Virus record (IMG/VR): IMGVR_UViG_3300000117_000022
Span: 20,577-56,838 of that record
From: a virus
Length of the DNA: 36,262 nucleotides
Direction: 5' to 3' (one strand)
The notes under the pieces were generated by a model, which was not told where the DNA came from, did no database searches, and saw nothing but the letters and a program-made list of their open reading frames with translations. The position numbers were made by a program, and so were the translations under genes. Below, piece after piece: positions 1-36,262 of this stretch (position 1 is the first letter of the stretch; each line of letters begins with the position of its first letter).

Positions 1-815
1 AAGTCTATACCTGTAAAGGCCACTTGCCACTCTACAATACCTCTAGTGTATAATAACCCAACTTCGGGGGTTTGTCCTTTCGATTCTATCTTTTTGCCCC
101 AATACTCTAATATTTCTTCTATAGAAACTGGGTCTATATGTGGAAGAGAGTTTTGTGTATCAAATATTAAAAGTTCATGGGTTGGGTCTTCCATCTCCTC
201 AAAACACCCTGAACGAATTGAGCCTGGATGTATTTGAAGTGAAAGTTGATTGTTTGGATGTTTAACTGTAAATCCTTGAATGGGTGCTCGAAGTCCTTCT
301 TCTTGTATACTTTGAATTAACCAATGAGCCTTACTTGCATGATAATACATTGAACTTAACTGGTCTTGACCATTTTCAATTAATCTATCTTCCTCTGTCA
401 ATTCAGTTAAGTCTCTTATATCGACAACATTTTTACCATCTTTAAATGTTTCTATCCCCATTCCACTATACATTCTTTCATGGTCAAAGTTTTCACATGT
501 AAATCCATGTGGTAAAAATTTATTATAGACATGGGATTCATTATTCAATCCATTGAAACCAATAAACTCTTTGTTTTGTCTTTTTTCTAGTATATCACCC
601 CATACAAACTTTTTTAATGGTGGGAGTTTCTTTTCAAATATCTCTTTCCAAAAGACAAGAAGTTCCTTGTCCTCTTCTGACATATCTAAGACATTTTTCA
701 TTCGGCCCAACTGAACAGTTGGAAGTTCATTTAATTCTCTATGGGTTATTACATCCCAGTCAATATCGGGTACTTTGGATTCAAATTCTTCAAAAGACGT
801 GATTGTTTCTAACAT
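1..815 (-). CDS. Unknown phage protein, C-terminus beyond the left edge (partial)
   Basis: An open frame starts at an ATG whose A is at 815 (N-terminus MLETITSFEEFE) and stays open for 271 codons to the window edge, so the C-terminus is missing. The protein is acidic and has no obvious membrane segment. Around residues 165-205 it reads LIQSIQEEGLRAPIQGF and then LQIHPGSIRSGCF. This recalls the ParB/sulfiredoxin-type pattern in which a residue stretch ending in EGL-x-x-P is followed by a G-x-x-R motif; that is inference from a short match only. There is no clear Shine-Dalgarno sequence before the ATG. It lies downstream of the repeat-protein genes and may be transcribed from the ACTAAATA element at 849-856. 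The reading frame is reliable, the function unknown. Confidence 0.8.
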   Translation of the reverse strand, partial: MLETITSFEEFESKVPDIDWDVITHRELNELPTVQLGRMKNVLDMSEEDKELLVFWKEIFEKKLPPLKKFVWGDILEKRQNKEFIGFNGLNNESHVYNKFLPHGFTCENFDHERMYSGMGIETFKDGKNVVDIRDLTELTEEDRLIENGQDQLSSMYYHASKAHWLIQSIQEEGLRAPIQGFTVKHPNNQLSLQIHPGSIRSGCFEEMEDPTHELLIFDTQNSLPHIDPVSIEEILEYWGKKIESKGQTPEVGLLYTRGIVEWQVAFTGID

Positions 816-830
816 AATATATCTAACTGT

Positions 831-849
831 TAAGTGTTTTACACACTTA
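831..849 (-). other. Intergenic RNA hairpin, possible alternative pairing
   Basis: TAAGTGT (831-837) and ACACTTA (843-849) form a perfect 7-bp stem with a 5-base loop. A second ACACT/AGTGT pairing with the copy at 854-858 is also possible. No T-run follows on the minus strand, so this is not a classical terminator. Confidence 0.5.
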
Positions 850-856
850 TTTAGTG
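849..856 (-). promoter_or_regulatory. Possible T4-type late promoter (ACTAAATA)
   Basis: The minus strand reads ACTAAATA, one base class away from the T4 late consensus TATAAATA. It is 33 bases upstream of the ATG at 815 and the same variant occurs at 4449-4456. It overlaps the hairpin at 831-849, so it is less secure than the TATAAATA/CATAAATA sites. Confidence 0.4.
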
Positions 857-857
857 T

Positions 858-1604
858 TTAACTGGTAACGGGTGTTGCTGGCCAGTTATTACTCAAATCA
901 TTATCCCATCTAATAACAGGGGTTCTACCTTGTCTTGCATATGTACTAGGTTGTCTGTTCTGATACGTAAATGGTGTTTGACCTTGCCTTGCATATGTGC
1001 CTGGCTGTCTATTCTGATACGTAAATGGTGTTCTACCTTGTCTTGCATATGTACTAGGTTGTCTGTTTTGATATGTGAAAGGTGTTTGACCTTGTCTTGC
1101 ATATGTGCCTGGCTGTCTGTTTTGATAAGTAAATGGTGTTTGACCTTGTCTTGCATATGTGCCTGGCTGTCTATTATTATACGAAAATGGGAATCTACCC
1201 TGTCTATCATATGTTATAGGGTTAGCAAAAATGTAAGTAGAAGGACTTCTATGTTGATACGTAAACGGTGTTTGATAAGCAAACGGGTTTTGGAACGTAA
1301 AAGGTGCCCTTGCATTATACGTAAAAGGTGTCCTTGCATTATACGTAAACGGTGTTCTTGCATCATACGTAAATGGTGCTTGGAACGTAAACGGATTCTG
1401 AAACGTGAACGGATTCTGAGCATTATTAGGTTGTCTAGCATTATTCGGTTGTCTTGCATTAGCAATATACGGTTGCCTTGCATTTGCAATGTATGGTTGT
1501 CTTGCATTTGCAATGTACGGTTGTTGTGCATTATTCGGCTGACGTGCATTATTCGGTTGGTTTGCGTTTGACGAACTCGGAAACTGTATGAATCCTATAG
1601 GCAT
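858..1604 (-). CDS. Tandem-repeat virion-type protein, Q/N-P-F/Y rich (248 aa)
   Basis: After a short N-terminus (MPIGFIQFPSSS), residues about 14-229 consist of 6-10-residue units of the form [AN]-[RQ]-x-P-[FY]-[TI]-[YFA]-[QN], for example ARQPYIAN, ARTPFTYN and NPFTFQ. The C-terminal part has an 18-residue higher-order unit (NRQPGTYARQGQTPFTYQ) about five times, with a 54-base DNA period visible at 931, 985, 1039, 1093 and 1147. A short non-repeat tail (ending WPATPVTS) follows. Composition is rich in N, Q, P, Y, F, T and R and nearly lacks acidic residues. It belongs with the proteins at 1644-2534, 10393-11085 and 11085-12329. GGAG lies 7 bases before the ATG. The setting among fibre genes suggests a virion surface or fibre component, but no function is established. 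Confidence 0.88.
   Translation of the reverse strand: MPIGFIQFPSSSNANQPNNARQPNNAQQPYIANARQPYIANARQPYIANARQPNNARQPNNAQNPFTFQNPFTFQAPFTYDARTPFTYNARTPFTYNARAPFTFQNPFAYQTPFTYQHRSPSTYIFANPITYDRQGRFPFSYNNRQPGTYARQGQTPFTYQNRQPGTYARQGQTPFTYQNRQPSTYARQGRTPFTYQNRQPGTYARQGQTPFTYQNRQPSTYARQGRTPVIRWDNDLSNNWPATPVTS
920..1565 (-). repeat. Coding tandem repeats, 18-30 base units with 54-base super-period
   Basis: Imperfect direct repeats encode the P-[FY]-x-[YFA] units. The stretch 920-1190 has a clear 54-base period, while 1290-1565 has units of 18-24 bases. Copies differ mainly at synonymous or single-residue positions. A 26-base block at 1081-1106 recurs at 1135-1160 and again at 10925-10950. Confidence 0.85.
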
Positions 1605-1626
1605 TTTATAACTCCATTTGTATTAG

Positions 1627-1634
1627 TATTATAT
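1627..1634 (-). promoter_or_regulatory. Weak late-promoter-like element (ATATAATA)
   Basis: The minus strand reads ATATAATACTAATACAAA. It shares AATACTAATACAAA with the TCTAAATA site at 9782-9789. It would give a leader of about 17 bases that holds the GGAG before the ATG at 1604. Confidence 0.4.
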
Positions 1635-1643
1635 TTCATCGAC

Positions 1644-2534
1644 TTAAGGCTCAAACGGATTTGGTGAATTGTTTGAGAATTTCAAAAACCCTCCAAACGG
1701 ATATGGTATAGGTATTCTCATATTAGCTATAACTGGACTTTGGAACGTAAACGGTGCTTGGAACGTAAATGGTGACCTTGCATTGTATGTGAACGGTGTC
1801 CTTGCATTATATGTAAATGGTGTCCTTGCATTATATGTAAATGGTGCTTGGAACGTAAATGGGTTTTGGAACGTAAACGGTTGCCTTGCATTATTCGGTT
1901 GACGTGCATTATTTGGTTGTCTAGCATTTGCAATGTAGGGTTGTCTAGCATTTGCAATATAAGGTTGTCTAGCATTTGCAATGTACGGATTCTGAGCATT
2001 ATTAGGTTGTCTTGCAGTGCCTGGCTGTCTTGCTTGAGCAATAGACGGTGATTGTGCGCTAGCAGTATATGGACTCTGAGCTTGAGCAATATACGGATAA
2101 GGTTGTTGTGCAGATGCAATGTATGGAGTCTGACTGTTTGCTATGTACGGATAAGGTTGCTGTGCATTTGCTATATATGGAGTCTGACTATTTGCAATGT
2201 ACGGATAAGGTTGTTGTGCATTTGCAATATATGGGTTTTGTGCATTAGCAATGTATGGGTACGGTTGCTGTGCATTTGCTATATATGGAGTCTGACTATT
2301 TGCAATATATGGGTACGGTTGTTGTGCATTAGCAATGTACGGATTTTGTGCATTTGCAATGTATGGGTACGGTTGTTGTACATTAGTTTGACCTGATGCA
2401 TTATTCCACCCTGTAGGTGTTTTAACATATATTTGGTCTACTGCTTTCCAAGTAGTAGAACCAGTTTTTACCCATGCACCTTGAGTTGCATTCCAACCCG
2501 TTGGTGTTTTAACCTTCTGTGAACCTGTTGCCAT
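1644..2534 (-). CDS. Tandem-repeat virion-type protein with N-terminal KTPTGWN domain (296 aa)
   Basis: Residues 1-50 form a small domain with two copies of VKTPTGWN flanking a TTWKAVDQIYVKT segment. This resembles the short W/Y-V-x-x-G-T units found at the ends of marine phage virion proteins. Residues 51-160 are repeats with an 18-residue period built from AQQPYPYIAN and AQNPYIAN or SQTPYIAN. Residues 160-269 switch to ARQPYIAN, ARQPNN, NPFTFQ and ARTPFTYN units identical in style to the 248-residue neighbour downstream. The last 27 residues (ANMRIPIPYPFGG...) are non-repeated. A TATAAATA late promoter lies 26 bases upstream of the ATG, with GGATAA as a weak ribosome site. Function unknown; virion surface or fibre role is inferred from the context. 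Confidence 0.88.
   Translation of the reverse strand: MATGSQKVKTPTGWNATQGAWVKTGSTTWKAVDQIYVKTPTGWNNASGQTNVQQPYPYIANAQNPYIANAQQPYPYIANSQTPYIANAQQPYPYIANAQNPYIANAQQPYPYIANSQTPYIANAQQPYPYIANSQTPYIASAQQPYPYIAQAQSPYTASAQSPSIAQARQPGTARQPNNAQNPYIANARQPYIANARQPYIANARQPNNARQPNNARQPFTFQNPFTFQAPFTYNARTPFTYNARTPFTYNARSPFTFQAPFTFQSPVIANMRIPIPYPFGGFLKFSNNSPNPFEP
1728..2384 (-). repeat. Coding tandem repeats (PYPYIAN and PFTYN types)
   Basis: The region encodes two repeat styles in one protein: PYPYIAN/PYIAN units with a 54-base period (about 2060-2384) and PFT[YF] units (about 1728-1880). A 27-base block at 2241-2267 is identical to 12039-12065 in another repeat gene. Confidence 0.85.
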
Positions 2535-2559
2535 TTAGTTATCCATTAATTATTGTTAG

Positions 2560-2567
2560 TATTTATA
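2560..2567 (-). promoter_or_regulatory. T4-type late promoter (TATAAATA)
   Basis: The minus strand has the exact consensus octamer TATAAATA followed by CTAACAATAATT. It is 25 bases upstream of the ATG at 2534 and gives a predicted leader of about 20 bases. Confidence 0.75.
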
Positions 2568-2572
2568 AAGAC

Positions 2573-2591
2573 CCTAAACCCCTATATTAGG
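2573..2591 (-). other. Small hairpin over the stop codon of the 528-aa fibre gene
   Basis: CCTAA (2573-2577) pairs with TTAGG (2587-2591) around a 9-base loop and includes the TAA stop. No T-run follows, so a terminator role is doubtful. Confidence 0.3.
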
Positions 2592-4173
2592 AGTAAAGAA
2601 TCCACATATCACCAACTGCACCATCACCACTCGCAGGTGCTGATGTTGATTGGTACATATTTCTTGCAGTTCCACCAGCATTTGTTGCATTGGTGATTGT
2701 AATTGCACCTGAAGCAATAGTTCCTAATGATACATTTGAACCACTTTCATATTTTGTGTTCAATGCAGTCTGTAATCCATCAACATTTGCAATTGTATGA
2801 TTATGTGAATCATCTGCAATAGTTGCTGTGATTGTAAGGTTTCCTGTTCCATCGAAAGAACCTGAACCTGAAACATCTCCACTTAAACCAATTGTTCTTG
2901 AAGTTGCAAGTGCAGTTGCTGTAGCAGCATTACCTGTTGTTGAACCTGAACTTCCTGTCACATTACCAGTGACATTACCAGTTAATGCACCTTCGAAGGT
3001 CGCTGCAACAAAAGTTTCTGAACCTACTGTCCATTTATCATTTGTTTCGTCCCAAAGAAGTGTCTTAGCAGAAGAACCACCACGAGTCACACTGATACCA
3101 GTGTCTTCTGTTGGTGAACCTGAAGTGAAATTACTGTTTAATGCAATAATGTTATCTGCAAGTGAGATAGTTTCTGAATTAACTGTAGTTGTAGTTCCTG
3201 AAACTGTTAAGTTTCCTGTGATTGCAACATCGTCATTTAATGTGACATTACCTGTTCCATTTCCTGTTAACACTAAGTTAGTGTCTGTGCTTCTTGACTC
3301 GATTGCATCTACATCAATTGAGTTTGAAAATTGAATTGCATTTCCGTCTGATGAAGATATAGCATTTGAAGCTTGTATCTGCATAGGTGCTTTAATTTGT
3401 ATATTACCTGTTCCAGTTGCATCTAATTCGATGTCACCTGAACCACCTGTTTGAACACTAACATTTTGGTCATCATCTGCAGAAATAGTAATTGTTCCTG
3501 AGTTATCTGAAACCACTTGTTGTCCATTAACGTATAATGAACCAGGCCCAACATAGATATCTCTCCATTGGTATGAACTAGAACCTAAGTCGTATGTGAC
3601 ATCAGCAGTAGGTACAATATGACCAGTAATATCTGAGTCAGCAGTTAATGTAATACCTGCAAAAGAAGGTTTGTCTGAAGTTGCAACTGCTTGTCCGATT
3701 GAGACTTCAGTTCCTGAAACCCCAACACCTGTTCCTGCAGTCAATGTTGTTATATCTGCACTACCATCAAAGTTAACCCCTTGGATTGCTCTTGGAGTAG
3801 TTAATGTAGCTGCACTACCTGTAGTGTTTTGGTTAAGTGTTCCAACTGTTATATCGATTGCACCGTCACCAGCATCATCGTATGCAACTGTAATACCACT
3901 GTGAGTACCATTAGTAACAATAGCTGCACCAATGATGTCTTGTATTTCTTCTTCTGTTTTACCTGTTGATGAAATTGTGATTGTATCTGCAGAGTCATCA
4001 TATGTGACTGTTGTTGAACCACTACCTTGTAGTATTCCACCAATCTTGTCTGCGATTGCTTCTTGAACCGCTGCACCTACTCCACCTGCAGCAATATTAC
4101 CACTGGAGTCAATTACCTCTACACCACCAATGGATAAACCATTTTTGATATTAAAATTCTTTTCACCTGCCAT
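2587..4173 (-). CDS. Modular tail-fibre-like virion structural protein (528 aa)
   Basis: The N-terminus (KNFNIKNGLSIGGVEVIDSS) matches the N-terminal style of the 77-residue protein just upstream and is probably the particle-attachment segment. Residues about 50-300 are G/T/S/D-rich beta repeats. A module with [20 protein letters not shown] followed by a TEDTGI/LLWDET segment sits near residues 325-395. The same module type is present in the proteins at 6157-6666 and 8036-9652 and is typical of fibre proteins in T4-like marine phages. The C-terminus (GDGAVGDMWILYS) resembles the short GxxGHLWxVI-type end of the 394-residue protein at 12339. Its ATG overlaps the upstream stop by one base (TAATG), implying coupled translation. 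A receptor-binding or fibre role is inferred. Confidence 0.85.
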   Translation of the reverse strand: MAGEKNFNIKNGLSIGGVEVIDSSGNIAAGGVGAAVQEAIADKIGGILQGSGSTTVTYDDSADTITISSTGKTEEEIQDIIGAAIVTNGTHSGITVAYDDAGDGAIDITVGTLNQNTTGSAATLTTPRAIQGVNFDGSADITTLTAGTGVGVSGTEVSIGQAVATSDKPSFAGITLTADSDITGHIVPTADVTYDLGSSSYQWRDIYVGPGSLYVNGQQVVSDNSGTITISADDDQNVSVQTGGSGDIELDATGTGNIQIKAPMQIQASNAISSSDGNAIQFSNSIDVDAIESRSTDTNLVLTGNGTGNVTLNDDVAITGNLTVSGTTTTVNSETISLADNIIALNSNFTSGSPTEDTGISVTRGGSSAKTLLWDETNDKWTVGSETFVAATFEGALTGNVTGNVTGSSGSTTGNAATATALATSRTIGLSGDVSGSGSFDGTGNLTITATIADDSHNHTIANVDGLQTALNTKYESGSNVSLGTIASGAITITNATNAGGTARNMYQSTSAPASGDGAVGDMWILYS

Positions 4174-4406
4174 TAGATGCTACCTCCGTCTATTTGAACA
4201 TTGTTCAAAGTTTTAGATGAAGTTGCGTCTGCTAAGTGAGTGTCTACTAATGAATTAGCATAGTACTGATTGCTTGAACCTTCTGTAAGGTTGTCGGTTG
4301 TTAAATCAGATATTGCAGCTGCAACAATCTTTCCTGATGATGTAATTACTTCAGTTGAACCAACTGTAAGTCCGTATTCTATAACAAATTTGTTTTGTGT
4401 TGCCAT
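4173..4406 (-). CDS. Short fibre N-terminus-like protein ending in DGGSI (77 aa)
   Basis: The first 30 residues (KFVIEYGLTVGSTEVITSSG) are closely similar to the start of the 528-residue fibre protein encoded immediately downstream. The remainder (DNLTEGSSNQYYANSLVDTH) is a motif often seen in marine phage fibre proteins. The protein ends QIDGGSI, matching the DGG[ST][FI] ends of the proteins at 8036-9652 and 9793-10038. It could be a stand-alone small virion protein or a remnant of a longer fibre. AGGAC precedes the ATG, and an ACTAAATA element lies 42 bases upstream. Coding is well supported by the TAATG junction. Confidence 0.8.
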   Translation of the reverse strand: MATQNKFVIEYGLTVGSTEVITSSGKIVAAAISDLTTDNLTEGSSNQYYANSLVDTHLADATSSKTLNNVQIDGGSI

Positions 4407-4438
4407 TTTTTGGTGTCCTGTCTAAATGGTTATTGAAA

Positions 4439-4465
4439 TCTACACATTTATTTAGTAGATGTAGA
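4439..4465. other. Inverted repeat spanning the ACTAAATA element
   Basis: TCTACA (4439-4444) and TGTAGA (4460-4465) are complementary, with the late-promoter-like octamer in the 15-base interval. This could be a DNA-level operator or simply chance in AT-rich sequence. Confidence 0.25.
4449..4456 (-). promoter_or_regulatory. Possible late promoter (ACTAAATA)
   Basis: The octamer variant ACTAAATA is 42 bases upstream of the ATG at 4406, in a 100-base gap that holds no gene. The rest of the gap (4466-4506) shows nothing recognisable. Confidence 0.45.
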
Positions 4466-4506
4466 CCTTCTAAACCCCAATGTATTTACGAAATATGCAA
4501 GTTTTT

Positions 4507-4770
4507 TTAGTCTAATGTTCCAGCACTAGGAATTTCTGATGAAGCTGCACTTACAACTCCAAGTTCGTATGCTTGAAGTATTTGTGCATCTTCACCGACT
4601 GCAAGTGCAACACTATTTGCATTACAATGTGCAACTAATAGAGAAAGAATCTCTAGTTTTGCAAGTCTTGCTCTTTCTGTAGAGAAATTTGTTATGTAAT
4701 CACCCACATCAGGTGTGATGTATTCCAATGATTTCTGTTCTGTTGTTGTTAATGTTATTGTATAATCCAT
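4507..4770 (-). CDS. Small conserved fibre-cluster protein (87 aa)
   Basis: The protein begins MDYTITLTTTEQKSLEYITP and continues with a helical segment (FSTERARLAKLEILSLLVAH), ending SAASSEIPSAGTLD. Small proteins with the MxYTITLT start, an interrupted YITN-type motif and a following helix are common next to tail-fibre genes of marine T4-like phages. They have no proven function; a fibre assembly or chaperone role is only a guess from the position. TAGGAA, overlapping the stop codon of the upstream fibre gene, serves as the ribosome site 10 bases before the ATG. Confidence 0.8.
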   Translation of the reverse strand: MDYTITLTTTEQKSLEYITPDVGDYITNFSTERARLAKLEILSLLVAHCNANSVALAVGEDAQILQAYELGVVSAASSEIPSAGTLD

Positions 4771-4780
4771 TTTTTATTTC

Positions 4781-6160
4781 CTATGATAATAATTGTCCAC
4801 AAAATCTTGTGTATGCACCACTGTTTCCACCCAATACTGAATGAGTTCCCGATAGTTCTATGTAGAGTTCCACATAATCACCTTGTGCAAGATACATAAT
4901 TATTGATGAACTTGCTTGTGCGTAATGAGAATTACTGGTTGCCTGTTTATCTCCCCAACCACCAAAGTATACACTTCCAGTGTTATTTTTTCTAACACCA
5001 ATACCTATATAAGTCAATTCACTAGTAGAAGCTTGTATTGCTAAATTACACAAGAACATATATCTTCCTGCTGTTGGTGCAGTAAATTTTCCAGTGGTAT
5101 GATTGTATTCGTTGTTTGAGTCGTGTGCCTCTGAATCAAATGTATATTTCAATGAACCACCACTTGCACTGAAAGATGAAGAAGGATAACAGAAGAATGA
5201 CGGTTGATTTGGTTGAGTGTTTCCGTTTATTCTTAATTCTAATTGTGGTGAACCATTTACATAATGATTAAATAATGCAGTTCCAGTATGTCCACCGAGA
5301 TACATTGTATCACCATTTATTCCATAGAATGCACCTGTTCCACTAGTATCTCTTAAATTGTGAGCAGGGAAAGTACCCTCTAAGGATAATACGGGTGCAG
5401 TATTAGAACCTAAATCTCTTCTTGCTACTCCACCACTGTTACCAATTACAACATCACCATTATCACCAAGAACTGTAAATCTAGTTGTGTATGTATCACT
5501 TGGTGCAGTTGAACCCTCGGCGGTAGTTCCACTTGCAATTTCAAATCCTTTATTGACAACTTCTTGAGCTGCAATTCTCCAGTTATAATGTCCATTACCA
5601 GTTCCAAGATATAAATCGGGACTTCCAGTGTTAAGTAACATATTTCCATCAACGTGAAGTTTTGCAGTTGGGTCATTGGTTCCTATGCCAACTTCTGCAG
5701 AGTTGTTTACGTGAATAACACTTGTATCATCGGGTGATTGAATAATTGTATTTGAACCACTTGTAGTTATTCCGTCTGCAGTTGAAGAATTTGTAATAAC
5801 ACCAGTTGAGGAGTTATATGATATTCCAGTTCCAGCACTTATTGCACTTCTGGCGTCTGAATCTGCATATTGAGTTATAGTACTACTGAATGTTGTTCCC
5901 GATAAAGATAATCCAGTTCCAGCACTATATGTCGTATCAGTATTAGATACTGTATTTGTGATAACACCTGTAGAACTATTATATGATATTCCAGTTCCAG
6001 CACTTATTGCACCTCTAGCGTCCGAATCAGTATATGTTGTATCTGAATCTGAATATGATATAACACCAGTTGAAGAATTATAAGATAAATCACCACTAAC
6101 ACTTATTGCACTTCTAGCGTCTGAATCAGTATATCCTGCTGGGATATCACCGAATGTCAA
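4781..6160 (-). CDS. Tail fibre C-terminal half with C1q-like tip, displaced by frameshift (459 aa)
   Basis: The frame opens at a TTG (6160) that overlaps the TGA of the 169-residue frame upstream. The residues upstream and downstream of the junction read as one fibre protein if one base is restored near 6174, so this is probably the distal part of a roughly 630-residue fibre. It contains three copies of a YxDSDARxAIS...YNSSTGVI unit (residues 9-127). A VGIGTNDPTAKLHVDG segment follows near residue 160. The C-terminal domain (about residues 320-459) has hallmark C1q/TNF-like features: YNHTTGKFTAPTAGRYMF, a GDYVEL strand and a final FCGQLLS. C1q-like domains form trimeric receptor-binding tips. 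Expression as it stands would need reinitiation at TTG or a -1 slip. Confidence 0.82.
   Translation of the reverse strand: MTFGDIPAGYTDSDARSAISVSGDLSYNSSTGVISYSDSDTTYTDSDARGAISAGTGISYNSSTGVITNTVSNTDTTYSAGTGLSLSGTTFSSTITQYADSDARSAISAGTGISYNSSTGVITNSSTADGITTSGSNTIIQSPDDTSVIHVNNSAEVGIGTNDPTAKLHVDGNMLLNTGSPDLYLGTGNGHYNWRIAAQEVVNKGFEIASGTTAEGSTAPSDTYTTRFTVLGDNGDVVIGNSGGVARRDLGSNTAPVLSLEGTFPAHNLRDTSGTGAFYGINGDTMYLGGHTGTALFNHYVNGSPQLELRINGNTQPNQPSFFCYPSSSFSASGGSLKYTFDSEAHDSNNEYNHTTGKFTAPTAGRYMFLCNLAIQASTSELTYIGIGVRKNNTGSVYFGGWGDKQATSNSHYAQASSSIIMYLAQGDYVELYIELSGTHSVLGGNSGAYTRFCGQLLS
5780..6136 (-). repeat. Three fibre-shaft repeats (DSDAR...YNSSTGVI)
   Basis: Three imperfect direct repeats encode DSDAR[SG]AIS followed by LSYNSSTGVI or ISYNSSTGVI. 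A fourth diverged copy (DSDARGAISGGDGLTYNSSN) is encoded in the gene at 12339-13523. Confidence 0.75.
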
Positions 6161-6666
6161 TGTCCCACTTCCGTTGTTTTGATTACTTGACCGTTTGTTC
6201 CATCTGATGTAGGATAGGTGATAGAAGACCCTGTAAGACCGTTGGTTGCAGTTAAAGTTGTTGCAGTTAAATCCCCAACGGTTAAGTCTGCAAGAGTGTA
6301 TCCTGTTCCACTTGTATTGACTGTTGTAGTCGGTGCAACCTCTAAACCATCAAAGAGTTTCCAAGTTGAATCACTTGCATCTCTGAAAAGACCTGTATAT
6401 TCTGTAGCACCACCATCGGATAAACCATCATCATAGTTTCCGTATATACCAATATCTAAGGTATCTGAAGAGGTGTTTGCATTTGCAAGTTCCAACATAT
6501 TATCTTCAACAGATGTTGTTGTTGCATTGATGGTTGTACTAGTCCCATTTACTGTTAGGTTTCCTGAGACAGTTGCATTTCCATCAATAGTAGTATTACC
6601 ACCTATCTGTAAATCTGAATCAGTCTTTATCCCTATATCTGCAATGAATTTTGAAGTAGTAGCCAT
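6157..6666 (-). CDS. Tail fibre N-terminal half, frame lost at its 3' end (169 aa)
   Basis: The N-terminus (MATTSKFIADIGIKTDSDLQ) is of the fibre attachment type. Residues about 25-75 hold the TIDGNATVSGNLTVNGTSTT module with VEDNMLELANA, and a LFRDASDSTWKLFDGLE strand pair follows. The end YPTSDGTNGQVIKT is normally continued by NGSGTLxF, as in the 275-residue protein at 7194-8021 (SGQLLSTNGSGTLGF). Here one missing base gives TEVGH and a TGA. The -1 frame reads NGSGTLTFGDIPAG into the downstream reading frame. A CATAAATA promoter lies 28 bases upstream of the ATG. It is either a real disruption, a sequencing error, or an unusual slip site. Confidence 0.82.
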   Translation of the reverse strand: MATTSKFIADIGIKTDSDLQIGGNTTIDGNATVSGNLTVNGTSTTINATTTSVEDNMLELANANTSSDTLDIGIYGNYDDGLSDGGATEYTGLFRDASDSTWKLFDGLEVAPTTTVNTSGTGYTLADLTVGDLTATTLTATNGLTGSSITYPTSDGTNGQVIKTTEVGH

Positions 6667-6676
6667 GGTTATATTT

Positions 6677-6695
6677 AGTTCCTATAATAAGAACT
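6677..6695 (-). other. Small leader hairpin next to the 6695 promoter
   Basis: AGTTC (6677-6681) and GAACT (6691-6695) can form a 5-bp stem with a 9-base loop. It begins inside the promoter element, so only a shortened form would be transcribed from it. Confidence 0.25.
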
Positions 6696-6702
6696 ATTTA
6701 TG
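6695..6702 (-). promoter_or_regulatory. T4-type late promoter (CATAAATA)
   Basis: CATAAATAGTT on the minus strand, 28 bases upstream of the ATG at 6666 and just downstream of the terminator at 6723-6750. Together they mark a transcription-unit boundary inside the fibre cluster. Confidence 0.7.
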
Positions 6703-6722
6703 GTTTTTGAAATGTGGTTAAC

Positions 6723-6750
6723 AAAAAAAGGGACTCCGAAGAGTCCCTTT
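6723..6750 (-). terminator. Rho-independent terminator with UUCG loop
   Basis: On the minus strand AAAGGGACTC and GAGTCCCTTT form a perfect 10-bp stem closed by TTCG, followed directly by further T residues (complement of 6723-6726). It lies 20 bases downstream of the TAA at 6770 and is the clearest terminator in the window. Confidence 0.9.
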
Positions 6751-6769
6751 ATAATTATATAATAAGTTG

Positions 6770-7180
6770 TTACGCTTCTATCAATGTTCTGTCAAACTTT
6801 GTTACAGTTGAACTAGCACTTGATGGTGTAATTTTCAATTCTACATTTGCACCATTTATATCAGCATCAAAAGTTGCCAATGTAGATGATTTCAATGTAC
6901 CATAAGCAGTCAACGTGACGGCAGAACCGTCATGAACAAGAACAACTTCTGTAGAGTGATAATCACTCCCTTCTTTCATAGCAATGACATATCTTGCAGC
7001 CCTAAATGAGGCATGTGCAAAAGTGTCTAATGCTACTTCTGTAGTTGCAGTTGTTGTTAAATTTCCTGCTTTTGATGTTTTAGAGTTAACAATCTTGCTT
7101 GTGACTATGACATCATTACTGACATCATATTCAATTGCACGAATCAACTCAGCGATTTTAAAACTATTTGTTTTAGCCAT
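6770..7180 (-). CDS. Small beta-rich virion protein, sister of the upstream gene's C-terminal domain (136 aa)
   Basis: Residues about 50-136 align by eye with the last 85 residues of the 275-residue protein encoded just upstream. Matching points are ARYVIAM with IKYVIMA, TEVVLVHDG with AEVLLINDG, a shared YG, and VELKITP with MRLLVTP. A short N-terminal part (MAKTNSFKIAELIRAIEYD) is specific to this protein. AAGGAG precedes the ATG by 8 bases and a strong terminator follows the stop. It is likely a structural protein of the fibre region; proteins with this domain are frequent in marine T4-like phages, but the role is not known. Confidence 0.85.
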   Translation of the reverse strand: MAKTNSFKIAELIRAIEYDVSNDVIVTSKIVNSKTSKAGNLTTTATTEVALDTFAHASFRAARYVIAMKEGSDYHSTEVVLVHDGSAVTLTAYGTLKSSTLATFDADINGANVELKITPSSASSTVTKFDRTLIEA

Positions 7181-7193
7181 TTTATGATTCTCC

Positions 7194-8021
7194 TTATGTT
7201 AATCTAATTTGAAAGGTTGAAAATGAAGTATTTGTATTCGCAGGTGTGACTAACAATCTCATATTACCTGAATCTACATCACTTGAAAGAGTGAATAGAG
7301 AGGCATTTGAGAATGCATCACCATATTGAATAAAATATGCATTTGTACCATCGTTAATTAATAATACTTCAGCAGCATGAGTACCAGCAGATGCATGTGA
7401 TGCCATTATGACATACTTGATTGCTTTATTACCTACACCGTTAGAACTCAATACTTGGTCAGCAGTGGTTGCTGTTAAACTTGATGAAGTGAAAAATCCT
7501 TGCACCAAATTTGATATTGAAGTTTGAGCTACTACTTGAAGTACATCTCCTTGTACAGCATCTTCCTGCAATGTGATAGTAGAAGTTGAAGTAGTGACAT
7601 AGTCGTCTCCACTTACTAACTTCACACCATTTAGATAGACTTGTTCTAAACCTAGAGTATAACTCAAAGTTGCAGAATTATCATCAGAACCCGTAAATAC
7701 AGTTTGAGTTGAACTCGTAACTGCATAATAGAACTGAGTTAGTCCACTAGATGGAGCATCGGTGAAACCTAGTGTTCCACTTCCGTTAGTAGACAATAAT
7801 TGTCCACTTGTTCCATCACTTGTTGGAAAAGTTAATGCGTCATTAATAGTTAGTGAAGATGGGTTAGACCCGACTTCGACTATGGCAGCGGAACCATCAT
7901 TTTTTTCAGTATAGAATCTACCGTGATAAGTGTTTACTGCTAATTCACCTAATGATAAATCACTAGTTGCAGGAACACTATTTTGAGTAGCACTTCTTTT
8001 GAATTGGATTACTGTTGCCAT
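7194..8021 (-). CDS. Modular tail-fibre-like structural protein (275 aa)
   Basis: The N-terminus (MATVIQFKRSATQNSVPATS) with DLSLGELAVN matches that of the 538-residue protein upstream. Then come a FPTSDGTSGQLLSTNGSGTL linker, and a module with TQTVFTGSDD, EQVYLNGVKL and a TITLQEDAVQGDVL strand. This central module recurs in the 394-residue protein (12339) and the 1174-residue protein (21874). The last 85 residues are the domain shared with the 136-residue neighbour. TAGGAG precedes the ATG by 8 bases. It is a structural fibre protein by module content; the receptor is unknown. Confidence 0.87.
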   Translation of the reverse strand: MATVIQFKRSATQNSVPATSDLSLGELAVNTYHGRFYTEKNDGSAAIVEVGSNPSSLTINDALTFPTSDGTSGQLLSTNGSGTLGFTDAPSSGLTQFYYAVTSSTQTVFTGSDDNSATLSYTLGLEQVYLNGVKLVSGDDYVTTSTSTITLQEDAVQGDVLQVVAQTSISNLVQGFFTSSSLTATTADQVLSSNGVGNKAIKYVIMASHASAGTHAAEVLLINDGTNAYFIQYGDAFSNASLFTLSSDVDSGNMRLLVTPANTNTSFSTFQIRLT

Positions 8022-8035
8022 TTGTTTCTCCTATA

Positions 8036-9652
8036 TTAGAATGAACCGCCGTCTATTGCTGTAATTGCAACTGCGCCTGAAGTAACTGTAAAGTTATTAG
8101 TGTCAAATGACGCAATACCTTTATTAGTGACTGTTGCATCTTCACCTGAAATAGTGATTGCACCATCAGCGTTAGTTACATCCATTCCTTCACCAGCAGT
8201 TAAAGTTGCAAGTTCCATGTCTCCATTAGAACCATTACCAATCATTAACTGTCCAGCTGTTGGAGCTGCACCGTCTAATGAAGTGATTGAACCACTTAAT
8301 GCAAGACCAACACCTGATAAATTACCTGATGATGTTAGACTTGATACTGTTAAACCACCAAATTCTGCATCACCAACACTTCCTGAGAAGACTGAAGATG
8401 AATCTGTTGCATCTGATATAAATTTAAATGTACCATCTGTATCGTCCATACCAAAGAAACCAATCTTTGCAGCTGAACCATTGTGCCAGTTAAATTTAAT
8501 ACCTCTGTCTAAGTTATCGTCTGAAGTTGATTCACCGATTTCAAATACAGGGTCTGCAATTTCTACTGTTGTAGAGTTTACTGTTGTTGTTGTTCCGTTA
8601 ACGGTTAAGTCACCAGTCACAACTACGTTTCCACTTGCAGTCATTGTAGTTGCAGTGATGTCATCAGATGTAAGTGTTCCATCAACTGATACGTTGTTGA
8701 AAGTTACGTTATCTGTTGTACCTACTGCCTGACCAATAGCGAAAGTCGCTGCTTGACCTGAAACAGAAGTTGTTACACCAGTTCCACCAGTAAATGTGAT
8801 TGACTGTGAGTCTAAGTCGACTGCACCAGTTCCTGAATCACCAGCCATATCTAAATCTTGTGCTGTCACTTGTGAATCTACATATGCTTTAACAGATTGT
8901 TGAGAAGGAACTTTAACTGCAGAGTCGGAGACCATATTGTCTTCGTCTACTAAGAAGTCGATTTTTCCTACTGTTACTGCTGAGTTAGCAATGTGAGCTG
9001 TATCAATACCACCGTCTACTAAATGTTCTGAGTCGATTGAATCGTCTGCAATGTTTGTTCCGTCTACAACATCAGAACCAAGTGTTAAAACACCTGTGTC
9101 TGCTAAAGTAGCATCACCTGACATTACATTATCAATCCATTTTGATGTATCTGCATCATATAATAACATACCACCGTCTGATGGTGATGTGATATTAGTG
9201 TCGTCTGCACCTGCAAGTGTTGATGTTGTTGACAAGAAAGATAAGTTTCCTGAACCATCAGTACCAATCACTTGGTTTGCAGAACCGTCTGCTGTTGGTA
9301 GAACGAAAGTTGTTGATGCAGCTAGTGTATCGGCAGCTTTCAATGCAACGAAGTTTGTTCCGTTGTCTGAATCTTCCAATAACTGTACACTTGCACCTGC
9401 AGTTGAACCATTACCAACTTTTAAGTTAGCAGGAGTTGCAGATGAACCTTCTAAGATATCTGTATAATACTTACCACCGATTGAGTGGATTAATGCAGTA
9501 CTGTTGTCAGAATCTATAGATTCAATATATAGTTTTGCTGATGCACCTGAATTCGCTCTATCCTGTACGTATGCTAATTCCCCTTCTGACAAATTTGATG
9601 TCGTTGGAGCTGTTGCACCCGTACTTCTTTTAATTTGAATTACTGTTGCCAT
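8036..9652 (-). CDS. Large modular tail-fibre-like structural protein ending DGGSF (538 aa)
   Basis: It begins [20 protein letters not shown] with [14 protein letters not shown]. Residues about 60-300 are repeated D/S/T/G-rich beta segments, including [18 protein letters not shown] and [12 protein letters not shown]. Residues about 355-435 carry the [13 protein letters not shown] module followed by a [20 protein letters not shown] strand pair that is common in fibre proteins of T4-like marine phages. The protein ends TAIDGGSF, one of three DGG[ST][FI] ends here. The ribosome site TAGGAAA is 8 bases before the ATG. Its predicted leader is about 124 bases, by far the longest in the window, and holds three hairpins. 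A long-fibre or shaft role is inferred. Confidence 0.87.
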
Positions 9653-9686
9653 TTTTATTTCCTATAAAAATTAATTGTTATATTTT

Positions 9687-9764
9687 GACTCTTCACTGTC
9701 CGAGTCGTGATTACATTATGTACCTGTCCACTCACTATGTGGGTCGTGTCTCACTGATTGACAC
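9687..9764 (-). promoter_or_regulatory. Leader with three small hairpins exposing AGTGA
   Basis: Stems are GACTC/GAGTC (9687-9691 with 9702-9706), CCAC/GTGG (9728-9731 with 9739-9742) and GTGTC/GACAC (9746-9750 with 9760-9764), with loops of 10, 7 and 9 bases. In the minus-strand RNA each loop contains AGTGA. The array sits in the 140-base gap upstream of the 538-residue fibre gene. Confidence 0.45.
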
Positions 9765-9781
9765 CTTGATTTTTGTATTAG

Positions 9782-9789
9782 TATTTAGA
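9782..9789 (-). promoter_or_regulatory. Late promoter variant (TCTAAATA)
   Basis: TCTAAATACTAATAC on the minus strand, four bases before the end of the upstream gene's stop region (9793). It would start a transcript near 9776, giving a 124-base leader for the gene at 9652. Confidence 0.5.
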
Positions 9790-9792
9790 CAA

Positions 9793-10038
9793 CTAGAATG
9801 TTCCACCGTCTAAATTTGTAGTAGTTGTCCACTTGTCTGATGATGCATCATAAGATAATAATCCATCATCTGTTTCTGATGCATTTACATCTGATAATTC
9901 GTTGAGAGATTTTTGACTTAAATCAGTTCCACTTGAACCTGAGCCTATTGCAACTTGTTTTGCACGAACATTTCCTGTTCCTGCTACTCTACCACCTATT
10001 GTGGCAACTCTACTTAATGTTCCTTTAATGTTTGACAT
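9793..10038 (-). CDS. Small structural protein ending DGGTF (81 aa)
   Basis: Residues 1-40 (MSNIKGTLSRVATIGGRVAG, then NVRAKQVAIGSG) form a small G-rich N-terminus, followed by SLNELSDVNASETDDGLLSY and DASSDKWTTTTNLDGGTF. The 'ELSDVN...DGLLSYDASSDKW' pattern is the usual fibre linker seen also in the 538-residue protein ([11 protein letters not shown]) and the 394-residue protein (LSDVQ...QLMVWNNSEGYW). It shares the DGG[ST][FI] end. GAGGTAG precedes the ATG by 5 bases and the upstream stop is only 3 bases away, so translation is probably coupled. Function unknown. Confidence 0.82.
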   Translation of the reverse strand: MSNIKGTLSRVATIGGRVAGTGNVRAKQVAIGSGSSGTDLSQKSLNELSDVNASETDDGLLSYDASSDKWTTTTNLDGGTF

Positions 10039-10041
10039 AAT

Positions 10042-10374
10042 CTACCTCGTGACGCCTGGGGTAACTATTGCTTGTCCTTCTACCACTCTTGTGGTTTGTC
10101 CACCACCTGACGTAATATTTAAATCATAAACATATCTACCTGCTTCTAATCCTGAAGTTGTGGTATCGTTTAAAGATAATGTGACTTGTCCTGCAGCTGC
10201 ATTAATACTTGTGGTAAAGGTTGCACTAACAGTTGAAGAAGTGTATGTTTTTCTTATTTGACCTGCAGAAGTGTAATTAGTCATATCCAACACATCACCT
10301 GCAGAATCGGTTACATCTACTGTAATACTGAAGTCTGTTCCTTGGTCGATAAAAATGTTTGCAAGTATAGCCAT
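10042..10374 (-). CDS. Ig-like small virion protein (110 aa)
   Basis: It begins MAILANIFIDQGTDFSITVD and has the alternating beta pattern of an immunoglobulin-like or upper-baseplate N-terminal domain: VTDSAGDVLDMTNYTSAGQI, then AAAGQVTLSLNDTTTSGLEAGRYVYDL, ending VVEGQAIVTP. Proteins with this QGtdF...A.G.i+K pattern are frequent in marine phage structural clusters and often dock other tail proteins; the docking role is inference. No Shine-Dalgarno is visible. A CATAAATA octamer ends exactly 5 bases before the ATG, so a transcript starting at the A of ATG is predicted. Confidence 0.85.
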   Translation of the reverse strand: MAILANIFIDQGTDFSITVDVTDSAGDVLDMTNYTSAGQIRKTYTSSTVSATFTTSINAAAGQVTLSLNDTTTSGLEAGRYVYDLNITSGGGQTTRVVEGQAIVTPGVTR

Positions 10375-10379
10375 ATAAC

Positions 10380-10387
10380 TATTTATG
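10380..10387 (-). promoter_or_regulatory. Late promoter abutting the start codon (CATAAATA)
   Basis: CATAAATA-GTTAT-ATG on the minus strand. With the T4 late spacing, transcription would begin at the A of the ATG at 10374, giving a leaderless mRNA. Confidence 0.6.
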
Positions 10388-10392
10388 CGTTT

Positions 10393-11085
10393 TTAATTAC
10401 TAAACTGAGAAGTCGGTACAGACTGATGTATTTTTTCTACAGTTCCACTATCGTTTGCATATACTTGTTGTGCTTTCCTAAGAGTTCCATTGTCATTTAC
10501 ATATACACCCTTAACTTTTGCAACTGGCCCTATAGCTCTAGTTGCAATTGAAGGTTGTTGATATATGTATGGTGCTTGGAATGTATAAGGTGTATTATAG
10601 GTAACTTGATATACAACATTAGTTTGTGAGTTTGCAATATAAGGTTGTTGTGCTGATGCAGGATGCCTATATGTAATTGGAGTCCTATTCTGATACGTAA
10701 ATGGTGTTCGACCTGTTGCTTGATATGTACTAGGTTGTCGTGCTTGATATGTAAAAGGTGTTTGACCTTGTCTATTATATGTAAAAGGAGTTCGACCTTG
10801 TGTTTCATATGTGAATGGACTTCTGTTCTGATAAGTAAATGGTATTCTTCCTGTTGCATCATATGTATTAGGTTGTCGTGCTTGATATGTAAACGGGTTT
10901 CTTCCTGTTGCTTGATATGTAAACGGTGTTTGACCTTGTCTTGCATATGTACTAGGTTGTCGTGCTTGATATGTAAAAGGTGTTTGTCCTTGTCTATTAT
11001 ATGTAAAAGGAGTTTGACCTATTGCAGGGCTCTGAGCATTAGCAATATACGGATACGGAAATGGGGTTGATGTCCAAATAGGCAT
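10393..11085 (-). CDS. Tandem-repeat virion-type protein with C-terminal YVNDNGT domain (230 aa)
   Basis: Residues about 7-180 are repeats of TPFTYQARQPSTYARQGQ type with an 18-residue period, interspersed with ATGR, HPASAQQPYIAN and NTPYTFQ units. The last 50 residues form a non-repeat domain with two copies of a V-Y-[VA]-N-D-[NS]-G-T unit (KGVYVNDNGTLRKAQQ, QVYANDSGTVEKIHQ). This is the counterpart of the W/Y-V-rich domain that sits at the N-terminus of the 296-residue protein. The ATG overlaps the stop of the 414-residue repeat gene by one base. Repeat DNA is shared with 920-1565. Role probably in the virion surface or fibres; not established. Confidence 0.87.
   Translation of the reverse strand: MPIWTSTPFPYPYIANAQSPAIGQTPFTYNRQGQTPFTYQARQPSTYARQGQTPFTYQATGRNPFTYQARQPNTYDATGRIPFTYQNRSPFTYETQGRTPFTYNRQGQTPFTYQARQPSTYQATGRTPFTYQNRTPITYRHPASAQQPYIANSQTNVVYQVTYNTPYTFQAPYIYQQPSIATRAIGPVAKVKGVYVNDNGTLRKAQQVYANDSGTVEKIHQSVPTSQFSN
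10546..11067 (-). repeat. Coding tandem repeats (PFTYQ/ARQPSTY type)
   Basis: Imperfect 18-30 base units with a 54-base super-period encode PFTY[QN] and [AR]QPSTY motifs. The 26-base block at 10925-10950 is identical to 1081-1106 and 1135-1160, about 9.8 kb away in the same orientation. Confidence 0.82.
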
Positions 11086-12329
11086 TATAAGGGCCCTCCA
11101 CCGCCAGAGCCAGAATACTCATTTTCAAATGTTGCCATCACATGTATTTCTTCTGATGCTAATTCAGGAAATCCACTTCTGTTAAATTTCAAGTCAAATG
11201 CAACACTACCTTCTCCATAACCACTAAAGGTAGTACTTCCACTAGGGGCTCTAGAATGGCTGAAACTCAAAGCAAATGCAAAGGTGTCATTTGCTACTGT
11301 AGAATTAGTAGTTCCTTCGGATAAAGTGTACGTAGAACCAACACCTGTTCCCCAGCTCTGACTTACAGAATTTGTTGAATAATTTGGAAACTTAGTAAAA
11401 ATTGGTGCATCCGTTTCTTCGTATCCAAAAGTTGTGGGTGCTGTTGATGTTGGGAACGAGTATTGGAATACATCTCTGTAGGTTCCATTTGTTGGTAATG
11501 ATATAGATGGCGGGCTTCCACTAACTCCAACAAAACCATCAAATCCATCAGCAAAATGAGATTGATATCGAACATCCATATTAAAAATAGTATTAGACCC
11601 CGATGTAGAAATAGTTATAAGAAAGTTGATTTTACCATCTATAATATCAAAACTTCTACTACTTACATTAGCTACATCAAATCTAATATGATTGTCTCCA
11701 TGTCCACTAAAACTAAGTGTATCTTGGGCAGTTAATGTTTCAGTATATGTTACATTCGTTACACCAGTTCCTTGTCTACTATATGTTGATGGTTGATTAT
11801 ATGAATATGGTTGTTGTCCATTTGCAATATACGGATAAGGTTGTTGTGCATTAGCAGGATAAGGATTTTGTGCATTAGCAATATATGGATACGGTTGTTG
11901 AGCATTTGCAGGATACGGATAAGGTTGCTGAGCATTTGCTGGATAAGGGGTTTGACTATTTGCAATGTACGGATAAGGTTGTTGTCCATTTGCTATGTAA
12001 GGTTGTCTTGCATTTGCAATGTAAGGATACGGTTGTTGTGCATTAGCAATGTATGGGTACGGTTGTTGTGCATTAGCAGGATAAGGATTTTGTGCATTAG
12101 CAATATATGGATACGGTTGTTGAGCATTTGCTATGTAGGGTTGTTGTCCATTTGCAGGGTGTCTATATGTAAAAGGAGACCTGTTATCATACGTGCCTGG
12201 TTGTTGTGCAATTGCAGGTTGTTGAGCAGTTCTTTGTGCAACTGTTGGAGAAGTTCCTTGTGCAGGGTTTCTCTGATTAAAGGGTTGTTGTATCGTTGTC
12301 CCAGTGTTTATATAAATTTCATCTGACAT
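11085..12329 (-). CDS. Tandem-repeat protein with globular beta-rich C-terminal domain (414 aa)
   Basis: Residues about 14-187 are repeats of NAQQPYPYIA, NAQNPYPA and NGQQPYIA type with an 18-residue period. From residue about 188 the composition changes to an ordinary beta-rich domain (VTYTETLTAQDTLSFSGHGD, then DGKINFLITISTSGSNTIFN). It has strands such as FAFALSFSHSRAPSGSTTFS and ends EYSGSGGGGPL. It is the only one of the four repeat proteins with a large globular domain, which could be the functional head carried on a repeat stalk. The start lacks a clear Shine-Dalgarno sequence. Virion location is inferred. Confidence 0.87.
   Translation of the reverse strand: MSDEIYINTGTTIQQPFNQRNPAQGTSPTVAQRTAQQPAIAQQPGTYDNRSPFTYRHPANGQQPYIANAQQPYPYIANAQNPYPANAQQPYPYIANAQQPYPYIANARQPYIANGQQPYPYIANSQTPYPANAQQPYPYPANAQQPYPYIANAQNPYPANAQQPYPYIANGQQPYSYNQPSTYSRQGTGVTNVTYTETLTAQDTLSFSGHGDNHIRFDVANVSSRSFDIIDGKINFLITISTSGSNTIFNMDVRYQSHFADGFDGFVGVSGSPPSISLPTNGTYRDVFQYSFPTSTAPTTFGYEETDAPIFTKFPNYSTNSVSQSWGTGVGSTYTLSEGTTNSTVANDTFAFALSFSHSRAPSGSTTFSGYGEGSVAFDLKFNRSGFPELASEEIHVMATFENEYSGSGGGGPL
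11769..12290 (-). repeat. Coding tandem repeats (AQQPYPYIAN type)
   Basis: Direct repeats of 24-30 bases with a 54-base super-period encode AQQPYPYIAN/AQNPYPAN units. The block 12039-12065 is identical to 2241-2267 in the 296-residue gene. Confidence 0.82.
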
Positions 12330-12338
12330 AGCATAATC

Positions 12339-13523
12339 TTATATGACGAACCATAAGTGTCCAGTTGATGTTGAACCAACAACAGTTGGTGCAGAACTAA
12401 CGACTTCATAGTCTAATACAATATTGTCTGAGTTTGTAGTGATACCATTTGAGGTATTTGCACCCATAACACCATTAGATGAGTTATAAGTCAAACCATC
12501 TCCACCTGAGATAGCACCTCTTGCATCTGAATCACCATATTGTGCAGCTGCAGAAAATGCCAGTGTGTTATTTGCATCATCATAACTTACAGTTATATTA
12601 CTATGTGTTGCACTAGTAATCATTCCAGCAGCAGCATCCATTGCATCTTCATTTGTATAAGTTGCAGCTGCATTTTGGTTTTCCCAATATCCTTCAGAAT
12701 TATTCCAAACCATCAATTGTCCATTTTGTGGTGAACTAGTCTGTACATCACTCAAACCACTTACTGCATGGTTTGATATAGAAGATGTTGTTGATGATGT
12801 TGTTGCATTACCTGTCAATGCACCCACTAATGATGTTGATGTTATAGAACTAAAACCTGTTCCAACTCCACCTGAAATAGATGCAGTTCCATCTGTTAGT
12901 GTTGATGCTGTTAAAGTTTTACCACTTGCAAGTGTTATGTCATCTTCTGCATAAGTCTTTCCTGCAAGTTGGATATTGAATCCACTCTGTAATGATGTTG
13001 TTTGATTTGGAGAACCTTCTCCATTTAGAATAACACCTGAATCATTGATATTGTAAATAGTGTTTGCAGCAGTCTCTGTAAACTGTCCTGCAACTCCACT
13101 ACCTGCACCAATGTTTGTTCCTAAGTAAGAACCTGTAAATGAATAGATTACAATTTTATCAGATACAGTTGCACCTGAAGTTAAAGTTATAATAGTGTGT
13201 TTGTTTCCACTTGCACCACTAATTGTGAAGTCTGTTCCTTCAATTAAATGTTGTGCATTTTTGAATACTTGGATTCTATTTGCACGGAACTCCAATGAGT
13301 TTCCAAATGAATCGTCCCCAACAAAAGAAGTTTGTCCAGCAGTTGCAACATAAACAAACTCTTGGAAGAAGAAAGATTTATCTTCTAGTGAATTTACTGC
13401 ATCAACTAATGTAGAAGAGTTGGTTGTTCTTAATCCACTCTTATCCCCTACATCAATTGCAAGTTCGTTATACTTCTTTCTGAAGTCTTCTATAGTACTA
13501 AACTGATTAACTGTCTTTGCCAT
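12339..13523 (-). CDS. Tail-fibre-like structural protein (394 aa)
   Basis: The N-terminus (MAKTVNQFSTIEDFRKKYNE, LAIDVGDKSGL, TLVDAVNSLEDK) is a helical attachment-type segment. A module follows with FVYVATAGQTSFVG, NRIQVFKNAQHLIEGTDF and an ITLTSGATVSDKIVIYSF strand, the same kind as in the proteins at 7194 and 21874. Further on are LSDVQTSSPQNGQLMVWNNS and one DSDARGAISGGDGLTYNSSN unit as in the split fibre at 4781-6160. The protein ends VVGSTSTGHLWFVI. It overlaps the upstream 69-residue gene by 17 bases, so translation is coupled. A fibre or baseplate-attached role is inferred. Confidence 0.87.
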   Translation of the reverse strand: MAKTVNQFSTIEDFRKKYNELAIDVGDKSGLRTTNSSTLVDAVNSLEDKSFFFQEFVYVATAGQTSFVGDDSFGNSLEFRANRIQVFKNAQHLIEGTDFTISGASGNKHTIITLTSGATVSDKIVIYSFTGSYLGTNIGAGSGVAGQFTETAANTIYNINDSGVILNGEGSPNQTTSLQSGFNIQLAGKTYAEDDITLASGKTLTASTLTDGTASISGGVGTGFSSITSTSLVGALTGNATTSSTTSSISNHAVSGLSDVQTSSPQNGQLMVWNNSEGYWENQNAAATYTNEDAMDAAAGMITSATHSNITVSYDDANNTLAFSAAAQYGDSDARGAISGGDGLTYNSSNGVMGANTSNGITTNSDNIVLDYEVVSSAPTVVGSTSTGHLWFVI

Positions 13524-13716
13524 GTAATTTCTCTATTAAGTCTGAAAGTAGATTTTTAATCTCTCCCATCTCTTCCTTTAATGTATTTATGTCCTCTGTC
13601 GTTTTCTTTTGCAACTCACGTCTCTTCTTTACTGCAAGATATCCATTATAATCTGTACTTACAATAGCAGAAGAATGTTCATCTCTTATAAGATTACTAT
13701 GTCCTTCTACTTTCAT
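13507..13716 (-). CDS. Small conserved coiled-coil protein (69 aa)
   Basis: The start at 13716 (MKVEGHSNLIRDEHSSAIVS) is chosen over an ATG 18 bases upstream because it overlaps the preceding TAA by one base, as at many junctions here, and because this family begins MKVEGH. The pattern MKVEGHxNLxRD...I.xTD..xY..Y is a small conserved protein beside the DUF4815 gene in T4-like marine phages. Residues 38-69 (LQKKTTEDINTLKEEMGEIK) are predicted to form a coiled coil. Function unknown; a structural or assembly role is likely from the context. Confidence 0.85.
   Translation of the reverse strand: MKVEGHSNLIRDEHSSAIVSTDYNGYLAVKKRRELQKKTTEDINTLKEEMGEIKNLLSDLIEKLHGKDS
13584..13591 (-). promoter_or_regulatory. 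Possible late promoter inside the 69-aa gene (CATAAATA)
   Basis: CATAAATACATTAAAGG on the minus strand, 60 bases upstream of the ATG at 13523. It lies in coding sequence, so chance is a fair alternative. Confidence 0.4.
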
Positions 13717-16700
13717 TATGCAAGTGCTAAACACCTAAGAGCAGATACCAATGGTACTACTGAAGTGTTTGTTCCTTGTCCAACTATTTTAACTGCAAAT
13801 GCACTGAACTCGGGTAAGTTCTCTGCAGTAAACTCATATTCTTTAAAGTTTCTTGCATCTCTTTCTGTAGTTATGTCGGGTGAACCATCTGTATTGAAGT
13901 ATCTCCAATCTAGTTCATCAAAAGGTGTTGAATCATCATTTGATAGCACTTTATACATAACCTTTAAATCTGTAGTTGGTGGTCTAAAGAAATCTGCAAT
14001 AACCTTAACGGATGATGCAGGAGTTTTTAGATTTACCTTTCTAGTACAATATATCATTGCATTATTGTCTGCATCACTTTCTGTAGATGATACATAGTCA
14101 CTTGCAATTGCTAGGTCACTAGAACTGTTGATTTGATTTAATCTGTTTCCAATAGCAATCACACCAATGGTTGATACATCTACAACTGGTGAAATGTTAT
14201 TATTGAACGACTGCATTTGTAATACAGTTGTAAATGATTTACCACCACTCATTTCGTTTGTTTCATTTATTGATGATGCAACCATACTTGGGAAACCTAA
14301 GAATGCATTATCATTCAAAGTGATAAAGTCATTATCAAGTCTCTTAGTATATGCAGTTCCGTTTATGTATGCTTCGGGTGAAGTTGCAGGAGTCAAGTTT
14401 ACTGATGAGACAATTCTTGTTCCTTCAACTTGTGTACTTGGAATCATTGTATGTAATGAATCAAAGTAGTAATCTCTTGATGAAGTTGCAACACTTCCAC
14501 CACCTAGTGTATTATTGTCTGCAGTATATCCTGCTTTTAAATCAAATGCTGATAAGTCGGGAATTACTGTAAATGAATCTATAGAAATATTTGCAATTGC
14601 AGTAAATGTTGAATTGATAGAATCTACTGGAATACCACCTAGTGTCTCTCCAATAGAATCAATAGCAATAGTTGCATCTGCAGTTCCACCATCAAAGTTT
14701 GTTATGGTTAATGAATCTGATGTAGTATAATTACTTCCAGTTCCACTAATAACACATGATGATATAGCATTATCTGTAACAACAACATCAACTGTACAAT
14801 CTACTCCACTTCCAGTAGTAGTAGTTGCAACATTAGTATAAGTTCCGTTTACAGGTGTTCCTGATACTACTGGTGTTCCAATAGTCAATACAGCACCACT
14901 CTTATCTCCAACTACACCTGCTACAGTCGTATTGGATGATGTGCTATACATTCCATGAAAATAGTTTATCACTCTTACATAGTTTTGTCCACTAAATGTT
15001 TCAATTGGATTATTCTGTAATGTATGCACTGGTAATGTGTCATTATCAAATTTAAGAAGAGGTGTCTTAGTAATATCAAAACGACATTTCTTAAGATTAA
15101 ATTTCAAGTCATCAGTTTGTTCTGCAGTCCATGTGGATGCATTCTGAGACATGAACAATGAACCAGCATATGGTTGTCCTGCAATTGTTTGTCCTGTTGC
15201 AAGGTCTGTTTCACCCATTCTTGAAATAAACACATTGTATTCATTTGAATTTGAGTATACAACAAAACACATCTCTTGGTTTTGTTTTAGATACACTGGT
15301 GAATCAAATGTAAATGTTGTTGCAACAGAACCATCTGTTGAAGTGTTAACTTGTGAAGGTGTCTTAGTTGCAATAGAGAATGGCATGACCAACTGGCCAG
15401 GATATCCGTTTACCATATTTCTGATTTCTACAGATACAGGTAGTGTTGCATCCTTTGTTTCAAAGAACACATCTATTGAAGATACAAACATACCACCGTT
15501 TGATTCTACCATGAATGATTGTGCAAGAGGGTCTCTCCATCTTGGTTCCATATCCTCCATGTCAAATCTCATCTCAAAATCTTCAAACCTTCTTCTTCTA
15601 CCAATACCTATAAATGGAGGTAATGGTGGTTCAATCGGCAATGGTGGAAGACTAACTGGAGGTAGTATTGGAGACGAAATAGGTGGGTCTATTATTACTG
15701 GTGGAACAATATCAATAGGTATAATAGGTGCAGTAGCATCAAACACTTCAGTATTCAACATCTCACCTCTTCTTGTTATTGTTCTTTCACCAGTTGTAGA
15801 ACCAGTTATAACTCTTGCATTTCTTGTTGATACAACTTCAGTTTGTGAAGATTGTAATAACCCTTGTGCTTGATATATTTCAGTTCCACTTGAAGGTGGA
15901 TTACTTAAGTTATAGAAACTTGAAGTTATTTTAACTTCTCTCATTCCTGTTGGGAATCTTTGTCTATCTGTATTAGGTAAATCAAAGTATGCACGAAGTC
16001 TTCCGTTTCCATCTGTTTTTAAGAATGATGTTGCTGTTGTTCCACCATCTTGTGAATATGTTGCACTAAATGGTCTAGTGTATTCATCCACTCTCATGTT
16101 GTCAAAGAACACATAGTGGTTTGTATTTGGTTTTAAGTTATCTGCATCAATCTCAATTGTTCTAGCACGCATGAATGGTATAAGTGTTACACTTACTACT
16201 CTATCGTTTCTTGTTTCTACAAAGTCTTCTACTACACTTGTTGTGACACCAGTTCTTGTTTGTGTTTCAACTGTTTCTGTAATTTCTCTTGTGATTTGTT
16301 GTCCAGCAATCCATTCACCACCTTGTGTTGGGTCTCCATTCCATGAGCCATTAGAAGTTGATTCGACTTCTGATGAAACTTGTGTAGGTTCTCCAACCCA
16401 TGTTGTCTGCCATGAGTTCCAAACTGTTCCAAGTGCATTGTCATTCAATGCTTGAATTGCATCAAAGTTTCCTTCTCTGTTAATTCTTACTTCGGGTAGT
16501 TGGTCTGTATCTTGCCAGACATCTGTGCCTGGCGTTAACTTAATATTTCCAATAAATGCAAATACATTGTATGGGTTTACATTGATTGTTCTAGATGCTT
16601 TATCTTGATTTACAAAAGATGATTCACTAAATGGTAGTGTTATCAAATCTCCAGTTTTAGTATAACTAGATGATGTTGCAGTATTTAAAGATATGTCAAA

Positions 16701-19700
16701 GAACTGTTGATATGATTTAGGTCTCATTGCACCTAGTTTAGTATCTATAGCAATATTGTAATCGGGATGGTTAACATCTCCAACTCTATGTCCTCTGAAG
16801 TTATCTACTAAGAAACCTGACTTAAATCTATCTAGTCCATCTGTATCTAGTATCTGTTTTGTTTGTGTATCTTTCTCTAATAGAGATAAAGAAGTAATTC
16901 TTTCTAAGTTTGTGACTCTGTTATTAATTCTTGCCACATCTTTCATTGTAAATCTTCTATGGTCTTGTGACCTAACTCTAATGTTAGAGAGATTTAAGGT
17001 ATATGGTGGAACATAAAGTTCAAATAATTCTATTGACTCATCAACTCCTTTTGGTTTAGCAGGAGTTAGACTTGGTGTTCCAACTGAAGTTTGAAAACTT
17101 CCTGATTTATGTAAGAATACTTTATCGTATCTTCCAACAAAGAATGAAATGTCTCCAACAAAACTTGAACCAGTGACTGGTGTGTCTGTTGCATTAGCAC
17201 CAGTTGAAGAAATACCTGTTCTACTTCCTTCAAAGTTTCTACCAGTAGTATAACCAAACGGTGCAAATTGAGCATCTGTTGATAAGTTTACTGGACTTGT
17301 TGGGTCTTGTGCATTATTACTACCGAATGTAGATGTACCAAGTATTTGACCACAAACTGGTCTGAAGTCTAGTGAATCTGAAAGTTCGAATGTTCCATCG
17401 GGTTCTAAACCACCCAAGTCAACTTTGTTTGGTGAGTAAACTGGAATATCTCTATAGTCTATTGATGCATATGATTCAACATCAAAGAAGTCTCCACTTC
17501 CTGATGGTGTAAAGTAATCGAAACAAATCAATATAGGATTTGAAGGTTTAGCAGAACCAGTCTTAAGTGTAATTTTTCCTAAGTCATAGAAACCATCTCT
17601 CTGACCATTGTCAAAGAAATATCTAGATGTTATGTTTGATGACCCTTGAGATACATTACTTAATGTTGCAACTGCTTTAGATGTTTGACCAACAACTGTT
17701 TCTGCATCTACAAATGTTCCTGATACATAATAGAAGTATGTTGTTCCACCTGTTGTTATTATTATACCATGTGCATTAGATGTTTGTCCAATAAATTTTT
17801 CATAGTTTACAAATGTCCCACTAGACACTGTAAATGTTGCACTAGGTGGTAGAGGTGTTGTTCCTCCAACTCCCTCATAGATTCCTCTGATTTTAAATGT
17901 ATCTGCAACACCTAACGATATTTCTCTATCGTCATATGCAGTACCATATTTTCCACCAGCACTTCTTGCAGAACCAACTTTAAGTAGTCTTGCAGGTCTT
18001 ATTGTTTTGTCTCTGTTAACTGGGTCGGTAATTGTGATAGTAGAAGTGACTCTAAGAACTGCACCATTATCAGCAGAATCAAATCCTGTCAATGTTAATG
18101 TCTGACCTGAACCTGAAGATTGTGGTGAACCACCAAAGTCTTCTACATTTAGAAGGTCTCCTTGTGCATAACCTGTTGCAGCTTCTATAACTGCAATTGT
18201 AAAGTTATCTGTATTCTTTGCACCGAATACTCCATTTGAACCAGTTGATAATTGGACTTCGTTAGATGCAACGGTTACAACTTCTTGTCTTCTTACTTGA
18301 ATAGACTCTGCAGTATGTGTTGAAATCCAATCTCTTGGCCATGATGATATTGCAGCAGTTTGGTCTTGGTCAAAGATTCTAACTCTTCGTCTTGTTGCAT
18401 TTCCACTAAATGTGGTCGTACCATTACCTGTTAATGTTAAACTTAAATCATTGGTGACAGATGCAACAACATTTTCATTACCTGCTTGGTCAACAATGAT
18501 ATCACCTTCTTTTAATTCAGTCAAGTACTTAGTTCCAAAACCAGTCACTGCAGTACTACCTGAAGACATAGTTAAAGAACCTGTTAGTGTTCTATCTGAA
18601 TCTGCAACTAGGTCTGCAGTAAATATTTCTCTGTTTGTGTTCTTAGCAGTTTGTGTAATTGACCTTGCACGGTCAACATTGTAAGACCTAACTGCAGTCA
18701 CTGTTGTTGTACCTGAAGTGACACCTTCTGTTGTAATTGAATTTCCAATTGCAAATGTCCCTACAACATCATGTACAAACAATTCAGCACCATCCGTATG
18801 TGATACGATTGCAACTGCACCACTGTTAGAGACAACTCTATCTCCTGTAGTAAATGTTCCACTTAGTGTACCACTAATTCTAGTGAACATCTTAATATCA
18901 AACATATACAAGTTAAATACAGATGCATTTGTGTACACATCACTTGAATCTGAACCAGTGTCCAAATCAATGTTTCTTACTCTTGCAGTTCCAATTTGGA
19001 ATGTTGTTGGTTTTGTACCTGCTGAAGATATAGATGTATTCCATAATTCACATGGTGCAAATGGAGACATTGCATCGTCTCCTGCTTCATTACCAAACTC
19101 GGGTAATGAATGGATGTTCTTAACTTTTAATTTATTTCCTAATCTAATAGGTGTATTTGCATTATCTAAAGAAACTGTAGTTCTTGCTTTTGAGAAAGGT
19201 ATTGTTGTAGTTCCAACTTTATCAATCTCATAACCTTTAACATATGCTTTGCCTGGCGATACTTGCATTACAAATTGACTCTCATCTCCACCTTGGGCAG
19301 ATGCATAGAAACCTCTATTGGTACTATCGTCTAAATGTTCTCTTAAACTATGTGTAAATTGGTTTACAACAAAATCACCGTTTGCATCAAATGTTCGTCT
19401 AGCAAGTGTGTTCTCTATTTCATTGTACATTGGTCTATTGACTTCTAATTCAATAATACCATTATTAACTCTCATTGTTTCAACAAAGTCTGAGTCATCA
19501 GTAGTAGTAAGTGCATACTTACTTAATGTTAATGCAATTGATAATCTATCAGCACCTGGCGCATTTTCATTAGTAGTTCCTGTTGCATTATCATTCAACG
19601 AAGAATCTGTTGCTGAATCAACTGAAGATTCAACAATAGTTAATCCAACTCTATACGAAGGTGTTCCACTATACTTTTCTAGTATTAACTCTTGTGCAGG

Positions 19701-20321
19701 AACCTTAATAAAGAATCCTCTTATAAAGATAACACCTTCTGATATATTTGCAATAGATGCTAATCCGTTAACACTATTGATTGTTGTTTCTGTTCCAACT
19801 GTGAACTCATTATAGTTGGTTGTATTAAGTGCAACAACACCATCTCCATCTACGGTCACTTCTTGCAACTCTTCTGCAGAACTGAATGTAAATGAGTTTG
19901 ATGTATCTGTTCCTTGTGATTGGTATTTAACAAATAGTGTTAAAGAATCATCTGTAGTTTCTGCAGATGAAGTTATAACCTTTGCAACAACTCCTGTTGT
20001 TTTACCTTTAAGAAACTTTCCATGGAATGATTGTCTGTAAGTTTCTACATTTGTATCACCTAGTGCATTTGGATTTGCAGAATTAACTTTAACATAGTAT
20101 AGTTCCATGTTAACATCAGTCTGAGCTCCTTGAACAATAGAACCCTCTTTAAACATATGACCACCAAATCTTTCAATCTGATTTTGTAGTATAGATTGTG
20201 ATTGGATTAATTCTCTAGATTGTAGAGCCCTACCTGCACGATATAATACTTTGTGAAAATTTTTATCTTCACTATAATCATCGTAATATGGGGATACATT
20301 TAAATCAGTTTTTTCAGCCAT
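13716..20321 (-). CDS. Giant DUF4815-type virion structural protein (2201 aa)
   Basis: The N-terminus (DLNVSPYYDDYSEDKNFHKV, then RALQSRELIQSQSILQNQIE) is the signature of the DUF4815 structural proteins of T4-like marine phages. Residues about 510-560 and 890-950 contain the G-x-F-x-x-G-[DE]-x-[VI] module also found in gp53 and the 1174-residue protein. Residues about 1590-1625 are proline-rich (SPILPPVSLPPLPIEPPLPP) and are followed by a basic/acidic stretch (GRRRRFEDFEMRFDMEDMEP), which looks like a hinge. DPLAQSFMVESNGG follows, a recurrent motif of this family. Residues about 1800-1880 hold a NGTYTNVA...ISSCVISG module shared with gp8. It is probably a large baseplate or fibre-anchoring protein. 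TAGGAAA precedes the ATG by 5 bases. Confidence 0.9.
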   Translation of the reverse strand: MAEKTDLNVSPYYDDYSEDKNFHKVLYRAGRALQSRELIQSQSILQNQIERFGGHMFKEGSIVQGAQTDVNMELYYVKVNSANPNALGDTNVETYRQSFHGKFLKGKTTGVVAKVITSSAETTDDSLTLFVKYQSQGTDTSNSFTFSSAEELQEVTVDGDGVVALNTTNYNEFTVGTETTINSVNGLASIANISEGVIFIRGFFIKVPAQELILEKYSGTPSYRVGLTIVESSVDSATDSSLNDNATGTTNENAPGADRLSIALTLSKYALTTTDDSDFVETMRVNNGIIELEVNRPMYNEIENTLARRTFDANGDFVVNQFTHSLREHLDDSTNRGFYASAQGGDESQFVMQVSPGKAYVKGYEIDKVGTTTIPFSKARTTVSLDNANTPIRLGNKLKVKNIHSLPEFGNEAGDDAMSPFAPCELWNTSISSAGTKPTTFQIGTARVRNIDLDTGSDSSDVYTNASVFNLYMFDIKMFTRISGTLSGTFTTGDRVVSNSGAVAIVSHTDGAELFVHDVVGTFAIGNSITTEGVTSGTTTVTAVRSYNVDRARSITQTAKNTNREIFTADLVADSDRTLTGSLTMSSGSTAVTGFGTKYLTELKEGDIIVDQAGNENVVASVTNDLSLTLTGNGTTTFSGNATRRRVRIFDQDQTAAISSWPRDWISTHTAESIQVRRQEVVTVASNEVQLSTGSNGVFGAKNTDNFTIAVIEAATGYAQGDLLNVEDFGGSPQSSGSGQTLTLTGFDSADNGAVLRVTSTITITDPVNRDKTIRPARLLKVGSARSAGGKYGTAYDDREISLGVADTFKIRGIYEGVGGTTPLPPSATFTVSSGTFVNYEKFIGQTSNAHGIIITTGGTTYFYYVSGTFVDAETVVGQTSKAVATLSNVSQGSSNITSRYFFDNGQRDGFYDLGKITLKTGSAKPSNPILICFDYFTPSGSGDFFDVESYASIDYRDIPVYSPNKVDLGGLEPDGTFELSDSLDFRPVCGQILGTSTFGSNNAQDPTSPVNLSTDAQFAPFGYTTGRNFEGSRTGISSTGANATDTPVTGSSFVGDISFFVGRYDKVFLHKSGSFQTSVGTPSLTPAKPKGVDESIELFELYVPPYTLNLSNIRVRSQDHRRFTMKDVARINNRVTNLERITSLSLLEKDTQTKQILDTDGLDRFKSGFLVDNFRGHRVGDVNHPDYNIAIDTKLGAMRPKSYQQFFDISLNTATSSSYTKTGDLITLPFSESSFVNQDKASRTINVNPYNVFAFIGNIKLTPGTDVWQDTDQLPEVRINREGNFDAIQALNDNALGTVWNSWQTTWVGEPTQVSSEVESTSNGSWNGDPTQGGEWIAGQQITREITETVETQTRTGVTTSVVEDFVETRNDRVVSVTLIPFMRARTIEIDADNLKPNTNHYVFFDNMRVDEYTRPFSATYSQDGGTTATSFLKTDGNGRLRAYFDLPNTDRQRFPTGMREVKITSSFYNLSNPPSSGTEIYQAQGLLQSSQTEVVSTRNARVITGSTTGERTITRRGEMLNTEVFDATAPIIPIDIVPPVIIDPPISSPILPPVSLPPLPIEPPLPPFIGIGRRRRFEDFEMRFDMEDMEPRWRDPLAQSFMVESNGGMFVSSIDVFFETKDATLPVSVEIRNMVNGYPGQLVMPFSIATKTPSQVNTSTDGSVATTFTFDSPVYLKQNQEMCFVVYSNSNEYNVFISRMGETDLATGQTIAGQPYAGSLFMSQNASTWTAEQTDDLKFNLKKCRFDITKTPLLKFDNDTLPVHTLQNNPIETFSGQNYVRVINYFHGMYSTSSNTTVAGVVGDKSGAVLTIGTPVVSGTPVNGTYTNVATTTTGSGVDCTVDVVVTDNAISSCVISGTGSNYTTSDSLTITNFDGGTADATIAIDSIGETLGGIPVDSINSTFTAIANISIDSFTVIPDLSAFDLKAGYTADNNTLGGGSVATSSRDYYFDSLHTMIPSTQVEGTRIVSSVNLTPATSPEAYINGTAYTKRLDNDFITLNDNAFLGFPSMVASSINETNEMSGGKSFTTVLQMQSFNNNISPVVDVSTIGVIAIGNRLNQINSSSDLAIASDYVSSTESDADNNAMIYCTRKVNLKTPASSVKVIADFFRPPTTDLKVMYKVLSNDDSTPFDELDWRYFNTDGSPDITTERDARNFKEYEFTAENLPEFSAFAVKIVGQGTNTSVVPLVSALRCLALA

Positions 20322-20333
20322 AGTTTCCTAACT

Positions 20334-20341
20334 TGTTTATA
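20334..20341 (-). promoter_or_regulatory. Weak late-promoter variant (TATAAACA)
   Basis: TATAAACA on the minus strand, 12 bases upstream of the ATG at 20321. It differs from the consensus by one base (T to C at position 7) and follows the hairpin at 20354-20369. Confidence 0.35.
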
Positions 20342-20353
20342 ATATTGAATGTA

Positions 20354-20369
20354 GAGGGGATGACCCCTC
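20354..20369 (-). terminator. Strong short hairpin after gp8, possible terminator
   Basis: GAGGGG and CCCCTC form a 6-bp GC-rich stem with a 4-base loop, 5 bases after the gp8 stop at 20374. The downstream RNA is AU-rich but has no proper U-run, so it may be a weak terminator or a processing hairpin. Confidence 0.5.
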
Positions 20370-20373
20370 ATGA

Positions 20374-21834
20374 TTACATTTCAATAATTAATTTAATATC
20401 TTCTATTTGGTCTGCAGCTCTTGTCACTGCACCTCTATTCTCAACATACATCACTTGACCTGAGTATTTTTCAACTTCAGGGAATGAAGAATCAACTGCT
20501 GAGATAGTTCCTATTGTGGTACCACCAACATATACAGTATTTGAACTGACAAAGTTTACATATCCACCCTCACTATTTGCTTGAGGAATATGGGATACGA
20601 CATTACCAGTAATTGAGATAACTCTTGATACTGCAACTCCACTTCCATCTGAGTTTGCATTTAAAATAATGTCATCAACACTAAGACCAACAACACTTGA
20701 AAGTGTCATCTTGTTGTATGCAGCCAATGTTGGAGATGTTGATACAGTTGTTGTACCAGCATTGAATGGGTCTTGTAAAAGTCCGATTCTTCTGAAATCA
20801 TTGTCTGTTGGGAAATCGCCTGAACCTTCACCGAACTCTAATCTAGAGTTAACGATTACATAGTTTCCACCAAGTTCTTGGATTGGGTCTGCACCGTGTC
20901 CGATTAATGGTGATATAATAGGTTTTGCAACCCCACCACTACCTGAACCAATACCTGATATATTTGCAATATCAATTGATGCACGTTTATATCCAGTTCC
21001 TGCAGCAGTTATGTTTACATATGAAATTGCACTCGAAGCTACAACCACTGTACATACACCACCTGAACCATCTCCGTCTATTGCAACTGAAGTATATGTT
21101 CCATCTGTATAACCTGAACCACCTGCTGTCACTACTACATGGTGAACTCCTCCGTCCACTGCAGAGTTCTCAACATCCCATTGTGATGTTCCGTCATCAG
21201 AAGCAGCAGTTCCTAATGCACCCGAAGTACCATCAATTTCTGTTTGAGCACCAATTGTTTTAACTGGTATAAAGTCGTTTGTTACAAATTTGATTGTTTC
21301 TGAAGCAGAAACAGTATACATATATTTCCAAATATAACCACGTCCTGTAGCTGCATCTGTATCTGAAGTCTCTACTAATGCAGTTGCAGAAGTTCCAGTT
21401 GGTTGAACTGTTGAGTTAACAACAACACCTGAAGAATTTCTTCCAGTTCTGATACACTTGTATACATGATACTCGTCTGTTATTACAAAAAATCTTGAAT
21501 CGTAAAGATTGTTTGATGATGTTGCAGGAGAAGTATTACTTGCACTATAGTCATGTGCATACTCATCATACTTAGTACTTCCTGTTATGTCATAATCATA
21601 TCTTGTTAACCCGTGAGATACATCTGAAGAACCAACTTTCTTCAATGCTAACATATCAGAATATGAATCTATTTCTTCTCCAACTGCATTTGCAGGTGAA
21701 GGTGGGGATGTGTCATCTGCCCATGGGTATGGACGACCTATGAATATATATGATGAAGAGGCACTCTCTCCAAAGTCTTCTTTGAATTGTTTAGCATTAT
21801 GTATTCTAAACTTTTCGGTAATAATTGCTGCCAT
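20374..21834 (-). CDS. gp8: Baseplate wedge protein gp8
   Basis: Several points match T4 gp8 in order. The start AIITEKFR corresponds to T4 AIVTSKFR, SYIFIGRPYPW to ITFGRSEPW, and VYKCIRTG to VYRCLDVP. GYIWKYMYTVSASETIKFVT corresponds to GYVWEYLFEIPPDVSINRCT, and the end GQVMYVENRGAVTRAADQIE to GEMIYMENRPPIIMAMDQTE. At 486 residues it is longer than T4 gp8 (about 334). The extra length includes an inserted GSGYTDGTYTSVAIDGDGSG module at about residues 228-295. gp8 is part of the baseplate wedge and binds gp7 and gp10 in T4. The ribosome site TAGGAG is 8 bases before the ATG, and an exact TATAAATA lies 28 bases upstream. Confidence 0.92.
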   Translation of the reverse strand: MAAIITEKFRIHNAKQFKEDFGESASSSYIFIGRPYPWADDTSPPSPANAVGEEIDSYSDMLALKKVGSSDVSHGLTRYDYDITGSTKYDEYAHDYSASNTSPATSSNNLYDSRFFVITDEYHVYKCIRTGRNSSGVVVNSTVQPTGTSATALVETSDTDAATGRGYIWKYMYTVSASETIKFVTNDFIPVKTIGAQTEIDGTSGALGTAASDDGTSQWDVENSAVDGGVHHVVVTAGGSGYTDGTYTSVAIDGDGSGGVCTVVVASSAISYVNITAAGTGYKRASIDIANISGIGSGSGGVAKPIISPLIGHGADPIQELGGNYVIVNSRLEFGEGSGDFPTDNDFRRIGLLQDPFNAGTTTVSTSPTLAAYNKMTLSSVVGLSVDDIILNANSDGSGVAVSRVISITGNVVSHIPQANSEGGYVNFVSSNTVYVGGTTIGTISAVDSSFPEVEKYSGQVMYVENRGAVTRAADQIEDIKLIIEM

Positions 21835-21862
21835 TTTAATCTCCTACGATTATTTGTAATAC

Positions 21863-21870
21863 TATTTATA
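21863..21870 (-). promoter_or_regulatory. T4-type late promoter (TATAAATA)
   Basis: TATAAATAGTATTA on the minus strand, 28 bases upstream of the gp8 ATG (21834). The same 14 bases occur at 28280-28287 (minus) and 33602-33609 (plus). Confidence 0.78.
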
Positions 21871-21873
21871 ACA

Positions 21874-24800
21874 CTATGCAGACTTTATATATGCACTAAA
21901 TGTTATATTTGTTCTTTTTCTTTCATGAGAGTCGAACTCACTCATGTAATGATTTGGGAAATAGGTTTCTAAGTCTGAAATTCGTAGTCCCTCGGGATTT
22001 GATTCTTCACTTAGCATACTTCCAGTTCCATCTTCTAATAATAAGTCATCTGCATCAGTCTCATCTTTAAGATAATATGATATATCATAGACTTGTTGTC
22101 CTGTAATTGTATTTAGGGTTCTATAAGTTGAGCCGAGAGGTACAAAGGACGAGATACCACTTTCTGATAATCCCTCTTGCATAAATGCAGTTGAATCTTC
22201 ACCTATAATTCTATCCCCATCTTCAAAGTATATGCCACCATCAATTTGTAGGTTTCTTTCTGAAACAAAATAACCTACATGGTGAACAGGAACACTTGCA
22301 TCTTCTAAATTAATTATATCCACTCCGTCTTCTGTAATGATTCTCTCACCTTCAGTTCCTTGGAAGTACACATTTTCAGTTAATCTAGGTTCAAACTTTA
22401 AATAGTTTGGAGTATCTTCCAATTCTATCAATGAACCATCTTCCATAAGAAGTGTTTCTTCTCCTGCTTCCCATAATTGAAATATTTTACCTTTATCTGC
22501 AGGTCTTCTTTCTGTACTTCTAACTAGATAACCATTATCTGCAGAGTCTAATGAAAGAACTGTAGGGATGCCATCATGTGAGTGTAGACCAACTTGTGTT
22601 GTTCCAAGTGCATGAGATTGGATGATATTAATATTGATATGTCTGTTTCTATGAGATGAGTCTCCATATTCAGTATAAGGTTCTGTTATTGAACCACCTG
22701 TTCTTGGGTCTGTTCCTATACTTGGAATACCTGCATCTTTTAGTTCTGCAATTGTGACTGGGTCTATTTCAGAAGATAGTGTGTAAATCTCTATTTCTCT
22801 CATAGAGTTTGTGAATGGAGTTGGGACACCTAATACAGCATTAGTCGGAATAATAACTGTTGGTCTAAATCTAACTTGGTCTTCTACAGTTGTATCAATT
22901 GTATTTTTGATTGCAACCTCACCAAAGAAGATGTGTCCTGCAGGGTGAAGTAAATCTTTAACGATACCTCTCCACTTGTTAATTGATTCACCGACCTTGA
23001 CAACATATGAATGGGTCTGATAGAATTTACCATCTTGAACTCTTGATGCACTTGCATCAATTGTACCATAATCTCCAACCATCTGTTCTTCGATTATACC
23101 CTCACCATTAAATAGTCCTCGTCCATCAAACTTATTGCTCTTCAATACTTTGAATGAATCACTGGCATTATACGTGACAACTTCGTTTTCAAAAAAATCA
23201 CCAACTAAAGATGTGTATGTTAAGATGTGTCTATCAATATCATATGAAACAACCTTTGCTGTAGACCCTGATATAACTCCTGTTAATGTTAAATCTCGTG
23301 TAAGTGTTGCACTAGGTGTACTAATAACCATTGGATGATGTGATGTTGTTGATACAACTCCATCTGCATCAAACATATTACCTTGGTCTTGTATATTGAT
23401 AGAAGAGACTCCACCAATAGTATCTGAGAATGCATACATCAATGCACCCGAACCACTTGTTATATTTACTTGTGTGTTGTTTCTCTCTGTCTCTGAGCTT
23501 CCACCTGTAATCAATTCTAAGTTTTGGAATGCACCAGTATCTGTTGGTAGTCTTTTAACTACTAGTCTTCTATTTTTTGTATCAATACTAGAAATAATAC
23601 CAGTAGCACCTGAAGTTCCACCAGTCACACTCTCTCCAACTAAGAATCCTGATAAGTCATTGAAGTAAATGTATCCGCCTGGAAATACTTTAGGTATTGA
23701 AGTGTATTGACCACCTGAAGTAATTTTAATACTCTTAATTTCACCTGTTGCAGTTTCATGATTGATAATACTACCATCTTCATACACTATGTTATTAAAC
23801 TCGGTGTATATGTTTAGTACTTGACCTGCATTTAGGCCAGACACTAAAGTCACTCTGTCATTTTTAGATGTGAACTCTGTAGTTCTAGTCATCTCTAAAC
23901 CATCTACAAACACTTGTATTGCACTGTCGTTGAAGAATACTAAGTCTCCTTTATCGTCAACTGAACCTGGCCCTCCAAATACTGTTTGGCCTGAAGTTGC
24001 AGTAAATTCCCATTCGGTGACTGCTGGTTTGTTTTGGTCTTTAGTTCCTTGTTCAAGTAGAATAGTATCATTGATTGAACCTATGATTGCCTCTCCACCA
24101 AAACCTTGTCCACCTTCAAAGATTATTAAATCTCCTGCAGAATAATCATCACCTGAAGTTTCAATCAGGATTTCTGTAATTCCACCCTCATGTAAACCAT
24201 TAACAACTGATAGACATTCTGTAGTATCTGTATCTGCTTTACCACCAACAATGTTTATCTTATCGTTTAGTGTATATAATGAACCAAAAGGTTTTAGTTT
24301 TGTTTCATATAATAATCCATATCCATCTTCTAATAGAATATCTCCATCATCATTATGTGCAACATAAGTAGAAGACCCAACTGTAATATCAGATATGATA
24401 CCATTGACTGTTGCAGTAAGTGCTGTTATTCCATCTCTGTCTAGAATAGTGACACTAGAACCTTTAGTAAATTCTCCTACATGATTGTTCATTATTTCTA
24501 ATGAGTATAATCCTGTTTCTGAATTATCAGTATACACATTTTCAATAATTGCTTGTGCAGTAATGGTTTTACCATCAATTGCATATTGTGTTATCTTATC
24601 GTTTGCTTCAGGAATACCTGAAGTCATTGTCAATCTCATTCTTCTTTGCTGAGAATAACCTGACTCACTTACATGAATCGTCTCATTGATTGGGTATCTT
24701 ATCTCAGCGTCTTGTGCATACAAGAGTCTCATTAAGAATTGTAATGACTCTCCAGTACCTTTCTTCTTATAAAGGTCTGTTATGTTTTTAATTGTTAAAC

Positions 24801-25398
24801 GACTGTTCTGCAAAGTTGCAAGGTCAATCGATGGCATAAAGTCTTTTTGGAAATACTGTAAAAACTCTTCTGTCGTTTCATCAATATCTGAATAGTCTAA
24901 TAATCTGTTGTTTGCAAGTATAGAGTTCTCTTTATAAGAACCAACTGTTCCTGTTTGATTAGAATCTCTTCCAGTGACCGTTTCTCCTTTTGAGAAACCA
25001 TTTCCTGAAACTGATTTTAGATAAAGTACATTATTATTAATGACTTCTATCTTTGCAACTGATTTACTTTTTGAACCAACAACATACTCCCCAATACTAA
25101 AGGGGTCTGCATTTGCATTTACATTTGTTGCAGTCTGTTCAAAAAGAATTTTTGAGGTGTCTTTATCGGGGGATGGTGAGACGGTGGCAGATTCTAAAAA
25201 AATAGAACCTGTACCGTCTTCGTTTGCGATACCATCTAAATCGCCCTGTGTTGTTAAGGTTAATACTTCTGCTTCTAAGAACTCAAAATACGATTTAAGA
25301 AATGATTCAAACGCAGGTGCTTCTGACTTCAAGTACTCGGGAAGTAATGAAGGAAGTCTGTATGAAAGTCTTTCCTTTAAAGTATGATTCTTAGACAC
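21874..25398 (-). CDS. Large baseplate structural protein in the gp7 position (1174 aa)
   Basis: It lies between gp6 and gp8, where T4 has gp7, and is of similar size (T4 gp7 about 1032), but I see no clear sequence match to T4 gp7. The N-terminus (YRLPSLLPEYLKSEAPAFES, FLKSYFEFLE) resembles the N-terminal region of other phage wedge proteins that starts 'LP..yP.Y...E...F..FL..Yye'. Residues 90-150 and about 580-620 carry the GFLVGESVTGGTSGATG module shared with gp53 and the 2201-residue protein. A GQTVFGGPG...IQVFVDGLEM module is present near residue 480. The C-terminal third contains several LLLEDG/ITEDG units (for example LLMEDGSLIELED, DDLLLEDGTGS). It is most likely a wedge component. 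Confidence 0.88.
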   Translation of the reverse strand: MSKNHTLKERLSYRLPSLLPEYLKSEAPAFESFLKSYFEFLEAEVLTLTTQGDLDGIANEDGTGSIFLESATVSPSPDKDTSKILFEQTATNVNANADPFSIGEYVVGSKSKSVAKIEVINNNVLYLKSVSGNGFSKGETVTGRDSNQTGTVGSYKENSILANNRLLDYSDIDETTEEFLQYFQKDFMPSIDLATLQNSRLTIKNITDLYKKKGTGESLQFLMRLLYAQDAEIRYPINETIHVSESGYSQQRRMRLTMTSGIPEANDKITQYAIDGKTITAQAIIENVYTDNSETGLYSLEIMNNHVGEFTKGSSVTILDRDGITALTATVNGIISDITVGSSTYVAHNDDGDILLEDGYGLLYETKLKPFGSLYTLNDKINIVGGKADTDTTECLSVVNGLHEGGITEILIETSGDDYSAGDLIIFEGGQGFGGEAIIGSINDTILLEQGTKDQNKPAVTEWEFTATSGQTVFGGPGSVDDKGDLVFFNDSAIQVFVDGLEMTRTTEFTSKNDRVTLVSGLNAGQVLNIYTEFNNIVYEDGSIINHETATGEIKSIKITSGGQYTSIPKVFPGGYIYFNDLSGFLVGESVTGGTSGATGIISSIDTKNRRLVVKRLPTDTGAFQNLELITGGSSETERNNTQVNITSGSGALMYAFSDTIGGVSSINIQDQGNMFDADGVVSTTSHHPMVISTPSATLTRDLTLTGVISGSTAKVVSYDIDRHILTYTSLVGDFFENEVVTYNASDSFKVLKSNKFDGRGLFNGEGIIEEQMVGDYGTIDASASRVQDGKFYQTHSYVVKVGESINKWRGIVKDLLHPAGHIFFGEVAIKNTIDTTVEDQVRFRPTVIIPTNAVLGVPTPFTNSMREIEIYTLSSEIDPVTIAELKDAGIPSIGTDPRTGGSITEPYTEYGDSSHRNRHININIIQSHALGTTQVGLHSHDGIPTVLSLDSADNGYLVRSTERRPADKGKIFQLWEAGEETLLMEDGSLIELEDTPNYLKFEPRLTENVYFQGTEGERIITEDGVDIINLEDASVPVHHVGYFVSERNLQIDGGIYFEDGDRIIGEDSTAFMQEGLSESGISSFVPLGSTYRTLNTITGQQVYDISYYLKDETDADDLLLEDGTGSMLSEESNPEGLRISDLETYFPNHYMSEFDSHERKRTNITFSAYIKSA

Positions 25399-25410
25399 TA
25401 GTTATTATCC

Positions 25411-25899
25411 TTATGTTATTGCAGGTCTTGATGCTGTTAATCCTGAATCTGCAATTACAAACCATGCAGTTCCTGACCAAAAACAAATAACTGCTTCACC
25501 AAGAGTTGAAAGAACGATTTGGTTTGAACCAGTCGCACTTGTACCCCATGAAGTTACAGTTATGTTTGCAACGAATGATGATGCAGGTTCAGTTGAAGCA
25601 TAAATTACTTTTAACTGACCAACGTCTGTTCCGTTGTCTAATGTGAAAGCGACATCTGCTGATGCACTTGAAAGGTCGATTGCAGTTGCAAAAGAACTTG
25701 CAAGGTTACTTGCAGTTGCAGTCAATGTTGTGATATCGTCAACTGCTAAGTGAGTTGGGATGTTTTCAAACATTTGACCGATAGTCATTTTCTTGTTGAC
25801 GGGTGTTCCGCCTGGGTTGTCTACAATATGTAGAAGGTCATCTGCACCGATATCTGAATCATTTACCTGTGTTAATGCACTTATTTTTTTATCTGCCAT
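25411..25899 (-). CDS. Small conserved virion structural protein (162 aa)
   Basis: The start MADKKISALTQVNDSDIGAD followed by DLLHIVDNPGGTPVNKKMTI is typical of a small structural protein in T4-like marine phages. After a linker comes a beta-rich domain (IDLSSASADVAFTLDNGTDV, GQLKVIYAST...ICFWSGTAWFVIAD). It sits between gp6 and the 1174-residue protein, with 12 bases to the next gene. TAGGAG precedes the ATG by 11 bases, and a hairpin in the 84-base gap upstream may separate it from gp6. Probably a baseplate-associated component; the exact role is not known. Confidence 0.85.
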   Translation of the reverse strand: MADKKISALTQVNDSDIGADDLLHIVDNPGGTPVNKKMTIGQMFENIPTHLAVDDITTLTATASNLASSFATAIDLSSASADVAFTLDNGTDVGQLKVIYASTEPASSFVANITVTSWGTSATGSNQIVLSTLGEAVICFWSGTAWFVIADSGLTASRPAIT

Positions 25900-25940
25900 T
25901 TTAGTTTACTCCTATAAAAACCAAGTTAATGGAATGCTAC

Positions 25941-25967
25941 TCTAAGCACTGAACCTACAGTCTTAGA
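25941..25967 (-). other. RNA hairpin between gp6 and the 162-aa gene
   Basis: TCTAAG/CTTAGA (6 bp) extended by ACTG/CAGT (4 bp) with one bulged base and a 6-base loop. There is no T-run, so it may be a processing or stability element rather than a terminator. Confidence 0.5.
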
Positions 25968-25983
25968 CCACGTTATACATAAA

Positions 25984-27855
25984 TTAATATGTTGATGTAG
26001 ATGTTGAAGAATATCCAACACCTGCACTACTTTCACCACTTGCGATGGTGTCTACTTCTGCCTTAACCGAGATATCAGAACTAGAGATATCAATTAAGAT
26101 TCCTCTTGTCGCAACAACATCATTACTGCTCGGTATTAAGGTGAAATCAATCGTACTATCTACATTAACTGTTGAGGTTATGTTGATGGCATTGATTGAT
26201 ATAACTCCTGTTGAATAATTTACTATACCAGCAAAATTATCCGTATAAATTCTTGTTGCACCTGATAGGTAGAATCTTCTCAAGTTTCCTGACCCATCAT
26301 CATCAAAGTACTGAATGTTGGTTGCATCACCTTGGACATAGAATCCAGTTGATGAAGTTATCCCTCCATTTACTTTGTTGTATCCAGTAGTTGGATTATA
26401 TAATCCATTACCAGTTGTTAATGAGTATCCTATTAGTTGTGATACCTTTGTTGCTAAACTCTTTTTCAATCTTATGTTTGTTGTGTTAGAAAGGATAGAA
26501 CCTTCTGCATCATCAATTGCTTTGATTAGATTTGAATGTCTGAATATAGAATCAAAGTTAGTTAAGTTGTCTCTATCAAAATTATTAATTGTTAACTCTA
26601 CTAAGGTTTCTAACTCTCCTTCTGAAAGAGTTGTTGCTCTTGCATTGTATTTGAATGTTGTTGAGATAAGAACCTTAACAATTTCTGCATCTATAATCTC
26701 GGGTCTCACTGTTAGCATATTGAGAGAATTTAATTTACCTTTGATTGCAGTCTTCTCTGTCTCTGATAAGTAATCAGAGTTTAACGGTTTAATTGCAAGA
26801 AATACTTTACCATATTCGGGTGGAGTATTATCTTCACCACCCCACACTGCAACTGCATCTGCGTTCGGGTAATACTCACTGACCTTTGCTTTGTAGTCAT
26901 TCAGTGTTACCAGTCTGTTTTGTGAAGTGTAAAACTTTGTTGCTTTAAATTTGATGGACTCTATACTTTCTTTCTCTGCACCACCATTTGAAACTGCAGT
27001 AGTCGTGATAGTAGAGTCGGTGTATCCATTAATAGAACTTTCTAATACAAAGTCTTTTGAACCATCACAATGGATATCATCAACTATGATATAAGTAACA
27101 GTAATAACATCACCGTCAAGCAACTGTTTACCTAACACACCATCTCCAAAATAGATTTCAACAAATCCTTCTTCATTTTCCTGTACATAATATGCTTTAG
27201 AAGTTGTGGTGATATTAGACACATCTGTTGAAAGTGTATAAGTGTCTGTTGTTCCAGCAGAGTTTACAGAAACATTGAGTTGTGTTCTGTCCACTCTTTC
27301 ATTTGATAATACAAATTTTGGATTTGGTATTTGTCCATCAAACACAAATTGGTCTGTTGCATATGTTCCTTGTATAATAGGAACACTAGAGTAGGTATAT
27401 GTTGTTCCATTTTGTGTTGGATTTACTGTATTAGGAACTACGAACTCATATGTCAATCCATCAAATACTGTTGAGAGTCTAGTTCCCCTTGTCATTGCCA
27501 TTTCACTAACTGTCGGGTAAGTTCCATCTGCATTTCTAACATTTTTTAGTGAAACATCAATAGTAGCACTAGATGCCTTTTCAGATGCAGGAACAAATCC
27601 TAAATCTTTTGCACGAGATACTACATTCTTTCTCATTTGTGCAGAGTCTAAAAACAACTCTGACCCTGCAATGTTTGTGTTGATTGCACCAATGTGTGAT
27701 GAGTATGCAAGAAGGTCTATTAACACTGACATGGTTGAACCTTCAAAGTCATAATCCTTTAAATGGTCTTGTCCTTGTAGATAGGATTTAAGATTATCTG
27801 CTATGTTTTCGAAATCTAAATCGGTAATGTTTATTTGTGAACTCTTAATTGCCAT
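25984..27855 (-). CDS. gp6: Baseplate wedge protein gp6
   Basis: The protein of 623 residues is close to T4 gp6 (about 660) and is encoded directly after gp25, the T4 order. The start FENIADNLKSYLQGQDHLKD, YDFEGSTMSVLIDLLAYSSH, IGAINTNIAGSELFLDSAQM is characteristic of gp6 and of the related baseplate J family. VSRAKDLGFVPASEKASSAT follows, as does a YVQENEEGFVEIYFGDGVLG motif near residue 225. gp6 forms the ring that joins wedges around the hub. The C-terminal part beyond about residue 470 (TGLYNPTTGYNKVNGGITSS type) is beta-rich. The ATG overlaps the gp25 stop by one base (TAATG). Confidence 0.92.
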   Translation of the reverse strand: MAIKSSQINITDLDFENIADNLKSYLQGQDHLKDYDFEGSTMSVLIDLLAYSSHIGAINTNIAGSELFLDSAQMRKNVVSRAKDLGFVPASEKASSATIDVSLKNVRNADGTYPTVSEMAMTRGTRLSTVFDGLTYEFVVPNTVNPTQNGTTYTYSSVPIIQGTYATDQFVFDGQIPNPKFVLSNERVDRTQLNVSVNSAGTTDTYTLSTDVSNITTTSKAYYVQENEEGFVEIYFGDGVLGKQLLDGDVITVTYIIVDDIHCDGSKDFVLESSINGYTDSTITTTAVSNGGAEKESIESIKFKATKFYTSQNRLVTLNDYKAKVSEYYPNADAVAVWGGEDNTPPEYGKVFLAIKPLNSDYLSETEKTAIKGKLNSLNMLTVRPEIIDAEIVKVLISTTFKYNARATTLSEGELETLVELTINNFDRDNLTNFDSIFRHSNLIKAIDDAEGSILSNTTNIRLKKSLATKVSQLIGYSLTTGNGLYNPTTGYNKVNGGITSSTGFYVQGDATNIQYFDDDGSGNLRRFYLSGATRIYTDNFAGIVNYSTGVISINAINITSTVNVDSTIDFTLIPSSNDVVATRGILIDISSSDISVKAEVDTIASGESSAGVGYSSTSTSTY

Positions 27856-28274
27856 TATCTTGCCCTTGTTATTTTGAAATCTACTTCTTGTTTTCTTTCT
27901 GTATTTTTAATAGTGTAAAAGACTTGCATGTTAACTGCATTTGTATCGGTATCTCCGACTCTTACTTGTATGTTGGAAATTCTAGGTTCAAATGTTTCTA
28001 ACATATCTACTATTCTTTTTTCAACCTTTCTTATCTTTCTTGCAGTATTCAATTCAAATAGTAAATCTCTTATAGAACCACCAAACCCTGGCTTGAATGG
28101 TCTTTCATAGTTGTTTGTTAATATGATATTCTTAACTGCTCTCTTAACTGCTTCGATATCACTTCTAGTTGTAACATCTCCAGTTATTGGATGTGCTTTA
28201 AAGAGTAAATCCAAGTCTCTATAATTGTTTTTGGTTGCAACTACCTTTGCATTGTTTACTACGTCTATTGCCAT
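27855..28274 (-). CDS. gp25: Baseplate wedge protein gp25
   Basis: At 139 residues it is the size of T4 gp25 (132). It has the core pattern of the gp25/GpW family: TRSDIEAVKRAVKNIILTNN, YERPFKPGFGGSIRDLLFEL, then METFEPR-type sequence MLETFEPRISNIQV, where EPR is the conserved motif of this sheath-attaching wedge protein. It ends with a beta hairpin (QVFYTIKNTERKQEVDFKI). It is translated immediately before gp6, whose ATG overlaps its stop. An exact TATAAATA ends 5 bases before the ATG and no Shine-Dalgarno is visible, so a leaderless mRNA is predicted in addition to readthrough from upstream. Confidence 0.95.
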   Translation of the reverse strand: MAIDVVNNAKVVATKNNYRDLDLLFKAHPITGDVTTRSDIEAVKRAVKNIILTNNYERPFKPGFGGSIRDLLFELNTARKIRKVEKRIVDMLETFEPRISNIQVRVGDTDTNAVNMQVFYTIKNTERKQEVDFKITRAR

Positions 28275-28279
28275 AATAC

Positions 28280-28287
28280 TATTTATA
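28280..28287 (-). promoter_or_regulatory. Late promoter abutting the gp25 start (TATAAATA)
   Basis: TATAAATA-GTATT-ATG on the minus strand. The TAA stop of the upstream gene (28283-28285) lies inside the octamer. With T4 spacing the first transcribed base is the A of the gp25 ATG. Confidence 0.72.
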
Positions 28288-29365
28288 CACTCTTAGGAAC
28301 TGTTATGTCGATTGATTGAGGAAAACCTATAAGTTTTAACAAATCACAAAATGTTAAGTTGATAAAATCAAATATTTTACCAAGTCCTATTGCTTTAAAG
28401 AACTTTTCTACAATTTCTACCCACTCTAAGAGCAGTTTCTTCTTCCAGTTGATTTTAAAATCTCTAAAGTCTGAAATCATTTCGTTAATCTTATCATCTA
28501 AAGATTGAACACTTAACTCAATGTCTCCACCTGTAATATCAGAGAGACTAAACCCTGCTATAGATAGACTTTCAAGTTTCTTTTTGATATACTCTCTATA
28601 TTCTTTAGACCCTTTACCATACTTTGCTTCTGCTTGAGTCTTCCATTCTTGTATCTTTGCACCTAAATCAAACTCAAATATGTCGGGTATACTTGGAAGA
28701 CCTAATGCATCCCATATCTCTTTGAATTTCTTTATGAGTTTCTCTCCTAACTTGAATAAAGAGTTAGACACCCAATCCATGATTTCACTTTTTAGATACT
28801 TCCATGTAACTTTTGCTTTCCACTCATCACACTCTATACCAAAGTCTCCATCAAAACATTTATACTCATCAGGAATCAATGCATAGAACTTATCAATGTC
28901 TTCTGCAATTTGGTCTTTGATATCTTTCTGTTCTTTTTTAGTTAAGATTTTAAGTACGTCTATTTCTATTCCTAAAATATTAACCTCAAAAGATACTGGA
29001 ATTATATTTCCTATTAGTTCCATAATCTTCACTGGAACATAGATGTGAAACTCCTGTAGCATTTCTTCTACAGCTTCTCTTGCTTCTTTACCCCAATTAC
29101 GAACTGTTCCTTTCTCCCAATAAGGAGAAGAAATATCTGCAAGTTTATCCATAAAGTCTTCTACATCTTTGATAACTTTTTCTATATCTTCTTTTGCATC
29201 TGCACTTATCTCATCTGCATGAGTGACAAGATATACTTTTAGTTGACTGGGTATGTCTCCAATCTTTGCAATACTATTTGTTAAGTCTGCCTTAGTTGGT
29301 AGATTAATAACTGTACCATCGGGACATGGAAATGTACTGGGTATTGTAGGTAGGGTTGTTGCCAT
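28283..29365 (-). CDS. Helical virion-cluster protein of unknown function (360 aa)
   Basis: The N-terminus is MATTLPTIPSTFPCPDGTVI; the rest is mostly charged helix with many K/E/D residues (ISADAKEDIEKVIKDVEDFM, YWEKGTVRNWGKEAREAVEE). A central region (IIPVSFEVNILGIEIDVLKI) is more hydrophobic but not a clear membrane segment. The C-terminal part (FFKAIGLGKIFDFINLTF) is amphipathic. T4 has no obvious counterpart at this position, although a protein of this type lies between gp5 and gp25 in related marine phages. It is translated from an ATG overlapping the gp5 stop. A baseplate structural or assembly role is likely from its neighbours. Confidence 0.85.
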   Translation of the reverse strand: MATTLPTIPSTFPCPDGTVINLPTKADLTNSIAKIGDIPSQLKVYLVTHADEISADAKEDIEKVIKDVEDFMDKLADISSPYWEKGTVRNWGKEAREAVEEMLQEFHIYVPVKIMELIGNIIPVSFEVNILGIEIDVLKILTKKEQKDIKDQIAEDIDKFYALIPDEYKCFDGDFGIECDEWKAKVTWKYLKSEIMDWVSNSLFKLGEKLIKKFKEIWDALGLPSIPDIFEFDLGAKIQEWKTQAEAKYGKGSKEYREYIKKKLESLSIAGFSLSDITGGDIELSVQSLDDKINEMISDFRDFKINWKKKLLLEWVEIVEKFFKAIGLGKIFDFINLTFCDLLKLIGFPQSIDITVPKSV

Positions 29366-30345
29366 TATGAGTTCAACTTAATAACTGTACCATCTAAACT
29401 TATTTGTGGTGCAACGACTGATAGATTTCCTGTAGATTCAATATCAGTTTTACCACCGACTGTAATCTTAGCATCTCCACCAATTGTAATGTTTACTTTC
29501 CCACCAACATACACTTCGTCATCTTTACACACTACAGTGTAATTGTCATTTACAACTCTAGTCACCTGACTTCCATCAGGATGAATTTCATGGAAGGTTC
29601 CTGAACGGTGTTCCACTGCTATTCTTTCTACACCTAGTGTATCATCAATCTCTAATACATGACCTGATTCAGATTCTAAAACTTTGTTGTAAGGATAAAC
29701 TGGTTTTGCTTTTGATGGAATACCATTTGCACTACTAGTGTCTCTTGAAGTGTAATCACCCTCACCTCTTGCAAACTTGGATAGGTCTGAATCTTCTATG
29801 TATAATGGATACTTTGGAAGTTCAGTGACTGTTGGATTTGTAGTTTTAGAACCTGTGCCATCATAATTGATTTCAAGTGTTTCGGGTTTAGTTGGTGCAG
29901 TGTCTAGTGCAGTGGTTAACCCAAACCCTCTTCTTGCATCTTGTTTTGGATTCGGCCCATCAGGTGTTCCTTCATAACCTGCAACGGTTAATTCTCTTGG
30001 GTCATTAAAACCTGTCTTAACTTTTCGTTCTATAAGTTTCTTATCGACCCCTTCCTTATAACCTGCTTGTGGAATACCTGCAGCTGTCCCTATAATAACT
30101 GGTTGTTGACACGTATCTCCATCTCTAAAGAAACCAAATACTGTAGAACCTTCCACAAGTCCGTGTTGTGTCCCAAAACCCGATAACCCTGCAGAGGTAG
30201 TCGGTAGTAACACTTGAGCCCATGGAAGGTCGGGTGTAGCAATAAGTTGTTTGTTTGCAGTATGGATACCATGACAACGAACTCTGACTCTACCAATCTT
30301 AAGAGGGTCTTGTCTATCTTCAACTATACCATAAAAGGTTTTCAT
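29365..30345 (-). CDS. gp5: Baseplate hub spike gp5, without lysozyme domain
   Basis: Residues 1-95 are an OB-fold of the gp5/VgrG type (MKTFYGIVEDRQDPLKIGRV, RVRCHGIHT, then LPWAQVLLPTTSAGLSGFGT, VFGFFRDGDTCQQPVIIGT). A linker and the segment NKVLESESGHVLEIDDT with HRSGTFHEIHPDGSQ follow, as in VgrG and other gp5 proteins. The C-terminal 60 residues are short repeats (VGGKVNITIGGDAKITVGGK) expected to form the beta-helical needle. T4 gp5 (575 residues) has a lysozyme domain between OB-fold and needle; here the total is 326 and no lysozyme motif is visible. Its ATG overlaps the stop of the gp27-like gene by one base, which suits a gp27-gp5 hub complex. Confidence 0.92.
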   Translation of the reverse strand: MKTFYGIVEDRQDPLKIGRVRVRCHGIHTANKQLIATPDLPWAQVLLPTTSAGLSGFGTQHGLVEGSTVFGFFRDGDTCQQPVIIGTAAGIPQAGYKEGVDKKLIERKVKTGFNDPRELTVAGYEGTPDGPNPKQDARRGFGLTTALDTAPTKPETLEINYDGTGSKTTNPTVTELPKYPLYIEDSDLSKFARGEGDYTSRDTSSANGIPSKAKPVYPYNKVLESESGHVLEIDDTLGVERIAVEHRSGTFHEIHPDGSQVTRVVNDNYTVVCKDDEVYVGGKVNITIGGDAKITVGGKTDIESTGNLSVVAPQISLDGTVIKLNS

Positions 30346-31796
30346 TATATACTCCTAGGAATTGTTTCTGTCACTTCTGCACTTTCTATATCCATTGCAT
30401 AACTTTCTTTAACACATTCTAAATAACAAACACCTCTATTATGAATAGGGTCTGCATTGATACATAAATCTATTATTAAATATCTATTATCATTTAGGTT
30501 GTCTTTTGTTGATTGCTTAGATTGTTGAGATTCGGGTTCAGGTATGTTTAACCTTATAATTTGACCAACTGTCAAATCTGTTCTTAAAGGTACGGTAACA
30601 ACAATACGGTGTTGTTGTAGTGTTTCTAATAAACCTTTCCTTTCTAGTACTGCATTATCTCTGATAATATCTGCTTGAAATGTTTCGTTATCTGATAAGT
30701 TTTTTGCATTATCAAAGTCATGTGCATTACTATAGTCATAATACACTACACTTTCAAATGCCTTATTCATTGAGAGATGGTTTGTAAACTCTTTCGAATC
30801 TGCTGGTGTGAAATCATCTTTTAGTACATCTGCAGTATTTGTCTGTTCTTCAATGTTTGTTCTTATCAAAGGGAATCCTGAAACATGTTGTCCTCTTTTA
30901 AATGTTTCATCCATATCATATACAATATCAGATTCTAGTTTTCTTATAGGGTCATATACTTTCATTGACGATGCATATGCACCATTCATAACACCTCTAA
31001 GTGTATCAAACTGAGCTGGTTTTTCTACATGCATGATTTCAGTATTCAGACCACTGTAATCATTAATATCTAAATCTTTAGTATCTATATTTGCATTTCT
31101 CGGTTTGTATGAGAATACTAATGGGAACTCCATTGAGAACATTGTGTCTATACTTGTAAATCTAAATCCACCGTTGATTGTCTGAAAGAAGAACATACCA
31201 TTTTTCCATGACTGTTCTCCTCCACCAACAGATGCTTCTGATACTATGTGGTCTGTAAGTTCTGCAACTGACCAATTAGGACAAATGAATTGCATCTTGT
31301 CGGGACTTGTCTCTTCCCATGACTCAATTTCATTTGGTTTGATATTAACACCTTTAGGGTCTTGTAATACTTGATATAGCATATCAGTATAAGAACCCCT
31401 TAAAGTTTGACTTATTCTAGTTGTCCTTGCAGAAAACATTCTTGGGTCACAGAACTTTAATTGATATGTTAGTGTATTATTCAATGGTCTCTGTATGTTA
31501 ACAACTTTATAAATTCTAAATGTTTTCTCAATTGAAAACTCATTTGAAGATAGGTCTGCAACTCCTTCTTTCTGTCTCATACGAATTGTTAAACTTTCTT
31601 GACCTGTAAATTTAAAGTTCTTTAATAAGTTGAGTCCGTCTAAAACAGACACATCACCCGTGACAAATTTACTATAAATGGATTCATATAATCTAAGGTT
31701 GATTGCTAAATCTGTAGATAGGTCTACTGACTCCTTTTCAGAGTTTACAATAGTTAAAGATTCTAATTGAAATTCACCTGATTGAAAATTACTCAT
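30345..31796 (-). CDS. gp27: Baseplate hub protein, gp27-like
   Basis: The order of elements agrees with hub proteins of the gp27/gpD type. There is an N-terminal barrel (LRLYESIYSKFVTGDVSVLD, LTIRMRQKEG), a second strand set (FRIYKVVNIQRPLNNTLTYQ, LKFCDPRMFSART), and a helical part (LRGSYTDMLYQVLQDP). WSVAELTDHIVSEASVG then reads like the stalk segment, followed by FFFQTINGGFRFTSIDTMFS. The C-terminal barrel is VPLRTDLTVGQIIRLNIPEP with YLIIDLCINADPIHN. At 483 residues it is longer than T4 gp27 (391). The gene ends one base inside the gp5 start, consistent with the gp27-gp5 hub. Identity with T4 is low, so the name rests on fold pattern and position. Confidence 0.75.
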   Translation of the reverse strand: MSNFQSGEFQLESLTIVNSEKESVDLSTDLAINLRLYESIYSKFVTGDVSVLDGLNLLKNFKFTGQESLTIRMRQKEGVADLSSNEFSIEKTFRIYKVVNIQRPLNNTLTYQLKFCDPRMFSARTTRISQTLRGSYTDMLYQVLQDPKGVNIKPNEIESWEETSPDKMQFICPNWSVAELTDHIVSEASVGGGEQSWKNGMFFFQTINGGFRFTSIDTMFSMEFPLVFSYKPRNANIDTKDLDINDYSGLNTEIMHVEKPAQFDTLRGVMNGAYASSMKVYDPIRKLESDIVYDMDETFKRGQHVSGFPLIRTNIEEQTNTADVLKDDFTPADSKEFTNHLSMNKAFESVVYYDYSNAHDFDNAKNLSDNETFQADIIRDNAVLERKGLLETLQQHRIVVTVPLRTDLTVGQIIRLNIPEPESQQSKQSTKDNLNDNRYLIIDLCINADPIHNRGVCYLECVKESYAMDIESAEVTETIPRSI

Positions 31797-32503
31797 TATG
31801 ACATCACACGTTCAAATTCTGATACTACTCTTTTAATCCTTTCGGGTTTAATAATTTTTATTATTCTTCTTGATTCATTCTTTGCCCACTCATCATCATA
31901 GTGAGAAACTTGATTCCAACCACTTCCACCATAATTTCTTTTGATGCCATCTGCATTCTCATAATATGCAACATCATCTTTATGGTCTACTACAGACTGA
32001 ACTGTAAATGACTTACCACTCCTAGAACCTGTTACAACATCTCCAGTTGAGAATAGACCACTGACAGTAAGTCGTTTCCCAGCACCATCAACTTCTAATA
32101 CATTACCACTAGTACCTGTATTAGATGTTATCCTTTCTCCAACAAGAAATTTAGAATCAGATGTTATGATATCAGATATTTCTGTTGCAGTAAGTGATTG
32201 ACCCTCAAACACTTCTTCTATGTAATTGTTAAATGTTTCAGAGTCCATATGCCAATCATAATAGTTTTCCAATTCATTGACTAAGAAAAATGTCCAATGT
32301 AATTGTGAGTCTCCATAGAGTTTAGATGCTATTGCATCAGGTCTTTCTCCATCTAAGATTTCATATTTTGCATACTCGATATAACTATTGACTGATTCTC
32401 TTTCTATAATAGATTTTCTAAAGAAATCTTTTATAGTAATTATCTTACCAGTGTTTAAGGTGTATTGTATTTCGGGAAAATTACTAAAATATTTATTTGA
32501 CAT
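31796..32503 (-). CDS. gp53: Baseplate wedge protein gp53 with an inserted module
   Basis: Residues 1-90 carry the gp53 pattern: FSNFPEIQYTL, IKDFFRKSI, then GERPDAIASKLYGDSQLHWT and FFLVNELENYYDWHM, matching T4 RPEELANAIYGNPQLYW. The C-terminal part WAKNESRRIIKIIKPERIKR corresponds to T4 LRQIKIIAKSDINSF. Between them, residues about 117-172 (SKFLVGERITSNTGTSGN, GLFSTGDVVTGSRSGKSFTV) form an insert absent from T4 but found in the large 1174- and 2201-residue proteins. gp53 is needed for wedge assembly in T4. Its ATG overlaps the gp48 stop by one base. Confidence 0.9.
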   Translation of the reverse strand: MSNKYFSNFPEIQYTLNTGKIITIKDFFRKSIIERESVNSYIEYAKYEILDGERPDAIASKLYGDSQLHWTFFLVNELENYYDWHMDSETFNNYIEEVFEGQSLTATEISDIITSDSKFLVGERITSNTGTSGNVLEVDGAGKRLTVSGLFSTGDVVTGSRSGKSFTVQSVVDHKDDVAYYENADGIKRNYGGSGWNQVSHYDDEWAKNESRRIIKIIKPERIKRVVSEFERVMS

Positions 32504-33591
32504 TATCCTCTCCCACCACCAACTTTAGGTTTTACTACATCTGCTTCATTAGAATAATCATCAACAATACTTGGCATTCCTTTAATTGATTTGTCCCCTA
32601 ATGGAGAAATTTGTTGATAATTTTCTTGAGATAGTATTTTGATTTCTACAAACTCTAATGACATTTTAGAAGAGATAGGTTGTCCACCTTCAAAGACTGC
32701 AAACTTTTGTCCATTGAAATGGTCTACATCACACTTGGTACACACCATAGGTAAAAATCCATCTAAGACATTTCGTATCGGCCCTTCAAATTCTACATCA
32801 AATATGTTTGGATAGTTAAAGTAGTTCTCCACATCATTCTCATCACTAGAACCAAATGTATCAGGCAACATAGCAGTTCTAAATGCATACATGATTTTAT
32901 TAATCTCGTCTGCTTCTTCTTGACTCTTCGGCCAGAACTCGTATTCAAATGCAAAACTTCTAAATGAAATGCCTTCTAGTGTTTGTTCTTGCATAGGATT
33001 GACTGCTCTACCATCTCTAAGGTTTCCTATACCACCAGTTAATTTATTTCCTAATGCATTTAGTGCCTTATTACCCATGGCTTTAATTGCTTCACCTGTT
33101 TCTCCAATTGCATCACCGAAACTTTCTGCTTCTCTTATCTCATTGATTGTTCTAGAACCAAAACCAAAGTCCTGTCCACTAAAAGAAACTTGTGATGTTG
33201 ATGATAACCCATCAGGAACATACAATGCAATTTCTACTCCAGTATCACCGTATATATTTTGAGCATTAGTTCCTTCTCGTTTTGCTCTAAGTCTTGTTGA
33301 GAAAACGATATAGTTATCCAAGTCATCTTTCAATGGATACCTTAACTCTTCTAATCCTCTGTTGACATCAGGATGGTCTAATTTATATTTTGCTTTGTTT
33401 CCTGCAACACTTGCTTCAAGTGTTTTTCTTCGACTCTCTAATTGTCGTTTTGCCTTTTCTGCATTTTCTCCAAGTTTGTCCAATGCAGAGGTAAAGTTTC
33501 TGCTACTAAATTTACTTGTAATACCCTTGAAGGAATTAATTGCAGACTTTGCCTTATTGATTTTTGAAATTAGTTTGTCGATAGATGCCAT
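32503..33591 (-). CDS. gp48: Baseplate tail-tube cap gp48
   Basis: The length (362) equals T4 gp48 (364). The first 60 residues are helical and basic. PLKDDLDNYIVFSTRL follows, and the diagnostic segment GISFRSFAFEYEFWPKSQEE with IMYAFRTAMLPD is typical of gp48/gp54-type tube cap proteins. The rest has the tube fold (YFNYPNIFDVEFEGPI, FLPMVCTKCDVDHFNG, SSKMSLEFVEIKILS). It ends KPKVGGGRG. It is the first gene of the minus-strand operon, with a CATAAATA promoter at 33635-33642 and only weak AGAG near the ATG. gp48 caps the baseplate hub and starts tail-tube growth with gp54. Confidence 0.9.
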   Translation of the reverse strand: MASIDKLISKINKAKSAINSFKGITSKFSSRNFTSALDKLGENAEKAKRQLESRRKTLEASVAGNKAKYKLDHPDVNRGLEELRYPLKDDLDNYIVFSTRLRAKREGTNAQNIYGDTGVEIALYVPDGLSSTSQVSFSGQDFGFGSRTINEIREAESFGDAIGETGEAIKAMGNKALNALGNKLTGGIGNLRDGRAVNPMQEQTLEGISFRSFAFEYEFWPKSQEEADEINKIMYAFRTAMLPDTFGSSDENDVENYFNYPNIFDVEFEGPIRNVLDGFLPMVCTKCDVDHFNGQKFAVFEGGQPISSKMSLEFVEIKILSQENYQQISPLGDKSIKGMPSIVDDYSNEADVVKPKVGGGRG

Positions 33592-33601
33592 TGAGAATCT
33601 C

Positions 33602-33609
33602 TATAAATA
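33602..33609 (+). promoter_or_regulatory. T4-type late promoter for the plus-strand operon (TATAAATA)
   Basis: TATAAATAGTATTA on the plus strand, 30 bases upstream of the ATG at 33640; predicted start near 33615. It lies within the predicted 5' leader of the minus-strand transcript. Confidence 0.75.
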
Positions 33610-33634
33610 GTATTAAATTAATTATGTACACTTC

Positions 33635-33642
33635 TATTTATG
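33635..33642 (-). promoter_or_regulatory. T4-type late promoter for the minus-strand operon (CATAAATA)
   Basis: CATAAATAGAAG on the minus strand, overlapping the first codon of the plus-strand gp4. Predicted start near 33629, leader about 38 bases to the gp48 ATG at 33591. It faces the plus promoter at 33602, so the two leaders overlap in antisense. Confidence 0.65.
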
Positions 33643-34071
33643 CAACATAAGGGTAGGTTCAAACCGAAGAACTATAAAAAGTACAAAGGAGATTCTACAA
33701 AAATCTTTTACAGGTCATCATGGGAAAGAAACTTCATGATATATTGTGATAAGTCTCCAGCAATCTTAGAATGGAGTAGTGAAGAATATGTGATTCCATA
33801 CGTATCACCACTCGATAAAAGAGTACATAGATACTTTCCTGATTTTTATATCAGGTATAAAAGTGCAACGGGAAAGATTATGAGAGAGATAATCGAAGTC
33901 AAACCCAAAAGACAGACAATGCCACCCAAACCCCAACAAAGAAAAACTAAGAAGTATCTAAATGAGATTACCACTTATGCAGTCAATGAAGCAAAGTTCA
34001 AAGCAGCAGAACAATATTGCAAAGATAGAAAGTATAAATTTCGTATATTAACTGAAGACGATTTGACCTAA
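33640..34071 (+). CDS. gp4: Head completion protein gp4
   Basis: The 143 residues align well by eye with T4 gp4 (150). RFKPKNYKKYKGDSTKIFYR is close to the T4 KGKFKPxxPxKYxGD start. SSWERNFMIYCDKSPAILEW with SSEEYVIPYVSPLDKRVHRY follows, then FPDFYIRYK, IREIIEVKPK-type EIIEVKPKRQTMPPK and KTKKYLNEITTYAVN. The D of PDFY, the E of IIEVK and the K resemble the PD-(D/E)xK nuclease core, as noted for gp4-type proteins. gp4 completes the head portal end before tail joining. It has a late promoter 30 bases upstream. No strong Shine-Dalgarno is visible. Confidence 0.93.
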   Translation: MQHKGRFKPKNYKKYKGDSTKIFYRSSWERNFMIYCDKSPAILEWSSEEYVIPYVSPLDKRVHRYFPDFYIRYKSATGKIMREIIEVKPKRQTMPPKPQQRKTKKYLNEITTYAVNEAKFKAAEQYCKDRKYKFRILTEDDLT

Positions 34072-34074
34072 AGA

Positions 34075-34082
34075 CATAAATA
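34075..34082 (+). promoter_or_regulatory. Late promoter abutting a start codon (CATAAATA)
   Basis: CATAAATA-GATTGT-ATG on the plus strand. The spacing is 6 bases, so the predicted transcript has at most one untranslated base before the ATG at 34089. Confidence 0.6.
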
Positions 34083-34088
34083 GATTGT

Positions 34089-34679
34089 ATGGGAATCTTT
34101 ACTGACGTATTATCATCTAAGCCTGCAGACATAGAGTCCAATTCTAAAGAAGGAATAGAATGGTTTAAGAAAACACTTCAGAAGATGAGTAGGTCTAAGT
34201 TAAAGAACATAAACTTACTTAGAGAAGAAACTGAAACTGATAATGTAAGGGATGATATCATAGGACACATGTATATGTTTGTATATGATGCATTGTATAA
34301 AGATGTTCTACCGTATTACGATAGATTTCCTTTAGTGATTCCAATGGATTTTACTAACAATGGTTTTATAGGGTTGAACTTACATTACATTGCACCCAAG
34401 TATAGGGCAATACTATTGGAAGAACTCTTCTCCCTAATTAGTGATACTGAATTGGATGGTGAAACACGATTTAAATTATCGTATGGTTTAATCAGGAAAG
34501 TATCGAGGTTCAGGTATGGGAAACCTTGTGTAAAAAGATACCTAACAACCCATATTGACGGACAACTAGAAAGAGTTCAACCAGTACATTGGAGTTTGGT
34601 TTCACAATTACCAAGTGCAAGATTTGGAAAGGGTACAAATACGTTAACAGTTTATAAAGACAGTAGGAAACAATTTTAA
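34089..34679 (+). CDS. Conserved phage protein of unknown role (196 aa)
   Basis: The protein begins MGIFTDVLSSKPADIESNSK and contains the strongly patterned middle part GHMYMFVYDALYKDVLPYYD, RFPLVIPMDFTNNGFIGLNL and HYIAPKYRAILLEELF. The 'P-Y-Y-D-R-F-P-L' and 'G-L-N-x-H-Y' signatures are typical of a conserved protein in the neck/baseplate region of T4-like marine phages. Its T4 counterpart may be the neighbour of gp4 (gp2, DNA end protector), but I cannot confirm this from sequence. It ends in an R/K-rich tail (VYKDSRKQF). It lies between gp4 and the tube-fold gene, overlapping the latter by one base. No ribosome site is visible and a late promoter abuts the ATG. Confidence 0.85.
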   Translation: MGIFTDVLSSKPADIESNSKEGIEWFKKTLQKMSRSKLKNINLLREETETDNVRDDIIGHMYMFVYDALYKDVLPYYDRFPLVIPMDFTNNGFIGLNLHYIAPKYRAILLEELFSLISDTELDGETRFKLSYGLIRKVSRFRYGKPCVKRYLTTHIDGQLERVQPVHWSLVSQLPSARFGKGTNTLTVYKDSRKQF

Positions 34680-35386
34680 TGGGAACATCAATAGACAAAT
34701 TCAAATTCAACTTTGACCAAGGTGCAAGAAGCAATAGATTCTCTGTTGATATTCATTGTCCCAAACTCGGTTTCTCCTTAGAGGGTATACGAGTAGAAAG
34801 TTGTTCATTGCCAGGCAGACAATTAACAACCAATCCATGGTCTGAATATGGTGTAAGACGTAATATGGTGACTGGAGAGATATTAGAAGATGGTGGAACT
34901 ATAGAGTTGACCTTCTTATGTGATTCGTCATTTGAGGATAGATTTTTGATTGAATCATGGAATAGTATTATCTATGAGAATGCAGGATTACAAGAAGGTA
35001 CTACAACCCATCCTATATTTGCATACTTAGATGACTACTCGGGAACAGTTAACATAGCACAATTAAGACATAACGATAAAGAAGCACTGACATATACATT
35101 AAATGAAGCATATCCATCTGCATTTGCACCTCAAGAAATGAGTCAAGGTGAAAGTGGGATTATGAAATTCTCATGTACTATAAGTTTTAGGAATTGGACT
35201 TCGGAATATAAAGCAGCACCTAAGTTGTCTGCACTAAATAAAGGAAGAAGAGCATTAAGAGGTTTTGCCGATGCACTAGGAACACTTGGAAGATACAACA
35301 AAACTGCACAGAAATTTGCAGATAGGTTGACAAGAAGTGATAGTAGACTAGGTAGGTTAGCAAACCTTTTTGGTGGAAATGGTTAA
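34679..35386 (+). CDS. Tail-tube-fold protein, gp54/gp19-like
   Basis: The N-terminal 170 residues follow the tail-tube fold: FKFNFDQGARSNRFSVDIHC, IRVESCSLPGRQLTTNPWSE, YGVRRNMVTGEIL, then IELTFLCDSSFEDRFLIESW. The strand IMKFSCTISFRNWTSEYK ends it. The GAR-x-N-x-F, S-C-x-L-P and D-x-x-x-x-R-x-x-x-x-x-W positions agree with tube proteins gp19 and gp54. The last 55 residues (RALRGFADALGTLGRYNKTA, FADRLTRSD) are helical and not part of gp19, which favours a tube initiator (gp54) over the main tube protein. Nearby gp48 supports that, since gp48 and gp54 act together in T4. The start overlaps the preceding stop (TAATG). Confidence 0.85.
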   Translation: MGTSIDKFKFNFDQGARSNRFSVDIHCPKLGFSLEGIRVESCSLPGRQLTTNPWSEYGVRRNMVTGEILEDGGTIELTFLCDSSFEDRFLIESWNSIIYENAGLQEGTTTHPIFAYLDDYSGTVNIAQLRHNDKEALTYTLNEAYPSAFAPQEMSQGESGIMKFSCTISFRNWTSEYKAAPKLSALNKGRRALRGFADALGTLGRYNKTAQKFADRLTRSDSRLGRLANLFGGNG

Positions 35387-35405
35387 ATACAATATGGAGT
35401 AAATT

Positions 35406-36104
35406 ATGGGATTACCAATCCAAACAACACCCACATATAGGTGTGTGTTGCCAAGTAGTGGAAGGGAAGTTAAGTACAGACCCTTCTTAGTTAAAGAACA
35501 AAAGATTCTTTCAATTGCAAAAGAGAGTGAAGACCAAAAACAAATCTTCAATGCAATTAAAGACCTTATAGAAAGTGTTACGTTTGGTGAAGTGTTAGCA
35601 GATAACCTTGCAGTAATGGATTTAGAATATCTATTTCTCAAGACTCGTTCTGCATCAGTTGGTGAAACAACTACAGTAAACACATCTTGTAGTGATACAG
35701 ATTGTGGAGGAAGTGCTACACTTAAAATCAATCTAGATGAGATTGAACCTAAAGGTGAATCAGCAGACAACAAAGTTATGATAAATGATAATGTTGGTGT
35801 CACACTTAGACCACCTATTGTTAAAAACATAAAGAGTTTAGGAAGTGGTGAAGATGCAGACGTGGTAGAAATTCTAACAGCATGTATTGATTCGATATTT
35901 GATGAAGAGAATGTCTACATGGCAGACGAGACATCAGATAAAGATTTATTAGAGTTTGTTGAGAGTTTGACATTTGGACAACTAGAACAACTTAGTATTT
36001 GGTTTGAGTCTCTACCAAAACTAACTTACACAACAAGTGGAGCTTGTGAAGTTTGTGGTAAAGAGACTACGAGAACACTAGAGGGATTACAGAGTTTTTT
36101 TTAA
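35406..36104 (+). CDS. gp26: Baseplate hub protein gp26 with a 3' slippery run
   Basis: The start (TPTYRCVLPSSGREVKYRPF with LVKEQKILSIAKESEDQKQI) and the following AIKDLIESV are the signature of the T4 gp26 baseplate-protein family (PF12322). There are two Cys pairs, SCSDTDCG and GACEVCGK, which may form a zinc-binding site. At 232 residues it is slightly longer than T4 gp26 (208). GGAG lies 8 bases before the ATG. The gene ends QSFF-stop inside a run of eight T (36095-36102), and the -1 frame continues as a long open sequence. In T4, gp26 is followed by gp51, and these are near the tape-measure gene. This suggests a gp26/gp26-extended pair made by frameshifting. Confidence 0.92.
   Translation: MGLPIQTTPTYRCVLPSSGREVKYRPFLVKEQKILSIAKESEDQKQIFNAIKDLIESVTFGEVLADNLAVMDLEYLFLKTRSASVGETTTVNTSCSDTDCGGSATLKINLDEIEPKGESADNKVMINDNVGVTLRPPIVKNIKSLGSGEDADVVEILTACIDSIFDEENVYMADETSDKDLLEFVESLTFGQLEQLSIWFESLPKLTYTTSGACEVCGKETTRTLEGLQSFF
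36095..36102 (+). promoter_or_regulatory. Candidate -1 ribosomal slip site (T TTT TTT A)
   Basis: Eight T residues bridge the last two Phe codons and the TAA of gp26. In frame it reads AG-T-TTT-TTT-TAA, which is the X-XXY-YYZ heptamer T-TTT-TTT. The only downstream helper is a weak 6-bp hairpin at 36124-36145, about 21 bases away. Confidence 0.6.
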
Positions 36105-36262
36105 TAGCTCTTTCTCATGAGTCCGTGTTTAATTATTATAACACGAACTTTCAGTTAATGCAACACCACAAGTATTCATTAACAGAACTCGAAAACATGA
36201 TGCCTTGGGAAAGAGAAGTATATGTCAAACTCCTTCTTAATTGGTTAGAGGAAGAAAAGGAA
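36101..36262 (+). CDS. -1 frame continuation of gp26 (gp51-like or T-type extension), partial
   Basis: In the -1 frame from the slip site, 54 codons are open to the window edge. They read LIALSHESVFNYYNTNFQLM, QHHKYSLTELENMMPWEREV, YVKLLLNWLEEEKE. The frame has no start codon before the slip site back to the stop at 36059, and after it only a GTG at 36125 and an ATG at 36158, residue 20 of this stretch. The sequence is aromatic and helical with a D/E-rich tail and looks conserved. An ATG at 36117 is in the wrong frame and stops after 13 codons. Position suggests a gp51 equivalent or an extended gp26. Confidence 0.65.
36124..36145 (+). other. Weak hairpin downstream of the slip site
   Basis: CGTGTT pairs with AACACG (6 bp) around a 10-base loop. 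It is farther from the slip site than usual frameshift stimulators, so its involvement is doubtful. Confidence 0.3.

Follow-up and report, generated by a model that had tools for sequence, protein, structure and literature searches.

A conserved slippery heptamer and downstream RNA structure point to −1 frameshifting between gp26 and gp51 in an uncultured marine T4-like phage

The window, by which we mean the whole 36,262-nucleotide stretch that was analysed, covers positions 20577–56838 of a 63,193-bp virus record and carries T4-like tail genes. At its end lies gp26 (35406–36104, plus strand), whose 0-frame product of 232 aa matches PF12322 (T4_baseplate) in Pfam with an E-value of 4.3e-53 and phrog_150 (baseplate hub) in PHROG with an E-value of 5.4e-58. 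When the AlphaFold2 model of this protein (mean pLDDT 84.5) was compared with BFVD, it hit a model labelled 'baseplate hub assembly chaperone' (E 2.8e-19); the PDB, a library that may contain no relevant tail assembly chaperone (TAC), gave no match at E ≤ 0.001. Further downstream in the parent record, one ORF of 128 aa with hydrophobic segments (L086:1909–2295), for which PHROG gave no match at E 0.01, separates the chaperone from a 635-aa tape-measure ORF (L086:2305–4212; phrog_305, E 1.3e-9). The minus strand of the window also carries an ORF of 2201 aa (13716–20321) with a strong match to phrog_358, a family annotated as function unknown.

gp26 terminates on a run of eight T residues (36095–36102), as the initial annotation had pointed out; its 3′ end reads ...CAG AGT TTT TTT TAA, with the stop codon ending at 36104. 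The run contains the slippery heptamer U UUU UUU (36095–36101, plus strand; 0-frame nnU UUU UUU), which directly adjoins the UAA stop (36102–36104). The window has no other 8-T run, although chance would predict 6.3, and the slip run therefore does not come from T-runs being generally abundant. Starting at 36101, the −1 frame has no stop over the 54 codons that remain in the window, in agreement with the minimum length first proposed, and the parent record extends it to a stop at L086:1860, about 60 codons on, with one N shortly before the stop; near-identical loci likewise have a −1 extension of about 60 codons. The extension had been described as a conserved-looking helical sequence, and conserved it is, but rather than a nameless stretch it is a gp51 domain (TAC-C), matching phrog_634 (gp51, 'baseplate hub assembly catalyst'; E 4e-25) from its first residues. 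The statement that it holds no ATG before residue 20 also stands (36158), with the small correction that a GTG lies in frame at residue 9 (36125).

We compared T count and frame at the gp26 loci of relatives. In a first pass across relatives of 35–100% identity, the T-run, the −1 extension and the frame relation between them were present in 80/80. In a larger set of 263 readable loci, obtained from further scans and isolate genomes (e.g. S-PM2, P-HM2 and Melnitz), an in-frame heptamer U UUU UUN occurs 1–4 codons ahead of the gp26 stop at 262 loci, or in 60 of 61 clusters when grouped at 60% identity, and the −1 frame extends for 45 codons or more wherever the locus is uncut. Homopolymers are error-prone and the extension of the parent record holds that one N, which might raise suspicion of a sequencing or assembly error or of a pseudogene in decay. 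However, near-identical contigs from three other metagenomes also have eight T residues, and the frame relation is the same at 262/263 loci, the three named isolates included. The relatives already refute this reading, to which we assign practically no probability.

The heptamer is also constrained at the codon level. In all 60 clusters (<60% identity) the P-site codon is TTT and the codon preceding it is NNT, a combination with a probability of ~10^-24.5 from each gene's own codon usage, relatedness aside; because the loci are interrelated, this and the p-values below are approximate and their significance is inflated. The run itself is T6 only in 41/60 clusters (U UUU UUC or U UUU UUA) and T8 in 13/60. 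The sole locus of the 263 that is devoid of the heptamer is that of Vibrio phage K445 (L092:3223), in which a −1-frame ATG overlaps the gp26 stop (TAATG). Phages nt-1, V07, D486, PhiW-14 and Ps15 have both the heptamer and a −1-frame ATG overlapping the gp26 stop, possibly an intermediate arrangement between frameshifting and re-initiation.

Most public records annotate gp51 as its own CDS. In those of P-HM2, Melnitz, Sf-CH8, Syn19, S-PM2, DLP6 and S-CAM7 this CDS starts at an internal ATG and is often truncated, and none of the examined regions of these seven records joins gp51 to gp26. Such annotation, together with the start codons that overlap the gp26 stop in nt-1, D486, PhiW-14, Ps15 and K445, would fit a separate gp51 gene whose translation begins through re-initiation or at an internal start codon (here GTG 36125 or ATG 36158), with the T-run incidental. 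Against this, coding constraint starts right at the slip: over the stretch from the slip to the usual first ATG, dN/dS is 0.19 in the −1 frame versus 1.2–1.3 in the other frames, and the −1 frame evolves under purifying selection there. The first ATG falls at residue 16 or later in 37/60 clusters, the heptamer is kept beyond the expectation from codon usage, and T4 gp51 has a gp26-like N-domain fused in frame. A separate gp51 is in our view very unlikely here. The programmed −1 frameshift that the initial annotation proposed, joining gp26 to a C-terminal extension, is very probably correct, with the heptamer at 262/263 loci and the −1-frame dN/dS of 0.19 both arguing for it.

T4 itself provides an informative comparison. 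Both its gp26 and its gp51 appear as hub assembly chaperones in PMC3004832, and gp51 is absent from the final particle. T4 gp51 is encoded by a separate gene (249 aa) and is colinear over nearly its full length with the predicted gp26::gp51 fusion, across the slip junction (BLASTP E 2e-11); this alignment through the junction makes the fusion the long chaperone, with gp26 as its short counterpart. The proteins are homologous, and T4 gp51 is the counterpart of the whole fusion, whereas in T4 the short and long forms come from two separate, divergently oriented genes without a slip site or excess structure. No slippery heptamer was found at the homologous place in gp51 of T4 and seven other T4-type phages. 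In a tree built by a quick method with a midpoint root, T4-type gp26 forms one group and T4-type gp51 another, both next to the frameshifting genes. Cronobacter phage LPCS28 and Vibrio phage nt-1, both classed in T4's own family, the Straboviridae, have a U UUU UUC heptamer and a −1 extension, and the split gene pair is therefore not Straboviridae-wide.

In E. coli constructs U_UUU_UUU and U_UUU_UUA shift less than A_AAA_AAG (PMC5009743), and a stimulator is therefore to be expected. One candidate is an SD-like GAGGG (36081–36085, plus strand) 9 nt upstream of the heptamer; GAGGG is not present in every cluster, and at its Glu codon GAG is used over GAA in 28/44 clusters against 12.9 ± 2.9 expected. 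A second candidate, absent from the account given in the initial annotation, is RNA structure on the 3′ side. After a 6-nt spacer (36102–36107), the 5′ arm CUCUUUCUCA (36108–36117) pairs at 10/10 positions with the 3′ arm UGGGAAAGAG (36206–36215), compared with 7.1/10 under a synonymous null, forming a helix that closes an 88-nt loop and has a base-pair probability of 0.83–0.94 when folded in 161 nt. Within the loop, the MFE fold contains a local hairpin, CGUGUU...AACACG (36124–36145). Relatives have similar hairpins in shifted registers (by 2 between the window and locus L048), and we rejected the inner hairpin as a column-by-column homologous element. An Rfam scan of 35900–36262 returned nothing at the gathering threshold.

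Several lines of evidence support structure after the heptamer in the frameshifting loci taken as a set. Relative to dinucleotide shuffles the RNA after the heptamer has a mean z of −1.6 to −2.8, against −0.1 for a control within gp26, and relative to the same protein with resampled synonymous codons the 60 clusters give z −1.56 for 50 nt and −2.59 for 110 nt (p 1.3e-19). The z profile peaks at about −1.5 at the heptamer over a background of about −0.4. In eight T4-type gp51 genes, by contrast, z is mostly near 0, with one at −2.2, and the frameshifting clusters differ from them over 110 nt (Mann-Whitney p 5.7e-5). For covariation we used 57 relatives picked by A-site codon rather than by pairing. 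In these, 86.7% of helix cells are paired versus at most 60.4% when the helix is slid, double changes number 29 versus 13.0 ± 2.6 in shuffles, and the covariation score is 0.144 versus 0.095 ± 0.009 (0/500 shuffles); a further measure, pairs with change on both sides, did not exceed the shuffles in this set (3 vs 2.9). The compensatory changes fall where third codon positions oppose third codon positions.

The type of structure varies between clades. The long-range helix is absent from many clusters; other clades, chiefly those with U UUU UUC, have a local hairpin, and some have no detectable structure. Because the types differ between clades, RNAalifold with fixed columns over all clusters gives a weak consensus. 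By A-site codon, the helix occurs in 22/34 UUU/UUA/UUG clusters versus 2/26 UUC clusters; we rejected the idea that structure type follows the A-site codon, as the comparison is confounded by phylogeny with too few independent pairs. From its position, its conservation and its absence in split-gene phages, the helix looks like the trigger of the slip. We consider it likely that a conserved, clade-specific RNA stimulator drives the frameshifting of T4-like tail chaperones. In some clades this would be a helix spanning ~90 nt in which third positions face third positions and can covary with the protein unaltered, and in others a local hairpin; phages with split gp26 and gp51 would lack the slip site and the stimulator together.

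The spacing of the structure also bears on whether RNA polymerase, rather than the ribosome, might slip on T8, with standard translation then reading through transcripts of altered U count. The window and 13/60 clusters do have T8, but the T6 of the 41 clusters is short for polymerase and canonical for ribosomes, and the structure starts at ribosomal spacing; transcriptional slippage seems even less probable than a separately translated gp51.

We infer ribosomal slippage from features that were read from sequence, and the explanation that we propose, which taken as a whole we hold with high confidence, is as follows. Most ribosomes on gp26 would halt at UAA and release the short chaperone, TAC-N, of 232 aa. 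Some would slip by −1 on U UUU UUU, where tRNA-Phe in the P and A sites could both re-pair, and these would bypass UAA and yield gp26::gp51, TAC-NC, of ~292 aa. The slip would be aided by RNA structure 6 nt downstream, here the 10-bp helix closing the 88-nt loop, and perhaps also by the SD-like GAGGG 9 nt upstream. By analogy with lambda gpG/gpGT, TAC-N would coat the tape-measure protein while the C-domain of TAC-NC would recruit tail-tube subunits. The gp26 locus is thus very probably a TAC-N/TAC-NC short/long pair produced by −1 ribosomal frameshifting.

This −1 frameshift chaperone device is found in lambda, as G/GT, and in many other phages. The present locus resembles gpG/gpGT in that the slip comes shortly before the short chaperone gene ends and the tape-measure gene (phrog_305) lies downstream, which bears out the suggested link to the general chaperone scheme. 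It differs in its slip sequence, U UUU UUU here and GGGAAAG in lambda, and in its evident downstream stimulator; neither sequence nor PDB-fold comparison showed gp26 to resemble a lambda-type TAC. Vladimirov and colleagues are said to have found frameshifting conserved in several T4-like groups, with T4 using genes 26 and 51, and our tests agree independently with that account. A 2016 review still stated the phage TAC frameshift rule as holding 'except T4' (PMC5009743), and the initial annotation similarly held that T4-like phages are not usually cited for the device. That view is out of date: the TAC genes of T4-like phages have been identified (Vladimirov, Gautam & Davidson, Virology 2022, as cited in PMC10885494 and PMC12846349), and poly-T sequences are known −1 signals in T4-like TAC-N genes (PMC12846349, 2025). 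As far as the citing papers describe them, those TACs share with this locus the gp26/gp51 gene families, the kind of poly-T −1 signal and the short/long logic; the present locus adds an uncultured marine member. The TACs of Vandenendeviridae and Andersonviridae likewise have a conserved poly-T (GTTTTT) −1 site and an uninterrupted −1 frame, but they belong to other phage families and PMC12846349 mentions no RNA structure. Text searches for gp26/gp51 frameshifting returned only unrelated phages. T4-like TAC frameshifting is in kind already known, and what we did not find described is the RNA stimulator, in a comparison that covered Vladimirov et al. 2022 through the papers citing it.

The set of heptamers and structures, for which the split genes of T4-type phages serve as a natural control, would make it possible to test what the stimulator does and at what short:long ratio the two forms are made. 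Frameshifting would explain why 'gp51' is annotated as a headless fragment in marine and cyanophage T4-like viruses, and most of these viruses would fall into the general short/long tail-chaperone scheme.
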